From NCBI RefSeq assembly GCF_000226975.2, contig NZ_CP019285.1:1116001-1180000 (forward strand): DNA of 64,000 nt. Direction: 5' to 3'. Under the pieces are notes generated by a model. The model had not been told where the DNA came from. It saw only the letters and a list, made by a program, of their open reading frames with translations, and made no database searches. This stretch comes from Halobiforma lacisalsi AJ5 (GTDB taxonomy: Archaea > Halobacteriota > Halobacteria > Halobacteriales > Natrialbaceae). A program made the position numbers and the translations under genes. Below, piece by piece: positions 1-64,000 of the stretch. Within the stretch, counting starts at the first letter, position 1; the number at the start of each line of letters is the position of its first letter.

Positions 1-645
1 CGCGTTGAGCGCGATCAGGCCGAACCCGACCTTCGTCAGGAGGTCGAGGTAGGTGATCAGCATTACGTCCACGCCGGGGGTGAGCAGCGCGAACCCGGCG
101 GGGCTGAGCAGCCAGATGACCGGATACACCGACCAGAGGATGATCGTGAGGTTCCGCAGGCTGGTAAACAGCGACTCGATGCCGTCGTCCTGCCCGGCGG
201 CCTGTGCCGTCATCGGGCCGACGACGAGGTAGACGAGCCCCACGTACGCGAGGCCACCGACAGCAAAGAGCGCGAACCGCTCGGTGCCCGAGAGGACGGC
301 TCCCGCGAAGCCCGCGACCATCACGACGGTGTTGACGCCGACGACCTTGAGGAGGGTATCCCGGTCGGCATCCGCGAGCAATCCGAGGAATGCGAGCAAC
401 AGCGGCGTCGTGAGGATCCAGTCGATGTACCGGGGAATGAACACCTCGCGGCCGTCGACCGTGTACCAGCCGATCTCGAGGGCCATCACCGCGTACGCGA
501 CGGTCGCGATCAGGCTGATCGCCGCCAGAGTAGCGTAGTATCGCACGTACCCCTCGTCGGCCGAGAGGCCGCCCCAGACGAACGCCACCGTGCCGACGAA
601 CATGCCGAGGGCACCGATCGCGAACCAGACCGGGAGGTCGATCAT
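1..645 (-). CDS. sop2: Sensory rhodopsin II (phoborhodopsin), 3' end cut by window edge
   Basis: Retinal-binding seven-helix photoreceptor that mediates repellent (blue-green) phototaxis through its transducer HtrII in the cell membrane. The 215 visible residues cover helices A to most of G. Key residues fall at the numbering of the N. pharaonis protein: R72 and D75 in RYIDW, Y199, D201, T204 and the Schiff-base lysine K205 in [10 protein letters not shown]204 and Y199 are the residues known to contact and signal to the transducer, so this looks like a sensor and not a proton pump. The ATG overlaps the htrII stop codon by ATGA, so the two genes are co-transcribed with the transducer first. 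Only the cytoplasmic C-terminus is missing beyond base 1. Assignment to type II rests on similarity to the recalled N. pharaonis protein and on the partner. Confidence 0.93.
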
Positions 646-2309
646 GCGGCATCACCCGCGATGGTCCGCGCGGTTCGATCGTCCGTTCCGTTCCGCGAGA
701 CCGTCGCGTCCTGCAGAATCTCGAGCAGGGCGTCGGACTCGTCGGCGAGGTCGTCGACCCGTTCGAAGACGTCCCGGACGGATTCGGCCTGCGTCTCGGC
801 CGTGTTCGCGACGCTGTCGGCTTCCGCTGCCGTCTCCTCCGACACTGCGGCGACGTCGTCGATCATGTCCACGACCTGCTGGGCCGACCGTGCCTGCGTG
901 TCCGTCGACTCGTTGATCTCCTGGATGCCGTCGTTCGCCTCCTCGACGGCCTCGACGATCCGCTCGAGGGAGTCGACGGTTTCCTCGACGGTGTCGACGC
1001 CCCGCGAGATCCGGTCGCTGGTCGTCCGGATGTCCTCGACGGTCTCCTGGGACTGCTCCTGGATGCGCCCGATCAGGTCGTCGATCTCGTCGGTCGCCTC
1101 TTTCGTCTCCTCTGCCAGGGACTTCACCTCGCTCGCGACGACCGCGAACCCGTCGCCGTCGGCGTTCGCGTGGGCCGCCTCGATCGAGGCGTTCAGCGCG
1201 AGCAGGTTCGTCTGCTCGGCGATGTCGGCGATCAGTTCGGTGATCTCGCCGATCTCCTGGGTCTCCTCGTAGAGCGCCTCGATGGCCTCGACGGCCTCCT
1301 CGGTCTGGGCCTCGACCTCGTTCATCTCGGTGATGGCCTTCTCGGCGGTCTCGCGGCCCTTCTCGCCGGCGCTTGCGGCCTCCTGGGAGGTCTCGGCGAC
1401 GCCGGTCGCGCTCGCGGCCATCTGTTCGGTCGTCGCCGAGATGTCGTCCATCTCGCGGGCGATCTCCTGGATGTTCTCCGTCTGGCGGTTCGCGCCGTTG
1501 GAGATCTCCTGGATCGTCCGATTGACGTCGTCGCTCGCGTCCATCACGTGCTCGGCATTCGCTCGCACCTCCTGGCTACTCTCGGAGACGTTCTCCGCGA
1601 AGCCGTCGATCCGGCCCACCAGGTCCTCGATGCCGTCCATCATCTCGTTGAACGACTCCGCGATCGCCACCATCGCGTCGTTGTCGCTGCGGGCCTCGAG
1701 TCGCTGCGTGAAGTCGCCGTCGGCGCAGTCGGCCATCACGCCGCTGAACCGCTCGGCCTCCCGCTCCAGTTCGGTGTTGATTTCCTCGAGGCGTTCGCGC
1801 TCGCGTTCGACCTCCTCGCGGGCTTCCTCGGCGCGCTCGCGCTCGGTCTCGGCCTCCTCGAGGGCCTCCTCGGCGCGTTCGCGTTCCCGCTCGGCGGTTT
1901 CGATCGACTCGCGCAGCGAGTCGCGCATCTCGGCGAAGGAGTCATAGAGGTCGCCGATCTCGTCGTTACGGCGGGTCTCGAGGTCGACGTCGAGTTCCTC
2001 CCCGCCCATTCGATTGGCCTTCTTCGACAGCGAGGAAAGCGAGGCGGCGGTGTTCCCCCCGACGGTCGACGCGACCAGTCCGAGGTTGATTACCGTCAGT
2101 ACGATCAGTCCCAGGATCGCGGAAACCGCGACCTCCCCCACGTTCGCGTCCCCGCCGGCGTTCGCCTCGGCGATGGCAGCCGTGATCTCCAGGTAGACTG
2201 CCCCGCCGAACGCGACGGTGACCGCGATCACGAGGGCGAAGATCGCCCCCAACTTCGCGGTGTAGCTCCGCCGGACGCGTCCGGGAAGAAGGAGTCGTGC
2301 CACGTTCAT
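642..2309 (-). CDS. htrII: Sensory rhodopsin II transducer HtrII
   Basis: Methyl-accepting transducer, 555 aa, that couples SRII to the CheA/CheW kinase. The order is: a short N-terminus (residues 1-19), TM1 about 20-42, a short extracellular loop, TM2 about 60-82, a first HAMP domain, a long charged coiled coil, a second HAMP domain, and the methyl-accepting helical hairpin with its tip around [15 protein letters not shown]. Residues matching the known N. pharaonis contact points with the receptor are present: E41, S63 and N75 (E43, S62, N74 there). There is no large extracellular ligand domain, unlike Halobacterium HtrII. The inter-HAMP helix looks about 21 residues longer than in N. pharaonis. 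It is upstream of and overlaps sop2. Confidence 0.93.
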
Positions 2310-2475
2310 GTAGTTGTACCAGTGTAATACCGCCTGATAGTGGTAACGGCCGCACTGTTAGGTCGGGCGGCTGACTTTTCGTCTCGAAACGTCGGACGAT
2401 AGTCGGAGAGAGCGCGACTGAACGTCGAAAACGGTCGATATAGGAACAGGTCGGTGTATCGCCGCGACGAAAATT

Positions 2476-3480
2476 TCAGTCGTCCCGTCCGAGTTCGGCG
2501 AGCAGCCGCGAGACGTGAATCCGGTCGCTCGTTCCCTCGTGCATCTCGAATTCGACGTCGCCCGCGAGCCGGTGGATCCGCGCGAGTCGCTCGCCCTGGT
2601 ATCGCTTGCGGGCGACCCTGAGGATCGCGTCGAGGACCTCCTCGCCGTCGAGCCCCTCGTCGATCAGGAGGTCGTCCAGCGTCGATCGGGCGTCAGTGAA
2701 TTCGCCGGCCTCGGCGTCGTCGAGCATCGACTCGACCTGGTCGTCGATGCCGACCTCGCCGATGGTCTCGTAGGCCGCCGTCATCGTCAACTCGCCCTCG
2801 TTCTCGACGGTCGTCTGGGCCGCGAGGATCGCCTGCCGGAGGTTGCCGTCGGCGTAGCCGGCGACGAACTCGAGGCCGTCCTCGTCGTACTCGACGTCTT
2901 CGGCCTCGAGGATCCGTGTCAGGACGGTCTCGATCTCGTCGCTGGTCGGCGAGCGGAAGGAGACGGGGAAACACCGCGACCGGATCGGCGGGATGAGCTT
3001 CGTCGGCTGGCGGGTCGCGATGACGAACTGGGTCGTCCTGTGGTGTTGCTCCATGATCCGGCGCAGGGCCTGCTGGAAGTCCTCGCGGACGTCCTCGGCG
3101 TTGTCGAGCAGGATCGTCTTGTACTCGCCGGAGACCGAGGAGTAGCTGGCCGACTCCTTGAGGACGCGGTTGATCATGTCGCGTTTGGACATCGACGACC
3201 GGCCGACGAGGAACTGTTCGAACCGGGGATCGTTCTTGATCTCCGTTTTCGTCCGGCCGAAGAAGTCGGCGACGTTGATCTCGACGAGGTCGTTGTCGGG
3301 GTCGACGTGCGCTTCCTCGGCGAGCGCCCGCGCCGCCGCGGTCTTGCCGCTCCCGGGTGGCCCCTGCAGGAGGAGGTTCATCGGCTCGTCGACGGCCTGC
3401 TCGAGGTACTCGCGAGCGTCGTCCTGCGGTAGCTCGGACAGCTCGGGGGCGTACGTGTCGGTCCACAGCGGCGCGTCCAT
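2476..3480 (-). CDS. RFC-type AAA+ ATPase (replication factor C small subunit paralogue)
   Basis: 334 aa, the size of archaeal RFC small subunits, which load the PCNA clamp at primer ends during replication. It has a perfect Walker A (GPPGSGKT, residues 40-47), the arginine-finger SRC motif at 168-170, sensor-like residues, and the helical collar at the C-terminus. The Walker B is LLDNAED (124-130): the catalytic glutamate of the usual DEAD/DEAE box is an asparagine (N127), so its own ATPase activity may be weak. Haloarchaea carry more than one RFC small subunit, and this resembles the divergent one often called RfcC. It could serve as a regulatory subunit in the pentamer. Downstream of the DUF7282-like gene on the same strand, 45 bp apart. 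Confidence 0.85.
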   Translation of the reverse strand: MDAPLWTDTYAPELSELPQDDAREYLEQAVDEPMNLLLQGPPGSGKTAAARALAEEAHVDPDNDLVEINVADFFGRTKTEIKNDPRFEQFLVGRSSMSKRDMINRVLKESASYSSVSGEYKTILLDNAEDVREDFQQALRRIMEQHHRTTQFVIATRQPTKLIPPIRSRCFPVSFRSPTSDEIETVLTRILEAEDVEYDEDGLEFVAGYADGNLRQAILAAQTTVENEGELTMTAAYETIGEVGIDDQVESMLDDAEAGEFTDARSTLDDLLIDEGLDGEEVLDAILRVARKRYQGERLARIHRLAGDVEFEMHEGTSDRIHVSRLLAELGRDD

Positions 3481-3525
3481 CGGTCGCCGGTAGGGACGGG
3501 GCGGGTAAGAATCGGTCGGTTACGA

Positions 3526-4746
3526 CTACGAGTCGCCGTCGCCTGTGCCGGCCTCGGCCTCGACCTCGACGGTGTCGTCGTCGGTCTCGTTGCCGATCCC
3601 GTCCTCCGACCCGTCCTCGCCGACGGCTTCCGCGGGCAGTTCGCCATCGGCGATCGTAAACGGCGTCACCACCGGCTCGCCGTCGTGTTCGACCGCCGAC
3701 GCCCCCTCGAGGTCGTTCGGGTCGCCCTCGTAGAGGACCGCCGCGAGTTCGTCGTCCTCGGCGACGGTCGCGTTCTCGTCGAACGGTATCGTCACGTTCT
3801 CGTGTTCGCCCGGCCCGAGCGCCTCGCTCGTGCCGAGGACGTCCTTGGGTTCGACGACGAGGTCGCCGCCCTCGGTGACGTTGTCCTCGGCGTCGACGAT
3901 TCCGACGAAGCCGTCGGCCGGCGTCGCGACGTCGGCCGTCACGTTGTCCTCGTCGGCGTCGGTGATCGAGACCGATGGGTCGGTGTGGAACTCGAACTCG
4001 ACCGTCTCGAGTTCACCGTCGGCGTCGGTGTAGATCCCGACCGTTCGCTCGCCGGGCGCGATGCCGACTGTCTCGAGGGAGAAGGTCACGTTCGTCGAAT
4101 CGCCGGCCGAGAGGTCGAGTACCTGGTACTCGAGGACGCGACCGTCTATGCGCAACTCGACGCGTTGCTGGGCGTCGAACTCGGTCGGGTTCTCGATCCC
4201 GGCGACGATCTCGATCGTCTCGTTGGTCGTCGCCGTCGTCGGCACCTCGAGGGAGTCGACGGTGAACGACTCGGCGAGCGGGTCGTCCCCGCCGGGAGTG
4301 GTCACCGTCGCCGTGTCGCTGACGGGGAACCCGTCGGCGAGGTACGGTCGGTCCTCCTCGCCGTCGGTCTCCTCGTAGGCGTAGCGGTCGTCCTCGGTCG
4401 TGTCCCGGTGGACCGTCGCGGTGAGCTGTCCGACCAGCTCCCCGTCTTCGCTTTCGACGGTCACGTTCTCGTGGGTGCCGGCCTCGAGGCGATCGGAGAC
4501 GGCAAGCGTCTCGTCGCCGTCACTGATCACGACGAATCCGCCGTCCGAGAGGCTCACCTCGTCGATCGTGACGACGGTTCCGTTCCCCTCCTGATCCTCG
4601 AACGTGATCGACGCCGTCGGCGACTCCTCGACGCCGAAGATCGCGGGGGCCTGGCCGACGACGATCCCCGCGGCGAGGACGATCGCGATCGCGATCAGGA
4701 TGGCGACGATCCGCTTTGCCGTTCCGAAAGTCGATCTCGTGCTCAT
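3526..4746 (-). CDS. Secreted or membrane-anchored DUF7282/CARDB-like surface protein
   Basis: 406 aa from the ATG at 4746. A longer in-frame reading up to 4911 exists, but its first 55 residues are of poor coding character, and the chosen start places a single hydrophobic helix (about residues 11-34) right at the N-terminus as a signal or anchor. Next come a beta-rich domain with the phrase EAGTHENVTV, a CARDB-like Ig domain in the middle, and a second domain with GPGEHENVTI. The two repeated GxHENVT blocks suggest a duplicated domain of the haloarchaeal DUF7282 type. The C-terminus is a long acidic Asp/Glu tail without an obvious sorting signal. NxT/S sequons are frequent, as expected for an exported glycoprotein. 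Function unknown. Confidence 0.72.
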   Translation of the reverse strand: MSTRSTFGTAKRIVAILIAIAIVLAAGIVVGQAPAIFGVEESPTASITFEDQEGNGTVVTIDEVSLSDGGFVVISDGDETLAVSDRLEAGTHENVTVESEDGELVGQLTATVHRDTTEDDRYAYEETDGEEDRPYLADGFPVSDTATVTTPGGDDPLAESFTVDSLEVPTTATTNETIEIVAGIENPTEFDAQQRVELRIDGRVLEYQVLDLSAGDSTNVTFSLETVGIAPGERTVGIYTDADGELETVEFEFHTDPSVSITDADEDNVTADVATPADGFVGIVDAEDNVTEGGDLVVEPKDVLGTSEALGPGEHENVTIPFDENATVAEDDELAAVLYEGDPNDLEGASAVEHDGEPVVTPFTIADGELPAEAVGEDGSEDGIGNETDDDTVEVEAEAGTGDGDS

Positions 4747-5034
4747 TGACTGGGTCGCGGTCGACGCGCTCGCCGTCGTCGGCCGGGGCACGACCGTGCC
4801 GCCGGTACCGACTCGGCCATCGCTGTCGGTGCCGCAGGTACGAACTGCAACGACGTAAAACGCCCCCTCCGTTCGCAGAATGCCGAGCGGTTCCGGGCGC
4901 TTAATTCGCATAGTCGGACCTTACTGCGGCGTCGCTTGTATCGCCCGGCCTTTCGGGTTCACCGGGTCCGGTGTCACGCGGCCGATGACCGGCGATCGAA
5001 GCCGGTTTAGCCCCGGCCCGTCGAAGGTGTACCG
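4747..5034. other. Divergent intergenic region
   Basis: Separates the surface-protein gene (minus) from rnz (plus). If the longer minus-strand start at 4911 were used, only about 120 bp would remain. A weak TATA-like element (ggtttag) sits about 25-30 bp before the rnz ATG. No other gene or RNA was recognised. Confidence 0.5.
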
Positions 5035-5970
5035 ATGCCACTACGCGTGACGTTTCTGGGTACCAGCGGGGCCGTCCCGACGACGGAGCGAAATCCGAGC
5101 GGGATCCACGTCTCCCGCGAAGGGGAAGAGTTGCTGTTCGACGCCGGCGAGGGAACCCAGCGTCAGATGATGCGGTTCGGCACGGGCTTTTCCGTCTCCC
5201 ATCTGTTCGTCACGCACCTCCACGGCGATCACGTCTTCGGGATCCCCGGACTCCTCCAGACGATGGCCTTCAACGACCGCGAGGAGCCGCTTGCGATCCA
5301 CACACCCCAGGCAACCCGACGCCAGCTCAAGGGGCTGGTCAACGCCCTCGGCAACCGCCCCGATTTCCCCATCCGGATCAGCGAGGTCGGTGACGGCGAC
5401 GTGGCCTACCGGGCCGACGACTTCGAGGTCCGGACGTTCGAGACCGACCACGACACCCGCTCGGTCGGCTACGCGCTCGTCGAGGACGACCGCAAGGGTC
5501 GGTTCGACCGCGAGCGCGCCGAGGAACTCGGCGTGCCGGTGGGCCCGAAGTTCTCGAGGCTCCACGAGGGCGACCCCGTCGAACTCGAGGACGGCACCGT
5601 CGTCGAGCCGGACCAGGTCGTCGGCGACCCCCGGCCGGGTCGGTCGATCGTCTACACGGGCGACACCCGCCCGACGGTCCGAACGATCGAGGTCGCCGAC
5701 GAGCCGGACCTGCTGATCCACGACGCCACGTTCGCCGACGACCGCGCCGAACGGGCCGGCGAGACCGCCCACTCGACGGCGCGCGGCGCGGCCGAAATCG
5801 CCAGCCGCGCCGGCGCGAAACGGCTCGCCCTGGTTCACATCTCCTCGCGGTACACCGGCGGCGTCGACGACCACCTCGCGGAGGCCCGCGAGACCTTCGA
5901 CGGCGAGGTCCTCGTGCCCCAGGACGGCCAGAAACTCGTGGTTCCGTTCCCGGGGAACGAGGACGACTGA
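5035..5970 (+). CDS. rnz: Ribonuclease Z (tRNA 3' endonuclease)
   Basis: Metallo-beta-lactamase-fold endonuclease that removes the 3' trailer from tRNA precursors in the cytoplasm. 311 aa, normal for archaeal short-form RNase Z. The zinc site is clear: HLHGDH at residues 61-66, with the further ligands in YTGDTRP and the C-terminal LVHISSRY. The N-terminus (TFLGTSGAVPTTERNPSG) is the family signature and fixes the ATG. The region after the first half (PVGPKFSRLHEG) is the typical RNase Z insert, and AHSTARGAAE carries the expected histidine. Monocistronic by spacing: the next gene on this strand starts about 95 bp later. Confidence 0.96.
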   Translation: MPLRVTFLGTSGAVPTTERNPSGIHVSREGEELLFDAGEGTQRQMMRFGTGFSVSHLFVTHLHGDHVFGIPGLLQTMAFNDREEPLAIHTPQATRRQLKGLVNALGNRPDFPIRISEVGDGDVAYRADDFEVRTFETDHDTRSVGYALVEDDRKGRFDRERAEELGVPVGPKFSRLHEGDPVELEDGTVVEPDQVVGDPRPGRSIVYTGDTRPTVRTIEVADEPDLLIHDATFADDRAERAGETAHSTARGAAEIASRAGAKRLALVHISSRYTGGVDDHLAEARETFDGEVLVPQDGQKLVVPFPGNEDD

Positions 5971-6064
5971 CGGCTCCGGCGACGGCCGACCGTTCGGTCG
6001 CGTTCGGACGAACCCGCAGTTTCCGACACAGACGGTTTTCGCCTGGAAATCGTACGTGCCCGGG

Positions 6065-7375
6065 ATGCGCCACATCCAGGTCACGATTCCGACCGGGAAG
6101 CGCCGGGCGGTCCTCGAGTCGCTGGACGAGGAGGGGATCGACTACGTCGTGACCGACGAGACGAGCAGTCGGGACTACGACGCGGTCGTCTTCTTTCCGG
6201 TACCGACGAACGCCGTCGAGCCGGTCCTCGATTCGCTGCGGAACGTCGGGGTCGCGGAGGAGTCCTACACCGTCGTCGTCGACGCCGAAACCGTCGCTTC
6301 ACGGCAGTTCGACGAACTCCAGGAAGAGTACGCCACCGAGAGCGTCGAGGAGGAGCAGATCTCCCGCCAGGAGTTGCTCACCCAGGCGAACGAACTGACG
6401 CCGGCGTTCAGCGTCTTCCTGGCGATGACGCTGATCAGCGCCGTCGTGGCGACGGTGGGGCTCCTGCTCGACTCGCCGGCGGTCGTCGTCGGCTCGATGG
6501 TGATCGCGCCGCTGATCGGGCCGGCGCTGAGCACCTCGATCGGCACGGTCGTCAACGACCGGGACGTGTTCGCGACGGGGATGCGCTATCAGTTCGTGGG
6601 CGTCGCCGGCGGCATCGCCGCTGCGGCCGTCGTCGCCTGGCTGATCCAGTCGACACTGCTCGTGCCGCCGGGGATCGAGATCACCGAGATCGACGAGGTG
6701 TCAGAACGGATCGCCCCCGAGCTACTCCTGCTTCCCGTCGCGCTGGGGGCCGGTGCGGCGGGCGTACTCAGTCTCGCGACGGGGTTCTCGATCGCGATCG
6801 TCGGCGTGATGATCGCGGCCGCGCTGGTGCCGCCGATGGCCGCTGCCGGCATCGCCCTCGCGTGGGGGTTGCCGGTCGCGGCGCTGGGGTCGACGGTCCT
6901 CGTGCTGGTGAACCTGCTGGGCGTGAACCTCGCGGGGCTGGTGACGCTGCGGTATCTGGGCTACCGTCCCGGAAGTTGGTTCGAGATCTCGACGGCACAA
7001 CGACAGTTCGTCAAACAGATCGCCGTCTTCGTCACCGTCATCGTGCTGCTGTCGATGTTCCTGGCCGGAGTCACCTACACGTCCTACCAGATCTCCTCGT
7101 TCGAGGAGACGGCGACCCAGGAGGCCGAAGCCGTCCTTGCCGAACACGACGAGGCGACGCTGCTCGAGTTGACTGTGGAAGTACGCAGCGGCGGCGCACC
7201 GCTCGATGCGTCGCTCGACGCCACCGAGCAGATCGACGTCGTCGTGATCGAGGTCGGCGGCCCGCCGGGGGTGTACGACGAGGAGTTGATCTCGACGCTG
7301 GATACGAACATCAACCAGCACGCGGACGAGCGGGTCGCGGTCCAGGTGCGGTTCGTAACGACGGGCGAAGGGTAA
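6065..7375 (+). CDS. DUF389 / TIGR00341 family membrane protein
   Basis: 436 aa from the ATG at 6065; a GTG three codons earlier (6056) is possible, but MRHIQVTIPTGKR is the usual family start. A soluble N-terminal domain of about 115 residues precedes a DUF389 membrane domain of about six helices. It contains the conserved SPAVVVGSMVIAPLIGPA segment and a second gene-duplicated half with VGVMIAAALVPPMAAAGIA. A C-terminal soluble domain of about 90 residues follows. These proteins are widespread in haloarchaea; no transport substrate has been firmly assigned as far as I know, so no function is claimed. Confidence 0.85.
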   Translation: MRHIQVTIPTGKRRAVLESLDEEGIDYVVTDETSSRDYDAVVFFPVPTNAVEPVLDSLRNVGVAEESYTVVVDAETVASRQFDELQEEYATESVEEEQISRQELLTQANELTPAFSVFLAMTLISAVVATVGLLLDSPAVVVGSMVIAPLIGPALSTSIGTVVNDRDVFATGMRYQFVGVAGGIAAAAVVAWLIQSTLLVPPGIEITEIDEVSERIAPELLLLPVALGAGAAGVLSLATGFSIAIVGVMIAAALVPPMAAAGIALAWGLPVAALGSTVLVLVNLLGVNLAGLVTLRYLGYRPGSWFEISTAQRQFVKQIAVFVTVIVLLSMFLAGVTYTSYQISSFEETATQEAEAVLAEHDEATLLELTVEVRSGGAPLDASLDATEQIDVVVIEVGGPPGVYDEELISTLDTNINQHADERVAVQVRFVTTGEG

Positions 7376-7398
7376 TTCGTCGTTCGACCGAACTGGGA

Positions 7399-7596
7399 TC
7401 ACTCCCTGGCGATCAGTTCGACGTCGCTCGAGCCACAGCGCGGACACTGCTGGACCGGAGAATCAGCGAGGGTCGTCCCACAACTCACACACGTCTCCCG
7501 GTCGGTCTCCATCCCGGCCGTCCCACAGACGGAACACTGTCGCCGGGTCGCCTTGAAATGGGCGTTACAGGACCGACAGCTGTAGACGCCCCCCAT
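7399..7596 (-). CDS. Four-CxxC zinc-ribbon microprotein
   Basis: 65 aa, convergent with the DUF389 gene. It contains four CxxC pairs at C7/C10, C21/C24, C36/C39 and C51/C54, enough to bind two zinc ions as two tandem zinc ribbons. The N-terminus MGGVYSCRSCNAHF gives a clear start, and the last residues are charged. Small zinc-finger proteins of this kind are abundant in haloarchaea and mostly uncharacterised. It could bind nucleic acid or a protein partner. The regular 14-15 residue spacing between pairs and the lack of intervening low complexity support a real gene and not a shadow. Confidence 0.75.
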   Translation of the reverse strand: MGGVYSCRSCNAHFKATRRQCSVCGTAGMETDRETCVSCGTTLADSPVQQCPRCGSSDVELIARE

Positions 7597-7689
7597 ATCG
7601 GAGCGACGTCGCGTCCGCTCAAACGCTCGGGGCTGGCAAGCGCCGGGGTCGGACCCGGGCGATCGCTTCCGTTGTGGACCCGCGCCGGA

Positions 7690-7695
7690 TTTATA
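7690..7695 (+). promoter_or_regulatory. TATA box of the DUF460 gene
   Basis: TTTATA lies 25-30 bp before the GTG at 7720. That spacing places transcription start at or next to the start codon and supports both a leaderless transcript and the choice of this start over the much longer open frame that continues upstream. Confidence 0.7.
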
Positions 7696-7719
7696 GCCGA
7701 CTCGCCCCTAGGCTCGTCC

Positions 7720-9693
7720 GTGAGTACGCGAACGAGTGCCCTCGATGCAGTCGTCTTCGGTGTCGACGTCCAGAGCGGCGACGTGCGGGGCGACGCCCCT
7801 TCCTACGCCCTGGTCCGGTACGACGGCGACGACGTCGCCCGGGACGTCGTCTCCCACCGGAAACTCAGGCGACTGATCGACGACGAGGAGCCGGCGATCG
7901 TCGCCACCGACAACATGTACGAGCTGGCGGCGGACAAGGACGAACTGATCCACTTTCTGGGCTCGTTGCCCGCGGGGACCAGACTCGTCCAGGTGACGGG
8001 GGCCGAACAGCCCGAACCGCTCTCCCGCGTCGCCAAGCGCCACGGGATCCCCTACGGGAAGGAGCCGATGCGCGAGGCCGAGGCCGCGGCCCGCCTGGCT
8101 GCCCACAACGTCGGCCACGAGGTCTCCGCGTTCACCGACACCACCGAGGTCAAGGTCGCCCGGGGCCGCTCGACCGGCAGCGGCGGCTGGAGCGAGGACC
8201 GCTACACCCGCCGCATCCACGGCTCCGTAAAAAAGCGGGCCCGCGAGGTCGAGTCCGACCTCGAGGACGCGAACTTAGAGTACGAGCGGGAGGTCCGCGA
8301 GGCCTACGGCGGGTTCGCCAACGCCGTGTTCACGGTCGAGGCCCGCCCGCAGGACATCCCGGTCTCGCGCAACCGGTCGGGCGACGTTCGCGTCGAGATC
8401 GAACGACGGCGCCGCGACGGGATCGAGTTCCGGCCGCTCGCGAAACGCCGCGACCACGTCGTCGTCGGCATCGATCCCGGGACGACGACGGCAGTCGCCA
8501 TCGTCGGCCTCGAGGGCGAGGTGCTCGACGTCTGGAGTTCCCGAACCAGCGACACCGCCGAGGTGATCGAGTGGATCGTCGAGCGCGGGCGGCCCATCGT
8601 CGTCGCGGCCGACGTGACGCCGATGCCCGAGACGGTCGAGAAGTTCCGGCGGAGCTTCGACGCCGCGGGGTGGACGCCCGAGACGGATCTCCCCGTCGAC
8701 GAGAAGCAACACCGGACCCGCGACCACAGCTACGACGACGACCACCAGCGCGACGCGATGGCCGCGGCCCTGTACGCGGTCGACGCCCACGAGGACCAGT
8801 TCGAGCGCATCGCCGCGAAGCTCCCGCCGGGGGTCGACCGCGGCGAGGTCACCGCCCGCGTCGTTGCCGGCGAGGAGAGCGTCGAGGCCGTCCTCGCCGA
8901 CCTCGAGGACGACGACGGCAGCGAGGAGGAGACGACCGAGCACGAACCGCGCGAACTCACCGCCGACGAACGCCGGATCAGGGACCTCGAGCAGCAGGTC
9001 GAGCGGCTCCAGTCCCACGTCGAGACTCTCGAGGGCCGTCTCGAGGAGAAGGACGACCGCATCGACGAACTCGAGTCCGAACTCGACCAGGCCCGCCGCG
9101 AGGAGCGCAAGGAGGTCCGGCGCAATCGCGAGGTGACCCGCTACCGGCGAAAAGCCGAGCGCCTCGAGTACGAACGCGACGAGGCCCGCGAGAAGGTCGA
9201 GGAACTCGAGAAGAAGGTCGACCGGATGAAGGCCCTCTGGAAGCTGGATCACTCGAACTTCAGCGACGTCTCCGCCGAGAAGGAGGGGCTGGTCCCGGTC
9301 AAGGTCGTCGAGAAGTTCACCAAGGGCGCGATCCGCGAGGCCGACGACCAGTACGGCATCGCGCCGGGCGACGTGGTCTACCTGCGGGACGCCAGCGGTG
9401 CAGGTCGGTCGACGGCGGAACTCCTCGCCGGCTTCGAACCCCGCGTGATCCTGAAGAACGGCGGGCTCTCCGACGTCGCCGACGAGATCCTCTTCGACGC
9501 CGAGATCCCGGTCGGCCCGGCGGACGACGTGGCGATGCAGGAGGTCGACGAACTCGCCGTGGCCCGCGAGGAGGACGTCGAGGCGGTGATCGACGACTGG
9601 CACGAGCGGGCGGAGGAGCGCCGTCGCGACCGGAAGGCGGCGATGGTCGACCAGTTGATCAGCGAACACCGGGCGGGCGACAACGAGGTCTGA
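7720..9693 (+). CDS. DUF460 protein with RNase H-like fold and coiled coil
   Basis: 657 aa from the GTG at 7720. The frame is open far upstream, but that part is antisense or out-of-frame sequence over neighbouring genes. The N-terminal half holds two RNase H/resolvase-like segments: FGVDVQSGD near residue 12 and VVGIDPGTTTAVAIVG near residue 248. The latter is close to RuvC-like and YqgF-type nuclease beginnings, with an Asp followed by GTTT. Residues about 415-505 form a highly charged coiled coil, and a compact C-terminal domain (about 515-657) follows. DUF460 proteins are conserved in archaea, without proven activity as far as I know. A role in nucleic acid metabolism is an inference from the fold only. 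Confidence 0.85.
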   Translation: MSTRTSALDAVVFGVDVQSGDVRGDAPSYALVRYDGDDVARDVVSHRKLRRLIDDEEPAIVATDNMYELAADKDELIHFLGSLPAGTRLVQVTGAEQPEPLSRVAKRHGIPYGKEPMREAEAAARLAAHNVGHEVSAFTDTTEVKVARGRSTGSGGWSEDRYTRRIHGSVKKRAREVESDLEDANLEYEREVREAYGGFANAVFTVEARPQDIPVSRNRSGDVRVEIERRRRDGIEFRPLAKRRDHVVVGIDPGTTTAVAIVGLEGEVLDVWSSRTSDTAEVIEWIVERGRPIVVAADVTPMPETVEKFRRSFDAAGWTPETDLPVDEKQHRTRDHSYDDDHQRDAMAAALYAVDAHEDQFERIAAKLPPGVDRGEVTARVVAGEESVEAVLADLEDDDGSEEETTEHEPRELTADERRIRDLEQQVERLQSHVETLEGRLEEKDDRIDELESELDQARREERKEVRRNREVTRYRRKAERLEYERDEAREKVEELEKKVDRMKALWKLDHSNFSDVSAEKEGLVPVKVVEKFTKGAIREADDQYGIAPGDVVYLRDASGAGRSTAELLAGFEPRVILKNGGLSDVADEILFDAEIPVGPADDVAMQEVDELAVAREEDVEAVIDDWHERAEERRRDRKAAMVDQLISEHRAGDNEV

Positions 9694-9710
9694 GGGCGTT
9701 CCGTCGGGCC

Positions 9711-9880
9711 TCATTCGTTGTCGAGTCGGACGGCGATACTTGCAGCTTTCGCGTACTCGCTTTCCCTCCTCGAGAGCGCCGCTGTGGCGTCCTGGCCGGC
9801 GTAGTGACCGGATCTCCGTCTCCGATAGCGTCGCGGATCGCGGCCGCCACCACCGCGGACGCCCGGTTTACGTCGATGCC
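9711..9880 (-). pseudogene. Possible frameshifted remnant of a small protein
   Basis: Read on the minus strand, one frame gives a plausible helical N-terminal part (NRASAVVAAAIRDAIGDG) that can begin at a TTG near the divergent gene. A second frame gives a plausible C-terminus (SRRESEYAKAASIAVRLDNE, then stop at 9711). The two join if one base is added or lost near 9800. No start codon serves the second frame. I do not recognise the family. It could be a decayed gene, a sequencing error in a live gene, or chance. Confidence 0.3.
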
Positions 9881-9897
9881 CGCCAAATGACGGTCGT

Positions 9898-10515
9898 ATG
9901 GCGATCGACAACCCGCACGCGACCGGCCCGCGCGTCGAACCGAAAAGCCCCGAACGCGTCCAGGAAATCCTCGAGGACGCACCGGAAGCCGCGAAGGCGA
10001 ACATGGAACGTGCCGAAGCGATCCTCGGCGCGCTCGAGGACGAGGAGGTCCCCGAAAAGTACGACGGCCAGGAGGACTGGGGGTTCTCCTTCACGGGCGT
10101 CCTCGCACACCACCCCGAGACGTTCAAGATCTGGTGGGCCGAGGAGGGACAGGTGTTCGCCGACGGAGAACTGAGCCGCGGGTTCAAGGAACTGCTCGGG
10201 GCGGTCGTCGCCCACGAGCGTGGCGCGTCGATCTGCATCGCGTGGCACACGACCAGTGCCGAACTCGAGGAGCTGGATCCGGAGCGGTTCAACGTGGCCG
10301 CGGACTTCGAGAACCGAAAGGACGAACTCCCGGAGGCAGAGCGCGTGGCGATCGAGTTCGGCGTCAAAAGCGTCCAATCGCCGGCCGACGTGACCGAGGA
10401 AGAGTTCGACGAGCTGAAACGACTCGGTTACACGGACGCGGACATCGTCGAACTGATGACCACGGCGGCGACGGCGGCCAAGTTCGCGAACTTCGCGCTG
10501 ACGTTCGATATCTGA
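9898..10515 (+). CDS. AhpD/carboxymuconolactone decarboxylase-like protein
   Basis: 205 aa, all-helical and acidic. The central segment AVVAHERGASICIAWHTTSA (residues 102-121) resembles the AhpD/CMD core E..CxxC...H. The second cysteine (C113) and the histidine (H117) are present, but the first cysteine is replaced by alanine (A110). The protein therefore may not do the two-cysteine peroxidase cycle known for AhpD. The WWAEEGQVFADGELSRGFKE stretch before the core is typical of peroxidase-related CMD relatives. The C-terminal helix (ELMTTAATAAKFANF) also fits the family. Monocistronic. Confidence 0.7.
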   Translation: MAIDNPHATGPRVEPKSPERVQEILEDAPEAAKANMERAEAILGALEDEEVPEKYDGQEDWGFSFTGVLAHHPETFKIWWAEEGQVFADGELSRGFKELLGAVVAHERGASICIAWHTTSAELEELDPERFNVAADFENRKDELPEAERVAIEFGVKSVQSPADVTEEEFDELKRLGYTDADIVELMTTAATAAKFANFALTFDI

Positions 10516-10575
10516 CGGAGAACTGCCAGGCCGCGGAATCGAGGCGTCGGAGCAGCAAAACGGGTCGCGGGGGCG

Positions 10576-10755
10576 CTACATCATCCCGAAGCTCTGGAGC
10601 ACGCTCGAGACCAGCGACTTCACGACCAGTCCGAGGCCGACCAGTACGAGCGCGATGCCGGCGGCGATCACGTAGTTCGCGTACGCGATGAGTCCGATTC
10701 CGGCCAGCAACACCAGGATACCGACGAGTCCGAACGGACCGAGCTTGTCCAGCAT
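10576..10755 (-). CDS. Small two-helix membrane protein (DUF7470-like)
   Basis: 59 aa beginning MLDKLGPFGLVGILVLLAGI and ending QSFGMM. Two hydrophobic helices, about residues 8-24 and 28-46, are joined by a short turn (AYANY). I recall near-identical small haloarchaeal proteins of the DUF7470 group; function unknown. Convergent with the AhpD-like gene. A T-rich stretch just past the stop (reading TTTTGC on the minus strand) could end the transcript. Confidence 0.72.
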   Translation of the reverse strand: MLDKLGPFGLVGILVLLAGIGLIAYANYVIAAGIALVLVGLGLVVKSLVSSVLQSFGMM

Positions 10756-10995
10756 ACGCTCGAGTGGTCAGGGCAGGGAAATAAACGGCGTGGTTTCCCG
10801 GCTTCCGTCCGGAATCGGCGAGCCTGCCGAAAGTCCGGGACTCGGTGTTGGCGGTCGCCTCCGGGCGTTCGTCGGCCGTCTCCGTCGACTCTCGATCTCG
10901 AGCGGGAGAGCGAGTTGGCGTTTGCCAGCGACGGCCGGCGATTCGCCCGGCGAAATCGATAAAGGGTTAAACCGTTCGAACGCGAACCCCGGGCC

Positions 10996-11286
10996 ATGAG
11001 CGAGGACGGTAACGACGGTCGGAAGAACCTCCGAATGCCGGACGACGACGAGGTGTTCGCGACCGTTACCGACATGCTCGGGGCGAATCGGGTCAAAGTA
11101 CGCTGTGCCGACGGGAAAGAACGCACCGCGCGCATTCCCGGCAAGATGCAAAAGCGAATCTGGATCCGTGAGGACGACGTCGTCCTCGTCGAGCCCTGGG
11201 ACTGGCAGGACGAGAAGGCCGACATCACCTGGCGCTACGAGAAGAGCGAGGCCGACCAGCTCCGGGAAGAAGGCCACATCCAGTAA
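10996..11286 (+). CDS. eif1A: Translation initiation factor aIF-1A
   Basis: 96 aa OB-fold protein that binds the A site of the small ribosomal subunit and promotes scanning or placement of the initiator tRNA. The conserved core is present: [19 protein letters not shown], then [18 protein letters not shown] and the loop [13 protein letters not shown]. The length is normal for archaeal aIF1A. The ATG is supported by an AT-rich box (aaagggttaaac) about 25-35 bp upstream. Confidence 0.96.
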
Positions 11287-11469
11287 CGACTCCCGATCGA
11301 ACTCCGTTTTCACCGTTCATCGTCTTCCCGAGTTCAGCAGCGCTGGCGTCGTCGATTTCTCGACTCCGTCGCGAGTGCTCGAGCGGTTCGCTGGTCGCTG
11401 TGACGTACTGAAAACGGCAGGAGATGGATGGAATGGATGGAGACGAACGACCGCGGTCGTCGACCGCGA

Positions 11470-11751
11470 TCAGTTCGGGGAGACGCTGATCCGGACGGTC
11501 GCAACGCCCGGAATCGAGAGTTCGGTGATCCGCCCGTGGAGCCGCCGCGCGAGGGCGCGTCCGCCGGTGCGGACGACACCGACCGCCGCCGCGCCGACCA
11601 GGACGATAGAGGCCGCCAGGACGGGGTAACTGACCGCCCAGAGCAGGGCGATGACGAGCGCGACGAACGCGAATCCGCCGCCGATCGTCGCCGACGCCGA
11701 GGGTGGTTCGCTGACGATGCTGGTCCGTGGGGTGCGTGGTTGCTGTCTCAT
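11470..11751 (-). CDS. Small membrane protein, unknown function
   Basis: 93 aa. A polar N-terminus of about 20 residues is followed by two hydrophobic helices (about 24-42 and 44-62). An arginine-rich stretch (RTGGRALARRLHG) and a short beta-like C-terminus then lie on the cytoplasmic side by the positive-inside rule. Not recognised. A TATA-like element on the minus strand (TTTTTATAG, near 11815-11823) lies about 65 bp before the start, implying a leader of about 40 nt. Confidence 0.6.
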   Translation of the reverse strand: MRQQPRTPRTSIVSEPPSASATIGGGFAFVALVIALLWAVSYPVLAASIVLVGAAAVGVVRTGGRALARRLHGRITELSIPGVATVRISVSPN

Positions 11752-12170
11752 GGGTGCTGAGTGGCGCCCCGCGACGGGGAGCTACCTGTCTCGATTCGAA
11801 ATACGGTATCGGGCTATAAAAACATTTCACATCTCTGGTAAGAATAGGTACGCGGTAACATAGACCATGGACTAAATCCTCTTCGAGAGGCTCCATCGAA
11901 CCACGTAACTATTACCATGTCATCTATTCTCAATATAACGAATTGATTATATAATTCGATACAGTTGCCGATCGTTTCGTCGCGGATGGCATCGTCACTC
12001 GGTGGCGACGACGATGCCGACCTCCTCGAGATCGGTAGCCGAACGTGTGCTCGAGTCGCTCGCGCAGGTCGAGCGGGAAAGACGGTCAGTGCGACGATAC
12101 GGCCGACCAGTTCCCCACGGAACGTCGAGAAGGAAGCTCGAACGAGTGGACGAAGCGTACAGCCGACCGA
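11752..12170. other. AT-rich gene-poor stretch with gene remnants
   Basis: Positions 11821-11940 are about 41% GC by hand count, far below the surrounding genes. A perfect 5-bp hairpin (cctct/agagg, 11878-11890) and an inverted repeat CGAATT/AATTCG (11939-11944 and 11953-11958, 8-nt loop) are present. On the minus strand at 12000-12165, pieces of protein-like sequence lie in successive frames (LDLRERLEHTFG, then TDLEEVGIVVATE and a stop near 11995), suggesting a decayed gene end. No intact gene is seen. Confidence 0.45.
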
Positions 12171-13292
12171 TCAGAGCCCGGCGACGTCCTCGATAGCGTC
12201 GGTCAGCGCCTTGATCGACTCGAGGTCGTGTTCGCCCATGTGACCGATACGGAACGTCTTCTCGCCGAGTTCGGAGCCGTACCCGTTCGAGAAGACGTAG
12301 TCGTACTGTTCGGAGACGGCTTCGATGGTCTCGGCGACGTCGATTCCCTGCGTGTTCTCGATGCAGCTCACGGTCTGGGACTCGTACCCTTCCTCGGGGA
12401 AGGTGTCGAAGTGCTCGCGGGCCCACTCGCGCGTGTACTCGGCCATCTCGCGGTGGCGTTCGTCACGCGCTTCGTGGCCCTCCTCGAGCATGTATTTCAT
12501 CTGCTTGCGGTAGGCCAGCATGATCGGGATCGCGGGCGTCGAGTGGGTCTGTCCCTTCCGGTCGTAGTAGTCGAGACACCGCTGGAAGCCGCCGTACCAC
12601 GACGCCGACTCCTTCTCGAGTTCGCGTTCGTAGGCCTCGTCGCTGACGACGCAGATCGCCAGCCCCGGCGGCATGGCGAACGCCTTCTGGCTCGAGGCGA
12701 AGATGACGTCGATGTTGTGCTCGTCGATATCGACGTAGTCCCCGCCGAGCGACGACACCGCGTCGACGACGAAGTACGTGTCGGGGTACTCGGCGACGAC
12801 GTCGCCGATCTCCTCGATCGGGTTCCGGACGCCGGTCGAGGACTCGTTCATGACGGTCGCGACGACGTCGTAGTGCTTGTCGCTGGTTTCGAGGGCCTCG
12901 CGGATGTCCTCGGGCTTGATCGCCTGGCCCCAGTCGTACTCGAGCCGGTCGACGTCCTTGCCCAGTCGCTCGGCCACGTTGGCGTGGCGCTCGCTGAAGC
13001 TCCCGCAGGTCGGGACGAGGATGTTTTCCTCGACGAGGTTGAGCGTCGACGCTTCCCAGAATTCGGTACCCGACCCGGTCAGCACGATCACGTCGTTGTC
13101 GGTGCCGAGGAACTCCTTCGTGTCCTCGACGATGGTCGTGTAGAGGTCGGTCATCCGGTCCATCCGGTGGCCGAACATCGGCTGGCTCATCTCCTCGATG
13201 ACGTCCTCGCGGACTTCGGTTGGGCCGGGTATGTACAACTTCTTGTCGGGGTAGTCGCCCGTGTACTCGCGTTTGTCGGTCACACAAACCAC
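12171..13292 (-). CDS. Class V PLP aminotransferase (alanine-glyoxylate/serine-pyruvate type)
   Basis: 373 aa. PLP-dependent fold type I enzyme of the small-molecule class V family, which moves amino groups between alanine or serine and glyoxylate or related keto acids. The motif PGPTEVREDV opens the protein, VVDAVSSLGGD holds the aspartate that pairs with the pyridine nitrogen (D177), and ASSQKAFAMPPG holds the PLP lysine (K203). The ATG at 13292 is used; a GTG three codons later (13283) is equally possible. Exact substrate is not decidable from sequence. Confidence 0.88.
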   Translation of the reverse strand: MVCVTDKREYTGDYPDKKLYIPGPTEVREDVIEEMSQPMFGHRMDRMTDLYTTIVEDTKEFLGTDNDVIVLTGSGTEFWEASTLNLVEENILVPTCGSFSERHANVAERLGKDVDRLEYDWGQAIKPEDIREALETSDKHYDVVATVMNESSTGVRNPIEEIGDVVAEYPDTYFVVDAVSSLGGDYVDIDEHNIDVIFASSQKAFAMPPGLAICVVSDEAYERELEKESASWYGGFQRCLDYYDRKGQTHSTPAIPIMLAYRKQMKYMLEEGHEARDERHREMAEYTREWAREHFDTFPEEGYESQTVSCIENTQGIDVAETIEAVSEQYDYVFSNGYGSELGEKTFRIGHMGEHDLESIKALTDAIEDVAGL

Positions 13293-13504
13293 CTGATACG
13301 TTCAACTGCGCGGCGAGAGGGTATGGGAGTTGTGATGGCGACAGTAGCTGCGACGGCGGACCGTCGACCGCGGCCGCTGCGACCGACTCGAGTCCGAAAA
13401 CCGCCACAACGGGAGCGGAGACGACGCGATCACCGACGGACCGGTAGCTCACGCGATTTCGGGGGCGGGCGAAAAAGCCGCAAAGAACGGGTCGATGTCC
13501 GGCG

Positions 13505-13993
13505 TTATTCGACGACGAGATCCCCGATCATCGTGGTCTCGTGGGGGTTGCAGACGTAGCTGGCCATCTCGCTGCTGGCCGTGAACTCGAGGACCTGGTC
13601 CTCGCTGGGCTCGTTGTCCTCTTCGGTCGAGAGGTCGTCGACGACGTCGCCGCCGTCGTCGCGGATCTCGATGTTGTGGGTGGAGCCGTCGGACTCGTTG
13701 GGCCAGCCGATCTCGTAGTCCTCGCCCTCCTGCAGGACCAGCGTCGGGTTCTCTTCGCCCTCGATGTCGCTGGGCGCGATGCCCTCCCAGCCGGCGGTCT
13801 GGGCGTTGAGCTCGATCATCGTACCGGACTCGATCTCGTACCCGTCGGAACCGCCGTCGTCGTTGCTTCCGTCGTCGTCGTCGCCGCCGTTGCCACCCTC
13901 GTCGTCGCTACAGCCAGCGACGAGCGCGGTCGCGGCGGCCGCACCGGTCATCTTCATCGCCGTTCGGCGCGAAATCGCGTTGTCTCGTGTCAT
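13505..13993 (-). CDS. Halocyanin-like blue copper lipoprotein
   Basis: 162 aa, exported by Tat and lipid-anchored: SRRTAMKM followed by a hydrophobic stretch and the lipobox LVAGC (C28). An acidic, Gly/Asp-rich linker of about 25 residues follows. The cupredoxin domain carries a full type-1 copper site: the histidine in STHNIEI, and C148, H151 and M155 in the C-terminal motif CNPHETTM. Halocyanins carry electrons on the outer face of the cell membrane. The start is the ATG at 13993, just downstream of a TATA box. Confidence 0.88.
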   Translation of the reverse strand: MTRDNAISRRTAMKMTGAAAATALVAGCSDDEGGNGGDDDDGSNDDGGSDGYEIESGTMIELNAQTAGWEGIAPSDIEGEENPTLVLQEGEDYEIGWPNESDGSTHNIEIRDDGGDVVDDLSTEEDNEPSEDQVLEFTASSEMASYVCNPHETTMIGDLVVE

Positions 13994-14014
13994 CGCTCTG
14001 CTGTTAGGGGCGAA

Positions 14015-14024
14015 TACATAAAAA
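14015..14024 (-). promoter_or_regulatory. TATA box of the halocyanin gene
   Basis: On the minus strand this reads TTTTTATGTA and ends about 22-31 bp before the ATG at 13993, indicating a leaderless transcript. Confidence 0.65.
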
Positions 14025-14163
14025 TTGCCACCCTCCATCTGTACGTCGACATGCGCACTCATACCACAGTTTACCCCTCGTTTCGCCACGAATGCGCATT
14101 GGATGTCAACCGAGACGACAATAGCAGTACGTAACCGAGTTATCGGGCGCGGAACCGATCGGC

Positions 14164-15393
14164 TCAGGAACCGGTCTTCGGATTCCGGCCACCTGTTGCC
14201 CTCTCGAGGGACAGCCGGAGGAAGGCGGGAACTGCGACGATCGCGATCGCGATCTCGAGGCCGCCGACGGCGAGGAAGGCGAGGCCGTAGCCGTAGCTGC
14301 CGGCGACGGTGCCGCCGACGAGGAACCCGCCGAGGAAGCCGAGGCTCCCCGCGAGGTTGAACCCGGCCATCGCGACCCCGCGCTCGGCTTCGTCGGCGAG
14401 GTCGGTCACGAGCGCCATCGTCGCCGGCGAGACCAGGGCGCCGAGAACGCCGACGATGATCATCGCGACGGCCGCGATCCCCACGGTCGGTGCCGAGCCG
14501 ACGGCGAGGATGCCGAGCCCGTAACACAGCGAGCCGACGACGATCGGGATCGTTCGCCCGATCCGATCCGAGAGCGCCCCCATCGGGTACTGCAGCAGGG
14601 CGAACGGCGCGAAGAAACACGCGAGCAACAGGCCGGTCGCTCCGGCACCGAGCCCGAACGTCTCCTGGAAGTACAGCGTCCCGACCAGTGCGAAGAAGCC
14701 GGCGGTCATTCTGTCGACGAAGCCGAACGCGTAGGGGATCGACAGCGTCGGCCGCCGGCGCACGCCCTCGAGCAGCGCCCGGGCGCTACGGCGACGGTCC
14801 GGGGAGCGGTCCTCGACGACGGTCACGAGCGCGCCGACACAGAGCAGCAGCGTCGCGGCGGCGACAAGCGGCGCCAGCGCGTGCAGTTCCGTCAACTGCC
14901 CGCCGACCGGCGCCCCCAGTGCGGCCCCGAGGCCGATGGCGATCCCGGCCGCGCCCATGTTTCGGCCGTGGCCGCCGCCCAGATCCATCAGCATGGTCAT
15001 CGTCAGCGAGAACGCGCCGATGGTCGTCGCCCCCTGGAGGACCCGCAACAGGAGGACGCCCTCGAAGGGAATCGACCCGACCGTCGGAACGGCCGCGAGC
15101 GTCGCGTAGCCGGCCGCACCGGCGACGGCCCCGGCGACGATGAACGGCGTCCGTCTCCCGACCACGTCGCTCGCCGCCCCCCAGACGCCCACGAAGGCGA
15201 CGTACGCGCCGAACTCGGCGACGAGGAACCACATGCTCGCGTCGAGCGCGGTCTCGGCGAACGGCGAGGTCGTCGCGTCGGCCCCCAGCGCGTCGACGAG
15301 CGTCGCGATCCCCGGATACAGCAACAGCTGTGAGAAGAGCACGGCGAAGACGACCGCGGCGAGGACGAATCGGTCGCGATCTCGCGGGTGCAC
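14164..15393 (-). CDS. MFS transporter
   Basis: 409 aa, about 12 hydrophobic helices. The motif-A-like loop GAASDVVGRRTPF lies between helices 2 and 3, with its repeat GALSDRIGRTIPI in the second half, as in drug or sugar exporters of the major facilitator superfamily. Substrate unknown. Downstream of hisA on the same strand with a 67-bp gap, so read-through from hisA is possible, but no functional link is evident. Confidence 0.88.
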   Translation of the reverse strand: MHPRDRDRFVLAAVVFAVLFSQLLLYPGIATLVDALGADATTSPFAETALDASMWFLVAEFGAYVAFVGVWGAASDVVGRRTPFIVAGAVAGAAGYATLAAVPTVGSIPFEGVLLLRVLQGATTIGAFSLTMTMLMDLGGGHGRNMGAAGIAIGLGAALGAPVGGQLTELHALAPLVAAATLLLCVGALVTVVEDRSPDRRRSARALLEGVRRRPTLSIPYAFGFVDRMTAGFFALVGTLYFQETFGLGAGATGLLLACFFAPFALLQYPMGALSDRIGRTIPIVVGSLCYGLGILAVGSAPTVGIAAVAMIIVGVLGALVSPATMALVTDLADEAERGVAMAGFNLAGSLGFLGGFLVGGTVAGSYGYGLAFLAVGGLEIAIAIVAVPAFLRLSLERATGGRNPKTGS

Positions 15394-15460
15394 GACCGCG
15401 GGTACGAGCTACGGGCGTAAGAAGGCGTTCGTCTCCGACGAGGGCGGCGGCCCGTCGCGT

Positions 15461-16243
15461 CTATTCCTCGAGCGCGGCCCGCGCCTCCTCGAGCGTAAAC
15501 GCCCCCTCGTACAGCGCGCTCCCGACGACGACGGCGGCAGCGCCCGCGTCCTCGAGCGCCCGCACGTCCTCTAAGGTCGCGACGCCGCCGCTGGCGATCA
15601 CCGGTACGTCGGTCGCCTCGACCAGTTCCCGGACGGGTTCGGTCGCGACGCCCTCGAGTTTCCCCTCGACGTCGACGTTGGTAAAGAGGATCGCCGCGGC
15701 TCCGAGGTCCTCGTAGCGTTCGGCGGCCTCGACCGGCGAGATCCCCGCGCCTTCGGTCCAGCCCTCGACGACGACCTCGCCCTCCTTCGCGTCGAGGCTG
15801 ACGACGACGCTTCCGGGGTGATCGTCGCTGATCTCGGCGACGATCTCGGGGTTCTCGACCGCCGCGGTACCCAGAATGACCCGATCGACGCCGCGCTCGA
15901 GGAGGTCGACGGCGTCCGCGGCGGTTCGGATGCCTCCGCCCAGTTGTACCGGGACGTCGACGGCGTCGACGACCGCGTCGATGGCGTCGGCGTTCTCGCG
16001 TTCGCCCTCGAACGCGCCGTCCAGATCGATGAGATGTAGCGTTTCCGCGCCCGCGTCGACCCACCGCCGGGCGGCCTCGACCGGATCGCCGTACGTCTTC
16101 TCGGTGCCGCGTTCGCCCTGGACGAGCTGGACGACTTCCCCCGATTTCACGTCGACAGCGGGGATGACGTCGAACTCCTCGCCGATGCCCGTGTCCGTGT
16201 CCGCGTCCACGTCCACATCCGAACCCGGATCTTCCTGACTCAT
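15461..16243 (-). CDS. hisA: HisA: ProFAR isomerase of histidine synthesis
   Basis: 260 aa TIM barrel that isomerises N'-ProFAR to PRFAR. Both halves show the duplicated phosphate-binding pattern. FDVIPAVDVKSGEVV holds the first catalytic aspartate (D in AVDVK), GGIRTAADAVDLL and ASGGVATLEDVRALE form the phosphate sites, and LFTNVDVEGK holds the second acid. A short acidic Asp-rich N-terminal extension of about 22 residues precedes the barrel, and no alternative ATG lies between. Divergent from the SLC13 gene with about 117 bp between them. Confidence 0.95.
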   Translation of the reverse strand: MSQEDPGSDVDVDADTDTGIGEEFDVIPAVDVKSGEVVQLVQGERGTEKTYGDPVEAARRWVDAGAETLHLIDLDGAFEGERENADAIDAVVDAVDVPVQLGGGIRTAADAVDLLERGVDRVILGTAAVENPEIVAEISDDHPGSVVVSLDAKEGEVVVEGWTEGAGISPVEAAERYEDLGAAAILFTNVDVEGKLEGVATEPVRELVEATDVPVIASGGVATLEDVRALEDAGAAAVVVGSALYEGAFTLEEARAALEE

Positions 16244-16330
16244 ACTCGAGTGGGCGCGGGCGACGCGAGTAAAGGCGACGATCCCGGAACCGCCATCGGT
16301 TCGACACTGTTCGACTTTCGTAGGGAATTA

Positions 16331-16338
16331 TTACATAT
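16331..16338 (+). promoter_or_regulatory. TATA box of the SLC13 carrier gene
   Basis: TTACATAT within an AT-rich run (16327-16338), 23-30 bp before the ATG at 16361. It decides this start over an open frame that reaches 16250. Confidence 0.65.
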
Positions 16339-16360
16339 CCCGCCAGTGTCGAACGAGTCG

Positions 16361-18238
16361 ATGGCGGTTCGTGCTGTCCTGGCTCAGGAAGCGGCCACAC
16401 GGCCGGAACTGACGACCGACGCCCTGGTCGTCTTCGGCGTCGTCCTCGTCGCCGTGCTCCTGTTTCTCACCGAGCGGCTCCCGATCGACGTCACCGCGAT
16501 CCTGCTGATCGTCGTCCTCGTCGTGCTCGAGCCCTGGACCGGCGTCGATCCGGCGACCGGCGTCTCGGGCTTCTCGAACGAGGCGACGATCACGGTGCTC
16601 GCGATGTTGATCCTGAGCGGCGGGGTCGCCCGGACGGGGCTCGTCCAGGAACTCGGCCGCCGCATGGCGTCTTACGCCGGCGACAGCGTCCGGAAACAGC
16701 TGTTCGCGACGACGGTCGTAACCAGCCCCGTCTCCGGCTTTCTCAACAACACGCCGGTCGTCGCCCTGCTCGTCCCCGTCGTCACCGACGTCGCACACCG
16801 GGGCAACACCTCGCCCTCGAAGCTCCTCATCCCGCTGTCGTACGCTTCCCAGGTCGGCGGCATGCTGACCCTGATCGGCACGTCGACGAACCTGCTCGCG
16901 AGCGACATCAGCGCACGCCTTGGCGACGAGTACCCCGAACTCGGCGCGTTCTCGATGTTCGAGTTCACGCAACTGGGAATCGTCGTCGTGGTCGTCGGCT
17001 CGCTGTACCTGATCTTCGTCGGTCACTACCTCCTGCCCGAGCGGGTTCCCGCCCGGGCGAACTACCTCGAGGAGTACGACCTCGGGGACTACGTCGCCGA
17101 CGTCGCGGTGGTCCCCGGCTCCCCGCTCGTCGGTGAAACCGTCGGCGAGGCCACGGACGCGTTCGGGCCGGACATCGACATCGTCCAGGTGGTTCGGGAC
17201 GACGACCGCTCGGTCGCACCCCGACGCAAGACCCGCCTCCGGGAGGGGGACGTACTCGTCGTCCGGACCGACCGGGACGCGATCGAGGCTCTCGAGGACG
17301 TTCCCGGTGCCGAACTCGTCGGCCGGCTGACCGCCGCATCGGAGCTTTCGAACGGCGGCAGCCCCGGAAGGAACGGCGACCAGGACGGTATCGTCACCGA
17401 ACTGGTCGTCTCGCTCGACTCCCGACTCGTCGGCGAACGCCTCGATCTCGAGCGCTTCCGCGAGGAGTTCGGCGCCGCCGTCCTCGGTCTCCGCCACCGC
17501 GGCGAACTCGTCACCGACCGGATCGTCGGCCGGCGACTCGAGGTCGGCGACACCCTGCTCGTCCAGGCCCCGCCCGACGCACTGGATCGGCTCTCCCGGC
17601 GCGACGACGTGATCGTCGCCCGGGAACCGCCCCGGCCCGAGTACCGCGCCGACAAGGCGCCGATCGCCGTCGCCATCATGATCGGCGTCGTGGCCGTCGC
17701 AGCGCTTGAGCTCTATCCGATCATGCTGTCGGCGCTTGCGGGCGTGGTCGCGATGGTCGTCACCGGCGTGCTCCACCCGAACGAACTGTACGACGCCGTC
17801 GAGTGGGACGTCATTTTCCTGCTTGCAGGCGTGATCCCGCTCGGAATCGCCCTCGAGGGGTCGGGCGCGGCGACCTACATCGCGTGGCTCGTCGTCTCGA
17901 CGGCGGGGTTCCTGCCGACGCTGGTCGTGCTGTGGCTGTTCTACATCATGACCGGGCTGCTTACGGAGGTCATCAGCAACAACGCGAGCGTCGTCCTCCT
18001 GGTTCCTGTCGCGGCGGCCGCCGCGTCTGGGATCGGTGCGAATCCCTTCGCGTTCGTGCTGGCGGTGACGTTCGCGGCGAGCACCGCGTTCCTGGGGCCG
18101 ATCGGCTACCAGACGAACCTGTTCGTCTACGGTCCCGGCGGCTACCGGTTCGGCGACTACTTCCGGATCGGCGCGCCGCTGCAGTTGTTGCTATCGGTCG
18201 TGACCGTGCTCGGGATCGCGTTCTTCTGGGGCGTTTGA
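16361..18238 (+). CDS. SLC13-type anion permease with two RCK_C domains
   Basis: 625 aa. A first membrane half of about five helices (LLFLTERLPIDVTAI, LSGGVARTGL, NNTPVVALLVPVV, GTSTNLLASD) is followed by about 300 residues of cytoplasmic domain, then the second membrane half (FLLAGVIPLGIAL, NNASVVLLVPVA, GYQTNLFVYGPGGY). The NNTP and GTSTN motifs and their second-half counterparts match the sodium/anion symporters (sulfate, di- and tricarboxylates). The insert holds two RCK_C/TrkA_C repeats (VPGSPLVGETVGEA and SLDSRLVGERLDLE), which usually bind a small ligand and gate transport. It opens the transporter-rich region that continues to 24.5 kb. Confidence 0.88.
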   Translation: MAVRAVLAQEAATRPELTTDALVVFGVVLVAVLLFLTERLPIDVTAILLIVVLVVLEPWTGVDPATGVSGFSNEATITVLAMLILSGGVARTGLVQELGRRMASYAGDSVRKQLFATTVVTSPVSGFLNNTPVVALLVPVVTDVAHRGNTSPSKLLIPLSYASQVGGMLTLIGTSTNLLASDISARLGDEYPELGAFSMFEFTQLGIVVVVVGSLYLIFVGHYLLPERVPARANYLEEYDLGDYVADVAVVPGSPLVGETVGEATDAFGPDIDIVQVVRDDDRSVAPRRKTRLREGDVLVVRTDRDAIEALEDVPGAELVGRLTAASELSNGGSPGRNGDQDGIVTELVVSLDSRLVGERLDLERFREEFGAAVLGLRHRGELVTDRIVGRRLEVGDTLLVQAPPDALDRLSRRDDVIVAREPPRPEYRADKAPIAVAIMIGVVAVAALELYPIMLSALAGVVAMVVTGVLHPNELYDAVEWDVIFLLAGVIPLGIALEGSGAATYIAWLVVSTAGFLPTLVVLWLFYIMTGLLTEVISNNASVVLLVPVAAAAASGIGANPFAFVLAVTFAASTAFLGPIGYQTNLFVYGPGGYRFGDYFRIGAPLQLLLSVVTVLGIAFFWGV

Positions 18239-18512
18239 ACGGGGTTCGCTCGAGGAACGGTTTCACGTCGTGGCGGCACGGCCGCCCGATGGGAGTCGAC
18301 GACTCCTCTCGTCGAATCACTGGGCCGCCGACCGGCGAGAGATTGCGAGGAACCCGTCCGAGCGATGACCTACATCGCGGGAAGACAGTGACGTCAGCGT
18401 CCCAAACTGATTTTACGCGGCACGATGAACTGACACTGCGTCATGTGTGGGGGATCGATCGAACCCGAAGCGGCCTCCGCGATCGAGATCACATCGGAGG
18501 GATGACCGAACG

Positions 18513-18866
18513 ATGAACCCGCGTCGCGTCGATGCGATCGTCGACCTCGGTTACGGCGTCCTGATTTTCGTCTCGATCCTCCTGATCGTCTCTGTCGGAA
18601 CGCTGGTCGGACTCGCGTTCGGACTGGGCGTGCTGATTTCGTACGCGTTACACGTCGGCTGGAAGATGGCCCGGTTCGATCCGGAGTGGATGAGTCGCGC
18701 GGTCGAGGAGGCGGTAGAAAAGACGGTCGGCGAACAGGTCGACGCGGTGCAAGAACAGATCGAGACCGTCGATCAGCGGATCGATCGGCGGCCGCGCGAA
18801 GAGGAGATCGAGGACCTACTCGAGGAAACGGGGACAGATGAGACGGAAGAAACGTCCGACCGGTGA
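18513..18866 (+). CDS. Membrane-anchored coiled-coil protein A
   Basis: 117 aa from the ATG at 18513, chosen by alignment with the paralogue at 22301-22888 (MNPRRVDA versus MLNPVRVDA). A GTG at 18447 would add 22 arginine-rich residues of shadow character. Two hydrophobic helices (about 8-29 and 31-49) end in the conserved block GWKMARFDPEWM (49-60). A short amphipathic helix (62-90) and a charged tail with IDRRPREEEIEDLL follow. Function unknown. It lies 237 bp before the first PiT gene, same strand. Together with the second copy near another PiT gene it may be a transporter accessory protein (inference). Confidence 0.78.
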   Translation: MNPRRVDAIVDLGYGVLIFVSILLIVSVGTLVGLAFGLGVLISYALHVGWKMARFDPEWMSRAVEEAVEKTVGEQVDAVQEQIETVDQRIDRRPREEEIEDLLEETGTDETEETSDR

Positions 18867-19103
18867 AACCGGCAGCGTTCGAGGGTCGCCGTTGGGCCCG
18901 CGATCGAGCGGGCGACCGGCCCCTGCCCTGGATCGGCGTCCCGCGGGGGGCCGAACGACCGCGACTCGACCGTCCCGGCCGACGCGAGGCGACGCCGGGG
19001 AGCACCCCGGGGGCGAGTCGACGAAGCGAACCCGCCGGGCGGGAGCGGTAAAGCCGCCTGCCGTCGGACAGCACGAACACCGGCGTACCTCACCCCTCCA
19101 CGG

Positions 19104-20285
19104 ATGACTACGACGCTGCTTCTCATCGGAATCCTCGTCGCCGTCTTCGTCGGCTACAACATCGGCGGTGCGACGACCGGCCCCGCGTTCGGGCCCGCCG
19201 TCGGTGCCGACGCGATCTCGAAGACCCTGGCCGGCGGGTTGATGACGGTGTTCTTCTTCGTCGGCGCGTGGACGATCGGCCGCCGGGTCGTCGACACCCT
19301 CGGCCGGGAACTCGTCACCGATCCCGGCGTCTTCACGCTCGAGTCGAGCGTCGGCGTTCTCTTTTTCATCGGGGTCGCGCTGTTCATCGGGAACTTCTTC
19401 GGCGTGCCCGCGTCGACGTCGATGACGGCGGTCGGGTCGATCGCGGGGCTGGGCCTCGCGGCCGGCGAACTCAACTGGGCGGTCATGGGCGAGATCGCGA
19501 TCTGGTGGATCGTCTCGCCGTTTATCGGCTTCTGGGTCTCGCTGATCATCGGCCGGTACTTCTACGCCTCGCTCAATCGGCGGATCGCGATGGAACGAAG
19601 CGAGGGTCCGCTTTTCGAGGTCGATCGCTCCGGCACCGTTCCGACGCCGACCCTGTCCGACACCACGAACGTTCGCGAAGCCGGCGGCGTGGTGATGGTG
19701 ATCGTGATCGGCTGTCTGATGGCCTACAGTTCGGGCACCTCGAACATCGCGAACGCGGTCGCGCCGCTGGTCGGCAGCGGCGAACTCGAGATGAATCCCG
19801 CGATCATCATCGGTTGTTTCGCGGTCGGCATCGGGACGTTCACGATCGCTCGCCGGACCCTCGAGACGATGGGCAACGAACTCACCGAACTCCCGCTGAC
19901 GGCGGCGATCATCACCGCGACGGTCAGCGCCACGCTGGTCATCTTCCTCTCCGTGATCGGTATCCCCGCGAGTTTCGTCATCATCGCGACGATGAGCATC
20001 ATCGGCCTCGGCTGGGGTCGAGCGACCCGGCCGGTGACGGTCGGCGACGCCGTCCGCGGCGAGGAGTCGGCGCCGGTTTCGGTCGGTGCGCTGTCAGACG
20101 ACCGGGAGGGCGAGGAACTCCCGCCGATCGGCGAGGAGGCGGAACCCGAACGGATCCCGAAAGCGTCGGACCTCTTCGATCCGGCGACGACGGCCCGCGT
20201 CGTCCTCATGCAGAACGTTGTCCCGGCCATCGCGACGGTCGGCGCGTACCTCACGTTCCAGTTAGTGCCGATCTTCGGGCTCTGA
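19104..20285 (+). CDS. PiT-family inorganic phosphate transporter, copy 1
   Basis: 393 aa, about 10-12 helices in two inverted repeats typical of the PiT (PF01384) family, which takes up phosphate with a cation. The two family motifs are divergent: VGYNIGGATTGPAFGPAVG near residues 17-34, and SSGTSNIANAVAPLVG near 209-224 where GANDxAN is usual. The aspartates known to help bind phosphate and cation in PiT proteins are therefore not seen in either half. A hydrophilic loop (about 325-365) precedes a last hydrophobic segment (NVVPAIATVGAYLTF). Substrate assignment as phosphate is by family only. Confidence 0.85.
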   Translation: MTTTLLLIGILVAVFVGYNIGGATTGPAFGPAVGADAISKTLAGGLMTVFFFVGAWTIGRRVVDTLGRELVTDPGVFTLESSVGVLFFIGVALFIGNFFGVPASTSMTAVGSIAGLGLAAGELNWAVMGEIAIWWIVSPFIGFWVSLIIGRYFYASLNRRIAMERSEGPLFEVDRSGTVPTPTLSDTTNVREAGGVVMVIVIGCLMAYSSGTSNIANAVAPLVGSGELEMNPAIIIGCFAVGIGTFTIARRTLETMGNELTELPLTAAIITATVSATLVIFLSVIGIPASFVIIATMSIIGLGWGRATRPVTVGDAVRGEESAPVSVGALSDDREGEELPPIGEEAEPERIPKASDLFDPATTARVVLMQNVVPAIATVGAYLTFQLVPIFGL

Positions 20286-20610
20286 TACGGACTGCTGGAC
20301 GAGAACGATAGCTACGGCGCGCCCGCACACGTGATCGGTTAACGTCGGTAAACCGCAGCGCGATCCGCACGACGCCGGCAACTCATTCGCGTCTTTCGGG
20401 TCGACGACGTCCCCGTTCACAGGGACGGCTCCGAACGGGCGAACGGCCCTCGAGTACGTACTCGAGACGTTTCCAGACCCGGGATCGGTCCCCCTGTCGT
20501 CGACGAGCGCCCGCCGACGTGGGTGCGGGCGACCGGCATCGCGTTCCTCTCGGACTGATAGTGTACCTGATTCCCATGTTTCTTTACGAACGACGGTATA
20601 CCATCCGTCG
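20286..20610. other. Intergenic region with a perfect palindrome
   Basis: Separates PiT copies 1 and 2. It contains the 18-bp palindrome at 20449-20466 and, close to the second gene, a TATA-like ttcttta at about 20580-20586 roughly 25-30 bp before the ATG at 20611. No open frame of coding character was seen. Confidence 0.5.
20449..20466. repeat. 18-bp perfect palindrome CTCGAGTACGTACTCGAG
   Basis: Each half is CTCGAGTAC. It lies about 145 bp before the start of PiT copy 2. Position and symmetry would suit a dimeric repressor, but CTCGAG is frequent in this genome because CTC-GAG codons are preferred, so significance is uncertain. Confidence 0.45.
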
Positions 20611-21789
20611 ATGGTCGAGACTGTGTTGTTGGTCGGCGTCGCCGCTTCGATTTTCGTCGGGTTCAACATCGGCGGCTCCTCGACGGGAATCACGTGGGGT
20701 CCCTCGGTCGGTGCGGGAATCGTCACGAAGACAACCGCCGCGGCGGTGATGACCTTTTTCGTCTTCTTCGGTGGGTGGACCGTCGGCCGGAACGTGATGG
20801 AGACGCTCAGCGAGGGGATCATCACGATCGACCTCACGCTGACGGCTGGCGTCGCCGTCCTCTTTTTCATCGGACTGGGAATGCTCGTCGCCAATATCTT
20901 CGGCGTCCCCGTCCCGACGTCGATGACGACCGTTGGTGCGATCGCCGGGTTGGGGCTGGCCACGGGCACCCTCAACTACGAGACGGTCGCGGGGATCATC
21001 TCGTGGTGGATCGTCACGCCGATCATCGGCCTCTGGATCGGCGTGCTGATCGGTCGCTACATCTACCCCTGGGTCAACCGACGGGTCGACATCGAGAAGT
21101 CCGACGGCCCCCTGCTTCGACTCGAGCGACGGGGCCCGCTCCCGACGCCCGCGCTCGGGCCGAACACGACCCGACAGGAACTCGCGACCACGATCGCCGT
21201 CTTCGTTATCGGCTGTTACATGGCCTTCAGCGCCGGTGCGAGCAACGTGCCCAACGCCGCCGCGCCGCTGGTCGGCACCGTCGACGGGCTGGGAGCGGAC
21301 ACCGCGATCATCGTCGCCACGCTCGCGATCGGCCTCGGCGGGTTCACCATCGCCCGCCGGACGATGGACTCCGTCGGCGGCGAACTGAGCGACATCCCGC
21401 TGCTCGCGGCGCTTTTCGTCATGATCACCGCCTCGACGATCACGACGATCCTCTCGTGGGCCGGCATCCCGATCAGCCTCGTGATGGCGACGGTGATGAC
21501 GATCGTCGGCATCGGCTGGGGCCGGGCGACCCGCCCCGTGACGGTCCGCGAGGCGGTCACCCGCGACGTGGGTACCACCGAGATCGAACTGGGGGCCATC
21601 GTCTCCGAGGAAAAGGTCGGCGAGAACGCCCCCAGGATCGGTCAGCCGGAGTCCGACGAGGTGCTCCGCGGAGACGACCTCTTCAATCCTCGAGCGATCG
21701 TCAAGTACGTCTCGATGTGGATCATCGGTCCCTCGATGTCGACGCTCCTGGCATACGGCTTCTTCATCGCTGTACCGGGCGTCGCCTGA
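20611..21789 (+). CDS. PiT-family inorganic phosphate transporter, copy 2
   Basis: 392 aa, the same architecture as copy 1 and clearly paralogous along its length. Its motifs are FNIGGSSTGITWGPSVG near residues 14-30 and SAGASNVPNAAAPLVGT in the second half, the most divergent of the three copies (VPN in place of IAN). A cytoplasmic loop with LGAIVSEEKVGENAPRIG precedes the final helix. Followed 58 bp later by the UspA gene on the same strand, so these two may be co-transcribed. Confidence 0.85.
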   Translation: MVETVLLVGVAASIFVGFNIGGSSTGITWGPSVGAGIVTKTTAAAVMTFFVFFGGWTVGRNVMETLSEGIITIDLTLTAGVAVLFFIGLGMLVANIFGVPVPTSMTTVGAIAGLGLATGTLNYETVAGIISWWIVTPIIGLWIGVLIGRYIYPWVNRRVDIEKSDGPLLRLERRGPLPTPALGPNTTRQELATTIAVFVIGCYMAFSAGASNVPNAAAPLVGTVDGLGADTAIIVATLAIGLGGFTIARRTMDSVGGELSDIPLLAALFVMITASTITTILSWAGIPISLVMATVMTIVGIGWGRATRPVTVREAVTRDVGTTEIELGAIVSEEKVGENAPRIGQPESDEVLRGDDLFNPRAIVKYVSMWIIGPSMSTLLAYGFFIAVPGVA

Positions 21790-21847
21790 CGGCCCGCTCC
21801 CTACTGGAGAGTGAGGACTTACGTCACTGGGTAACGAACCACTATCT

Positions 21848-22276
21848 ATGATCTCACGCGTTCTCGTCCCGATGGACGACTCGGACCACGCCGAACAGGC
21901 TCTCGAGTACGCCCTCGAGAACTACCCCGACGCCGAGATCACCGTGCTTCACGTCGTCGGCGTCCCGTCGATGATGATGGGCGACGCGGTCGGCCTGTCG
22001 CTCGCGGACGACCTCGAGGAGGCGGCCGACACCCGGGCGGAACCGGTGATCGAACGCGCCCGCGAGGTCGCGACGGACCGGGACCGCGAGATCGAGACAG
22101 TCGTCGGGATCGGCCATCCGGCCCGGAACATTATCGACCGCGCGGACGACTACGACGCGGTCGTCATCGGCAGCCACGGGGAGGACTGGAGGCGGGCAAC
22201 GCACCGGTTTCTCGTGGGGAACGTCGCCGAAACGGTGTCGAAACGCGCGTCGGTGCCGGTGACGATCGTTCACTGA
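21848..22276 (+). CDS. UspA-type universal stress protein
   Basis: 142 aa, single Usp domain (Rossmann-like alpha/beta). It begins RVLVPMDDSDHAEQAL and ends KRASVPVTIVH, both family hallmarks. The nucleotide motif usually G-x2-G-x9-G-(S/T) is here GSHGEDWRRATHRFLVGN: the spacing is longer by three residues and the last position is N, so ATP binding may be altered. It sits directly after PiT copy 2 and tail-to-tail with the coiled-coil protein B gene (24 bp between stops). Confidence 0.9.
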   Translation: MISRVLVPMDDSDHAEQALEYALENYPDAEITVLHVVGVPSMMMGDAVGLSLADDLEEAADTRAEPVIERAREVATDRDREIETVVGIGHPARNIIDRADDYDAVVIGSHGEDWRRATHRFLVGNVAETVSKRASVPVTIVH

Positions 22277-22300
22277 CCGGAGCAGTGACGGGCCCGGCCG

Positions 22301-22888
22301 CTACGACCCCGTCCCCTCTTCGACCGACTCCTCGACTATTTCTTCGACCTCATCCTCGCTCGGGCGGCGATCGACGCGTTCGCCGACGGCCTCGACCTGT
22401 GCCTGTACCTCGTCGACTTGCTCTTCTACGGTTTCGCCGACGGTCTCCTCGACGGTTTCTTCGACCTGCGTTTGTACTTCTTCGACCTGTTTCTCGACGG
22501 TTTCCTCGACGGTCTCCTCGACCTGTGCCGTTACTTGGCCGACCTGTTTTTCGACGGTTTCACCGACTGTTTCCTCGACGGTCTGTTCGACAGTCTCGTC
22601 GACCTGTTTCTCGACGGTTTCGCCGACGGTTTCCTCGACCTGTGCTTGTACGTCTTCGACCTGGCTCTCGACGGTTTCACCGACCGCCTCTTCGACCGTC
22701 CGAGTCATCCAGTCCGGATCGAACCGGGCCATCTTCCAGACGACGTGGATCACGTACGACGCGAACACGCCGATACCGAAGGCGAGTCCGACGTTCGTCT
22801 CGAGGACAGCAATCAGCACGATCGAGAGAGCGATCAAGGCACCGTAGGCGAGGTCGACGGCGGCGTCGACACGAACCGGGTTCAACAT
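22301..22888 (-). CDS. Membrane-anchored coiled-coil protein B (repeat-expanded)
   Basis: 195 aa paralogue of protein A at 18513-18866. The two N-terminal helices and the block VVWKMARFDPDWM (49-61) match, as does the tail RVDRRPSEDEVEEI. Between them the helix is expanded from one unit to about five: residues 64-168 repeat a roughly 19-residue unit of the type VEETVGETVEKQVEEVQTQ, with Val every 4-4-4-3-4 residues, giving a long acidic coiled coil. The DNA is repetitive here too. It lies between the UspA gene and PiT copy 3, divergent from the latter. Function unknown; a membrane-tethered oligomer is likely. Confidence 0.8.
   Translation of the reverse strand: MLNPVRVDAAVDLAYGALIALSIVLIAVLETNVGLAFGIGVFASYVIHVVWKMARFDPDWMTRTVEEAVGETVESQVEDVQAQVEETVGETVEKQVDETVEQTVEETVGETVEKQVGQVTAQVEETVEETVEKQVEEVQTQVEETVEETVGETVEEQVDEVQAQVEAVGERVDRRPSEDEVEEIVEESVEEGTGS
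22385..22699 (-). repeat. Degenerate 57-bp repeats coding the coiled coil of protein B
   Basis: About five copies of a 19-codon unit, variable in length by whole codons. The coding DNA alternates blocks reading (on the plus strand) cgacggtttcctcgacggt and tcgacctg. It probably arose by slippage or unequal exchange while keeping the frame. Confidence 0.7.
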
Positions 22889-23225
22889 CGTCGATCGTCA
22901 CCTGTCGGATTCGACCGCACGGGGGCCGATCGGTGTCCGGCTCGATCGATTCGACCCGGCGACGGCACCGGTTGCTCGCGTCGTACTCTTCGTCTACAGG
23001 AATCCCGAACGGCACACATGATGCCGGAACGTAGGGCGGGGCCGATTGAAATCCTTTGGTATGTGCGGTCACGGAGAGTACGTCTCCACCGTCGGCCGTC
23101 TTCGTCCTTGCGCTACGGCGCAGGTCCCGGTGTCGGCCGCCGGTCGGTGCTCGAGGGTTCGACTCCAGTTCCCTGCTGTGAGCGAACGGAGCCATTTTTA
23201 CGGTCCGCTCGCGTGAGTTCCACCT
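22889..23225. other. Divergent intergenic region before PiT copy 3
   Basis: 337 bp between coiled-coil gene B (minus) and PiT copy 3 (plus). Apart from the TATA box at 23195-23200 for the PiT gene, nothing recognisable was seen. A stretch gagggttcgactcc resembles a tRNA T-loop, but no cloverleaf can be folded around it. Confidence 0.5.
23195..23200 (+). promoter_or_regulatory. TATA box of PiT copy 3
   Basis: TTTTTA placed 26-31 bp before the GTG start at 23226; supports a leaderless transcript and the GTG start. Confidence 0.65.
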
Positions 23226-24473
23226 GTGACTGAAGTACTCCTTATCGTAGGGCTTCTGGTTGCGATCTTCGTCGGTTACAATATCGGCGGCGCGACCACG
23301 GGACCCGCGTTCGGACCGGCCGTCGGTGCGAACGTCATCACGAAGTTAATGGCAGCCGGGTTGATGTCGATCTTCTTCTTCGTGGGGGCGGTGACGATCG
23401 GTCCGGAGGTCGTGACGACCCTCGGGGAGGAGCTCGTCCACTCCACCGAGATCTTCACGCTCCGTTCGAACGTCGCGGTCCTCTTTTTTATCGGGGGTGC
23501 GCTGTTCGTCGGCAACTACGCCGGCGTCCCGGCCTCGACGTCGATGACCGCCGTCGGCGCGATCGCGGCACTCGGCCTCGCGACCGGCGAACTCGCCTGG
23601 GACGTCCTCGGCGAAATCGTCGTCTGGTGGATCGTCGCGCCGATCCTCGGCTTCTGGGTCGCTGGCGTCGTCGGCCGGTACTTCTACCCGCGGATCAACG
23701 CGTGGGTCGCCATCGAGGGGAGCCGCGACGGCGAACGGATGATCTCCGTCGATCGCTCCGGGCTCGTCCCGCGGCTCCAGTTCGGGCCGAACGCCGACCG
23801 CCGAGAGATCACCGGTGCGTTCGTCGTCGTCGCGATCGGGTGTCTGATGGCCTTTTCGTCCGGCACGAGCAACATCGCCAACGCGATCGCGCCGATCTAC
23901 GGCGCCGACGTCGACATGCTGGCGCTGCTCGGGATGGGCAGCTCGAGCGGGCCGGAGATGCTCTACGGGATTGATCCCGACATGCTGGTGTTGATCCTCA
24001 TCGGGTCGGCGGCCGTCGCGGTCGGCTGTTTCACGATCGCACGACGAACGCTCGATACGCTTGGCAACGACATCACGAACCTCCCGCTGACGGCGGCGAT
24101 CGTCGTCGCAGTCATCAGTTCGGGGATCGTCATCTTCCTCTCGTCGATCGGAATTCCGGCGAGTTTCGTCGTCATCGCGACGATGAGCATCGTCGGCCTC
24201 GGCTGGGGACGAGCAACCCGGACGACGACCATCTCCGAGGCTGCCCGCGGCAAGGAGGAGACCCGCGTCTCGGTCGGCGCGCTTACCGTCGAAGAGGAGG
24301 GGGAACGCTCGCCCGAAATCGGCGAGGAGGAACCCGAGGACATCCCGAAGGCGTCGGACCTGTTCGATCCGTCGACGACGGCCCGCGTCATCCTGATGCA
24401 GAACGTGGTCCCGCTCCTCTCGACGGTCGGCGCGTACCTCACGTTCCAGTTCGTGCCGATCTTTGGCTTCTGA
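23226..24473 (+). CDS. PiT-family inorganic phosphate transporter, copy 3
   Basis: 415 aa from a GTG. Closest to copy 1 at both ends (VGYNIGGATTGPAFGPAVG and NVVPLLSTVGAYLTFQFVPIFGF). The second motif is SSGTSNIANAIAPIYG. A segment of about 20 extra residues after this motif (around residues 225-245, with GMGSSSGPEMLYGIDPDM) is absent from copies 1 and 2 and would lie in a loop. As in the other copies, the motif aspartates of classical PiT proteins are not present. The three copies probably arose by local duplication. Confidence 0.85.
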   Translation: MTEVLLIVGLLVAIFVGYNIGGATTGPAFGPAVGANVITKLMAAGLMSIFFFVGAVTIGPEVVTTLGEELVHSTEIFTLRSNVAVLFFIGGALFVGNYAGVPASTSMTAVGAIAALGLATGELAWDVLGEIVVWWIVAPILGFWVAGVVGRYFYPRINAWVAIEGSRDGERMISVDRSGLVPRLQFGPNADRREITGAFVVVAIGCLMAFSSGTSNIANAIAPIYGADVDMLALLGMGSSSGPEMLYGIDPDMLVLILIGSAAVAVGCFTIARRTLDTLGNDITNLPLTAAIVVAVISSGIVIFLSSIGIPASFVVIATMSIVGLGWGRATRTTTISEAARGKEETRVSVGALTVEEEGERSPEIGEEEPEDIPKASDLFDPSTTARVILMQNVVPLLSTVGAYLTFQFVPIFGF

Positions 24474-24629
24474 GCGCGCCGACGTGACCGTTCGCCGCGT
24501 GTCATCTAATCACAATCCGTCATTTGGTGTCTGTTGGTAGCTGAGGCCGGTCAAACACCGATTTTGTGTTAAAAACGATTGAAGACTGAACAGCAAGCTA
24601 TACCAGTGCGGGCCTCGAACCGCCGAATG

Positions 24630-25019
24630 ATGCCCACGGTAGAATACCTCAACTACGAAGTGCTGGACGACCAGGGCTGGGACATGGACGACGACGACCT
24701 CTTCGAGCAGGCTGCCGACGCCGACCTCGACGACGAGGACTACGGTAGCCTCGAGGTCAACGAAGGCGAGTACATCCTCGAGGCCGCCGAGGCCCAGGGC
24801 TACGACTGGCCCTTCTCCTGCCGTGCAGGTGCCTGTGCGAACTGTGCGGCCATCGTCAAAGAGGGCGAGATCGACATGGACATGCAGCAGATCCTCAGCG
24901 ACGAGGAGGTCGAGGAGAAGAACGTTCGCCTGACCTGCATCGGCTCCGCCGAGACCGACGAGGTCAAGATCGTCTACAACGCGAAGCACCTCGACTACCT
25001 GCAGAACCGCGTCATTTAA
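24630..25019 (+). CDS. Halophilic 2Fe-2S ferredoxin
   Basis: 129 aa including the initiator Met. Plant-type [2Fe-2S] electron carrier; in haloarchaea it takes electrons from 2-oxoacid oxidoreductases. The cluster ligands are CRAGACANC (three cysteines) plus the distal cysteine in RLTCIG. The N-terminal acidic insertion ([20 protein letters not shown]) is the known halophilic addition. The start is the second of two adjacent ATGs (24630), giving [10 protein letters not shown], which after Met removal matches the purified Halobacterium protein as I recall it. A TTAAAA box lies near 24569-24575. Confidence 0.96.
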
Positions 25020-25034
25020 ACTGACGCGCACCGC

Positions 25035-25039
25035 TTTTT
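25035..25039 (+). terminator. Oligo-T terminator after the ferredoxin gene
   Basis: A run of five T 16 bp after the ferredoxin stop, with no strong hairpin before it, as usual for archaeal intrinsic termination. Confidence 0.45.
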
Positions 25040-25162
25040 ATCGCTCGCCCGGTCTCGAAGCGGTAGCTCTACCGTTTTCCGTTTTCCGTTCTCGTTCCCG
25101 TTCTCGAGTTCGACTCCCCCGCGCCGGCCGAGGCCGAAAGGATAACACCCCCGCGTTCGAGA

Positions 25163-26185
25163 GTGGGAGACGTGACACTCGCGTTCGTCTCGGCCACCGG
25201 TCCGGACCTCCTGCGGCTCGTCGCGCTCCCCGTCTTCGCCTGGGTCGCCATCCGGGACATCGAGACCCGGCGCGTCTCGAGTGGCGTCTGGATCCCGCTC
25301 TCGCTGCTCGGGGGCGCTCTGCTCGTCTGGGAGGCTCGCATCGCTCGAGCGGCCGGGGGCTACGCCTGGAGCCACGAGTTCCTCGTCCCGGCGGCGATCA
25401 GTCTCGGGCTGGTCGTCCCCATCGCCTACCTGTTCTGGTGGTTCGGCGGTTTCGGCGGGGCCGACGCGAAAGCCCTGCTCGCGCTCGCGCTTCTCTTTCC
25501 GACGTTCCCGGCGTATACGATCGGCTCCGTCACCGTTCCGGTCGCGACGACGCCGATCGGGTCGTTTTCGTTTACGATCCTGACGAACGCCGTCCTCGTC
25601 ACGATACTGATCCCGATCGCGCTCGCGGTCCGGAACGCGGCCGCGGGCCGGATCGCGCCCGTGATGTTCGTCGGCTGGCCCGTTGCCGTCGACCGACTGC
25701 CGGAGCGACACGGCCGCCTGCTCGAGACCCCCGAGGGGGTCTCCCGCGGCGGCCTCGATCTGGACGCCCTGCGGATGTATCTCCGGTGGCGCGGGCTCTC
25801 GCTCGCGGACCTCCGCGAGAACGGCGACACGCTGCGCGATCCGGCGACCCTCCCCGAGGAACCGAACCCGCCGACCGACGGCGCGGTGACGGCCGAGGTG
25901 CGAAGCGACGGCGGGAGCGACGCGACGTTCGCGGCGGAGACGAGTGCCGGCTCCGATGGCGACGGCTACGACGACCCCTGGGGAGCCGACGCCTTCCTCG
26001 CGGACATCGAGGGGTCGGCCTACGGGACGACACCCGAAGAGCTCCGCGAGGGACTCGAGGTCGTCGCCGATCCGGGGACGGAGACGGTCTGGATCTCGCC
26101 GGGAACGCCGTTCCTGGTGCCGGTGTTTCTGGGGCTCGTCGTCGGCCTGTTCTACGGGGATCTGTTGCTCGGCACGGTGCTGTAA
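25163..26185 (+). CDS. Prepilin/prearchaellin peptidase (A24 family, PibD/FlaK-like)
   Basis: 340 aa membrane aspartyl protease that cuts class III signal peptides of archaellins and type IV pilins. The two catalytic aspartates are in RDIETRRV and in GGADAKALLAL (the GxGD-type motif), each at the cytoplasmic end of a helix. About six helices are followed by a large cytoplasmic domain (about residues 165-310) and a final helix at the C-terminus. The start is a GTG at 25163; another GTG at 25172 is possible. No pilin genes are adjacent. Confidence 0.85.
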   Translation: MGDVTLAFVSATGPDLLRLVALPVFAWVAIRDIETRRVSSGVWIPLSLLGGALLVWEARIARAAGGYAWSHEFLVPAAISLGLVVPIAYLFWWFGGFGGADAKALLALALLFPTFPAYTIGSVTVPVATTPIGSFSFTILTNAVLVTILIPIALAVRNAAAGRIAPVMFVGWPVAVDRLPERHGRLLETPEGVSRGGLDLDALRMYLRWRGLSLADLRENGDTLRDPATLPEEPNPPTDGAVTAEVRSDGGSDATFAAETSAGSDGDGYDDPWGADAFLADIEGSAYGTTPEELREGLEVVADPGTETVWISPGTPFLVPVFLGLVVGLFYGDLLLGTVL

Positions 26186-26187
26186 GG

Positions 26188-26445
26188 TCAGTAAACTAGC
26201 CGCTCGTACAGCGGCACCAGCGCCGTCCAGAACAGGACGAAAGCCGCCCCGACGCCGACGACCGCGAGCCAGGCGGTCCCGGACGTGCCGGTTTGCGCAC
26301 CGGTCGCTTCCGTCGCCGGCGCGCCACTCAGAAGCAGGGCGAAGGTAGTCACGAACAGGACGAGACAGACGACGACGCTGCCGAGCTCGAGGGTTGTGGC
26401 GATAGGGTGGCTGCGAAAGCGGGCGACGAGGCTCGCGAGAGGCAT
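26188..26445 (-). CDS. Small two-helix membrane protein
   Basis: 85 aa with two hydrophobic segments (about 18-42 and 57-78) separated by a Thr/Gly/Ala-rich loop. The gene is tail-to-tail with the prepilin peptidase gene with only 2 bp between stops. Not recognised; its function is unknown. Confidence 0.62.
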   Translation of the reverse strand: MPLASLVARFRSHPIATTLELGSVVVCLVLFVTTFALLLSGAPATEATGAQTGTSGTAWLAVVGVGAAFVLFWTALVPLYERLVY

Positions 26446-26565
26446 CGTATACTCGAAGCTTGCAGCGAGGGGACAAAACGGTCACGGCGGCGGCCGAGAT
26501 CCGACCGCCCACGCCGGTCCCTGTGGGCCGGGCCGACCGATCGGGTCCGTTACGCGTCCGCTCGG

Positions 26566-27453
26566 TTATCCCGTCGAGCGGGTCCGTTCCCTCACCGACC
26601 CCTCCTCGTCGACGATCAACTCCAGGGTCTCGCCGTCTCGCGTCAGTTCGATCGCCACGGTCCAGGGATCGCGCGACCGGACCGTCGTGAAGCGGTCGGT
26701 CATCGCGAACTCGAACTCCCACTGGAACCGTTCCCTGGGGTCGGTTCCGTGCTCGCGGAGGAACGAGACGACCGCCGGGTGCTCGAGGAGGGATTTGCCG
26801 ACGGAGACGTAGTCGACGTTCCCACAACGTTCGCAGGATCGGTGGAGATAGAGGTCACGCTCCTCCGTGTGGGGGAACGGTGCTTCGGCTGCGGGCACGA
26901 ACCGGGATTCGATCGCGTGGGCACACGTCGGACAGACGCCGCGGTTGAACGCCAGAAGCTTGTGTCGATCGAACTGGTCCAGCCGCGAGAGCAACGCCTC
27001 CTCGTCGTCGACCGACCGCGACGGAATCCTGGTACTCGTGAGATAGAGGTGATCGCAGTCCGGACACTGGACGGTCAGGACACCGTCCTCGTAGGTCGCG
27101 GTTACGGCCGCCCCACAGCAGTAACAGTTCAACCCCACGTCGATCGGTGCCGTCGACTCGAGGCGCCGGAAGGTACCGCCCCGAAGCGTCCGGTACAGGG
27201 CCATCCCCTCCGGCCGGACCCGGTAGCCGTCCTCGGTTCGCTCCACGAAGTGGCCGACCAGCTTCTGCAGGTGGTAGTTAAACTGGCTGCTCCCGACCTC
27301 GTCGAAGCGGTCATACAGCTCCGAGAAGGAAAGCACGGGCGGTGCCCCCTTGCCGTCCCGTTCCTCGTTGAGAACGCGGATGATCCGTGCCCGCGTTTCG
27401 TCGCCGACCAGTGCGAACGCGTCCTCGGGTGCGAGATCGTCCCGCTCGGTCAT
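26566..27453 (-). CDS. ArsR-like winged-helix regulator with zinc ribbons
   Basis: 295 aa. An N-terminal winged helix (about residues 8-90: DAFALVGDETRARIIRVL, then SFSELYDRF and SSQFNYHLQKL as recognition helix) fits the haloarchaeal ArsR-like group. The rest holds cysteine pairs CYCCGA, CPDC, CPTC and CERC, enough for two zinc ribbons that may sense a ligand or redox state. It follows the MFS gene on the same strand after 71 bp and may control it. The start is the ATG at 27453. Confidence 0.8.
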   Translation of the reverse strand: MTERDDLAPEDAFALVGDETRARIIRVLNEERDGKGAPPVLSFSELYDRFDEVGSSQFNYHLQKLVGHFVERTEDGYRVRPEGMALYRTLRGGTFRRLESTAPIDVGLNCYCCGAAVTATYEDGVLTVQCPDCDHLYLTSTRIPSRSVDDEEALLSRLDQFDRHKLLAFNRGVCPTCAHAIESRFVPAAEAPFPHTEERDLYLHRSCERCGNVDYVSVGKSLLEHPAVVSFLREHGTDPRERFQWEFEFAMTDRFTTVRSRDPWTVAIELTRDGETLELIVDEEGSVRERTRSTG

Positions 27454-27524
27454 ACTGGGGTCCAGTTTCCGCCTCTCCGAAAAAGAACCGGCCCACTTCT
27501 CGGTTCCACGATCCCTCCCAGACG

Positions 27525-28742
27525 TCAGTCCGCAGGAGCCGCGTCGTCGGCCGTCGACGCACCGATCGGCCGAACCGGCGACGTCGAGAGCCAGAGCAGT
27601 CCGCCGCCCGCCGCGATAGCGATTCCCGCCGCCGTGAGGAATCGGAGCAAGCCGATCGCGGCCGAGACCTCGCCGGCGGCGATCTTCGCGATACCGGCAG
27701 TCACCGAGATCGCCATCGACGCTCCCGAAAGCACGGTCGCGCGTCCCATGTCGTCCAACCGATCGTTGAGGTACTGATCGCGGATCGGCTGAACGATCAC
27801 GCGAACGCACCGGTTGAGAAACAGGACCGGTACGACGAGCGCCGGAATTCCGATGACGCCGAGAAAGGCGATGCCGTATACGGGGGCGAGTAACGGAAGC
27901 ACGCCGTCGGCCCCCAGCCGATCGGAGATCCACTCCGTCGTCGAGGCTGCGCCGGCCGCGACGAGCTTGAAACCCGCGTACAGCAATCCCAACCCCGATA
28001 CGGAGATCCCGACTTCCTCGAGGACGGGTTGCTCGAAGGTCCTGACAACCGAGTACAGCCCGTGAAAGAGGGCCACGTACGCGACGAACCAGCGGAGCTC
28101 CGGGCGGCGGGCCTGTACCCGGAGGACGCGGACGGCCTCCCGGACCGACAGAGAGTCGGACGACGGCATCCGGTCGGTTCGAACGTCGCCGACGGATGGC
28201 GACGTGAACAGGATCGGGACGCCGAGGGCGGCAAGCACCGCGTTGGCGAGGAACGGACTGTTCCAGCCGATGAAGGCTGCGAGCGTCCCCGCGGCGGCAG
28301 CGGTCGCCGCCTCGAAGGTCAACTCGATCGTCATCGCACGGGACCGGTACCGGGTAAACTCGTCGTCGTCGCCGACGGCGGCGAGGAGTTCGTACAGCCA
28401 CGCGTCGGCCGTTCCCGACCGAAACGCCCACGCGAACGCCCAGAGGACGTGCAACAGGAGATACCCGATCGGCGACTCGACGACGACGTATCCCGCCATG
28501 AACGCCACGGAGAGGACGTTGCCGACGGCGAGAGCGGTCCGTCGATCGAGTCGATCCCCCACGTACCCCGTCGGCAGTTCCGCCACGACGACTGCGATCG
28601 AGAACGCGCCCATTATCAGCCCGATCTCGTCGAGCCCGAACCCGCGAACCCGCTCGAGGTAGAGGACGCTCAGTGGGAGATAGAAGCCGTTCGATACCGA
28701 GAGCCGGTAGGCGTAGAACCGCCAGGTGATCGACCGCACCAT
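27525..28742 (-). CDS. MFS transporter
   Basis: 405 aa, about 12 helices. The helix 2-3 loop reads GYVGDRLDRRTALAV (motif A), and helix 1 is WRFYAYRLSVSNGFYLP. This looks like the haloarchaeal efflux-type branch; the substrate is unknown. It precedes the zinc-ribbon regulator gene in what may be a two-gene unit. An AT-rich stretch just upstream (28770-28830) should hold its promoter. Confidence 0.87.
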   Translation of the reverse strand: MVRSITWRFYAYRLSVSNGFYLPLSVLYLERVRGFGLDEIGLIMGAFSIAVVVAELPTGYVGDRLDRRTALAVGNVLSVAFMAGYVVVESPIGYLLLHVLWAFAWAFRSGTADAWLYELLAAVGDDDEFTRYRSRAMTIELTFEAATAAAAGTLAAFIGWNSPFLANAVLAALGVPILFTSPSVGDVRTDRMPSSDSLSVREAVRVLRVQARRPELRWFVAYVALFHGLYSVVRTFEQPVLEEVGISVSGLGLLYAGFKLVAAGAASTTEWISDRLGADGVLPLLAPVYGIAFLGVIGIPALVVPVLFLNRCVRVIVQPIRDQYLNDRLDDMGRATVLSGASMAISVTAGIAKIAAGEVSAAIGLLRFLTAAGIAIAAGGGLLWLSTSPVRPIGASTADDAAPAD

Positions 28743-28854
28743 CGTCGGCTACCGCTACGCCTATCGGAAAGATGTAATTTTCCGGAATCTGATTTTTGTA
28801 ACGGGATTTGCTATACGCTATTCGAGTAAACGAACCGAAAAGAAAACGGTCCGG

Positions 28855-29274
28855 TCAGGTTCGAGACTCGATATCCGCGGCGATGTCGTCGAGTTCGTCG
28901 TCCTCGAGGTCGGGGCGGTCGCCCGCGACCGCGTGGATCGGGCCGCCGCCGTCGCCCTCGAACCGGGGGACGATGTGACAGTGGACGTGGGGCACCTCCT
29001 GGCCGGCGGCCTCGCCGTTGTTGAACGCGACGGTCGTCGCGTCGGCGTCGACCGCCTCCTCGACCGCCGGGACCATGCGGTGGATCGTCGCGTAGAGATC
29101 CTCCGCGACGTCCTCTGGGACGTCGTCCAGCCGTTCGTACTCGTCTTTCGGGATCACCAGCGTGTGCCCGGGCGCGAGCGGGTTCGCGTCCAGGAACGCC
29201 AGCGTGGTCTCGTCTTCGTACACGACGCGTGCGGGAATCTCTCCCTCGACGATCTGGCTGAAGATCGTACTCAT
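28855..29274 (-). CDS. HIT family nucleotide hydrolase/transferase
   Basis: 139 aa with the histidine triad HVHCH (H96, H98, H100) that attacks the alpha-phosphate of adenylylated substrates. The front half (FSQIVEGEIPARVVYEDE, FLDANPLAPGH) is typical of HinT-like proteins. Removal of AMP from side products is the usual role. The start MSTIFSQIV is unambiguous. Next to a divergent small membrane protein gene. Confidence 0.94.
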   Translation of the reverse strand: MSTIFSQIVEGEIPARVVYEDETTLAFLDANPLAPGHTLVIPKDEYERLDDVPEDVAEDLYATIHRMVPAVEEAVDADATTVAFNNGEAAGQEVPHVHCHIVPRFEGDGGGPIHAVAGDRPDLEDDELDDIAADIESRT

Positions 29275-29387
29275 ACGCGAGTGTGTGTCGGCTCGCCGTA
29301 AGAAGGTTACCCGCTCGCGTCGGCGGCCTGCCGGCCGAACGCCCCGCGCTCGACACGTTCATTACTGGTCCGCCGGCAACTAGCACC

Positions 29388-29552
29388 GTGATCGACCGCA
29401 GTAAAGCAGCCGTTCGTGCGTTTCTCGAGGCCGAGCGTCGGTTCCACGCGATGGTGCCGGTCCCGGACGTCTACAGCATGCTGTTCGTCCGGACGCTGCT
29501 GTGGTTTACGTTCTTCGCACTGCTCTACACGCTGGTCACGGCGGTCGTGTAG
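29388..29552 (+). CDS. Small single-helix membrane protein
   Basis: 54 aa from a GTG. An amphipathic basic N-terminus (DRSKAAVRAFLEAERRFH) is followed by one hydrophobic helix (about 32-53). Small proteins with this look are common in haloarchaea; function unknown. The stop lies 33 bp from the end of the converging uracil-DNA glycosylase gene. Confidence 0.6.
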   Translation: MIDRSKAAVRAFLEAERRFHAMVPVPDVYSMLFVRTLLWFTFFALLYTLVTAVV

Positions 29553-29585
29553 GCGGGGACGCTACGGTCTGGCCGCCGTGTCCGT

Positions 29586-30416
29586 TCAGATGGCCGCCTC
29601 GAGGGCGTCCCGGATCGCGGCCCGGTACTCCGCCGGTTCGTAGCCGAGGCGGCCGATCCAGACGTCCTGGTACGAGGGGTGGAACACGGGAACGAGGTGG
29701 ACGCCCAGCGCGTCGCAGCGAATCGGCTCGAGGACGCTATCGACGAACCCGTCGAGTCGCGGGCCGTCCTCGACGTCCTCGCCCGCCGCTCGTTCCGCCG
29801 CTCGTTCCGCCGCTCGTTCCGCCGCTCGTTCCGCCGCTCGTTCCGCCGCTCGTTCCGCCGCTCGTTCCGCCGCGAGCATCGTCTTCGTCGCGTGCTTTCC
29901 CGTCGCGAGGACGATCGCCGGGTCGACGACCTCGAGTTCCGTCAACAGGTGTGGCCGGCAGTTCGAACGCTCCTCGGGTGTCGGCTCCCGGTTCGTCGTC
30001 TCGTCCGCCGGATCGTGGCTCGCGGTTTCACCGCTCGCCGACTCCGAGGCACCACGCGCCTCGCTCGGGAAACACTTCACCGCGTTCGTGTAGTAGGCAT
30101 CGTCCCCGAAGCCGACGCGCTCGAGCAGCCGTCTGATCCGCCGGCCGGAGTGACGCGAAGTGTAGGCCTTCCCCGTCCAGTTGCCGCCCTTCCAGCGGTC
30201 GGCGTCCGGGTTCCCGTAGCCGGGCGCTTCGCCGACGACGACGATGCTCGCGTCCTCGGGGCCGTTTCCCCACGAGATGCGCTCGCGGGCGTCGACGAGC
30301 GCCGGACACCGGGTACAGTCGGGCTCGAGTTCGAGTCCGTGGTCGTCGTCGGGGAACGCCGGGTCGGCCGGACGGCCGCTCCCCCTCGAATCGGGATCGG
30401 AATCGCGAGGAGACAC
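29586..30416 (-). CDS. Family-4-like uracil-DNA glycosylase with an (ERAA)7 insert
   Basis: 276 aa DNA repair enzyme that removes uracil from DNA. Cysteines C34, C37, C115 and C153 are arranged as the [4Fe-4S] ligands of family 4 UDGs. The water-activating motif GEAPG is at 62-66, and FHPSY with the catalytic-loop HPS is at 246-248. Between the strand ending LATGKHATKTML and the next conserved strand, residues 184-211 are seven exact copies of ERAA, coded by a 12-bp tandem repeat. These should extend a surface helix. An acidic loop at 120-150 is also longer than usual. Confidence 0.85.
   Translation of the reverse strand: MSPRDSDPDSRGSGRPADPAFPDDDHGLELEPDCTRCPALVDARERISWGNGPEDASIVVVGEAPGYGNPDADRWKGGNWTGKAYTSRHSGRRIRRLLERVGFGDDAYYTNAVKCFPSEARGASESASGETASHDPADETTNREPTPEERSNCRPHLLTELEVVDPAIVLATGKHATKTMLAAERAAERAAERAAERAAERAAERAAERAAGEDVEDGPRLDGFVDSVLEPIRCDALGVHLVPVFHPSYQDVWIGRLGYEPAEYRAAIRDALEAAI
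29784..29867. repeat. Seven exact 12-bp tandem repeats (cgccgctcgttc) inside the UDG gene
   Basis: 84 bp, no mismatch among seven units, followed by a diverged eighth. The period is a multiple of three, so gain or loss of units keeps the frame and only changes helix length. Confidence 0.9.
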
Positions 30417-30505
30417 GGACGACGCCAGGGGTCGGAGGCGCTTATGCTGGACGGTTCGATCCGGGTGACGATTCCGCCGGAGACGTCGTTCCCCCGTGCG
30501 AGGGG

Positions 30506-30514
30506 ATAAATTTA
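30506..30514 (+). promoter_or_regulatory. TATA box of the small membrane protein gene at 30542
   Basis: ATAAATTTA, 28-36 bp before the ATG, the right distance for a leaderless or nearly leaderless transcript. Confidence 0.6.
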
Positions 30515-30541
30515 CCTTCGCCGAGCGTCTCTGACCGCATA

Positions 30542-30772
30542 ATGTCGTCAGAACTCCTCGTCGAATCGCTGTCCGTACTCCTCTATACCGCCGCCGCGGC
30601 GCTGCTCACGGCGGGTGGGACACTCGCGGAGTACACCAGCCTGCAGCACTACGGCTCCGGCGAACTGATGGTCGCACTGTGGCTCGCCGCCATCGGCGGC
30701 GTCATGCTCTACGCCGGCGTCTACGGGATCGCTTACCAGAAGGTCCTCGCGCGGGTCGTCGCCCACCGGTAA
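30542..30772 (+). CDS. Small two-helix membrane protein
   Basis: 76 aa. The N-terminal segment MSSELLVESLSVLLYTAAAA leads into a first helix; a loop (TSLQHYGSGELM) and a second helix (about 42-63) follow, then a basic end. The clear TATA box and clean ATG support a real gene. Function not recognised. Confidence 0.68.
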   Translation: MSSELLVESLSVLLYTAAAALLTAGGTLAEYTSLQHYGSGELMVALWLAAIGGVMLYAGVYGIAYQKVLARVVAHR

Positions 30773-31084
30773 AGCCCGGACAACGACCGCGAGCCGTACC
30801 CGATTTTCCGCACAGCATTCCCCTCGAGCCGCGCCGCCGCTTCGTCCACCCGAGCGTTCCGAGGGGCCGCCGATTCGAGGCTCCCGTGGTGTGGTTCTCC
30901 CGACCGGGATCCGGGAGGAACGTCTGGGGGCGCGGGCGCGGTGCGTTTCCGCCGCTCTCGGGCGACCCGCGGCCCGGGGAGTCTGGAACTTGGATCGGCG
31001 AACGCGAACGCGAACGCGAACGAGAATGCGAACTTCCGCCACCGGTGCATACAATGCGGTCGGAGCGCGAGTACCGACGCATCG
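30773..31084. other. Intergenic region with a hexanucleotide repeat
   Basis: 312 bp before the MFS gene. It holds the six-unit repeat (gcgaac) at 30998-31033 and no TATA box at the expected distance from the ATG at 31085. An upstream in-frame extension of the MFS gene through the repeat exists but has poor coding character. Confidence 0.5.
30998..31033. repeat. Six 6-bp tandem repeats (gcgaac)
   Basis: Units 1-4 and 6 are exact; unit 5 reads gagaat. Located about 50-90 bp before the chosen start of the MFS gene. Confidence 0.85.
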
Positions 31085-32341
31085 ATGTCGACGCCGATAC
31101 CGACACACGTCGCCGACCGGGCCAGGCGACTTCGGCGCCTCGGGGCCGAACTCTGGAGCGAGGGCCGGGGTCCGATCCTCGTCGCCGTCGCCGGCGGCTG
31201 GTTCCTCTCGCTCGGGGTCCGGATGATCTACCCCGCCGTCTTGCCCCAACTGCGGGCCGCCTACGGTCTCGACCTGACGCGGTCGGGACTGCTCATCACC
31301 GCGCTCTGGGTGGCGTACGCGCTCGGACAGCTCCCCGGCGGTGTCCTCGACGATCGGATCGGCGGCGGCCGCGTCCTCGTCGCGAGTACCGGCGTCTCGG
31401 CGGTCGCGCTGACGTTCGTCGTCGTCGCGGGCTCGGTCCCGGTACTGTTCGCAGCGACGATCCTGTTCGGCTTCGCGACCGCGCTGTACGGCGTCGCCCG
31501 GTTTACGATCCTCACGACGAACTACCCCGACCACGGTGGGACCGCGATCGGGCTGACGATGGCCGCGGGCGATCTCGGCAACACCCTCCTGCCGCCGCTT
31601 GCCGGCGCGCTCGCGGTCGCGCTCGCCTGGGAACTGGGCTTTGCCGCCGCGATCCCGCTGTTTCTCCTCGCGACCGTCGGCATCCACCTCACCGTGCCGG
31701 GCGACGGCTCGAGCGGCGGGACCGCGTCGGCCTCGAACGGGAGCGGGCCCGGTTTCCTCGAGACCCTTCGCAGGATCGGCGGTGCCCTGCGAGGGCGGGC
31801 GGTCCTGACCGTCGCGGGGGTTCAGACGCTCGGGTACTGCGTCTGGCAGGCGTTCACGGGCTTTTACCCCACGTATCTCGTCGAGGCGAAGGGGATCGCG
31901 CCGACGACCGCGACGGTCCTGTTCGGCGGCTTCTTCGCGCTCGGGACGCTCGTGAAGCCGCTGGCCGGATCAGCGTACGACGCCCGCGGAATGCGCCGCT
32001 CGCTGCCGGTCGTCCTCCTCGCGATCACGGCCGCGATGGCGTTGCTTCCGCTCGTCGAGGGGATCGCCGCGTTGACTGCCGTCACCGCGCTCGCCAGCGG
32101 CGTCCTCGGATACGGGACGATCACGCTCACCTACCTCACGAACGCGCTCCCCGAGGACGTCCAGGGGACCGGCCTGGGATCGTTGCGGACCGGTTACATG
32201 CTGATCGGGGCCGGGAGTCCGACGGTCGTGGGGGCGCTGGCGGACGCCGGTTACTTCGACGAGGCGTTTCTCCTGCTGGCGGCCGTCGCCGGGGTGGCGC
32301 TTGCACTCTCGCTTTCGGTCCCGTCGACGGGGTCCGCCTGA
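31085..32341 (+). CDS. MFS transporter
   Basis: 418 aa from the ATG at 31085 (MSTPIPTHVADRARRLRRLG); the 48 residues that could precede it come from the hexanucleotide repeat and look non-coding. About 12 helices; the motif-A loop is GGVLDDRIGGGRVLV. The second half has a typical helix-7/8 region (FTGFYPTYLVEAKGI). Substrate unknown. The gene ends 94 bp before ileS, with an independent T-rich promoter between them. Confidence 0.85.
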   Translation: MSTPIPTHVADRARRLRRLGAELWSEGRGPILVAVAGGWFLSLGVRMIYPAVLPQLRAAYGLDLTRSGLLITALWVAYALGQLPGGVLDDRIGGGRVLVASTGVSAVALTFVVVAGSVPVLFAATILFGFATALYGVARFTILTTNYPDHGGTAIGLTMAAGDLGNTLLPPLAGALAVALAWELGFAAAIPLFLLATVGIHLTVPGDGSSGGTASASNGSGPGFLETLRRIGGALRGRAVLTVAGVQTLGYCVWQAFTGFYPTYLVEAKGIAPTTATVLFGGFFALGTLVKPLAGSAYDARGMRRSLPVVLLAITAAMALLPLVEGIAALTAVTALASGVLGYGTITLTYLTNALPEDVQGTGLGSLRTGYMLIGAGSPTVVGALADAGYFDEAFLLLAAVAGVALALSLSVPSTGSA

Positions 32342-32434
32342 CGGCTGCCGCGGTGGCGATCGCGGCGAGCACACGTGCCACTCGAGAACGCACGGACCGA
32401 TTCTCCTTTAGTCTCGGAGCGAATCACGTCACCT

Positions 32435-35400
32435 ATGAGCAGATTCGGCGAGGTCGACGACCAGTACGATCCGCACGCCTTGGAGCAGCGGGTCTTCGAC
32501 TACTGGGACGACGTCGACGCCTACGAGCAGACGGTCGAGCACCGCTCCGACGGTGAATCGTTCTTCTTCGTCGACGGGCCGCCGTACACCTCCGGGTCGG
32601 CCCACATGGGGACCACCTGGAACAAGACGCTGAAGGACGTCTACCTCCGGTTCTTCCGGATGCAGGGGTACGACGTCACCGACCGGCCCGGCTACGACAT
32701 GCACGGGCTCCCCATCGAGACCCGCGTCGAGGAGCAACTCGGGTTCGAGAACAAGAAGGACATCGAGGAGTACGGCGAGGAGAACTTCATCGAGGCCTGC
32801 AAGGAGTACGCCGAGGAGCAACTCGAGGGCCTGCAGGAGGACTTCCAGGACTTCGGCGTCTGGATGGACTGGTCGGACCCCTACAAGACGGTCCGGCCGG
32901 AGTACATGGAGGCCGCCTGGTGGGGCTTTGCGAAGGCTGCCGAACGGGGCCTGGTCGAGAAGGGCCACCGTTCGATCTCGCAGTGTCCCCGGTGTGAGAC
33001 GGCCATCGCGAACAACGAAGTCGAGTACGAGGACGTCGAGGACCCCTCGATCTACGTCAAATTCGACCTCGCCGATCGCGAGGGATCGATCGTCATCTGG
33101 ACGACCACGCCCTGGACGATCCCCGCGAACACCTTCGTCGCCGTCGACGAGGAGGGCGACTACGTCGGCGTCCGCGCGGAGAAAGACGGTGAGGCGGAAC
33201 TGCTGTACGTCGCCGAGGCCAAACACGAGGAGGTCCTCAAAGAAGGTCGGTACGAGGACTACGAGATCGTCGAGGAACTGACCGGCGAGGAACTGATCGG
33301 CTGGTCGTACGACCACCCGCTCGCCGAGGAGGTCCCCGACCACCCCGACCACGAGGGCGCGGGCGAGGTCTACGCCGCCGACTACGTCGACACGGGCGGC
33401 GACGGTACAGGGCTCGTTCACTCCGCACCGGGCCACGGTGAGGAGGACTTCGAGCGCGGCCGCGAACTCGGCTTCCCCATCTTCTGTCCCGTCGGCGGCG
33501 ACGGCGTCTACACCGACGAGGCCGGCAAGTACGAGGGCCAGTTCGTCAAAGAGGCCGACGACGAGATCATCGCCGACCTCGAGGACAACGGCGCGTTGCT
33601 CGCGTCGAGCACCGTCCACCACAGCTACGGCCACTGCTGGCGCTGTGACACGGGCATCATCCAGATCGTCACCGACCAGTGGTTCATCACGATCACGGAC
33701 GTCAAGGACGAACTCTTGGAGAACATCGAGGACAGCCAGTGGCACCCCGACTGGGCCCGGGACAACCGCTTCCGTGACTTCGTCGAGGAAGCGCCGGACT
33801 GGAACGTCTCCCGGCAGCGCTACTGGGGCATCCCGCTCCCCGTCTGGACGCCCGAGGACCGTGACGACGACGAGGACCGGATCGTCGTCAGCGACCGCGA
33901 GGAACTCGCCGAACGGGTCGACCAGGACGTCGACCCCGACGAGGTCGACCTCCACAAGGACACCGTCGACGACCTGACGATCACCGAGGACGGCACGACC
34001 TACACCCGCGTTCCCGACGTCTTCGACGTCTGGCTCGACTCCTCCGTGGCGTCGTGGGGCACGCTCGACTTCCCCGAAGACGACAGCAAGTTCGACGAAC
34101 TCTGGCCCGCGGACTTCATCCTCGAGGCCCACGACCAGACGCGTGGCTGGTTCTGGTCCCAGCTCGGAATGGGAACGGCGGCGCTCGGCGAGATCCCCTA
34201 CGAGGAGGTCCTGATGCACGGCCACGCGCTGATGCCCGACGGCCGCGCGATGAGCAAGTCCAAGGACATCCTCATCGACCCCCACGAGGCGATCGACCGC
34301 CACGGCCGGGACGTCATGCGGCTGTTCCTCCTCTCTAACAACCCGCAGGGCGACGACATGCGGTTCTCCTGGGACGGCATGCAGACGATGGAGGACCACC
34401 TCCGGACGCTGTGGAACGTCTTCCGGTTCCCGCTGCCGTACATGCGCCTGGACGACTTCGATCCCCAGGAGACGACCCTGGAAGACGTGGACGAGGACCT
34501 CGAACTCGTCGACGAGTGGGTGCTCGCCCGGCTGCAGTCCACGAAGGCCGAGATGACCGAGCACTTCGATGACCGCCGCCAGGACAAGGCCGTCGACGCC
34601 CTCCTCGAGTTCGTCGTCGAGGACGTCTCGCGGTTCTACGTCCAGGCCGTCCGCGAGCGCATGTGGGAGGAAGACGACAGCGCCTCCAAGGAGGCCGCCT
34701 ACGCGACGATCTACCGCGTGTTGCGGGAGACGGTCGCCCTGCTCGCGCCGTACGCGCCGTTCATCACCGACGAGATCTACGGCACGCTGACCGGCGACGC
34801 CGGATACGACACTGTCCACATGGAAGACTGGCCCGAGATCGAGGAGGACTGGGTCGACGAACAACTCGAGGAAGACGTCGCCTTCCTGCGGGCGATCGAG
34901 GAAGCGGGTGCGAACGCCCGCCAGCAGGCCGGTCGCAAGCTTCGCTGGCCCGTTCCGCGAGTCGTCGTCGCGGCCGACGACGACCGCGCTGCCGAAGCGG
35001 TCGAGCGCCACACCGATCTGCTCGCCGAACGGCTCAACGCCCGCGAGATCGAACTCGTCTCCGCGGAGGACCGCTGGGAGGAGCTCCAGTACAGCGCCGA
35101 GGCGGACATGAGCGAACTCGGCCCCGCCTTCGGCGATCGCGCCGGACGGGTGATGAACGCACTCAACGAGGCCCGGATCGACGAGCCTGACCTCGACCTG
35201 CTCGAGGACGCGGTCTCCGACGTCCTCGAGGAGGGCGAGTCGATCACCGAGGAAATGGTCTCGTTCGTCACCGAGACGCCCGACGACATCGCGGGAACCG
35301 CGTTCGGGCTGAACGGCGACGACCGCGGCGTCGCCTACGTCGACGCCTCGCTGACCGAGGACATCGAGAGCGAGGGCTACGCCCGCGAGGTCATCCGCCG

Positions 35401-35647
35401 CGTCCAGGAGATGCGCAAGGACCTCGAACTCGACGTCGAGGAACGGATCGCGCTGGACCTCGAGATCGACGACGACCGCGTCGCCGACCTGGTTGCCGAG
35501 CGCGAGGATCTGATCCGCGAGGAGGTCCGTGCGGACGAACTCCGCGCGGTCGAGGACGGCGACGGCCACCGCAAGGAGTGGGATGTCGACGGCGTGACGA
35601 TGGAAATCGCGGTCGAGCCGCTGGCGGCTGCCGAGGCGTCGGACTGA
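32435..35647 (+). CDS. ileS: Isoleucine-tRNA ligase
   Basis: 1070 aa class I synthetase that charges tRNA-Ile, with an editing domain against valine. Ordered signs: the HIGH-type motif within GSAHMGTTWN (about 53-62), a CP1 editing insert of about 200 residues with the block WTTTPWTIPANTFVA, zinc-type cysteines (CPRCET and the later CWRCDTG), and the KMSKS-type motif AMSKSKDIL near residue 605. An anticodon-binding helical domain and a C-terminal junction domain follow. The ATG at 32435 gives MSRFGEVDDQYDP, a usual haloarchaeal start; 20 upstream in-frame codons are dismissed. The last 14 codons are repeated downstream as part of a duplication. Confidence 0.96.
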   Translation: MSRFGEVDDQYDPHALEQRVFDYWDDVDAYEQTVEHRSDGESFFFVDGPPYTSGSAHMGTTWNKTLKDVYLRFFRMQGYDVTDRPGYDMHGLPIETRVEEQLGFENKKDIEEYGEENFIEACKEYAEEQLEGLQEDFQDFGVWMDWSDPYKTVRPEYMEAAWWGFAKAAERGLVEKGHRSISQCPRCETAIANNEVEYEDVEDPSIYVKFDLADREGSIVIWTTTPWTIPANTFVAVDEEGDYVGVRAEKDGEAELLYVAEAKHEEVLKEGRYEDYEIVEELTGEELIGWSYDHPLAEEVPDHPDHEGAGEVYAADYVDTGGDGTGLVHSAPGHGEEDFERGRELGFPIFCPVGGDGVYTDEAGKYEGQFVKEADDEIIADLEDNGALLASSTVHHSYGHCWRCDTGIIQIVTDQWFITITDVKDELLENIEDSQWHPDWARDNRFRDFVEEAPDWNVSRQRYWGIPLPVWTPEDRDDDEDRIVVSDREELAERVDQDVDPDEVDLHKDTVDDLTITEDGTTYTRVPDVFDVWLDSSVASWGTLDFPEDDSKFDELWPADFILEAHDQTRGWFWSQLGMGTAALGEIPYEEVLMHGHALMPDGRAMSKSKDILIDPHEAIDRHGRDVMRLFLLSNNPQGDDMRFSWDGMQTMEDHLRTLWNVFRFPLPYMRLDDFDPQETTLEDVDEDLELVDEWVLARLQSTKAEMTEHFDDRRQDKAVDALLEFVVEDVSRFYVQAVRERMWEEDDSASKEAAYATIYRVLRETVALLAPYAPFITDEIYGTLTGDAGYDTVHMEDWPEIEEDWVDEQLEEDVAFLRAIEEAGANARQQAGRKLRWPVPRVVVAADDDRAAEAVERHTDLLAERLNAREIELVSAEDRWEELQYSAEADMSELGPAFGDRAGRVMNALNEARIDEPDLDLLEDAVSDVLEEGESITEEMVSFVTETPDDIAGTAFGLNGDDRGVAYVDASLTEDIESEGYAREVIRRVQEMRKDLELDVEERIALDLEIDDDRVADLVAEREDLIREEVRADELRAVEDGDGHRKEWDVDGVTMEIAVEPLAAAEASD

Positions 35648-35725
35648 TACTGATCGTCGTCGAGTGAACCGCTGCGGCTTTTTTGGTCCAGATTTTTGCG
35701 CCGAGCGGTTCGCTCGCAGAGCGAA
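35606..35725. repeat. 120-bp duplicated segment, copy 1 (ileS 3' end plus terminator)
   Basis: Starts inside the last codons of ileS and runs through the stop, two T tracts and most of a hairpin. Copy 2 lies at 35754-35873 with only three mismatches; the offset is 148 bp. Confidence 0.92.
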
Positions 35726-35727
35726 CC
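35679..35727 (+). terminator. Probable transcription terminator of ileS
   Basis: T tracts at 35679-35684 and 35693-35697 are followed by the perfect hairpin GGTTCGCT-cgcag-AGCGAACC (35707-35727). T runs act as terminators in archaea; the hairpin may protect the RNA end. Confidence 0.6.
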
Positions 35728-35753
35728 CGAGGCGGAAAAAGGTGGATGCCGAG

Positions 35754-35873
35754 ATCGCGGTCGAGCCGCTGGCGGCTGCCGAGGCGTCGGACTGAGACTG
35801 TTCGTCGTCGAGTGACCCGCTGCGGCTTTTTTGGTCCAGATTTTTGCGCCGAGCGGTTCGCTCGCAGAGCGAA
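35754..35873. repeat. 120-bp duplicated segment, copy 2
   Basis: Non-coding repeat of the ileS 3' end and terminator, including a second TGA in the same context. In the hairpin, copy 2 keeps seven of the eight stem pairs. Confidence 0.92.
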
Positions 35874-35942
35874 TCCGTCGAGAAACGCTCGAGTGCCGAT
35901 GTGGTTACGGCGTTTGGCTTGCGAGACTCGGGGCGACTGACG

Positions 35943-37001
35943 TCAGGTCCCGTCGGTCTCTTCGTTCTCGCCGTCTCCCGTCTCCGATTCGTTTCCTTTT
36001 TCGTCGCCTTCCCCGCCTTCGTCGGTTTCCTTGTCTTCCTCGTCTTCGTTGTCTTCGTCGTCCTGGTCGCCCTCGTCGTCGCCGTCGGTTTCGTCCGCGG
36101 CTTCTTCGTCGCCGTCTTCGGCCTCGGACTCGCCGCCTTCGGGTACCTCTTCGACCTCGACGTCCTCGCCCTTGACTCCGCTCTTCGAGATCACGGGCGT
36201 GAGGTTGTAGTCGTTCCCCTGCCCGCGCTTGACCACGTTGATGTCGAACACGAAGTCGACGGACTCGCCGGCCCGAACTTCGAACGGCTTGGTGAGCTGT
36301 AGTTTCTCGGACGGGACCTTCACGGTGGCTTCGGCGCCGTCGACGATCCCTTCGACGTCCGCGACGTGGAGTTCGATCTTTTGATAGGTCCCTTCCGACA
36401 GGTCGAGTTCGCCGACCGGCATCGCTTTGTCGCCGACGACCTGCGTCAGATCTACGGTCGCGCCCTCGAGGTCGACGACGTAGAACCCGCGCTCCTCCTC
36501 GTCGTCTTCCTTTTCATTTTCATTTTCATTTTCCTTTTCCGCTTTCTCGTCGTCCGCGTCCTCGGTGTCGTCTTTCTCCGTGTCGCTTTCTTCCTCCTCG
36601 CCGTCCGCAGTATCGTCTTCCTCTTCTTTCTCGTCGTCCACCTCTTCCTCGTCGCGTTCGTCTTCTTCGTTTGCGTCGTCACCTTCCTGTTCTTCCTCTT
36701 TTGCGTCCTCGGCCTCGCCATCGAAGATACGGGCGCTGTCGAGGGTGACGTCCAGTCTGTCGAAGTCCCCGATGTCGGCCGGCATGTCGCTGATGAGCAA
36801 CCGGAAGGTCCCCGTGGAGTCGTCGGTATCGCCGTCGTCGCTGTCGCCGTCGGCCGACTCGCTTCCCGAGTCCGAGCTACAACCGGCGAGTAGCGTCGCA
36901 CTCACGCCTCCGCCGGCGGCGAGAAACGTCCGGCGGTCGACGCCGTGATCGAACGACCAGTCGGCTCGATCGCGATTCGGGTTCGACTGCTTTTCGGTCA
37001 T
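35943..37001 (-). CDS. DUF4382-type Tat lipoprotein with a large acidic insert
   Basis: 352 aa from the ATG at 37001 (a start three codons earlier is possible). Tat motif DRRTFLAAG and lipobox LLAGC (C41) predict lipid anchoring outside the cell. The DUF4382 domain begins at about residue 64 (GTFRLLISDMPADIGDFDRL) and resumes at about 172 (GFYVVDLEGATVDLTQVVGD) to about 275. Between lie about 75 residues (96-170), nearly all Glu, Asp, Lys and Asn. A second acidic tail of about 70 residues ends the protein. The DUF4382 role is unknown. The acidic parts may bind cations or form a flexible surface brush (inference). Confidence 0.8.
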   Translation of the reverse strand: MTEKQSNPNRDRADWSFDHGVDRRTFLAAGGGVSATLLAGCSSDSGSESADGDSDDGDTDDSTGTFRLLISDMPADIGDFDRLDVTLDSARIFDGEAEDAKEEEQEGDDANEEDERDEEEVDDEKEEEDDTADGEEEESDTEKDDTEDADDEKAEKENENENEKEDDEEERGFYVVDLEGATVDLTQVVGDKAMPVGELDLSEGTYQKIELHVADVEGIVDGAEATVKVPSEKLQLTKPFEVRAGESVDFVFDINVVKRGQGNDYNLTPVISKSGVKGEDVEVEEVPEGGESEAEDGDEEAADETDGDDEGDQDDEDNEDEEDKETDEGGEGDEKGNESETGDGENEETDGT

Positions 37002-37361
37002 GATCGTCACGTTTCACGGCGGGGAAAAAGGAACGACGATCGTTCGGTCGCTTTCGCCGGGTAGAACGGTTCAAGATCGTTTTTAGGGCACTGATAGCGG
37101 CCGTCCCCCTCTCCTCGAGTTTCGGGTCTCGTGGTCACTCGGCCGGAAAACCGGGATAACTGCGCGACTCCCGATCGGATCCGGGAATGCCGGTCCTTTC
37201 GAGCGCCGTCGCCCCTCGAGTCGTTCACGTTTTTATAGACGGTGACGGTCCACGACGTCACCTGCCGGCCATCGACGGGCTGCCGGACGTATCGGCACCA
37301 TCGATTTCTCTGGCGGACAAACCCCACAAGAGACTTGACGGTCAGTTTCGAGTATACGTCC
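37002..37361. other. Divergent intergenic region
   Basis: 360 bp between the DUF4382 lipoprotein and the PGF-CTERM protein. It holds a good TATA-like run tttttata at 37229-37236 (plus), about 125 bp before the chosen GTG, so a leader of about 100 nt or an alternative start must be considered. A T/A run near 37078-37085 could serve the minus-strand gene. No gene seen. Confidence 0.45.
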
Positions 37362-39464
37362 GTGAACTACCGGGTCGTGTTCGCGGTCGCGCTGCTCGTG
37401 GCGTCTCTCCCTGCCGGTATCGGCGGCGTCGTTCTCGGCACCGGATCGGCCTCGCCAGGGGCAAGCGTCGGCGCTACGGATCGAACACAGCAACTCGAAC
37501 ACGTCGGCCCCGACCCCGACCCTGACCCCGACTCCTCGACCCCGTCGGTTTCCGGCTCGAGCGACGTCCTTTCCTACACGACGGAACTGCGACAGATACC
37601 CAAGAAACCGACCTACGAGGCCGAGATCCGCTTTTCGGTGCCCGACTCGGTCTCCGAGGTCGAGGTCGACCTCGACCTCGAGGGGACGGCGGAGGCGACG
37701 GTCCGGTCGGCGGATGGGTTCGAATCGACCGCCGACGGTGTGTACCGCTGGACGGGCGAGACGGCCGCACCGTCGCTTCTGGTGACATTACCTGCGAACC
37801 GGACCGGCCACGACGACCGCCAGTCGCCGACGGTCAGCGAGCGCGACGATGGCTACTCCTTCGTCGACGCCGGCGACTGGGCGATCGTCCCGGTCCCGCA
37901 GCTTCGTGTCTACGCACAGGGGAGCGAGCCGGTCGGCCTCGAGTCGTCGGCGACGGTCGACGGTTCGGGGGCGACCGGGGGCGACGTCGCCGTCTTCGGC
38001 GAGGTGACCGAGTACGAGCGACTCGTCGAGGGCGAGCGCCTCCGGCTCGTCGTCCCCGCGGCGGCCGACCTGCAGGAGGCGCCGGACGACGTCCTCGAGA
38101 CGCTCGCGGCCGGCAGTCAGCGCCTCGCGGTCGGCGAACGGCCCGACGAGACGTTCGTCGTCGCGGCTCCGACCGGCGTCGACTGGGGCTCGCGCGGCCT
38201 CCAGTACGGCGACGCCGACGCGTGGGTTCGCGCGGACGCGCCCCTCGACGAACCCGACAACGTCTGGCTCCACGAGTACGTCCACGTCCGACAGGCCTAC
38301 GCCGGCTCGCCCGACGCCACGGCAACCGACGCAACATGGCTCGTCGAGGCCCAGGCGGAGTACCACGCGGCACAGGTCGCCCTCGGGACGGGACTGATCG
38401 GCTTCGAGGAGTTCGAACGCTTCCTCGAGCGCGGCGAACGGTCGCCGTACGCCGACGGGATCCTCGCGGAACCCGGAAGCTGGGACGACCCCCACACCGA
38501 TTACGTGCAGGGCCCGCTCGTCTACGGCGAGATCGATCGACGGCTCCGGGTTGTGACCGACGGCGACCGTACCCTCGTGGACGTCTTCCGAACGCTCAAC
38601 GCCCGCGCGGCGAACGACCGGATCGCGGCGGCGGACTTTTACGCGGCCCTCGAGGAGGCGGGCGACGCGTCGGTCCGCGAGGCGGCCGAACGCTACGCGG
38701 AAACCAAGGCCCTCCCCTCGATGTGGAGCCGCGGCGAACACGAGGCGGCGTTCGACCAACCGGTACCGGCGATCGACTACGGCCACGCCGACCCGCCGCT
38801 CGCAGTCGACGGCGAACCCTGGGAGCGCTGGGAGACCGACGAGGGTCGGCTCGCGGCCGTCCCGGCCGGAACGACCGTCGCCGTCCCCGTCGAGGTCGCA
38901 AACGTCGGGGACCGCGCGGGGAGCTACGACGCCACGCTACAGGTCGACGGCGTACCCGTCGACCGCGCCCAGGGGAGCCTCGAGACGGGCGAGCGCGCCA
39001 CGGAACGGCTCTCGTGGACGCCGCCCGAACCCGGCACGTACGAGCTCCGGGTCGGTTCCGAGACGACGACTGTCATCGTGCGCGCGCCCTCGAGCGTCGC
39101 GGTGGCCGACCTCGACCTCGAGCCGCGGGAGATCGACCCCGGCGAGTCGGCCGCAGTGACGGCGACGGTCGAGCCGGCCGACGACCGGCCCGCCGCGGCG
39201 TTCGTCGCCGTCCGCACCCACGAGGGCGTCGTCGCCGAGGCACCCGTCGCCGTCCGGGCCGGCGAGACCGCGACGATAACTCGGGAGGTCCGGTTCGACG
39301 AAGAGGGACGCCACGAGGTCGCCGTCGGCGACCGTGTCGTAACGGTGACCGTCGGGAGCCTGCCGCTCGCCGAACTCGAGGAAGTGCCCGGGTTCGGCGT
39401 CGGCGTCTCGCTCGCGGCGCTCGCGGCCGTTCTCGCAGGGCTGGTCGCGTTCCGACGGCAGTAG
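37362..39464 (+). CDS. PGF-CTERM-anchored gluzincin-like metallopeptidase
   Basis: 700 aa from the GTG at 37362. An N-terminal signal helix (VVFAVALLVASLPAGIGGVV) is followed by a mature start rich in Asp/Pro and a beta-rich domain. A zinc protease motif HEYVH is at residues 304-308, followed by WLVEAQAEYHA, whose glutamate could be the third ligand as in M1-type enzymes. A CARDB-like Ig domain and a second beta domain follow. The end (about 676-700) is PGFGVGVSLAALAAVLAG plus FRRQ, the PGF-CTERM signal cut and lipid-anchored by archaeosortase ArtA. Probably a surface peptidase; the substrate is unknown. Upstream in-frame codons to 37242 are judged non-coding. Confidence 0.82.
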   Translation: MNYRVVFAVALLVASLPAGIGGVVLGTGSASPGASVGATDRTQQLEHVGPDPDPDPDSSTPSVSGSSDVLSYTTELRQIPKKPTYEAEIRFSVPDSVSEVEVDLDLEGTAEATVRSADGFESTADGVYRWTGETAAPSLLVTLPANRTGHDDRQSPTVSERDDGYSFVDAGDWAIVPVPQLRVYAQGSEPVGLESSATVDGSGATGGDVAVFGEVTEYERLVEGERLRLVVPAAADLQEAPDDVLETLAAGSQRLAVGERPDETFVVAAPTGVDWGSRGLQYGDADAWVRADAPLDEPDNVWLHEYVHVRQAYAGSPDATATDATWLVEAQAEYHAAQVALGTGLIGFEEFERFLERGERSPYADGILAEPGSWDDPHTDYVQGPLVYGEIDRRLRVVTDGDRTLVDVFRTLNARAANDRIAAADFYAALEEAGDASVREAAERYAETKALPSMWSRGEHEAAFDQPVPAIDYGHADPPLAVDGEPWERWETDEGRLAAVPAGTTVAVPVEVANVGDRAGSYDATLQVDGVPVDRAQGSLETGERATERLSWTPPEPGTYELRVGSETTTVIVRAPSSVAVADLDLEPREIDPGESAAVTATVEPADDRPAAAFVAVRTHEGVVAEAPVAVRAGETATITREVRFDEEGRHEVAVGDRVVTVTVGSLPLAELEEVPGFGVGVSLAALAAVLAGLVAFRRQ

Positions 39465-39487
39465 CAGGCAGTATGAGGCGTCGCTCG

Positions 39488-40066
39488 TTACGCGACTGAA
39501 ACCCGGAACCGGCAGGCGTCGCTCTCGGCTTCGTCCTCGCCGTCGCCGTCGCCGTCACCGCGGCCGTAGGCACAGTCGGTCTTCGTCACGGTCGCGTCGG
39601 CGTCGAGGGCTGCGGCCAGCCCCTCGAGGATCCCGTAGGCCAGCCAGCAGTACCCCCGCTCTCGTGGCGATCGGTAGGTGACGATCACCGGCCCCTCGTC
39701 CGTCCGGCGACCGGTGACGTCGGGGAGCGTGACGTCGTCGACCCCGACCTCGAGTTCCTCGTAGGCCGTCCCCAGCGTCGTCAACAGCGTGGCGAGGTCG
39801 CCGTCGGTCGAGACGTGCGCGTCGAACGTCGAGAGCAGTTCCGGGGCGAGGGTCCGGCCGAAGTCGCGTTCGACCCGGCGCCTGTCCTCGTCGGCGAGCG
39901 TCGAGAGGGCGTCGAGAGCGTCGTCGACGTCGGCGTCGTCGTAGCGCGAGACCGGGAGGTAGAGGGTCGACTCGAGGCCGGCCCGCTCGGCGACGGCGTT
40001 CCAGGCGTCCTCGCCGGCCCGGTCGACGACGTACTCCTTCAGGGTCTTGTGGACGATTCCGTGCAT
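39488..40066 (-). CDS. H-NOX (heme NO-binding)-like protein lacking the proximal histidine
   Basis: 192 aa. The start MHGIVHKTLKEYVVDRAGED and the motif YRSPR (Y131, S133, R135), which in H-NOX proteins holds the heme propionates, fit the family and its numbering. However, the proximal heme ligand, H102 in bacterial H-NOX, is Y102 here (codon TAC at 39761-39763, in TTLGTAYEEL). Heme may thus be bound by tyrosine, bound weakly, or not at all. The C-terminus has a Gly/Asp linker and a last strand (CRFRVSVA). The family normally senses NO or O2, and no partner kinase or cyclase is adjacent. Confidence 0.75.
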   Translation of the reverse strand: MHGIVHKTLKEYVVDRAGEDAWNAVAERAGLESTLYLPVSRYDDADVDDALDALSTLADEDRRRVERDFGRTLAPELLSTFDAHVSTDGDLATLLTTLGTAYEELEVGVDDVTLPDVTGRRTDEGPVIVTYRSPRERGYCWLAYGILEGLAAALDADATVTKTDCAYGRGDGDGDGEDEAESDACRFRVSVA

Positions 40067-40284
40067 TCGATCCCTCGCTTTTGTCCGTCCCGATTCGACC
40101 GACCGTTCGGCCCGGTCGTCGATCGCCCGCCGGTCGCGGGAGGGTACTGTTTCCGGGGGAGGACGGCGGTGTCCGCCAGTATTTGAGCCAGGGATCGGTG
40201 ACCACTTAACGGTTTAGGCCCGTGTCTGTGCCCGTTTCTGTTCCCGTTCCCGACCGCCGGCTGCGGCCGGCCCGCTCGAGCGGC

Positions 40285-41148
40285 TTACAGACGGTCCGCA
40301 AGGACGGGCGCGACCGAGACGGCGCTCGAGCCGCGTTCGATCGTGTCGGTGCCGTAGATCGCCTCGACGCCGGCCCGCGAGAGTTTCGCGTACGCGTCGC
40401 GGGCGAGCAGCGGGTGCACGCAGGTGACGAATACGCGGCCGACGTCGCGCTCGCCGAGGACGCCCACGGCCTCGCTCATCGTCGATCCCGTGGCGATGAT
40501 GTCGTCGGTGACGACGACGTCGCGTCCGGCCACGTCGACGTCGCTGGGCGTGATCTCGACGTCGGTGCCCGAGTGGCGGGTCTTCTCGAAGTAGTCGACC
40601 TCGCCTTCGCCCTCGCCGTAGGCGTCGCGGACCGTCTCCGCCAGGTCGACCGCGCCCGCGTCGGGTGAGAGAAAGACGGGATCCGTGAGATCCGCGGGCA
40701 GCGGCTCCGCGAGGCGACCCGCGGCGTCGACGGCGGTCGCCGTCGGTTCGAAGAACTCGCAGACGGCTTCCTCGTGGGGGTTGACCGTCAGCACGCGATC
40801 GGTCCCGCTCGAGACGGCGCGGGCGACCGCCCGCGCGGAGACGGGGTGGCCGGGCTCGAAGGCCTCGTCCTGGCGCGCGTAGCCCATGTACGGAAGGACC
40901 GTGACGACCTCGTCGGTCCCGGCTTCGCGGACGGCGTCTTGCAACTGGAGGAGTTCGAGGTGGGCGTCGCTCGAGACGGTAGAGCCGACGACGACCGCCC
41001 GATCCGGGTTCGCCTCGGCGACGCCGGGCGCGGCCGCGAGCAGTTCGCCGTCGGGAAACCGGTCGTACGCGACTTCGGCGAGCGGTACCTCGAGTTCGTC
41101 CGCGAGCGCGGCGGCGAGCGCCTGCGACGCGGATCCGCTGACGATCAT
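40285..41148 (-). CDS. prs: Ribose-phosphate pyrophosphokinase (PRPP synthetase)
   Basis: 287 aa from the ATG at 41148 (MIVSGSASQALA); 26 longer in-frame codons are rejected. It makes PRPP from ribose 5-phosphate and ATP, the precursor for purines, histidine and tryptophan. It has the catalytic flexible loop EKTRHSGT and the ribose-phosphate loop DDIIATGSTMSEAV. The ATP site is in LPYMGYARQDEAFEPGH, and NPHEEAVCEFF holds the metal histidine. Short archaeal form. Upstream of the H-NOX-like gene on the same strand, but 218 bp apart. Confidence 0.95.
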   Translation of the reverse strand: MIVSGSASQALAAALADELEVPLAEVAYDRFPDGELLAAAPGVAEANPDRAVVVGSTVSSDAHLELLQLQDAVREAGTDEVVTVLPYMGYARQDEAFEPGHPVSARAVARAVSSGTDRVLTVNPHEEAVCEFFEPTATAVDAAGRLAEPLPADLTDPVFLSPDAGAVDLAETVRDAYGEGEGEVDYFEKTRHSGTDVEITPSDVDVAGRDVVVTDDIIATGSTMSEAVGVLGERDVGRVFVTCVHPLLARDAYAKLSRAGVEAIYGTDTIERGSSAVSVAPVLADRL

Positions 41149-41280
41149 ACTCGGTCCCACAGCGCGGGACCTAAACCCGTTTTCGTTCTCTCGTTCTTCC
41201 ACAGCGGTTCGACGGGTTTCCGTCACGGTTCCCCGGCCCGCGCAGTGTCGGTCTCGAGACGCGCGACAGTCGGCGGCAGG

Positions 41281-41859
41281 TCAGTCGCCGCCGTCGAACG
41301 GCTGACTCCCGTCCTCATCGCCGTCGTCGTCGCCGCAGTGCTCGCCGTCCGCGTCCGCGAGCACCGTCAACTCGCCGTCGCGGTCGACCAGCACGACGAG
41401 TTCGAGACAGGGTGCGCGGTTCCACGTCTCGGGATCGACCTGGACCGGGTCGTCGCCGTCGAGACGGGCCGTCACCCGGAACGAGCCCGGCTCCGTCGTC
41501 CAGTCGCGCTCGAGTTCGGTTCCGTCGGCCGACTCGAGTTCGTGGGTGCTCCAGTGTTCGATCTCGTCGCCGAACTCGACGACGACGTCGACGGTGTGGC
41601 TCCCGTCGTCGACGTTTTCGATACGGATGTCGCCGAGGATCGTTCCGTCGGAGGCGGACGAGTCGTCGTTCCCGTTTTCGGTCTCGGTCTCGGTTTCGGT
41701 CCCGGTTTCGGTTTCCACCCCGGAGTCGTCCCCGTTCCCGTCTCCGTCCCCGTCGGTCGTACCGTCGTTCTCTCCCTCCTCTGTCGAACAGCCCGCGAGT
41801 CCGCCGGCGAGTACGGTCCCGGTACCGGCGAGCAGGCGTCGACGTGATAGTTCCGCCAT
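41281..41859 (-). CDS. Tat lipoprotein of unknown function
   Basis: 192 aa. SRRRLLAGTGTV with lipobox LAGC (C24) gives a Tat-exported lipoprotein. A Thr/Glu/Gly/Asp linker (about 26-70, coded by near-repeats of gtctcg) leads to one beta-sandwich-like domain of about 110 residues (DIRIENVDDGSHTVDVVVEF onward) with two cysteines (APCLEL and EHCGDD) that could pair. The beta-domain resembles extracellular binding modules, but I do not recognise it. Confidence 0.72.
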   Translation of the reverse strand: MAELSRRRLLAGTGTVLAGGLAGCSTEEGENDGTTDGDGDGNGDDSGVETETGTETETETENGNDDSSASDGTILGDIRIENVDDGSHTVDVVVEFGDEIEHWSTHELESADGTELERDWTTEPGSFRVTARLDGDDPVQVDPETWNRAPCLELVVLVDRDGELTVLADADGEHCGDDDGDEDGSQPFDGGD

Positions 41860-41949
41860 ACGTCCCTTCCTCGAGAGTCCCGGGCCATTAATTCTACGTC
41901 AGACGCCGATCGGACCAATCGACGACCGCTCCGAGACGGCCGAGAGCCG

Positions 41950-42855
41950 TCACCGAACTGCCAGTCCGGTCACGTCGCGGACGCCGATCGAGCGGTCGCG
42001 CCAGCTATCGGTGTCGCCCTCCTCGGGATACGGCGCTTCCGACTCCGGCCCCGCGACGCGGACCGTCCCCGCTTCGGTGACGGCGTAGACCCGATCCCCG
42101 TAGGCGACGCCGACGATCCGTTCCGCTCCCGCGTCGGTTTCCGCCCACTCGCCGTCCTCGAACGCATAGAGCCTGTCGCCGGCGACCGCGTGGGCGCGTT
42201 CGATCGACCCCGGACTCGAGCGGGGGTCGATGTCGACGGCGTCGAACGGCCCCTCGAAGATCTCCATCCAGCCGTTGCCGAGCTTGTACAGCCCCTCGTC
42301 GGTCGCGGCCAGCGGCGCGCCCTCGCCGGCCGCGGCGACGTCGCGGACCTCCGTGAGCCCGGCGTGGTCGAGCGCGCCGTCGTGGACGCGGTAGACGCCG
42401 GCGTCGGTCCCGACGAGGTCGCCGTCGATGGCACGGACGTCCTCGACCGGTCCGTCCTCGGCGGCGTTCTCGACGGTGACCCAGTCCTCCCCCGGCGGCC
42501 GCCGTGCGACGCGGCCGTCGGGGCTCGCCGCGAGCAGCGCCGTGCCGTCGTAGCCGACGGCGACGGCGGGGCCGAAGCCGGTTTCGGCGAAGTCGGGGTC
42601 GGGATCCGGGTCGGCTCCCTCCGCTCCGGCCCCGTCCTCGACACCCTCGAGCACGAGGACGTCTTCCCCCGTGGCGATCGCCACCTGGCCCCCGGCCGCG
42701 GCGACGTCCCGGGCGTCGCAGCGTTCACACAGCGTGAACTCGCCGACGGTGTCGCCCGCGATCCGGACCTGGACGACCCCCATCGCGCTCGAGACGTACG
42801 CCTCCGTCACCGTTCTGCGCTCGTCGTAGACGCGCTTTTCCTCGATAGAGAGCAT
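41950..42855 (-). CDS. HVO_0234-type beta-propeller protein
   Basis: 301 aa from the ATG at 42855 (MLSIEEKRVYDERR). Repeated beta units of the form (D/E)-V-R-D-V-A-A-A-G and GDRxYAFEDGEW indicate a beta-propeller of about six blades without a signal peptide, so it is cytoplasmic. A CERC pair (about residues 43-46) is seen near the first blade. I recall this as the haloarchaeal HVO_0234 family; function unknown. It lies next to, and divergent from, the phosphosugar mutase gene. Confidence 0.78.
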   Translation of the reverse strand: MLSIEEKRVYDERRTVTEAYVSSAMGVVQVRIAGDTVGEFTLCERCDARDVAAAGGQVAIATGEDVLVLEGVEDGAGAEGADPDPDPDFAETGFGPAVAVGYDGTALLAASPDGRVARRPPGEDWVTVENAAEDGPVEDVRAIDGDLVGTDAGVYRVHDGALDHAGLTEVRDVAAAGEGAPLAATDEGLYKLGNGWMEIFEGPFDAVDIDPRSSPGSIERAHAVAGDRLYAFEDGEWAETDAGAERIVGVAYGDRVYAVTEAGTVRVAGPESEAPYPEEGDTDSWRDRSIGVRDVTGLAVR

Positions 42856-43022
42856 TCTTCGCGTACACCGTCGGTCCGGTCCGCCGAAAGCGTTCCCCTC
42901 GCTCCGAACGTGCGGGAGTTCGGTCGCCGACCGGCTCGAGGACCGGCCGGGAGTTCGGCCGGCGGCGACGCTTCCGCTCGCCTTCGGAATCCCTATGGGG
43001 AGTCCGACCGGAGTAACGCCCG

Positions 43023-44387
43023 ATGGAAGTGTTCGGATCCAGCGGGACGCGGGGCGTCGCCAACGACGAACTGACGCCCGCGTTCGTCCTGCGCGTCGCG
43101 AAAGCGGCAGGGACGGCCTGGGGGGTCGACCGGGTTGCCATCGCGCGAGACACGCGCTACACCGGGCGCATGCTCGCCGACGCGGTCGCGAGCGGCCTGG
43201 CCAGTACGGGTACCGACGTCGATCGCCTCGGGGTCGTCCCCACGCCGGGGGCACAGTTCTACGCGGAACGCGAGGGCGTGCCGGTCATCGTCGTCACGGC
43301 CTCGCACAACCCGCCGCAGTACAACGGCATCAAACTCGTCGGCAGCGACGGGGTCGAACTCGCCGTCTCCGACCTCGAGCGCATCGAGGAGGCGCTGCTC
43401 GCGGAGAGCTACGCCGACGCGCCCTGGGACGAGACGGGCCGCGTCCGCGAGGTCGAGGGCGTCACCGCCGACTACGTCGACGCCCTGCTCGCGGCCGTCG
43501 ACCGGGAGACGATCGCCGACGCCGACCTGACGGTCGCGCTCGATCCCGGCCACGGCGCCGGCGCGCTCACGAGCCCGGAGTTCTTCCGCGAACTCGGCTG
43601 TCGCGTCGTCACCGTCAACGGCCAGCCCGACGGCCACTTCCCCGGACGCGACCCCGAACCCGTCCCCGAGAACCTCGAGGATCTGGGACGACTGGTCCGG
43701 GCCACCGACGCGGACGTCGGCATCGCCCACGACGGCGACGCCGACCGCGCGATCTTCTTCGACGAGAACGGCGAGTACGTCGAGGGCGACGCCACCCTCG
43801 CCGCCCTCGCCGCCGCGGAACTCGAGGAGGGCGATACCACGGTATCGGCGGTCAACGTCTCCCAGCGGCTCGTCGACGTCGTCGACGACGTCGGTGCCGA
43901 CCTCGAGTTGACGCCGATCGGCTCGACGAACATCATCACGCGGATCGAGGAACTCGAGGCCAACGGCCGGCGGGTCCCGATCGCGGGCGAGGGCAACGGC
44001 GGGATCTTCTTCCCCGGGTACCGGCTCTCGCGGGACGGGGCGTTCACCGCCGCCCGGTTCCTCGAACTCGTCGCGGAACGCCCGGTCAGCGAGATCGCCG
44101 CGCCGTACGACGACTACGCCAACGTCCGGCGCAACATCGAGTACGAGTCGACGGCCGAACGCGACGCGATGCTCGACGCCGCGGCCAACCACGCCCATTC
44201 GGCCGACGCCGACCTCAACACGCGCGACGGCTACCGCCTGGACTACGGCGACGCGTGGGTGCTTGCCCGTCCCTCCGGTACCGAACCGCTCGTCCGGATC
44301 TACGCCGAGGCTCGCGACGTCGACCGCGCGAACGGGCTGGCCGAGGAGATGTACGAGACGCTGCTCGACGCGAGAGACGAGGCCTGA
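43023..44387 (+). CDS. glmM: Phosphohexose mutase, GlmM type
   Basis: 454 aa, four-domain alpha-D-phosphohexomutase. The phosphoserine loop is TASHNPPQYNGIKL with S94. The metal loop DGDADRAIFF, the sugar-specificity loop (GEGNGGIFF) and the phosphate-binding RPSGTEPLVRIY complete the active site. GEGNGG is typical of enzymes acting on glucosamine phosphate, so conversion of GlcN-6-P to GlcN-1-P for UDP-GlcNAc is favoured; phosphomannomutase activity remains possible. Confidence 0.87.
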   Translation: MEVFGSSGTRGVANDELTPAFVLRVAKAAGTAWGVDRVAIARDTRYTGRMLADAVASGLASTGTDVDRLGVVPTPGAQFYAEREGVPVIVVTASHNPPQYNGIKLVGSDGVELAVSDLERIEEALLAESYADAPWDETGRVREVEGVTADYVDALLAAVDRETIADADLTVALDPGHGAGALTSPEFFRELGCRVVTVNGQPDGHFPGRDPEPVPENLEDLGRLVRATDADVGIAHDGDADRAIFFDENGEYVEGDATLAALAAAELEEGDTTVSAVNVSQRLVDVVDDVGADLELTPIGSTNIITRIEELEANGRRVPIAGEGNGGIFFPGYRLSRDGAFTAARFLELVAERPVSEIAAPYDDYANVRRNIEYESTAERDAMLDAAANHAHSADADLNTRDGYRLDYGDAWVLARPSGTEPLVRIYAEARDVDRANGLAEEMYETLLDARDEA

Positions 44388-44399
44388 GTTTCGACTCCG

Positions 44400-44407
44400 T
44401 TCTTTTT
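44400..44407 (+). terminator. Oligo-T terminator after glmM
   Basis: T-rich run ttcttttt starting 13 bp after the stop codon. Confidence 0.45.
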
Positions 44408-44428
44408 CCGACGGCGAGCGGCATCGGT

Positions 44429-44938
44429 TCAGGACCGGAGCCGCTCGCCGTACCGTGCCCCCAACCGCTCGGTCGCCAGCAACAGCCGGTGTGCAGCGAG
44501 CAGCACCGCCACGGCGAGGACGATCAACGCACCCTCGAGGACCGTCGAGAGCAGTCCCAGCGAGACGATCAGCGTCGTCGCGCAGGCCGGCGGGTGGCGG
44601 GTGTCGGTCGCGAGCATCCCGCCGGCGGTCAGCGTCGTCGCCACCACGCCGCTGGCCGCGAGTCGGAGCCCCGCGAGCGAGCCGGGAGCGGTCGTCGCCG
44701 TCATCGCGAGTCCCGGTGCGAGCAGGTGGTAGGCGGCGAGTCCGGCGACGACGCCGATCGCGTGGCCGCCGAGCACCCGCCGGGGCGAGGTCGCGTCGCT
44801 GTCCTGGAACATGGCGAGTACGAACGCGGACGGGCCGAGGCTGGGGAAGAGCATCGGGAGCCCCGACAGCCACGCCACGACGGCCGTCGTCGAGAGCAGG
44901 AGGCCGGTGTGTAGCGTCGTCCCCGTCCGGTCGTCCAT
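44429..44938 (-). CDS. HPP family membrane protein
   Basis: 169 aa from the ATG at 44938; the preceding nine codons are dismissed. Four to five helices with the HPP-type segments FPSLGPSAFVLAMF and TRHPPACATTLIVSLG, the latter carrying the His-Pro-Pro that names the family. Members are integral membrane proteins, some linked to nitrite transport in chloroplasts and bacteria; the role here is unknown. Last gene of a possible minus-strand run after hisI, the coiled-coil protein and UspA (82-bp gap). Confidence 0.82.
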   Translation of the reverse strand: MDDRTGTTLHTGLLLSTTAVVAWLSGLPMLFPSLGPSAFVLAMFQDSDATSPRRVLGGHAIGVVAGLAAYHLLAPGLAMTATTAPGSLAGLRLAASGVVATTLTAGGMLATDTRHPPACATTLIVSLGLLSTVLEGALIVLAVAVLLAAHRLLLATERLGARYGERLRS

Positions 44939-45020
44939 GCCCGTCCGTTGCCCGCTCGAGCCCAAAACCCCGGCGCTTCGTCCTCCTGTGGCGCCGGAAC
45001 TTCACTCGAGGGGACGAGCA

Positions 45021-45437
45021 TTACGGAACGATCGTCACGGGAATCGACGCCCGGCGGGTCACCGCCTCCGCGACGCTGCCGAGCAACACGCGCGAGACGC
45101 CCGACCGACCCTCGCTGCCCATGACGATCGCGTCGGCGTCTCCCTCCCGGGCGTGCTCGAGGACGGCGTCGGCTGGGGTTCCCTCGACGACCGCCGTCTC
45201 CACGTCCCCGCCGTGGCCGCGAGCGGCGGCGAGGTCGCGGACGTCGGCGAAGAAGTCGGGTTCGTCCTCGCGGCCGCCCGCGTCGGGGATCGCCGGCCCG
45301 CCGCCGTAGGCCGCCTCGAGGTCGTCGACCGCGTGGACGACCGTGATCTCGGCGTCCGGAAAGACCTCGAGCGCGTGCTCGAGGGCGCGCCGAGCGGTTT
45401 CGGAGTCGTCCATCGGGACGAGTAGGTGTCTGGACAT
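45021..45437 (-). CDS. UspA-type universal stress protein
   Basis: 138 aa from the ATG at 45437. It starts RHLLVPMDDSETARRAL and carries a complete ATP motif, GSEGRSGVSRVLLGSV. ATP binding is expected, in contrast to the copy at 21848. It lies 61 bp after the DUF7118-like gene on the same strand. Confidence 0.92.
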   Translation of the reverse strand: MSRHLLVPMDDSETARRALEHALEVFPDAEITVVHAVDDLEAAYGGGPAIPDAGGREDEPDFFADVRDLAAARGHGGDVETAVVEGTPADAVLEHAREGDADAIVMGSEGRSGVSRVLLGSVAEAVTRRASIPVTIVP

Positions 45438-45498
45438 GGCGGGTCGTTGGCGGGCCGGGTAAAAATGGTCGGGGACTCGAGACGGACGGGACCGCGAC

Positions 45499-46674
45499 TC
45501 AGATCGGATCTTCGACCTCGAGGGCGGCCTCCAGCCGCCGGCGCTCCTCACGCAAGGCCTCGAGTTCCTCCGCAACGCGGCCGTCGGCGACCCGCTCGCG
45601 TTCCTCGGCCGAGAGCTGTGCGACGGCCTCGGCGGCGGTCTGGAGCCGGTCGTAGTCGGGGTCGGCCGTTAGCCGACGAACCTCCCGCAGGCGCGCGACG
45701 GTCTCCTCGTCGGCGACGCGGTCGACGAACGGCCGGTACTCCCGCGCCCGACGCCGGAGTTCGCCGGCGGGGCCGGGCGGCCACTCGATCGTCAGCGGGG
45801 CGGCGTCGATCCCGTCGAGGAAGGTCCGCTGGGTCGCAACCCGTCGTTTGAGTACGTCCGCATCCGCGACGTAGTGGTCCAGTTTCGACCGCGAGTACTC
45901 GGCGTACTCGAGCAGTTCCGGGATCGTGTGCTTCCCGTCGGGGCTGTCCGCGACGTACTCTCGGAGGTCCGCTGGCGGCAGTTCGTAGCCGACGAAGGGG
46001 TACCACCGGCTGCGATCGAGGAGTTCGAAGACCTCGCGAGCCGACGCCTCGAGTCGATAGGACCCGAACCGGTCGCGAATCGCCTCGTTGTACGCCTCGA
46101 TCGGCTCCCGCAACCGCTCGACGGGCGCGTCCAGGTCCGCGTCCGCGAGCTCGAGCAGCCGCTCGCGGTCGGCGATCTCGTCGCCGAGTTCCCGGCGTCG
46201 ACGCGCCGCGGCCGTGCGAGCGTCGGCGATCCGTTCGCGGGCGTCCTCCCGGTCCCCCAGGAGTTCGTCGTACCGGGCCGCCGGCTCGAGGGCTGCGTGG
46301 GCGTTCTCGAAGTCCGACTCGCTGAGCCGGCGCTTGTCGATGGCGTCTAAGGCGTCCTCGAAGGCGTCCCGGTTCCGGAGGTCGTCCGGCAGGTTCTCGA
46401 CGAGCGTCGCGAACTGCCCCTCGAGTTCGACGTAGGCCTTGAAGTTCTCCCGGCCGGTTCCCGTCGCCCGATCGACGTAGGACTCGAGGAGGTCGGTCGC
46501 CGAGCGGTAGGCGTCGGCGACCCGTTCGACGGTTTCCTCCCCCTCGTCGTCGATCCGGTCCTGGATCCGCTCGTACCGGTCGCGGGCGGCCTCGAGGGCC
46601 TCGAGCGGGGTGGTGCCGTTGTCGACTGCGGAACCGGCCCTCGAATCGCCGCGGCTACGGGCGCGTTCGCTCAT
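45499..46674 (-). CDS. Helical coiled-coil protein (DUF7118-like)
   Basis: 391 aa, strongly charged, nearly all helical, without signal or membrane segments. Several coiled-coil stretches (about 20-60, 145-185, 330-385) flank a middle part with aromatic residues ([20 protein letters not shown]). I recall haloarchaeal homologues under DUF7118; function unknown. Its ATG overlaps the hisI stop codon (46671-46674), so the two are translationally coupled. Confidence 0.75.
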
Positions 46675-47051
46675 TCGTTGTCGTCGTCGTACACCGCGTC
46701 GGGATCGAACACCTGCTCGCCGACGTTCTCACCCTCGATCGTCCGGTAGAAACACGACCGGTGGCCGGTGTGACACGCGCCGCCTTCCTGGTCGACGAGA
46801 TAGAGGAGGGTGTCGGCGTCGCAGTCGACGCGGATCTCTTCGACCCCCTGGACGTGGCCGCTGGTCGCGCCCTTCTCCCACAGCTCGTCTCGGCTCCGGG
46901 AGTAGTAGTGAGCGCGGCCGGTCTCGCGGGTTCGCTCGAGGGCCTCGGGCGAGACGTAGGCGAGCATGAGCACCTCGCCCGTCTCGGCGTCCTGTGCGAC
47001 GGCGGGGACGAGTCCGTCCTCGCCGAAGTCGACCGCAATGCCGTCGTCCAT
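46671..47051 (-). CDS. hisI: Phosphoribosyl-AMP cyclohydrolase
   Basis: 126 aa, monofunctional HisI, third step of histidine synthesis (opening of the adenine ring of PR-AMP). The metal sites [16 protein letters not shown] and [11 protein letters not shown] are intact, as is the [15 protein letters not shown] helix and [14 protein letters not shown]. The ATG at 47051 gives [13 protein letters not shown]. First gene of a minus-strand run, with a 4-bp overlap to the next. Confidence 0.95.
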
Positions 47052-47233
47052 ACCGAAGCGGTCGGTCGTCGGGGCGATAGGTCTTTTGCCGCCGGCAGGT
47101 CGTTCTCGGGGCCGCGCCGTCGATTCGCGGGCGACTGATCGGCCACTTCGATTTCGATCCCAAAGTCTGGGCGCTCGATAGCTTTCGATACACAGCCGCA
47201 AAAGGGGAAAAGCAGTCCGGCGTAGCTAGTCGT

Positions 47234-47590
47234 ATGACTGACTCGAATCCGCTGCTCCGAACGATCGTCGTCGTACTCCTGGCGGTGCTCGCGATCCCGC
47301 TCGTGATGATGCTCGTCGCGATGCCGTTCGCCGGGGCGATGCACGCCGGCAGCGGTACCGGTACCGGCATGTGGTCCGGCGGGATGGGAACGACCGGCTG
47401 GCTGTGGATGAGCGCGGTCCCGTTGCTCTTGCTCCTCCTGCTGGGCTACGGGGCGATCCGGTTGCTCGGCGGCGACGACGGCGACGCAGCTCTCGAGGAA
47501 CTCCGCCGGGCGTACGCCCGCGGCGACCTTACCGACGAGGAGTACGAGACACGGCGACAGCGTCTCGAGGCGGAGTCCAACGAGCCCTGA
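47234..47590 (+). CDS. SHOCT-domain membrane protein
   Basis: 118 aa. Two hydrophobic helices (about 9-34 and 57-80) lie around a Gly/Met-rich loop (GTGTGMWSGGMGTTG). The C-terminal SHOCT helix pair is ALEELRRAYARGDLTDEEYE. SHOCT is a short oligomerisation domain. Haloarchaea have many of these; function unknown. Confidence 0.82.
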   Translation: MTDSNPLLRTIVVVLLAVLAIPLVMMLVAMPFAGAMHAGSGTGTGMWSGGMGTTGWLWMSAVPLLLLLLLGYGAIRLLGGDDGDAALEELRRAYARGDLTDEEYETRRQRLEAESNEP

Positions 47591-47724
47591 GCCCTGATCG
47601 AGGGCTCTCTCGTCGAATCGGCCTCGAGAGTCGCCCGGGACCGCTCCGAGAGACCGAGTGCTGGACCGAGGGATCCCGATTCGGATGGGCGGCAATTAAG
47701 GGGCGTGCTCGCTACTGGCCGAGT

Positions 47725-47928
47725 ATGGAGGAGTATCTCACCTTTTATTTGAGCGCGCTCGTCTGTGGTGTTCTCGCCGTGGCAACCGTCGAAACGATCG
47801 TCGGCCCGGTTATCTTCGGTAGCATCGCGCTCTGGTGTTTGGTCAGGGGGACCGAACTCAGGCACGGTGAACTCCCCTGGTGGGGCAAGCGTATCCGCGG
47901 GCTGTTCGGCGGCCGAAAGGACTCGTAG
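47725..47928 (+). CDS. Small two-helix membrane protein
   Basis: 67 aa from the ATG at 47725. Two hydrophobic segments (about 4-22 and 25-42) are followed by a basic amphipathic tail (WWGKRIRGLFGGRKDS) likely on the cytoplasmic face. Not recognised. Confidence 0.6.
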   Translation: MEEYLTFYLSALVCGVLAVATVETIVGPVIFGSIALWCLVRGTELRHGELPWWGKRIRGLFGGRKDS

Positions 47929-48006
47929 AATTCCGATCGGGCACCGACGTTCTCACTCAGCGGACAGTCACGAGACGTTATTACTCCGTTCGTGGTGGCG
48001 GCTCGT

Positions 48007-48912
48007 ATGGACCATACCGTGACGCGCCGCGGCGTCGTCGCGCTCGCGGCGGCCGGGCTGGCCGGCTGTCTCGGCAGCGACGACGAGCAGTCCGACGACC
48101 CCGCGGATACCGACGATTCCGCCGACAGCGATACCGATAGCGATCCCGAATCGAACGGCGACGACGCGGGCTCGCTCGAGCCACCGGAACGCGACATCGA
48201 ACCCGACTGGGAGGCTGCCGCCGAGTTCCGGACCTGGCTGCTCGCGGACACCGTCCTCGACGGCAATCGCCGGTTCGACTACACGTCCGTCTTCCCCGAG
48301 GGGACCGAACTCGGGGCGGGATTCCCCGACGCTGTGGGGCTGTCGACCGACACCGTCGACGGCCACCTGATCCAGTCGTACACGCAGGTTTTCTTCGGGA
48401 CGTTCGACCCCGAAGCTGTCCGCGAGGCCGTCAGCGAGGACGCCGAGACCGCCGACGACCTCGAGGTCGTCGACGACTACGAAGGGTACGCGGTCCTCGA
48501 GCAGTCAGTCGGTGGCGACACCCGGCGGCTCGCGGTCGGCCCGGACGCCGTCGTCGTCGGCCGGGATTACGAACGCCGGATCGACGCTCACCGGGGCGAG
48601 TACGAACGGCTCGAGGAAGCCGACTCCGAGTTCACCCACCTGTTCCGGGAACTGCCCCACGACGAGACGATCACCGGCCATTACGGTGCGCCTGCGGCCG
48701 AGGGCGTCGACGTCGACGGTGTCTACCTCTGGGGCGTCTCGAGCGAGTCGCCGACGGCCGACGAGTTGACGTGGAAGTTCGTCTTCGCCCGGGAGGCGGA
48801 CCTGACGGAGGACGCCCTCACGTCGCTCGAAGAAATATCGGCGGACGTCCGCGAGTCGGGAATCGATGGGCGGACGGCGACGGTGGTCGGCGCGCCGCCC
48901 TCGTTCTCCTAG
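48007..48912 (+). CDS. Tat lipoprotein of unknown function
   Basis: 301 aa from the ATG at 48007. TRRGVVALAAAGLAGC gives an export and lipid-anchor signal (C21), then an Asp/Ser-rich linker to about residue 60. A globular domain of about 230 residues with alternating strands and helices follows (FRTWLLADTVLDG, YTQVFFGTFDPEAVREAV, LAVGPDAVVVGRDYERRIDA). No catalytic motif recognised. The stop is 5 bp from the end of the converging serA gene. Confidence 0.75.
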   Translation: MDHTVTRRGVVALAAAGLAGCLGSDDEQSDDPADTDDSADSDTDSDPESNGDDAGSLEPPERDIEPDWEAAAEFRTWLLADTVLDGNRRFDYTSVFPEGTELGAGFPDAVGLSTDTVDGHLIQSYTQVFFGTFDPEAVREAVSEDAETADDLEVVDDYEGYAVLEQSVGGDTRRLAVGPDAVVVGRDYERRIDAHRGEYERLEEADSEFTHLFRELPHDETITGHYGAPAAEGVDVDGVYLWGVSSESPTADELTWKFVFAREADLTEDALTSLEEISADVRESGIDGRTATVVGAPPSFS

Positions 48913-48917
48913 GGCGG

Positions 48918-50504
48918 TCAGGCCTGGCCGTTCAGCGTGATGTAGTTGACGCCGATGATCCGGTCGTCCTCGTTCAACTCCGCTTTGGCCTCGTCGGGGA
49001 CTTCCGTGTCGACGTTGTAGACGGTCAGTGCCTCGCCGCCGTGAGCCTCGCGGGCGTTGAACATCCCCGCGATGTTGACGCCGTGTTCGCCCATGACGCT
49101 GCCAATGAGGCCGATGACGCCGGGTTCGTCGGTGTTCCGGGTGACGACCATCTTCCCGTGGGGAATGGCGTCGACGCGGTAGCCGTCGATCCGGACGATG
49201 CGCGGGTCGTCGCCGGCGAACAGCGTGCCGTCGACCGCGAGTTCCTCCTCGCCGTCGCTGACTGCCACCGAGATCAGGCTCTGGAAGTCCTCGGCCTGTC
49301 GGGTCTTGGACTCGGTGACGTCGACTCCGCGGTCCTCCGCGATCTGGGGCGCGTTGACGGCGTTGACCTGCCACTCGAGCGGTTCGAAGACGCCCTTCAG
49401 GGCGGAGGCGGTGACGAACTCGACGTCCTCGTCGGCGATGTCGCCTTCGTAGGTGATCTCGACTTCCTCGATGCGGCCGTCGAGCAACTGGGCGGCGACC
49501 TTGCCGGCGGTCTCGGCGATCTCGATGTACGGCTCGAGGCGCGGGAACGCGCTCTCGTCGATCGAGGGCGCGTTCAGCGCGTTCGCGACCGGCTCACCCT
49601 CGAAGGCGGCCACCACCTGATCGGCGGTCGAGGTCGCGACGTTCTCCTGGGCGGCCTCCGTCGAGGCGCCGAGGTGGGGCGTGACGATGATGTCGTCGTG
49701 TTCGAGCAACGGCGAGTCTTCGGGCAGGGGTTCCTCGGCGAAGACGTCCAGCGCCGCACCGGCGAGGGTGCCGTCCTCGACTTTCGCCGCGAGGGCGTCC
49801 TCCTGGACGATCCCGCCGCGGCCGACGTTGACGAGGTAGCCGTCCTCGAGCATGTCGAGTTCCTCCTCGCCGATCATGCCCTCGGTCTCGGGAGTCAGCG
49901 GCGTGTGGATCGTGAGGAAGTCGGCGCGGGAAAGACAGTCCTCGAGATCGACGAGTTCGGCGCCGAGGCGGGTGGCCCGTTCCTCGGAGATGTAGGGGTC
50001 GAAGGCGACGATGTCCATCCCGAGCGAGTCGAGTTTCTTCGCCACTTCCTGGCCGACCCGGCCGAGACCGACGACGCCCAGCGTCTTCCCGTCGAGTTCG
50101 GCCCCGAGGTAGTCGCTTTTCGCCCACTCGCCGGCCGTGAGCCTGACGTGGGCCTGTGGGATCGAGCGCGCGACGGCGAAGGTCATCGCGACGGTGTGTT
50201 CGGCCGCCGCGCGGACGTTCCCCTGTGGCGCGTTGGCGACGATGACCCCCTTGTCGGTAGCGGCGTCGATGTCGATGTTGTCGACGCCGATCCCCGCGCG
50301 ACCGACGATGACCAGTTCCTCGGCGGCCTCGAGTACCTCCTCGGTGACTTCGGTGCCCGAGCGGACGATCAGTCCGTGGGCGTCGGATACTGCCTCGAGG
50401 AGGTCCTCGCCCTCGAGTTCGTACCCCGTTTCGACCTCGTGACCGGCGTCTCGCAGGACGTCCAGACCCGCGTCGGCGATCGGGTCCGTAACGAGTACCT
50501 TCAT
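48918..50504 (-). CDS. serA: D-3-phosphoglycerate dehydrogenase, long form
   Basis: 528 aa, first step of serine synthesis: oxidises 3-phosphoglycerate with NAD. The catalytic and NAD domains show VVGLGRVGQEVAKKL (Rossmann), NVGRGGIVQEDAL, DVFAEEPLPEDSPL and the catalytic histidine in TPHLGASTEAAQ. A substrate-like ASB domain (about 320-440) and a C-terminal ACT domain (VTRNTDEPGVIGLIGSV) follow, which in the long form binds serine for feedback control. The ATG at 50504 is standard. serB lies about 2.6 kb away. Confidence 0.95.
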   Translation of the reverse strand: MKVLVTDPIADAGLDVLRDAGHEVETGYELEGEDLLEAVSDAHGLIVRSGTEVTEEVLEAAEELVIVGRAGIGVDNIDIDAATDKGVIVANAPQGNVRAAAEHTVAMTFAVARSIPQAHVRLTAGEWAKSDYLGAELDGKTLGVVGLGRVGQEVAKKLDSLGMDIVAFDPYISEERATRLGAELVDLEDCLSRADFLTIHTPLTPETEGMIGEEELDMLEDGYLVNVGRGGIVQEDALAAKVEDGTLAGAALDVFAEEPLPEDSPLLEHDDIIVTPHLGASTEAAQENVATSTADQVVAAFEGEPVANALNAPSIDESAFPRLEPYIEIAETAGKVAAQLLDGRIEEVEITYEGDIADEDVEFVTASALKGVFEPLEWQVNAVNAPQIAEDRGVDVTESKTRQAEDFQSLISVAVSDGEEELAVDGTLFAGDDPRIVRIDGYRVDAIPHGKMVVTRNTDEPGVIGLIGSVMGEHGVNIAGMFNAREAHGGEALTVYNVDTEVPDEAKAELNEDDRIIGVNYITLNGQA

Positions 50505-50636
50505 GCGCGAGACAATCGAGCGCAGCAGGTAAACCCTTCCGTTGTCGCAGTGACTGGCAAAAACTACCACAACCGTAGCCGTCGTGAGGCCCGCAAGCAC
50601 GAGCGTTCGAATCCGCTCCCGACGTTTCGAGTCGAG

Positions 50637-51566
50637 TCAGAGCGTGATCAGCGCCGCACCGATCACGACCAGCACCGCGCCGCCGACGACGCCCCTGGTC
50701 ACCCGCTCGAGGTCGCGCAACAGCACCGCGGCGAACACGAGCGTAAACAGCGGCGCGGTCGCGACCAGTGGGTCGACCATCGCGATCCGGCCCTCCTCGA
50801 GGCCGAGCGCGGCCATCAGCGAGAGCATCGCTGCGGTCGTCAGGAGGCCGCTCCCGGCGAAGTAGCGGTAGGAGGCGCGGGGCTTCTCGAGGACGTCGCG
50901 GCCGCCGACGGCGGCCACGTAGGCGACGAGCGCGATCAGTCCCGCGGTCTCGTTGATCGTCACGGCCTCGAGCGCCGACAGCGGCGTCTCGAGCATCCCG
51001 TACCGGCGGGCGACGTTCGCGACGGCGAAGGTGACCGCGGCGGCGATCGGCCACAGCAACTCGCGGGGCTGCCACCCCGAGAGGTCGCCGCCCTGCGAGG
51101 CCGTCAGCGAGGCGAGGCCGGCGACGAGGATCACGACGCCGACGCCGGTGACCGGGCCGAGCGGTTCGTTCAGGAACAGCAGCGCGATCAGGGTCGCGAA
51201 CAGCGGGCGCGTGCTCAGGATCGTGCTGTTGAGGCTCGCGCCGACCTTGTCGACGCCGACGAAGATGGTGATTCGGCCCAGCGCAGTGCCGATCACGCCC
51301 GCGAACGCGAAGACGGCAGCCGTCTCGAGAGTCAGGCCCGTAAACGCCGACCGGCCGTAGAGGAGCGCGATGACGAGCCAGTAGATCGACGAGTCGACGA
51401 CCACGACGACAAGCGACGCCTGGACCGAGCCGCCGCCAGCGGCCATCCCGCGCTTGTCGAAGATCGGAGCCAGCCCCCACAGGATCGCCGGGAGCAGGGC
51501 GAGCGCGAGAACTTCGAGGGTCGCGCTCGATTCGATCCCGAGGGCGAGCGCGAGGGGGCCGGTCAT
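50637..51566 (-). CDS. EamA/DMT-family transporter
   Basis: 309 aa with about 10 helices as two EamA repeats (about 20-145 and 165-305), each ending in the typical motif (GVIGTALGRITIFVG, then LFLNEPLGPVTGVGV; second repeat AVLLRDLERVTRGVVGG). Drug/metabolite exporters of this kind move amino acids or related compounds; the substrate is unknown. 132 bp upstream of serA on the same strand. Confidence 0.87.
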   Translation of the reverse strand: MTGPLALALGIESSATLEVLALALLPAILWGLAPIFDKRGMAAGGGSVQASLVVVVVDSSIYWLVIALLYGRSAFTGLTLETAAVFAFAGVIGTALGRITIFVGVDKVGASLNSTILSTRPLFATLIALLFLNEPLGPVTGVGVVILVAGLASLTASQGGDLSGWQPRELLWPIAAAVTFAVANVARRYGMLETPLSALEAVTINETAGLIALVAYVAAVGGRDVLEKPRASYRYFAGSGLLTTAAMLSLMAALGLEEGRIAMVDPLVATAPLFTLVFAAVLLRDLERVTRGVVGGAVLVVIGAALITL

Positions 51567-51855
51567 CGCGGCGGACCACCCGTCGTTCTCCTCCGTCCGG
51601 CGGCTTCGCCGGGCGATCCTCGAAGGCGATGTGGGTGCCAGCGGACCCCCGGTCGGGGCTGCCGGCTAGACGGCCTCGAGGGCGTCGTCGGATCGCGTCG
51701 TCGCGACTCGTCCATCGATCGTCCGAATCTGGGGACGGCACCGGGGAGAACGTTGTGGTTGCGGCGAGTACGCTCGAGTCCAGAGTCCACCCTCGAGTTA
51801 TCACTGAACTGGAACGACGGCTACCGTTATTTACGGCGGGAGCGTACCCTCTCGT

Positions 51856-52305
51856 ATGTACGACCGCATCCTGCTCCCGACGGACGCCGAGAAGGGGACC
51901 GAACAGGCGATCGAACACGCCATCGCCGTCGCGGACCACGCCGATGCGGAACTGCACCTGCTGTACGTCGTCGACAGCGACGTCTACGGCTCCTACACCG
52001 GCGACGAGTACGTTCACGAGTTCGAGGGCCTCGAGTCCGCCCTCGAGCAGGAGGGCGAGGACGCGCTCGAAGCGGCCGCGGAATCGGCCCGGGAGGCCGG
52101 CCTCGAGTCGACGACGGTCGTGCGCCACGGCTCGCCCCACGAGGTGATCATCGACTACGCCGAGGAGGCCGACGTCGACCTGATCGTCATGGGGTCGAAG
52201 GAGCGCTCGGGCGAGTACCGCCGGTTGCTCGGCAGCGTCACCGACCGCGTTGCGCGACTGGCCTCGCGTCCGGTGACGATCGTCAAGACGCCGGTCGAGG
52301 AATAA
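51856..52305 (+). CDS. UspA-type universal stress protein
   Basis: 149 aa. It starts YDRILLPTDAEKGTEQAIEH and ends RPVTIVKTPVEE. The nucleotide motif is GSKERSGEYRRLLGSV, with Glu in place of the second Gly. An acidic central helix (EFEGLESALEQEGEDALE) is present. Converges with the cyclase-family gene (8 bp between ends). Confidence 0.92.
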   Translation: MYDRILLPTDAEKGTEQAIEHAIAVADHADAELHLLYVVDSDVYGSYTGDEYVHEFEGLESALEQEGEDALEAAAESAREAGLESTTVVRHGSPHEVIIDYAEEADVDLIVMGSKERSGEYRRLLGSVTDRVARLASRPVTIVKTPVEE

Positions 52306-52313
52306 CCCTACCA

Positions 52314-52979
52314 CTACTCGAGCGCCGCAACCGCCCGCACCGGCGCGCCGTCGCCCTCCCGCAGCGGCAGTGGAAACGCGTAGAGGGTAAACCGGTCGGG
52401 GAGCCCCGCGAGGTTCGTCAGGTTCTCGAGGACCGGCAGGTCCGCCCCCAGGAGTTCGCGGTGGGCGGGGAAGCCCTCGGGTTCGTCCGCCGGTTCGACG
52501 TCGGTCGACGTGGGCGACGGCGTCGGATCCGGGCTCAGCGTATCGGTCGCCACGCCACAGCCGGCTTCCCTGAGCAGGCTCGCCGCCTCCGGCGCGAGGT
52601 ACGGATGATCGCGGTACGCGTCGGTATTCCAGTGGGCGTCGTGGCCGGTCCGGATCGCCAGCAGGTCCGCCGAGTCGTCGACCTCGAGGGCGTCCACTAT
52701 CGCTTCGGCTCCGATCCGCTCGCGTGGCTCGCATGGCGAGACGTCGACGAACCGGGCGTCGAAGACGTACTCGCCGACGTCGCGGTCCTCGAGCGTGTCG
52801 CCGTCGGGTTCGGTGTGTGCCGGCGCGTCGATGTGGGTCCCGGTGTGGCTCCCACAGTGAAGTTCCCGGACCGCGACGCCGTCCTCCGGGATCGTCGCGG
52901 CCCGCGAGACGTCGACTGCGGGGTCGCCGGGAAACGTCTGCATCCCGGATTCGATCGGCTGCGAGAGGTCGCGGTACAT
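52314..52979 (-). CDS. Cyclase-family metal hydrolase (kynurenine formamidase-like fold)
   Basis: 221 aa. The metal motif SHTGTHIDAPAHTEPDG (HxGTHxDAPxH) is complete, and the N-terminus YRDLSQPIESGMQTFPGDP is typical. The family includes KynB and isatin hydrolase. The substrate cannot be told from sequence, and no tryptophan-degradation gene is adjacent. Confidence 0.87.
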   Translation of the reverse strand: MYRDLSQPIESGMQTFPGDPAVDVSRAATIPEDGVAVRELHCGSHTGTHIDAPAHTEPDGDTLEDRDVGEYVFDARFVDVSPCEPRERIGAEAIVDALEVDDSADLLAIRTGHDAHWNTDAYRDHPYLAPEAASLLREAGCGVATDTLSPDPTPSPTSTDVEPADEPEGFPAHRELLGADLPVLENLTNLAGLPDRFTLYAFPLPLREGDGAPVRAVAALE

Positions 52980-53081
52980 ACATTCCGGTTCGGCGCCGGA
53001 CTCGAAGTAGCTGTGGTCGGCGGGGCGGCAAAACGCGGTGGAACCTGAACTGGTTTATCCCGTCGCTCACAACCTCCGACG

Positions 53082-53726
53082 ATGACAGTCGTCGCCTTCG
53101 ACTTCGACGGGACGCTTTCCGACTCCGAGATGACCGTCCTGCTCGGCGAGCGCCGCGGCGTCGCCGACGACATGGCCGCGATCACCGAGCGCGCGATGAA
53201 CGACGAGATCGGCTACGCCGAGAGCCTGCGGGAACGCGCGGCCCTGCTCGAGGGGCTGCCGGCCGAGGACGCCCGGACAGCCTTCGACGAGGTCGAACTC
53301 CGCGAGGGGGCGGCCGACCTCGTCGCCGACCTGAACGACGCGGGCGTCACCACGGCGATCCTGACCGGCGGGTTCGAACGCGGCGTCGCGGCCGCGCTCG
53401 AGCGTGAGGGCGCGTCGGTCGACCACATCGTCTCGAACCGACTCCCGATGGAGGACGGGCGGCTCACCGGCGAGGTCGAGGGCCCGCTAATCGAGGGCAC
53501 CAAGGACGACGCGCTCGAAGAACTGGCCGCCGACGTCGGCGTCGACCTCGCCGACACCGTCGCGGTCGGCGACGGGGCCAACGACCTGCCGATGCTCGAG
53601 GTTGCGGGCCTCTCGATCGGGTTCGAACCGAAGCCAGCCGTCGAACCCGCCTGCGACGTCGTCGTGAACTCCATGGACGAAGCCCGCGGGACGCTCGTCG
53701 AGGAGGGCGTCCTCGCGGACGACTAA
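53082..53726 (+). CDS. serB: Phosphoserine phosphatase (HAD family)
   Basis: 214 aa. The HAD motif I is DFDGT with D7 as nucleophile and D9 as acid/base; motif II is TILTGGF; motif III/IV is the lysine in GTKDDALEEL and VGDGANDLPMLEVAG. The last is the SerB pattern. It makes serine from phosphoserine. serA is in the same part of the window, though not in one operon. Confidence 0.9.
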   Translation: MTVVAFDFDGTLSDSEMTVLLGERRGVADDMAAITERAMNDEIGYAESLRERAALLEGLPAEDARTAFDEVELREGAADLVADLNDAGVTTAILTGGFERGVAAALEREGASVDHIVSNRLPMEDGRLTGEVEGPLIEGTKDDALEELAADVGVDLADTVAVGDGANDLPMLEVAGLSIGFEPKPAVEPACDVVVNSMDEARGTLVEEGVLADD

Positions 53727-54041
53727 CCGATCGCTGAACGACGGCACGACCGCTCTCCTACTACTGACAGTACGACGTGAAGCCGATCGTTCCCCTGGAG
53801 TAGCCGCCAACGGTGACGACGCCGAATTCACGATCGACTTCGTATCGACTTCTGTCCGACAGTATAATCGCTGATTAGCCACGTTCCTCGATCGGCAATA
53901 GCCTCGAACCAGCCAGGTTCCCGGTTCTCCCGGCGCGCTCTGGTCACCCGTCCGAACGGTCTTCTCGAGGGAATTGTCCGGTCTAACTGCCGATTTCGCG
54001 ATCGGGCAAGTTATTAACTCGAGACCGAGTAAGTAGTTTTG
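53727..54041. other. Intergenic region
   Basis: 315 bp after serB. Except for the TATA box at 54010-54018 for the next gene, no gene, RNA or repeat was recognised. Confidence 0.5.
54010..54018 (+). promoter_or_regulatory. TATA box of the membrane protein gene at 54042
   Basis: GTTATTAAC, 24-32 bp before the ATG, consistent with a leaderless transcript. Confidence 0.6.
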
Positions 54042-54422
54042 ATGATGTGGCAAGACCTCGTGTTCCTGATCGGGAGCAGTCTCTCAGTGGTATTTCTGGC
54101 ACCGACGCTTCGTGACTCGGACGCCTGCGTTCCGCTCGGAACGAGCGTCCCGTCGATGACGATCGGGTACGTCTACTCTCTGACGTTCGCGAGCCTCGGT
54201 ATGACCTTCTCGGCGACGGGTTCGTTCACCGCCGGATCGATGTGGGCGCTGATCGCACTCTTTCGATCCCCCGGTGCACAGTCCTGGATGCTCACCCGGC
54301 GCGAGGAGATGGCCCTCTTCGTTCTGGATACCGCCCGCTGGGCGAAGCGACGTGCGACCGGTTCGGACTCGCTCGACCAGTACGAGATCGATCGCCCGGT
54401 CTACGACCAGGCGGCCGACTGA
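54042..54422 (+). CDS. Three-helix membrane protein, haloarchaeal family
   Basis: 126 aa; two adjacent ATGs (54042, 54045) are equal candidates. Hydrophobic helices lie at about 4-22, 38-58 and 60-78. The polar segments (APTLRDSDACVPLGTSVPSM and RSPGAQSWMLTRRE) recur in similar haloarchaeal proteins as I recall them. The charged C-terminus (WAKRRATGSDSL) is cytoplasmic by charge. Function unknown. Confidence 0.7.
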   Translation: MMWQDLVFLIGSSLSVVFLAPTLRDSDACVPLGTSVPSMTIGYVYSLTFASLGMTFSATGSFTAGSMWALIALFRSPGAQSWMLTRREEMALFVLDTARWAKRRATGSDSLDQYEIDRPVYDQAAD

Positions 54423-54523
54423 TTCGATCGATCTTCGACGCTCTCGCTTTTCCCGCTCGAGTGGGTTCCTGACCGCTGTTCTTCCCTCGTATTGGGCGTA
54501 TGAAAATATCATCGGCGAATAGA

Positions 54524-54529
54524 TTTATT
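54524..54529 (+). promoter_or_regulatory. TATA box of the membrane protein gene at 54555
   Basis: TTTATT, 26-31 bp before the ATG at 54555; favours this start over one nine codons upstream that overlaps the box. Confidence 0.65.
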
Positions 54530-54554
54530 GTTACTTGTTCACCAGTACCGCTGT

Positions 54555-55742
54555 ATGTCACGGTTGGCTACGGTCGGAAAGGTACTCATTATCGGGGGAT
54601 TGCTCGCACTGGTTTTCGGCACTACCGCAGGGGGTGTCGGCAGCCCTGAAGCCGCTTCGTTGCTCGTTTTCGGGGCGTTGCTGGTCGGACTGAGTCGGTT
54701 CGACGTTTCGTTGCCCGGCGTGAAGAGCCAACTCGCGCTCGACCGTCAGGACGTCGTCGCGTCGACGGACTGGTCGCGCATCGGGAAGTACACGCTCCGG
54801 AGCTCGTTCGGGAGCGCACTCGCCGTGTCCGGCGGCGTGCTGTTCGTCCTCTCGCTCGCCTTACAGGAGTTCTCACAGGCGGGCCTGTGGGCGACCGTCG
54901 CGGCGGCCGGGGTCGTCGTACAGGCCGTTTCCTGGCGGTTCGCCCACGAGATCGCGGCCGATCGAACGCACACGATATCGGTTCGGGCGCCGGACGTGTT
55001 CTCTCTGCACTCGTTTCACATCGCGGTCCGACAGCGAGCCGAGGATCTGGGGTATCGGATCGTCACGAACGCGTCGCCGGCCGAAAGCGGGTCGCAGTCG
55101 CCGATCGACGACGACGTACTCCACGCCAGGGGCGGATTCAAGGCCCGAAAGCGTCCGATCGAGGACGCGAAGCCGCTCGCGTCGGAACTCAACGATCCCT
55201 ACGCCGAACGGCTCCTGACGGTGACGACGCTCGGCGTCTTCGCGCTCTCGCTCGGAATTCTCGTGTTCTCCGTCGGCGACGAACTGGCCGAGAGCCTGCC
55301 GATCCTCGGGATTCCGCTCGCCCTGTTCGGGGTCGCGGTGATCGCCTACGACTACGTCACCCGTACTCGAGAGTGGGGCGAACTCTACTGCGTCGAGGAA
55401 GGGACGGCCTACGCCACGCGGACGAACGAGTACGCCGACGACGTCCTCGAGGGCGTCGAGTACAGCGTCGATCCGTCGGTCTCCTCGCCGGCGACCGGCG
55501 CGGTCCTCTCCGTGACCGTCGGCGCGAAGTGCACCTCCCTCTACGACGAGGACCGACTCGAGTCGGACTTCGAGGAACTGGCCGAGGCAGTCGAAACCGC
55601 GGCCGCGGAGTTCCAGTCGAACGCGCTCGGCGAGAGCGCAGACGAGGGACCGACGGTGCTCACGCACACGGAACCGGGGACCGGCGGCCGGAGCGGGGAG
55701 ACGGAGCCCGATTCCGACTCCGCAGCCGTCGGTCAGGAGTGA
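54555..55742 (+). CDS. Membrane protein with cytoplasmic domains, unknown function
   Basis: 395 aa. Hydrophobic helices are at about 8-28 and 34-50, then a pair at about 90-130, and another pair at about 220-270. A soluble segment of about 90 residues between the second and third pairs and about 120 residues at the C-terminus, ending in an acidic tail, face the cytoplasm. No known motif recognised. Its own TATA box suggests a single-gene transcript. Confidence 0.72.
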   Translation: MSRLATVGKVLIIGGLLALVFGTTAGGVGSPEAASLLVFGALLVGLSRFDVSLPGVKSQLALDRQDVVASTDWSRIGKYTLRSSFGSALAVSGGVLFVLSLALQEFSQAGLWATVAAAGVVVQAVSWRFAHEIAADRTHTISVRAPDVFSLHSFHIAVRQRAEDLGYRIVTNASPAESGSQSPIDDDVLHARGGFKARKRPIEDAKPLASELNDPYAERLLTVTTLGVFALSLGILVFSVGDELAESLPILGIPLALFGVAVIAYDYVTRTREWGELYCVEEGTAYATRTNEYADDVLEGVEYSVDPSVSSPATGAVLSVTVGAKCTSLYDEDRLESDFEELAEAVETAAAEFQSNALGESADEGPTVLTHTEPGTGGRSGETEPDSDSAAVGQE

Positions 55743-55777
55743 GGTCGCGCGAACGGGAGCAGTAGAGTCGTAGGTCG

Positions 55778-55782
55778 TTTTT
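55778..55782 (+). terminator. Oligo-T terminator after the membrane protein gene
   Basis: Five T about 35 bp past the stop. It lies in the 77-bp gap shared with the converging metX gene. Confidence 0.35.
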
Positions 55783-55819
55783 CCCGTTTCGCGTCGGTTC
55801 CGCGTTCTCGAGGCTCGCC

Positions 55820-57019
55820 TCAGGCGGAAAACAGGCTCGCGTGTACCGGCGCGAAGTCGTCTTCGTCGGGGTCGTCCGTGTCGACGATCGCTCGGGCCGA
55901 CAGCCCCTCCTCGAGCAGGCCCGACAGCGGCGGGCCGACCTTCTCGGGTTCGACCAGGAAGGCGTCGTGGCCGTGGTCGGAGTCGACGACGTGGTGGGCG
56001 ACGTCGACGCTCGCCTCGCGGGCGGCCTCGGCCAGTGATTCGGACTGTTCGACGGTGAAGTGCCAGTCGCCGGTAAAGGAGAGCATCAGGAGTTCCCCCT
56101 CGAAGGCTGCGAGCGCGTCCGCGTCGTCCTCGTACCCCGCAGAGAGATCGAAGTCGTCCATCGCGCGGGTCAGGTAGAGGTAGCTGTTGGCGTCGAACCG
56201 GTCGACGAACTTCTCGGCCTGGTAGTCGAGGTAGGACTCGACCTCCCGATACGGAAAGAACGCGGCCGCGGGATCCGGCGGCTCCTCGCGGACGGTCTCG
56301 CGACCCGCCGATCGGCGGCCGAACTTCCGGGCCATCGACGCCTTCGAGAGGTACATGATGTGGCCGATCTGGCGGGCGCGGGCGAGGCCGTCCTCCGGCT
56401 CCGGGCCACCGTAGTAGTGGCCGCCCGCCCAGTTCGGATCGCTGGTAATGGCTCGTCGGGCGACGGTATCGAGCGCGAGACACTGCGCGTCGAGCCTGGC
56501 GGCGGCGGCCACGACGGCGGCGCGCTCGAGGTCGTCGGGGTAGCGCCGGAGCCAGTCCAGGACGTTCATCCCGCCGACGCTGCCCCCGACGACGGCGTGC
56601 AGTCGGCCGACGCCGAGTTCGTCCAGCAGTTCGCGCTGGGCGCGGGTCCAGTCGCCGACCGTAACCGGTGGGAAGTCGGTGCCGTAGGGCTCGCCGGTCT
56701 CGGGGTTCTCGCTTGCGGGTCCGGTCGTCCCGTAACAGGAGCCCGGCACGTTTGCACAGACGACGTAGTACTCGGTGGTGTCGATCGCCTTCCCGGGGCC
56801 GACGACGTCGCCCCACCACGCGCGGGCCTGTCCCGCGGTGTCGTCGTCGGCGTCCGGCCGGCGGGCGACGTGGGAACTTCCGGTCAGGGCGTGACAGATC
56901 AGCACGGCATTGTCACCCGTGAAGTCGCCGTACGTCTCGTAGGCTACCTCGAGCGACGGGATCGATTCGCCCGAGCGGAACTCGAACTCGCCGAGGTCGA
57001 CCGTGTCTCTGGCGGTCAC
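55820..57019 (-). CDS. metX: Homoserine O-acetyltransferase
   Basis: 399 aa alpha/beta-hydrolase-fold enzyme that acetylates homoserine for methionine synthesis. The nucleophile elbow is GGSVGGMN with S147, the acid is in FTGDWHFT, and the histidine is in [10 protein letters not shown]. The oxyanion-side motif CHALTGSSH (about 42-50) is typical. The start is a GTG at 57019, one base from the stop of the upstream sulfhydrylase gene, so the two are coupled. Acetyl versus succinyl specificity cannot be settled by eye. Confidence 0.92.
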
Positions 57020-57020
57020 G

Positions 57021-58442
57021 TTACTCCCCCTCCTCGCTCGGACGTGTTGACGGTTCTGGATCGGCGCTTGCCCCGCTCGCCCGCGTCGCCCGCGTCGCCC
57101 GCGTCGCCCGATCGATCGCCTGCTCGAGATCCGCCAGGATGTCCTCGGGGTCCTCGATTCCCACCGACAGCCGGACGAGGTCGGGCGTGACGCCCGCCTC
57201 CTTCTGTTCTTCGGGCGATAGCTGGCCGTGGGTCGTGCTCGCGGGGTGGGTGACCAGCGTCTTCGCGTCGCCGATGTTCGCGAGGAACGAAGCCAGTTCC
57301 ACGCTCTCGCAGAACGTCTTCCCCGCCTCATAGCCGCCGCGGGCGGCCGTCTCCCCGTCCCCGGCGCCGGTTTCGAGCCCGAACGCGATCATCCCGCCGA
57401 AGTCCTCGAGGTATCGGGCGGCGTTGTCGTGAGTCGGGTGGCTCTCGAGTCCGGGGTAGGTGACCCAGGCGACGTCCTCGTGGTCCGCGAGGTACTCGGC
57501 GACGATTGCCGCGTTCTCGCAGTGTCTTTCGACGCGCAGCGGCAGCGACTCGAGTCCCTGCAGCGTCTGCCAGGCGTCGAACGGGGACTGCTGGTTGCCG
57601 AGCGTCCGCAGCGACCGGTATCGGGCCGCGGCCGCGAACGGGGCCTCCGGGAAGTCCCGCGAGAAGTCGACGTCGGGGTAGGCGTGGTTCTGTCCGGCGA
57701 GTTCGTCGTAGCCGTGTTCGCCCCAGGGGAACGACCCGCCGTCGACTAAGACGCCGCCGATCGTCGTCCCGGAGCCGTGGAGCCACTTGGTCGTCGACTC
57801 CCAGACGACGTCGGCCCCGTGCTCGAGCGGGCGACAGAGCGCCGGCGTCGCGAAGGTGTTGTCGACCACGAGCGGGACGCCGTGATCGTGGGCGAGGTCG
57901 GCGAGGCGTTCGAAATCGGGGGTGACGAGCGACGGGTTGCCGATCGTCTCGACGTGGACGAACGCGGTGTCCCCGTCGATCGCTGCCTCGTAGGCGTCGT
58001 ACTCGAGGGTGGGCACGAACCGGGGCTCGATGTCCCGCCGTGTCGCGGTCGTCGAGAGGTAGGTCGTCGTCCCGCCGTAGGTGTCGGTCGAACAGACGAC
58101 GTTGTCGCCGGCCGTCGCGAGGAGCAGCGTCGCCGCGTCCAGCGCTGCCATTCCGCTGCCCGTCGCGACCGCGCCTGCCCCGCCCTCGAGCGTCGCGAGG
58201 CGTTTCTCGAGTGTCCGAACCGTCGGGTTCGCGATCCGGGAGTAGATGTAGCCGTCGTCCTCGAGGGCATATCGCGCGGCGGCCGTGTCGGCGTCCTCGA
58301 AGACGTAGGAGGTGGTCTGGTGGATCGGTGTCGCTCGCGCGCCGGTCGCCGGATCCGGTCCCTGACCGGCGTGTACGCTCCGTGTCCCGAACCCTCGGCT
58401 GGTCGGGTCGGCGTCGTCCCCGTCGCTCGCGTCGTCGCTCAT
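57021..58442 (-). CDS. O-acetylhomoserine sulfhydrylase (Cys/Met metabolism PLP enzyme)
   Basis: 473 aa from the ATG at 58442; 26 upstream codons are rejected because an AT-rich TATA-like element (CATATA) lies about 33-40 bp before this ATG. Fold-type I PLP enzyme with [13 protein letters not shown], the PLP aspartate in VVDNTFATP (D194) and the lysine in [15 protein letters not shown] (K219). Paired with metX, it most likely makes homocysteine from O-acetylhomoserine and sulfide (MetY/MetZ type). The C-terminus carries three RAT repeats and an acidic tail beyond the usual end. Confidence 0.9.
57082..57108. repeat. Three 9-bp tandem repeats (cgcgtcgcc)
   Basis: Exact units coding for the RAT-RAT-RAT run near the C-terminus of the sulfhydrylase; frame-preserving. 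Confidence 0.85.
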
Positions 58443-58571
58443 GTTTAGTACGCATACTCCTACACGTGTATATGCGTCGTAGTAACGGCAAAATCCGCTG
58501 ACCATGGGTTCGACTGGCAAGGGCCCGGTTCCGATCGCTACACTGAAACTCCGTCCGCGTAACCCTCATGC

Positions 58572-59879
58572 GTGTCGCGACCCCCCGAACCGTCCGACGC
58601 CGCGGACGCGTCAGATGCCGACGCCGAGCGAGAGTCGGACCGCTCGAGGCCGACAGCGGGGGCTCGAGCCGTCCTCGCGAGCGGCATCCTGCTCGGAGTC
58701 GTCATGCTCGCCGTCCTCCTGACCGACCGCCGGCACATGCTCGCGGCCAACTTCGAGGTCTACCGGGTCGCCGCCGAAACGGCCCTCGCCGGCGGGAACT
58801 TCTACGACGTCGCGCCCGAACGGTTCCCCGAGTTCTACTACCTCTACCCGCCGATCACGATCGTCCCGTTCCTCCCGTTCGCCGCGGTCGGCCGGTGGTC
58901 CGGCTTCCTCGTTCACACCGCCCTGGAGATCGCGCTCGCGCTCTCCCTGGCGGCACTGATCGCTCGCTGGATCGAGCGCCACCGCCCGCTCGCCGCGCTC
59001 GACCGCGCGCTGATCGCGGGGTTCGTCGTCGCGTCGATCCACTCCGTGCCCTCGCTCGTGTACGGGCAGGTCAATCTCCGGATGGCGCTGTCGGTCGGCG
59101 TCGGCCTGTTCCTGCTCGAGCGGGCTGTCGCCGACGATGACTCGCGACTCGAGGGGGTCGCCGGCGTCGCGCTCGGAGCCGCGGCGCTGCTGAAGGTCTT
59201 CCCGGCCGCCGTCGGCGTCTGGCTCCTCCGCCTGCGAGCGTGGCGGGCGGTGGGAGCTGCGACCGCGACCGGCCTGGGCGGCCTCGCGCTGGGTGCTGTG
59301 GCCTTCGGTCTCGACCGCACCCGGACGTTCTTCTTCGAGGCCCTGCTCCCCCGGAGCGACGGCGAGGCGTTCGTCGGTGGCCTCGACCCGGTCGCGCCAT
59401 ACGTGACCGTTCGGCGGCCGCTGTCCGTCCTCGTCGACCTCGAGCCGACGGCGCTGTCGGCGGTCGCCGCCATCGGTTTGCTCGTCCCGCTCGGGTTCGT
59501 CTACGCTGGTCCGCTCGAGACGCCGGTCGATCGGCTCGTGGCCGCGCACGCGACCGTGCTCGCGGTCTTCGTCTTCTTCCCGTCGTTCCCACTGTACTAC
59601 GTGATCGCGTTCGCGACGCTGCTCCCGCTGCTGTACCTGCTCGAGGACCCCGCCGTTCGGGGCCTGTTCCTCGGCGGCGCGGGGCTCGCGAACCTGGCGA
59701 TCACGGCCGGGACGCTCGAGGACGTCGCGGCCGCGACACCGCCGGCGGTGGGGGAACCGCTGCTGGCGATCGGGACGCCGATACTGACGCTCGCAACGCC
59801 GATGCTCGTCGGCTGTCTGCTGATGCTCGCAGGGTGTATACTGTATCGGTTCCGGCGGAGCGGTCGATCGCCCGAGTAA
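58572..59879 (+). CDS. GT87-like (DUF2029) polytopic glycosyltransferase
   Basis: 435 aa from a GTG at 58572. An acidic N-terminus of about 30 residues is followed by about 10-12 helices. The first outer loop has the family signature: NFEVYRVAAETALAGGNFYD followed by FYYLYPPI. GT87 enzymes transfer mannose or arabinose from polyprenyl-phosphate sugars outside the membrane, so this may act in surface glycan or lipid synthesis. An adjacent glycan gene is not present. Confidence 0.82.
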   Translation: MSRPPEPSDAADASDADAERESDRSRPTAGARAVLASGILLGVVMLAVLLTDRRHMLAANFEVYRVAAETALAGGNFYDVAPERFPEFYYLYPPITIVPFLPFAAVGRWSGFLVHTALEIALALSLAALIARWIERHRPLAALDRALIAGFVVASIHSVPSLVYGQVNLRMALSVGVGLFLLERAVADDDSRLEGVAGVALGAAALLKVFPAAVGVWLLRLRAWRAVGAATATGLGGLALGAVAFGLDRTRTFFFEALLPRSDGEAFVGGLDPVAPYVTVRRPLSVLVDLEPTALSAVAAIGLLVPLGFVYAGPLETPVDRLVAAHATVLAVFVFFPSFPLYYVIAFATLLPLLYLLEDPAVRGLFLGGAGLANLAITAGTLEDVAAATPPAVGEPLLAIGTPILTLATPMLVGCLLMLAGCILYRFRRSGRSPE

Positions 59880-59906
59880 CTGTCCGTCGCTCGAGGCCGG
59901 GGCCGC

Positions 59907-61403
59907 TCACGACCGCCAGAACGCGGGCGTCAACAGGACGAGCACGGGGATGATCTCGATGCGACCGATCCACATCATGACGATCATGATCGAGCGGGTC
60001 GTCGTCGGGAACCCGTGGTAGTTGTCCATCGGTCCGGCCATCCCGAACGCCGGGCCGATGTTGAGGAAGATCGAGGCCGCCGCGCTCAGCGCCTCGAACT
60101 CGGTGACCGCGGTCCCCGAACGGGCCGCGTCGACGACGATAACGACCGTCAGCAGGAAGAAGATGACGATGGCCAGCAGGACGTAGTTGAAGATGTCGTT
60201 GATCGTCTCCTCGTCGACGACCTCGCTGCCCAGCCGCAGCGGCCGGACCGCGTCGGGATGGACCGACGTGAAGAGGTTCCGTCGAAACGTCTTCAGGACG
60301 ACCAGCCAGCGCAGCGACTTGATCGAACAGGTCGTGCTCCCGGCCATCCCACCGAGGAACATACACAGGAACAGCGCGTGTTTCGCACCCGGGGTCCAGA
60401 CGTTGAAATCGGTCGAGGCGTACCCGGTCGTCGTGATCATCGAAACCACGTTGAACAGCCCGTGGCGGACCGTTTCCTCGAGATTCCTTCCGATATCGGG
60501 ATCGAACCAGAGGATCCCGACGACCACCGCGCCGAAGAACGCGATCGTCCCCAGATAGAACCGGAACTCCTCCGACTCGAGCGGGCGCTGGAACTCCCCC
60601 TGCGTGAGATAGTACAGCAACACGAAGTTCGTCGAGCCGACGATCATGAACGGGATGATCGCCCACTGGACGATCGGCGTGAACGCCCCGACACTCTCAC
60701 CTTCCGGCGAGAATCCGGCGGTGGCGACGCTGGTCAACGCGTGTGAGACGGCATTGAAGAGGTTCATCTGTGGTGCCAAACCGAGCAGATGGAGTCCGTA
60801 GAGGACGGCGACCGCAAGCAGCGTGAGACCGACGTACAGCCCCCAGATCAGCCGTGCCGTCTCGGAGATCTGGGGGCGGAGCTTCCGGACGTTCTGGGTC
60901 TGGGACTCGGTCTCCATCAGCTGGGCACCCCCGACCATCAGGTGCGAGAGCAAACCGATGGCGACGATCAGGATCCCCAATCCGCCGAGCCACTGGAGGA
61001 GCTGTCGCCACAGCAGTATCGACCGGTCGTGGATCGTAAAGTCCTCGAGGACGGTCGCGCCGGTGGTCGTCAGCCCGCTCATGCTCTCGAAGAGCGCGTC
61101 GACCGGGTGGGCGATCGTTCCCGTGCCCGCGACGAAAAACGGAACGGCTCCGACGACGGCGACGCCGAGCCAGGTGAGCGCGACCATCAGGAACGACTCG
61201 CGCTGGCCGAGGTCACGGTCCGCTTTCAGCTGCTCGAGGGCGGTCCCGACGACGACCGTGATGGCGATGGCGACGAGGAACGGACGTGGATCGTCGCCGT
61301 CGAGCAATGCGAGACCCAGCGGGGCTGCGAGTGGCACGGCCAGCCACCGCAGCACGGTGCCCGTGAGGCTACAACTCGAGCGCCAGTCGACGCGAATCCT
61401 CAT
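59907..61403 (-). CDS. trkH: TrkH-type potassium uptake channel subunit
   Basis: 498 aa. Four channel-like repeats with selectivity-filter strands: GLTTTGATVLEDF, SVATAGFSPEGE, MITTTGYASTDFN and NIGPAFGMAGP. The cytoplasmic C-terminal part is short and no TrkA gene is adjacent, so its NAD-binding regulator must be elsewhere. Potassium uptake is central to the salt-in strategy of haloarchaea. The start is the ATG at 61403. Confidence 0.93.
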   Translation of the reverse strand: MRIRVDWRSSCSLTGTVLRWLAVPLAAPLGLALLDGDDPRPFLVAIAITVVVGTALEQLKADRDLGQRESFLMVALTWLGVAVVGAVPFFVAGTGTIAHPVDALFESMSGLTTTGATVLEDFTIHDRSILLWRQLLQWLGGLGILIVAIGLLSHLMVGGAQLMETESQTQNVRKLRPQISETARLIWGLYVGLTLLAVAVLYGLHLLGLAPQMNLFNAVSHALTSVATAGFSPEGESVGAFTPIVQWAIIPFMIVGSTNFVLLYYLTQGEFQRPLESEEFRFYLGTIAFFGAVVVGILWFDPDIGRNLEETVRHGLFNVVSMITTTGYASTDFNVWTPGAKHALFLCMFLGGMAGSTTCSIKSLRWLVVLKTFRRNLFTSVHPDAVRPLRLGSEVVDEETINDIFNYVLLAIVIFFLLTVVIVVDAARSGTAVTEFEALSAAASIFLNIGPAFGMAGPMDNYHGFPTTTRSIMIVMMWIGRIEIIPVLVLLTPAFWRS

Positions 61404-61580
61404 CGACTGTCCTGTCCTGTGAGGGGGAGACCCATAACAGATACGGTAACGACACCGGTTACGGAGGCAAACTGCAAGCTACCGGGTGTCGGGTGTCGGC
61501 CACGGGAAGAAGCGTGTCGAGGAGCGAGACGGACCGGTGGAGGGCGCATCCGGGCGATGGTCCGATCCGGCGGTTAGAGC

Positions 61581-61628
61581 TCATGGGCTCATGGGCTCAT
61601 GGGCTCATGGGCTCATGGGCTCATGGGC
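61581..61628. repeat. Six exact 8-bp tandem repeats (tcatgggc)
   Basis: Followed by a partial seventh copy up to 61634. It begins right at the 3' end of the small membrane protein gene (stop at 61637) and lies outside any coding region I accept. Confidence 0.92.
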
Positions 61629-61636
61629 TCATGACT

Positions 61637-61906
61637 TCACGACTGGTTGTAACCGTGTCCGAGGTACAGCGCGAGGACGTTGAGACCGAGCAACAGCAGG
61701 AAGGTCAGCGTCACGCTCGGGTCACCCAGTCCCTGCGCGAGCAGCGGGACGTGAACGAACGGGAGGGCGATGGCGACCCAGAACGAGAGGAACTGTGCGG
61801 GGCCTTTCAGCGAGCGGACGATACGGCGGCGTCGGTCGTGCTGGCGGTCCGTCTCAGGGCCGGACGGACCGATCGATTCGTTCGAAAGCGGGGAGGGGTT
61901 CGACAT
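61637..61906 (-). CDS. Small membrane protein, unknown function
   Basis: 89 aa from the ATG at 61906. A polar, proline-rich N-terminus of about 40 residues is followed by two hydrophobic helices (about 41-58 and 66-83). A strong Shine-Dalgarno sequence before the ATG decides this start over one 28 codons upstream. Function unknown. Confidence 0.72.
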   Translation of the reverse strand: MSNPSPLSNESIGPSGPETDRQHDRRRRIVRSLKGPAQFLSFWVAIALPFVHVPLLAQGLGDPSVTLTFLLLLGLNVLALYLGHGYNQS

Positions 61907-61909
61907 CGG

Positions 61910-61918
61910 GATCACCTC
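61910..61918 (-). promoter_or_regulatory. Strong Shine-Dalgarno sequence
   Basis: On the minus strand this reads GAGGTGATC, the near-perfect complement of the 16S rRNA 3' end, 3 nt before the ATG at 61906. Such strong sites are uncommon in leaderless-rich haloarchaeal genes. Confidence 0.7.
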
Positions 61919-61930
61919 TTCTCGATCACG

Positions 61931-61966
61931 ATATTCATCCTGGGGAGGATATAAGGGGGTGAATAT
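61931..61966. promoter_or_regulatory. Inverted repeat around a promoter
   Basis: ATATTCA (61931-61937) and TGAATAT (61960-61966) flank a minus-strand TATA box (CTTATATCC, 61947-61955). The box is about 41-49 bp before the ATG at 61906, so a leader of about 15 nt is expected. The repeat could be a regulator site. Confidence 0.5.
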
Positions 61967-62175
61967 TGACTCGGTTTCGGTCCGTTTCACGTCATTAGCC
62001 GCTGGCCAACGTCGTTTCGTGGTGACTTTAGAACGTCGTTAAAATTTTATAGAGCGATCTGCGGGCGTTTTCCGGTTTCGTCGTCGCTATCGGGTCAGGA
62101 GGGGCGAAGTCGGGAGCGGTGCCCGCCACCGGAGCGAGCGCAACCGCCTTGTACCGCGGGTCCGATCGGTTCGAC

Positions 62176-62769
62176 ATGAGCGACCACGATCGCACCGCGA
62201 CCGTCACCCGCGAGACCGCCGAGACGGCGATCGACTGTACCGTGACGATCGACGGCTCCGGCGACGCCGACGTCGAGACCGGGATCGGTTTCTTCGATCA
62301 CATGCTCGAGTCGTTCGCCAAACACGGCCTGTTCGACCTCGAGGTCGATTGTGACGGCGACCTCGAGATCGACGACCACCACACGGTCGAGGACGTGGCG
62401 ATCGTCCTCGGGGAGGCGTTCGACGAGGCGCTGGGCGACCGTACGGGGATCGTCCGGTACGCCGACCGGCGGGTTCCCCTCGACGAGGCCGTCGCGGGTG
62501 CAGTGGTGGACGTCAGCGGGCGGCCCCGGTTCTACTTCGACGGGACGTTCTCACAGGCGTCGATCGGCGGGTTCACGAGTGACATGGCGCGTCACTTCGC
62601 CGAAACGCTCGCGATGAACGCCGGCCTGACGTTACACCTCGAGGTGACGGGCGAGAACGCCCACCACGAGGTGGAGGCGCTGTTCAAGACGCTGGCTCGG
62701 ACGGTAGACGATGCGACGCGGCTCGACGAGCGCCGGGAGGACACGCCGAGTACGAAGGGAGCGCTCTAG
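62176..62769 (+). CDS. hisB: Imidazoleglycerol-phosphate dehydratase
   Basis: 197 aa, monofunctional HisB, removes water from IGP in histidine synthesis. Manganese-binding motifs are present in both halves: [13 protein letters not shown] and [15 protein letters not shown], then [13 protein letters not shown]. The ATG at 62176 gives [14 protein letters not shown]; 19 upstream codons are rejected. A TTTTATA box at about 62048-62054 lies about 125 bp away, so the promoter is not clear. The stop overlaps the end of the converging gene by 4 bp (shared CTAG). Confidence 0.95.
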
Positions 62770-64000
62770 TCGAGCGGGCGGGCTCTCTCCCCTTCCTGTT
62801 CCTGTTCCTCGTCCCCGTTCTCGACCTCGACCTCGACCTCGACTTCGGCCTCGGCCTCGCTCTCGACGTCCTCCCCGGTTTCGCTCGCCTGCAGGCCCTC
62901 GCCGACGAGCGACTCGGTTCCATCGTGTGCCCGAATGTCTCCCCGCTCGAGGGCCGGATTGACCGTTTCGACCGTCTCGGGCGGTACCTTCTCGGTCACC
63001 CGGAACTCGGAGACGGGCGAGACGATGCCCCAGGCCGCGCCGGCCGCGTGGAGCACGACGGCCAGCGGCGTCGCGAGGAGAAACGCCGGCCACAGGTACG
63101 GCTCGAGTCGGTAGGCCCGGATTCCGAACCACATGAACACGACGAGCACGACCGCAAGCGCCGCCGAAATCCCGCCGAACGCTCGAGCGAGCACCCCCAG
63201 CGTTCCCGTCTCGACGATGCCGCCGAAAACCCACGCCAGGACGAGCGGGGAACAGGCCCAGACGACCACCCGCGTCCCGTACAGCGGCCGGTACGAGAGC
63301 GGGAGGATACCACCGTCCTGGAGCGAACCGGAGATCCAGCGCCGGCGCTGGCGGATCATTGCCGATATCGTGGGCGGGGCCTGGTTCCGGAACCGGGCGT
63401 CGACCACCCGAAACGAGAACTCCTCCTCGCGGGCCGCCCGCCAGACGAAGTTCGTATCTTCGGTGACGGTCCCGACGTCCCACCCGATCCGTTCCTCGAG
63501 GTCGCGTCGAACCGCGATACCGCCACCCCAGGCGTAGAGGGGATATCGCAGCCGTGGAAACGCGAACTGCTCGAACTGGTAGCCGGTGCGGAACACCTCA
63601 CAGCAGTAGGTGAGCCACGATCCGGTGTAGATCGGCAGCTCCGTGAACTGGACGACGTCCGCGTCCGGAACGCCGGTGAACTCGGTGACGATGGTGTCCT
63701 CGTCGAGGTAGAGGACGTACTCCGTCTCACACTGGAGCGTCTGACTCGCCCATTCGAGCGCTCGTCCCTTGTTCGTCGCCTCGCAGTCGAACTCCTCGGG
63801 GACGACGTGTACCGTCGCCCCGTCGACGTCGATCGGCGTTTCGGCGATCACGTGGACGTCGTCGATAGCCGACGGGACCGAATCGACGGTCCCCTGGACC
63901 ACGCGCTCGCCGTCGACGGTGAGGATCCGGACCTGGACGTCCTCGAGTCCCCACTCGAACCGCTCGTCGTCCGGAGCACGGGAGAGTACGAACACTTCGT
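62766..64000 (-). CDS. Processive GT2-family glycosyltransferase, N-terminus cut by window edge
   Basis: At least 410 residues are visible; the frame runs off the right edge and the true start is probably beyond it. The GT-A catalytic motifs are present in order: the nucleotide-sugar strand DxD as YLDEDTIV, the acceptor-base region [11 protein letters not shown], and QRRRW, which is the QxxRW motif of processive synthases (cellulose, hyaluronan, chitin type). Three to four helices follow, then a cytoplasmic tail rich in Glu/Val repeats ([20 protein letters not shown]). Likely makes a surface polysaccharide. A GTG at 63995 could be read as a start but would leave out the usual N-terminal helices. 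Confidence 0.85.

Follow-up and report, generated by a model that had tools for sequence, protein, structure and literature searches.

The closest described systems are bacterial H-NOX proteins such as those of Shewanella oneidensis (So) and Vibrio cholerae (Vc), members of Pfam family PF07700 with a three-cysteine zinc site. The proximal histidine of H-NOX proteins was absolutely conserved across 598 sequences surveyed, and the zinc ligands of So H-NOX are Cys139, His161, Cys164 and Cys172 (PMC7108781). Oxidation of the matching cysteines in heme-free Vc H-NOX leads to inhibition of the partner kinase (PMC7108781), and in Caulobacter (Cc) H-NOX the inhibitory form arises from cysteine oxidation only, not from NO (PMC12329717). 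Among the cases described in the papers found, the sGC alpha domain alone lacks this histidine, and its role is still called elusive; the human sGC alpha H-NOX domain binds no heme (PMC8196705). It is thus the closest precedent for a His-less H-NOX protein.

In the literature searched, mostly without subscription journals, we found no naturally His-less prokaryotic H-NOX clade and no paper that combines H-NOX or heme NO-binding proteins with haloarchaea. The family is already annotated in Pfam, and a His-less prokaryotic branch of it appears to be new in that literature. Such a branch is represented in the window, a stretch of 64,000 nucleotides from Halobiforma lacisalsi AJ5.

An H-NOX protein with tyrosine at the proximal position

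The open reading frame at 39488-40066 (minus strand) starts with ATG and encodes a product of 192 amino acids, which the initial annotation described as H-NOX-like. Both profile and fold place it within the HNOB family. The protein scores 80.4 bits against PF07700 (HNOB; cut-off 25.5, E = 1.8e-22), and a profile search of the genome finds it to be the only HNOB gene. An AlphaFold2 model derived from a 74-sequence alignment (pLDDT 86, pTM 0.85) predicts an H-NOX fold, with So H-NOX (4u9b) as the nearest PDB structure in a Foldseek search (TM 0.84/0.89). Every one of the best 46 Foldseek matches is an H-NOX protein or an sGC chain containing an H-NOX domain.

Residue 102 of this protein is tyrosine, encoded by TAC at 39763-39761 (minus strand). 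In phmmer alignments, Tyr102 faces the proximal histidine of Shewanella H-NOX with a shift of one residue and His105 of Nostoc Alr2278 without gaps, and its placement by MAFFT agrees. The earlier reading of a tyrosine in place of the proximal histidine is therefore borne out by the alignments, as is the accompanying claim that the heme-propionate motif YxSxR is intact (Y131, S133 and R135; 39662-39676, minus strand). The protein thus combines the propionate motif of a heme-binding H-NOX with the loss of the heme ligand itself, which would be borne by helix alphaF (residues 91-108; 39743-39796, minus strand), a helix in the AlphaFold2 model.

Compared with So and Vc H-NOX, the window protein shares the fold, YxSxR, Pro115 and the positions of the cysteine triad, but lacks the proximal histidine and carries lysine in place of histidine or glutamine at the fourth metal position. 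Like the sGC alpha pseudo-H-NOX, it has an H-NOX fold without the heme-ligating histidine. The sGC alpha domain, however, has an N-terminal extension that fills the pocket, whereas the window protein starts at Met1 with no extension, is a stand-alone prokaryotic protein and keeps YxSxR.

A single His-less branch among haloarchaeal homologues

A sample of 394 genomes of the haloarchaeal class yielded HNOB matches in 85, at loci in genera that include Halobiforma, Natrinema, Natronorubrum, Halopiger, Natrialba, Natronococcus, Halostella, Halorubellus and Haloarchaeobius. A search of viral contigs with patterns from the window protein alone found no relative. From the fetched loci, 112 distinct proteins were aligned and the 109 complete ones were kept. 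The initial annotation had proposed a survey of homologues for histidine or tyrosine at residue 102, and this survey gives histidine in 42 of the 109 (hereafter His-type), tyrosine in 38 and other residues in 29. The 67 His-less members are full-length, distinct sequences from several families, with Y in 38, A in 9, V in 8, T in 7, R in 2 and S, I and L in one each.

In a tree of the 109 proteins built without the columns around position 102, the 67 His-less proteins group together on a single branch (SH-aLRT 100). Adding bacterial outgroups and a further nine archaeal H-NOX proteins, all of which have histidine, leaves this branch whole, and a single change between histidine and non-histidine suffices on that tree. 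Because the His-less branch is monophyletic and all outgroups bear histidine, the residue was, on this phylogeny, lost in one event. The outgroups lie on long branches, which leaves the exact root uncertain and the support for the His-less clade unaffected. Tyrosine is the state of all early-branching His-less lines, and residue 102 has since undergone at least 16 changes within the clade. The closest relative of the window protein is that of Halobiforma haloterrestris, at 93-94% identity.

Two circumstances that would have explained away the missing histidine can be set aside. A local mutation of His102 is ruled out by its absence across the whole 67-member clade, with the His-bearing homologues forming a separate paralogous clade. 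His84 (39815-39817, minus strand) is common to both clades, in 63/67 His-less and 32/42 His-type proteins; it is ruled out as a displaced proximal ligand, since in the latter 32 it coexists with the true proximal histidine. Outside the haloarchaeal class, archaea of the same phylum (loci L194-L202) carry strong His-bearing HNOB proteins of ~140-148 bits that lack the cysteine triad.

Genetic surroundings, constraint and the cysteine site

The window gene lies 218 bp downstream of prs, which encodes ribose-phosphate pyrophosphokinase on the same strand (40285-41226, minus strand; identified by Pfam and by tblastn of upstream flanks). By tblastn of the flanks, prs precedes the gene on the same strand at 64 of 67 His-less loci versus none of 42 His-type loci; apart from a single exception, the gap is 69-231 bp. 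On the other side lies a convergent gene for a CARDB-domain protein (Pfam; 37242-39464, plus strand), probably secreted, and at most His-less loci the neighbor on that side is likewise a convergent member of this gene family. An MCP-signal gene lies directly downstream at 30 of 42 His-type loci (a minimum, as some loci are short), versus none of the 67 His-less loci. Thus, the two types occupy separate genetic surroundings. The His-type proteins, which share family, phylogenetic neighborhood and cysteine triad with the window protein but retain the proximal histidine in all 42 cases, look like chemotaxis gas sensors.

The initial annotation was correct that no kinase or cyclase gene lies beside the window gene. 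No adjacent or fused histidine kinase, cyclase or MCP effector accompanies it and, unlike the So and Vc systems, it has no HnoK or other partner gene. The His-less type as a whole has no evident partner among its conserved neighbors. The single-gene context is nonetheless less puzzling than had been suggested, as it reflects a conserved prs-linked position.

Several additional features were noted in these regions. His-type HNOB genes with a downstream MCP-signal gene (L065, L048, L047, L058, L060 and others) are likely archaeal gas-sensing chemotaxis pairs, and tandem HNOB duplicates occur at L053, L074 and L097. In the window, an open reading frame at 35943-37010 encodes a DUF4382 lipoprotein-like product with very long acidic runs.

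Averaged over columns, entropy barely differs between the clades (1.53 and 1.54 bits). For alphaF, entropy is 2.10 bits in the His-less versus 1.24 bits in the His-type clade, making this helix the most relaxed segment of the His-less proteins (rank 1 of 148 windows of 18 residues). Conversely, residues 29-43 and 62-80 are tighter in the His-less clade than in the His-type clade. YxSxR is invariant in the His clade and no longer so in the His-less clade, where Y is present in 65/67, S or T in 66/67 and R in 63/67. Pro115 (39722-39724, minus strand), the conserved proximal-side proline, is kept in 65/67 His-less and 42/42 His-type proteins. The window gene and its Halobiforma haloterrestris orthologue differ with a dN of 0.034 and a dS of 0.107, and dN is below dS in every pair compared. 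Outside alphaF, the His-less branch is under purifying selection.

The alignment places Cys140 (39647-39649), Cys165 (39572-39574) and Cys185 (39512-39514, all minus strand) at the positions of So Cys139, Cys164 and Cys172, where they would form a putative zinc/redox site. This triad is present in all 42 His-type and in 60 of 67 His-less proteins. The third cysteine is set back by an acidic, low-complexity insertion of low pLDDT (39521-39562, minus strand), such that 20 residues separate the last two cysteines versus 8 in So H-NOX. Made of GACGGC-type repeats, the insertion recurs in the closest relative, the H. haloterrestris orthologue (L102), where it is even longer. The fourth metal ligand of So H-NOX, His161, precedes the second cysteine by three residues, and its place is taken in the window protein by Lys162 (39581-39583, minus strand). 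This position is Glu, His or Gln in all 42 His-type proteins (Glu in 39) versus only 32 of 67 His-less ones, which counts against the cysteine-site model favored below. Judging from the aligned residues, a metal site in the window protein is plausible, though altered, and may be structural. The seven His-less members without the cysteines indicate that the site is not essential throughout the clade. All seven also lack Tyr102, but this association comes down to two or three events, a number too small to establish a link between the two losses.

Candidate modes of action of the His-less proteins

We favor a model in which this H-NOX branch, having lost its heme-ligating histidine once, settled beside prs and has since passed largely by vertical inheritance under purifying selection. 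The protein would most likely work without a His-ligated heme while keeping the H-NOX fold, with alphaF released from heme-coupled constraint. The Cys3 metal/redox site (C140, C165 and C185) might then act on glycine-hinged subdomains to yield a conformational signal, as modeled on the proposal for heme-free Vc H-NOX, and a pocket ligand other than heme may contribute. We infer the absence of a functional heme, and likewise metal binding and redox or ligand sensing. The window protein probably senses something else, or senses differently, than its heme-binding cousins. We give an even chance to the composite reading of a stand-alone haloarchaeal pseudo-H-NOX that uses the cysteine site and perhaps binds something other than heme in its pocket; that sensing is redox-based and runs through the cysteines specifically is rather doubtful. 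More tentative than the composite is the broader proposal that this widespread archaeal branch gave up heme and gas sensing and was recruited to sense redox state or a metabolite without heme, in connection with the prs (PRPP synthesis) locus, which would make it the prokaryotic equivalent of the enigmatic sGC alpha pseudo-H-NOX. A small, stand-alone, naturally His-less clade, accompanied in some genomes by His-bearing paralogues, offers a direct way to ask how an H-NOX fold functions once heme is gone, and whether a cysteine/zinc switch can replace gas sensing.

Two observations count against a heme-independent protein: retention of YxSxR and Pro115 would fit a bound porphyrin, and tyrosine is found in all early branches as well as in the window protein. 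These same observations, together with the prevalence of tyrosine in the clade, favor an H-NOX in which Tyr102 ligates ferric heme in an otherwise intact pocket, with altered ligand preference. Moreover, PDB entry 2kil is by its title a structure of So H103G with heme in the Fe(II)CO form, indicating that the fold can hold heme without a protein histidine. Yet Ala, Val, Thr, Arg, Ser, Ile or Leu repeatedly replace the tyrosine in syntenic orthologues, which speaks against its ligation as the general mechanism of the clade, even if possible for Tyr-bearing members. Relaxed constraint on alphaF and the lack of a conserved signaling partner also speak against Tyr-ligated heme, which we judge distinctly unlikely. 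Of the two alternatives in the initial annotation, a Tyr-ligated or a heme-free protein, the former is weakened by a tyrosine that is present in only 38/67 members and so often exchanged, and the latter fits better. Heme held by another residue, either His6 or His84, or by YxSxR only with a water ligand, would draw on the same retained motif and on conservation of His6 (96%) and His84 (94%) in the His-less clade. However, His84 stands alongside the true proximal histidine in most paralogues, and neither residue is presumably on the proximal face in known H-NOX structures, making this arrangement very improbable.

The vacated pocket might instead bind a small aromatic or lipid in the manner of V4R/Bet3-like proteins, with a structural Cys3 site as in the phenol sensors MopR and DmpR. 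In both sensors the zinc site is of the Cys3-Glu type, and the V4R domain and MetOD1 are profile-related to the haloarchaeal proteins and share a cysteine cluster. Of the 74 alignment members, 9 of which are His-type, 61 match V4R with E <= 0.1 (6e-12 at best) and 45 match MetOD1; TRAPPC3 also appears in the profile search. The window protein itself scores only as HNOB in Pfam, and a profile search with V4R (PF02830) found no match in it or in its genome. The same V4R-like cysteine motif occurs in His-type proteins and so is not peculiar to the His-less clade, and no degradation gene is linked. We consider this binding mode unlikely. That the gene is a decaying relic is scarcely credible given the many full-length sequences, conserved synteny and purifying selection; with dN below dS in all pairs, degeneration is not supported. 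The simple-sequence acidic insertion in Halobiforma would suit decay, as would the syntenic gene of one congener (G052, L050, 4795-5322), which is broken over three frames and is itself a probable pseudogene or a sequencing error.
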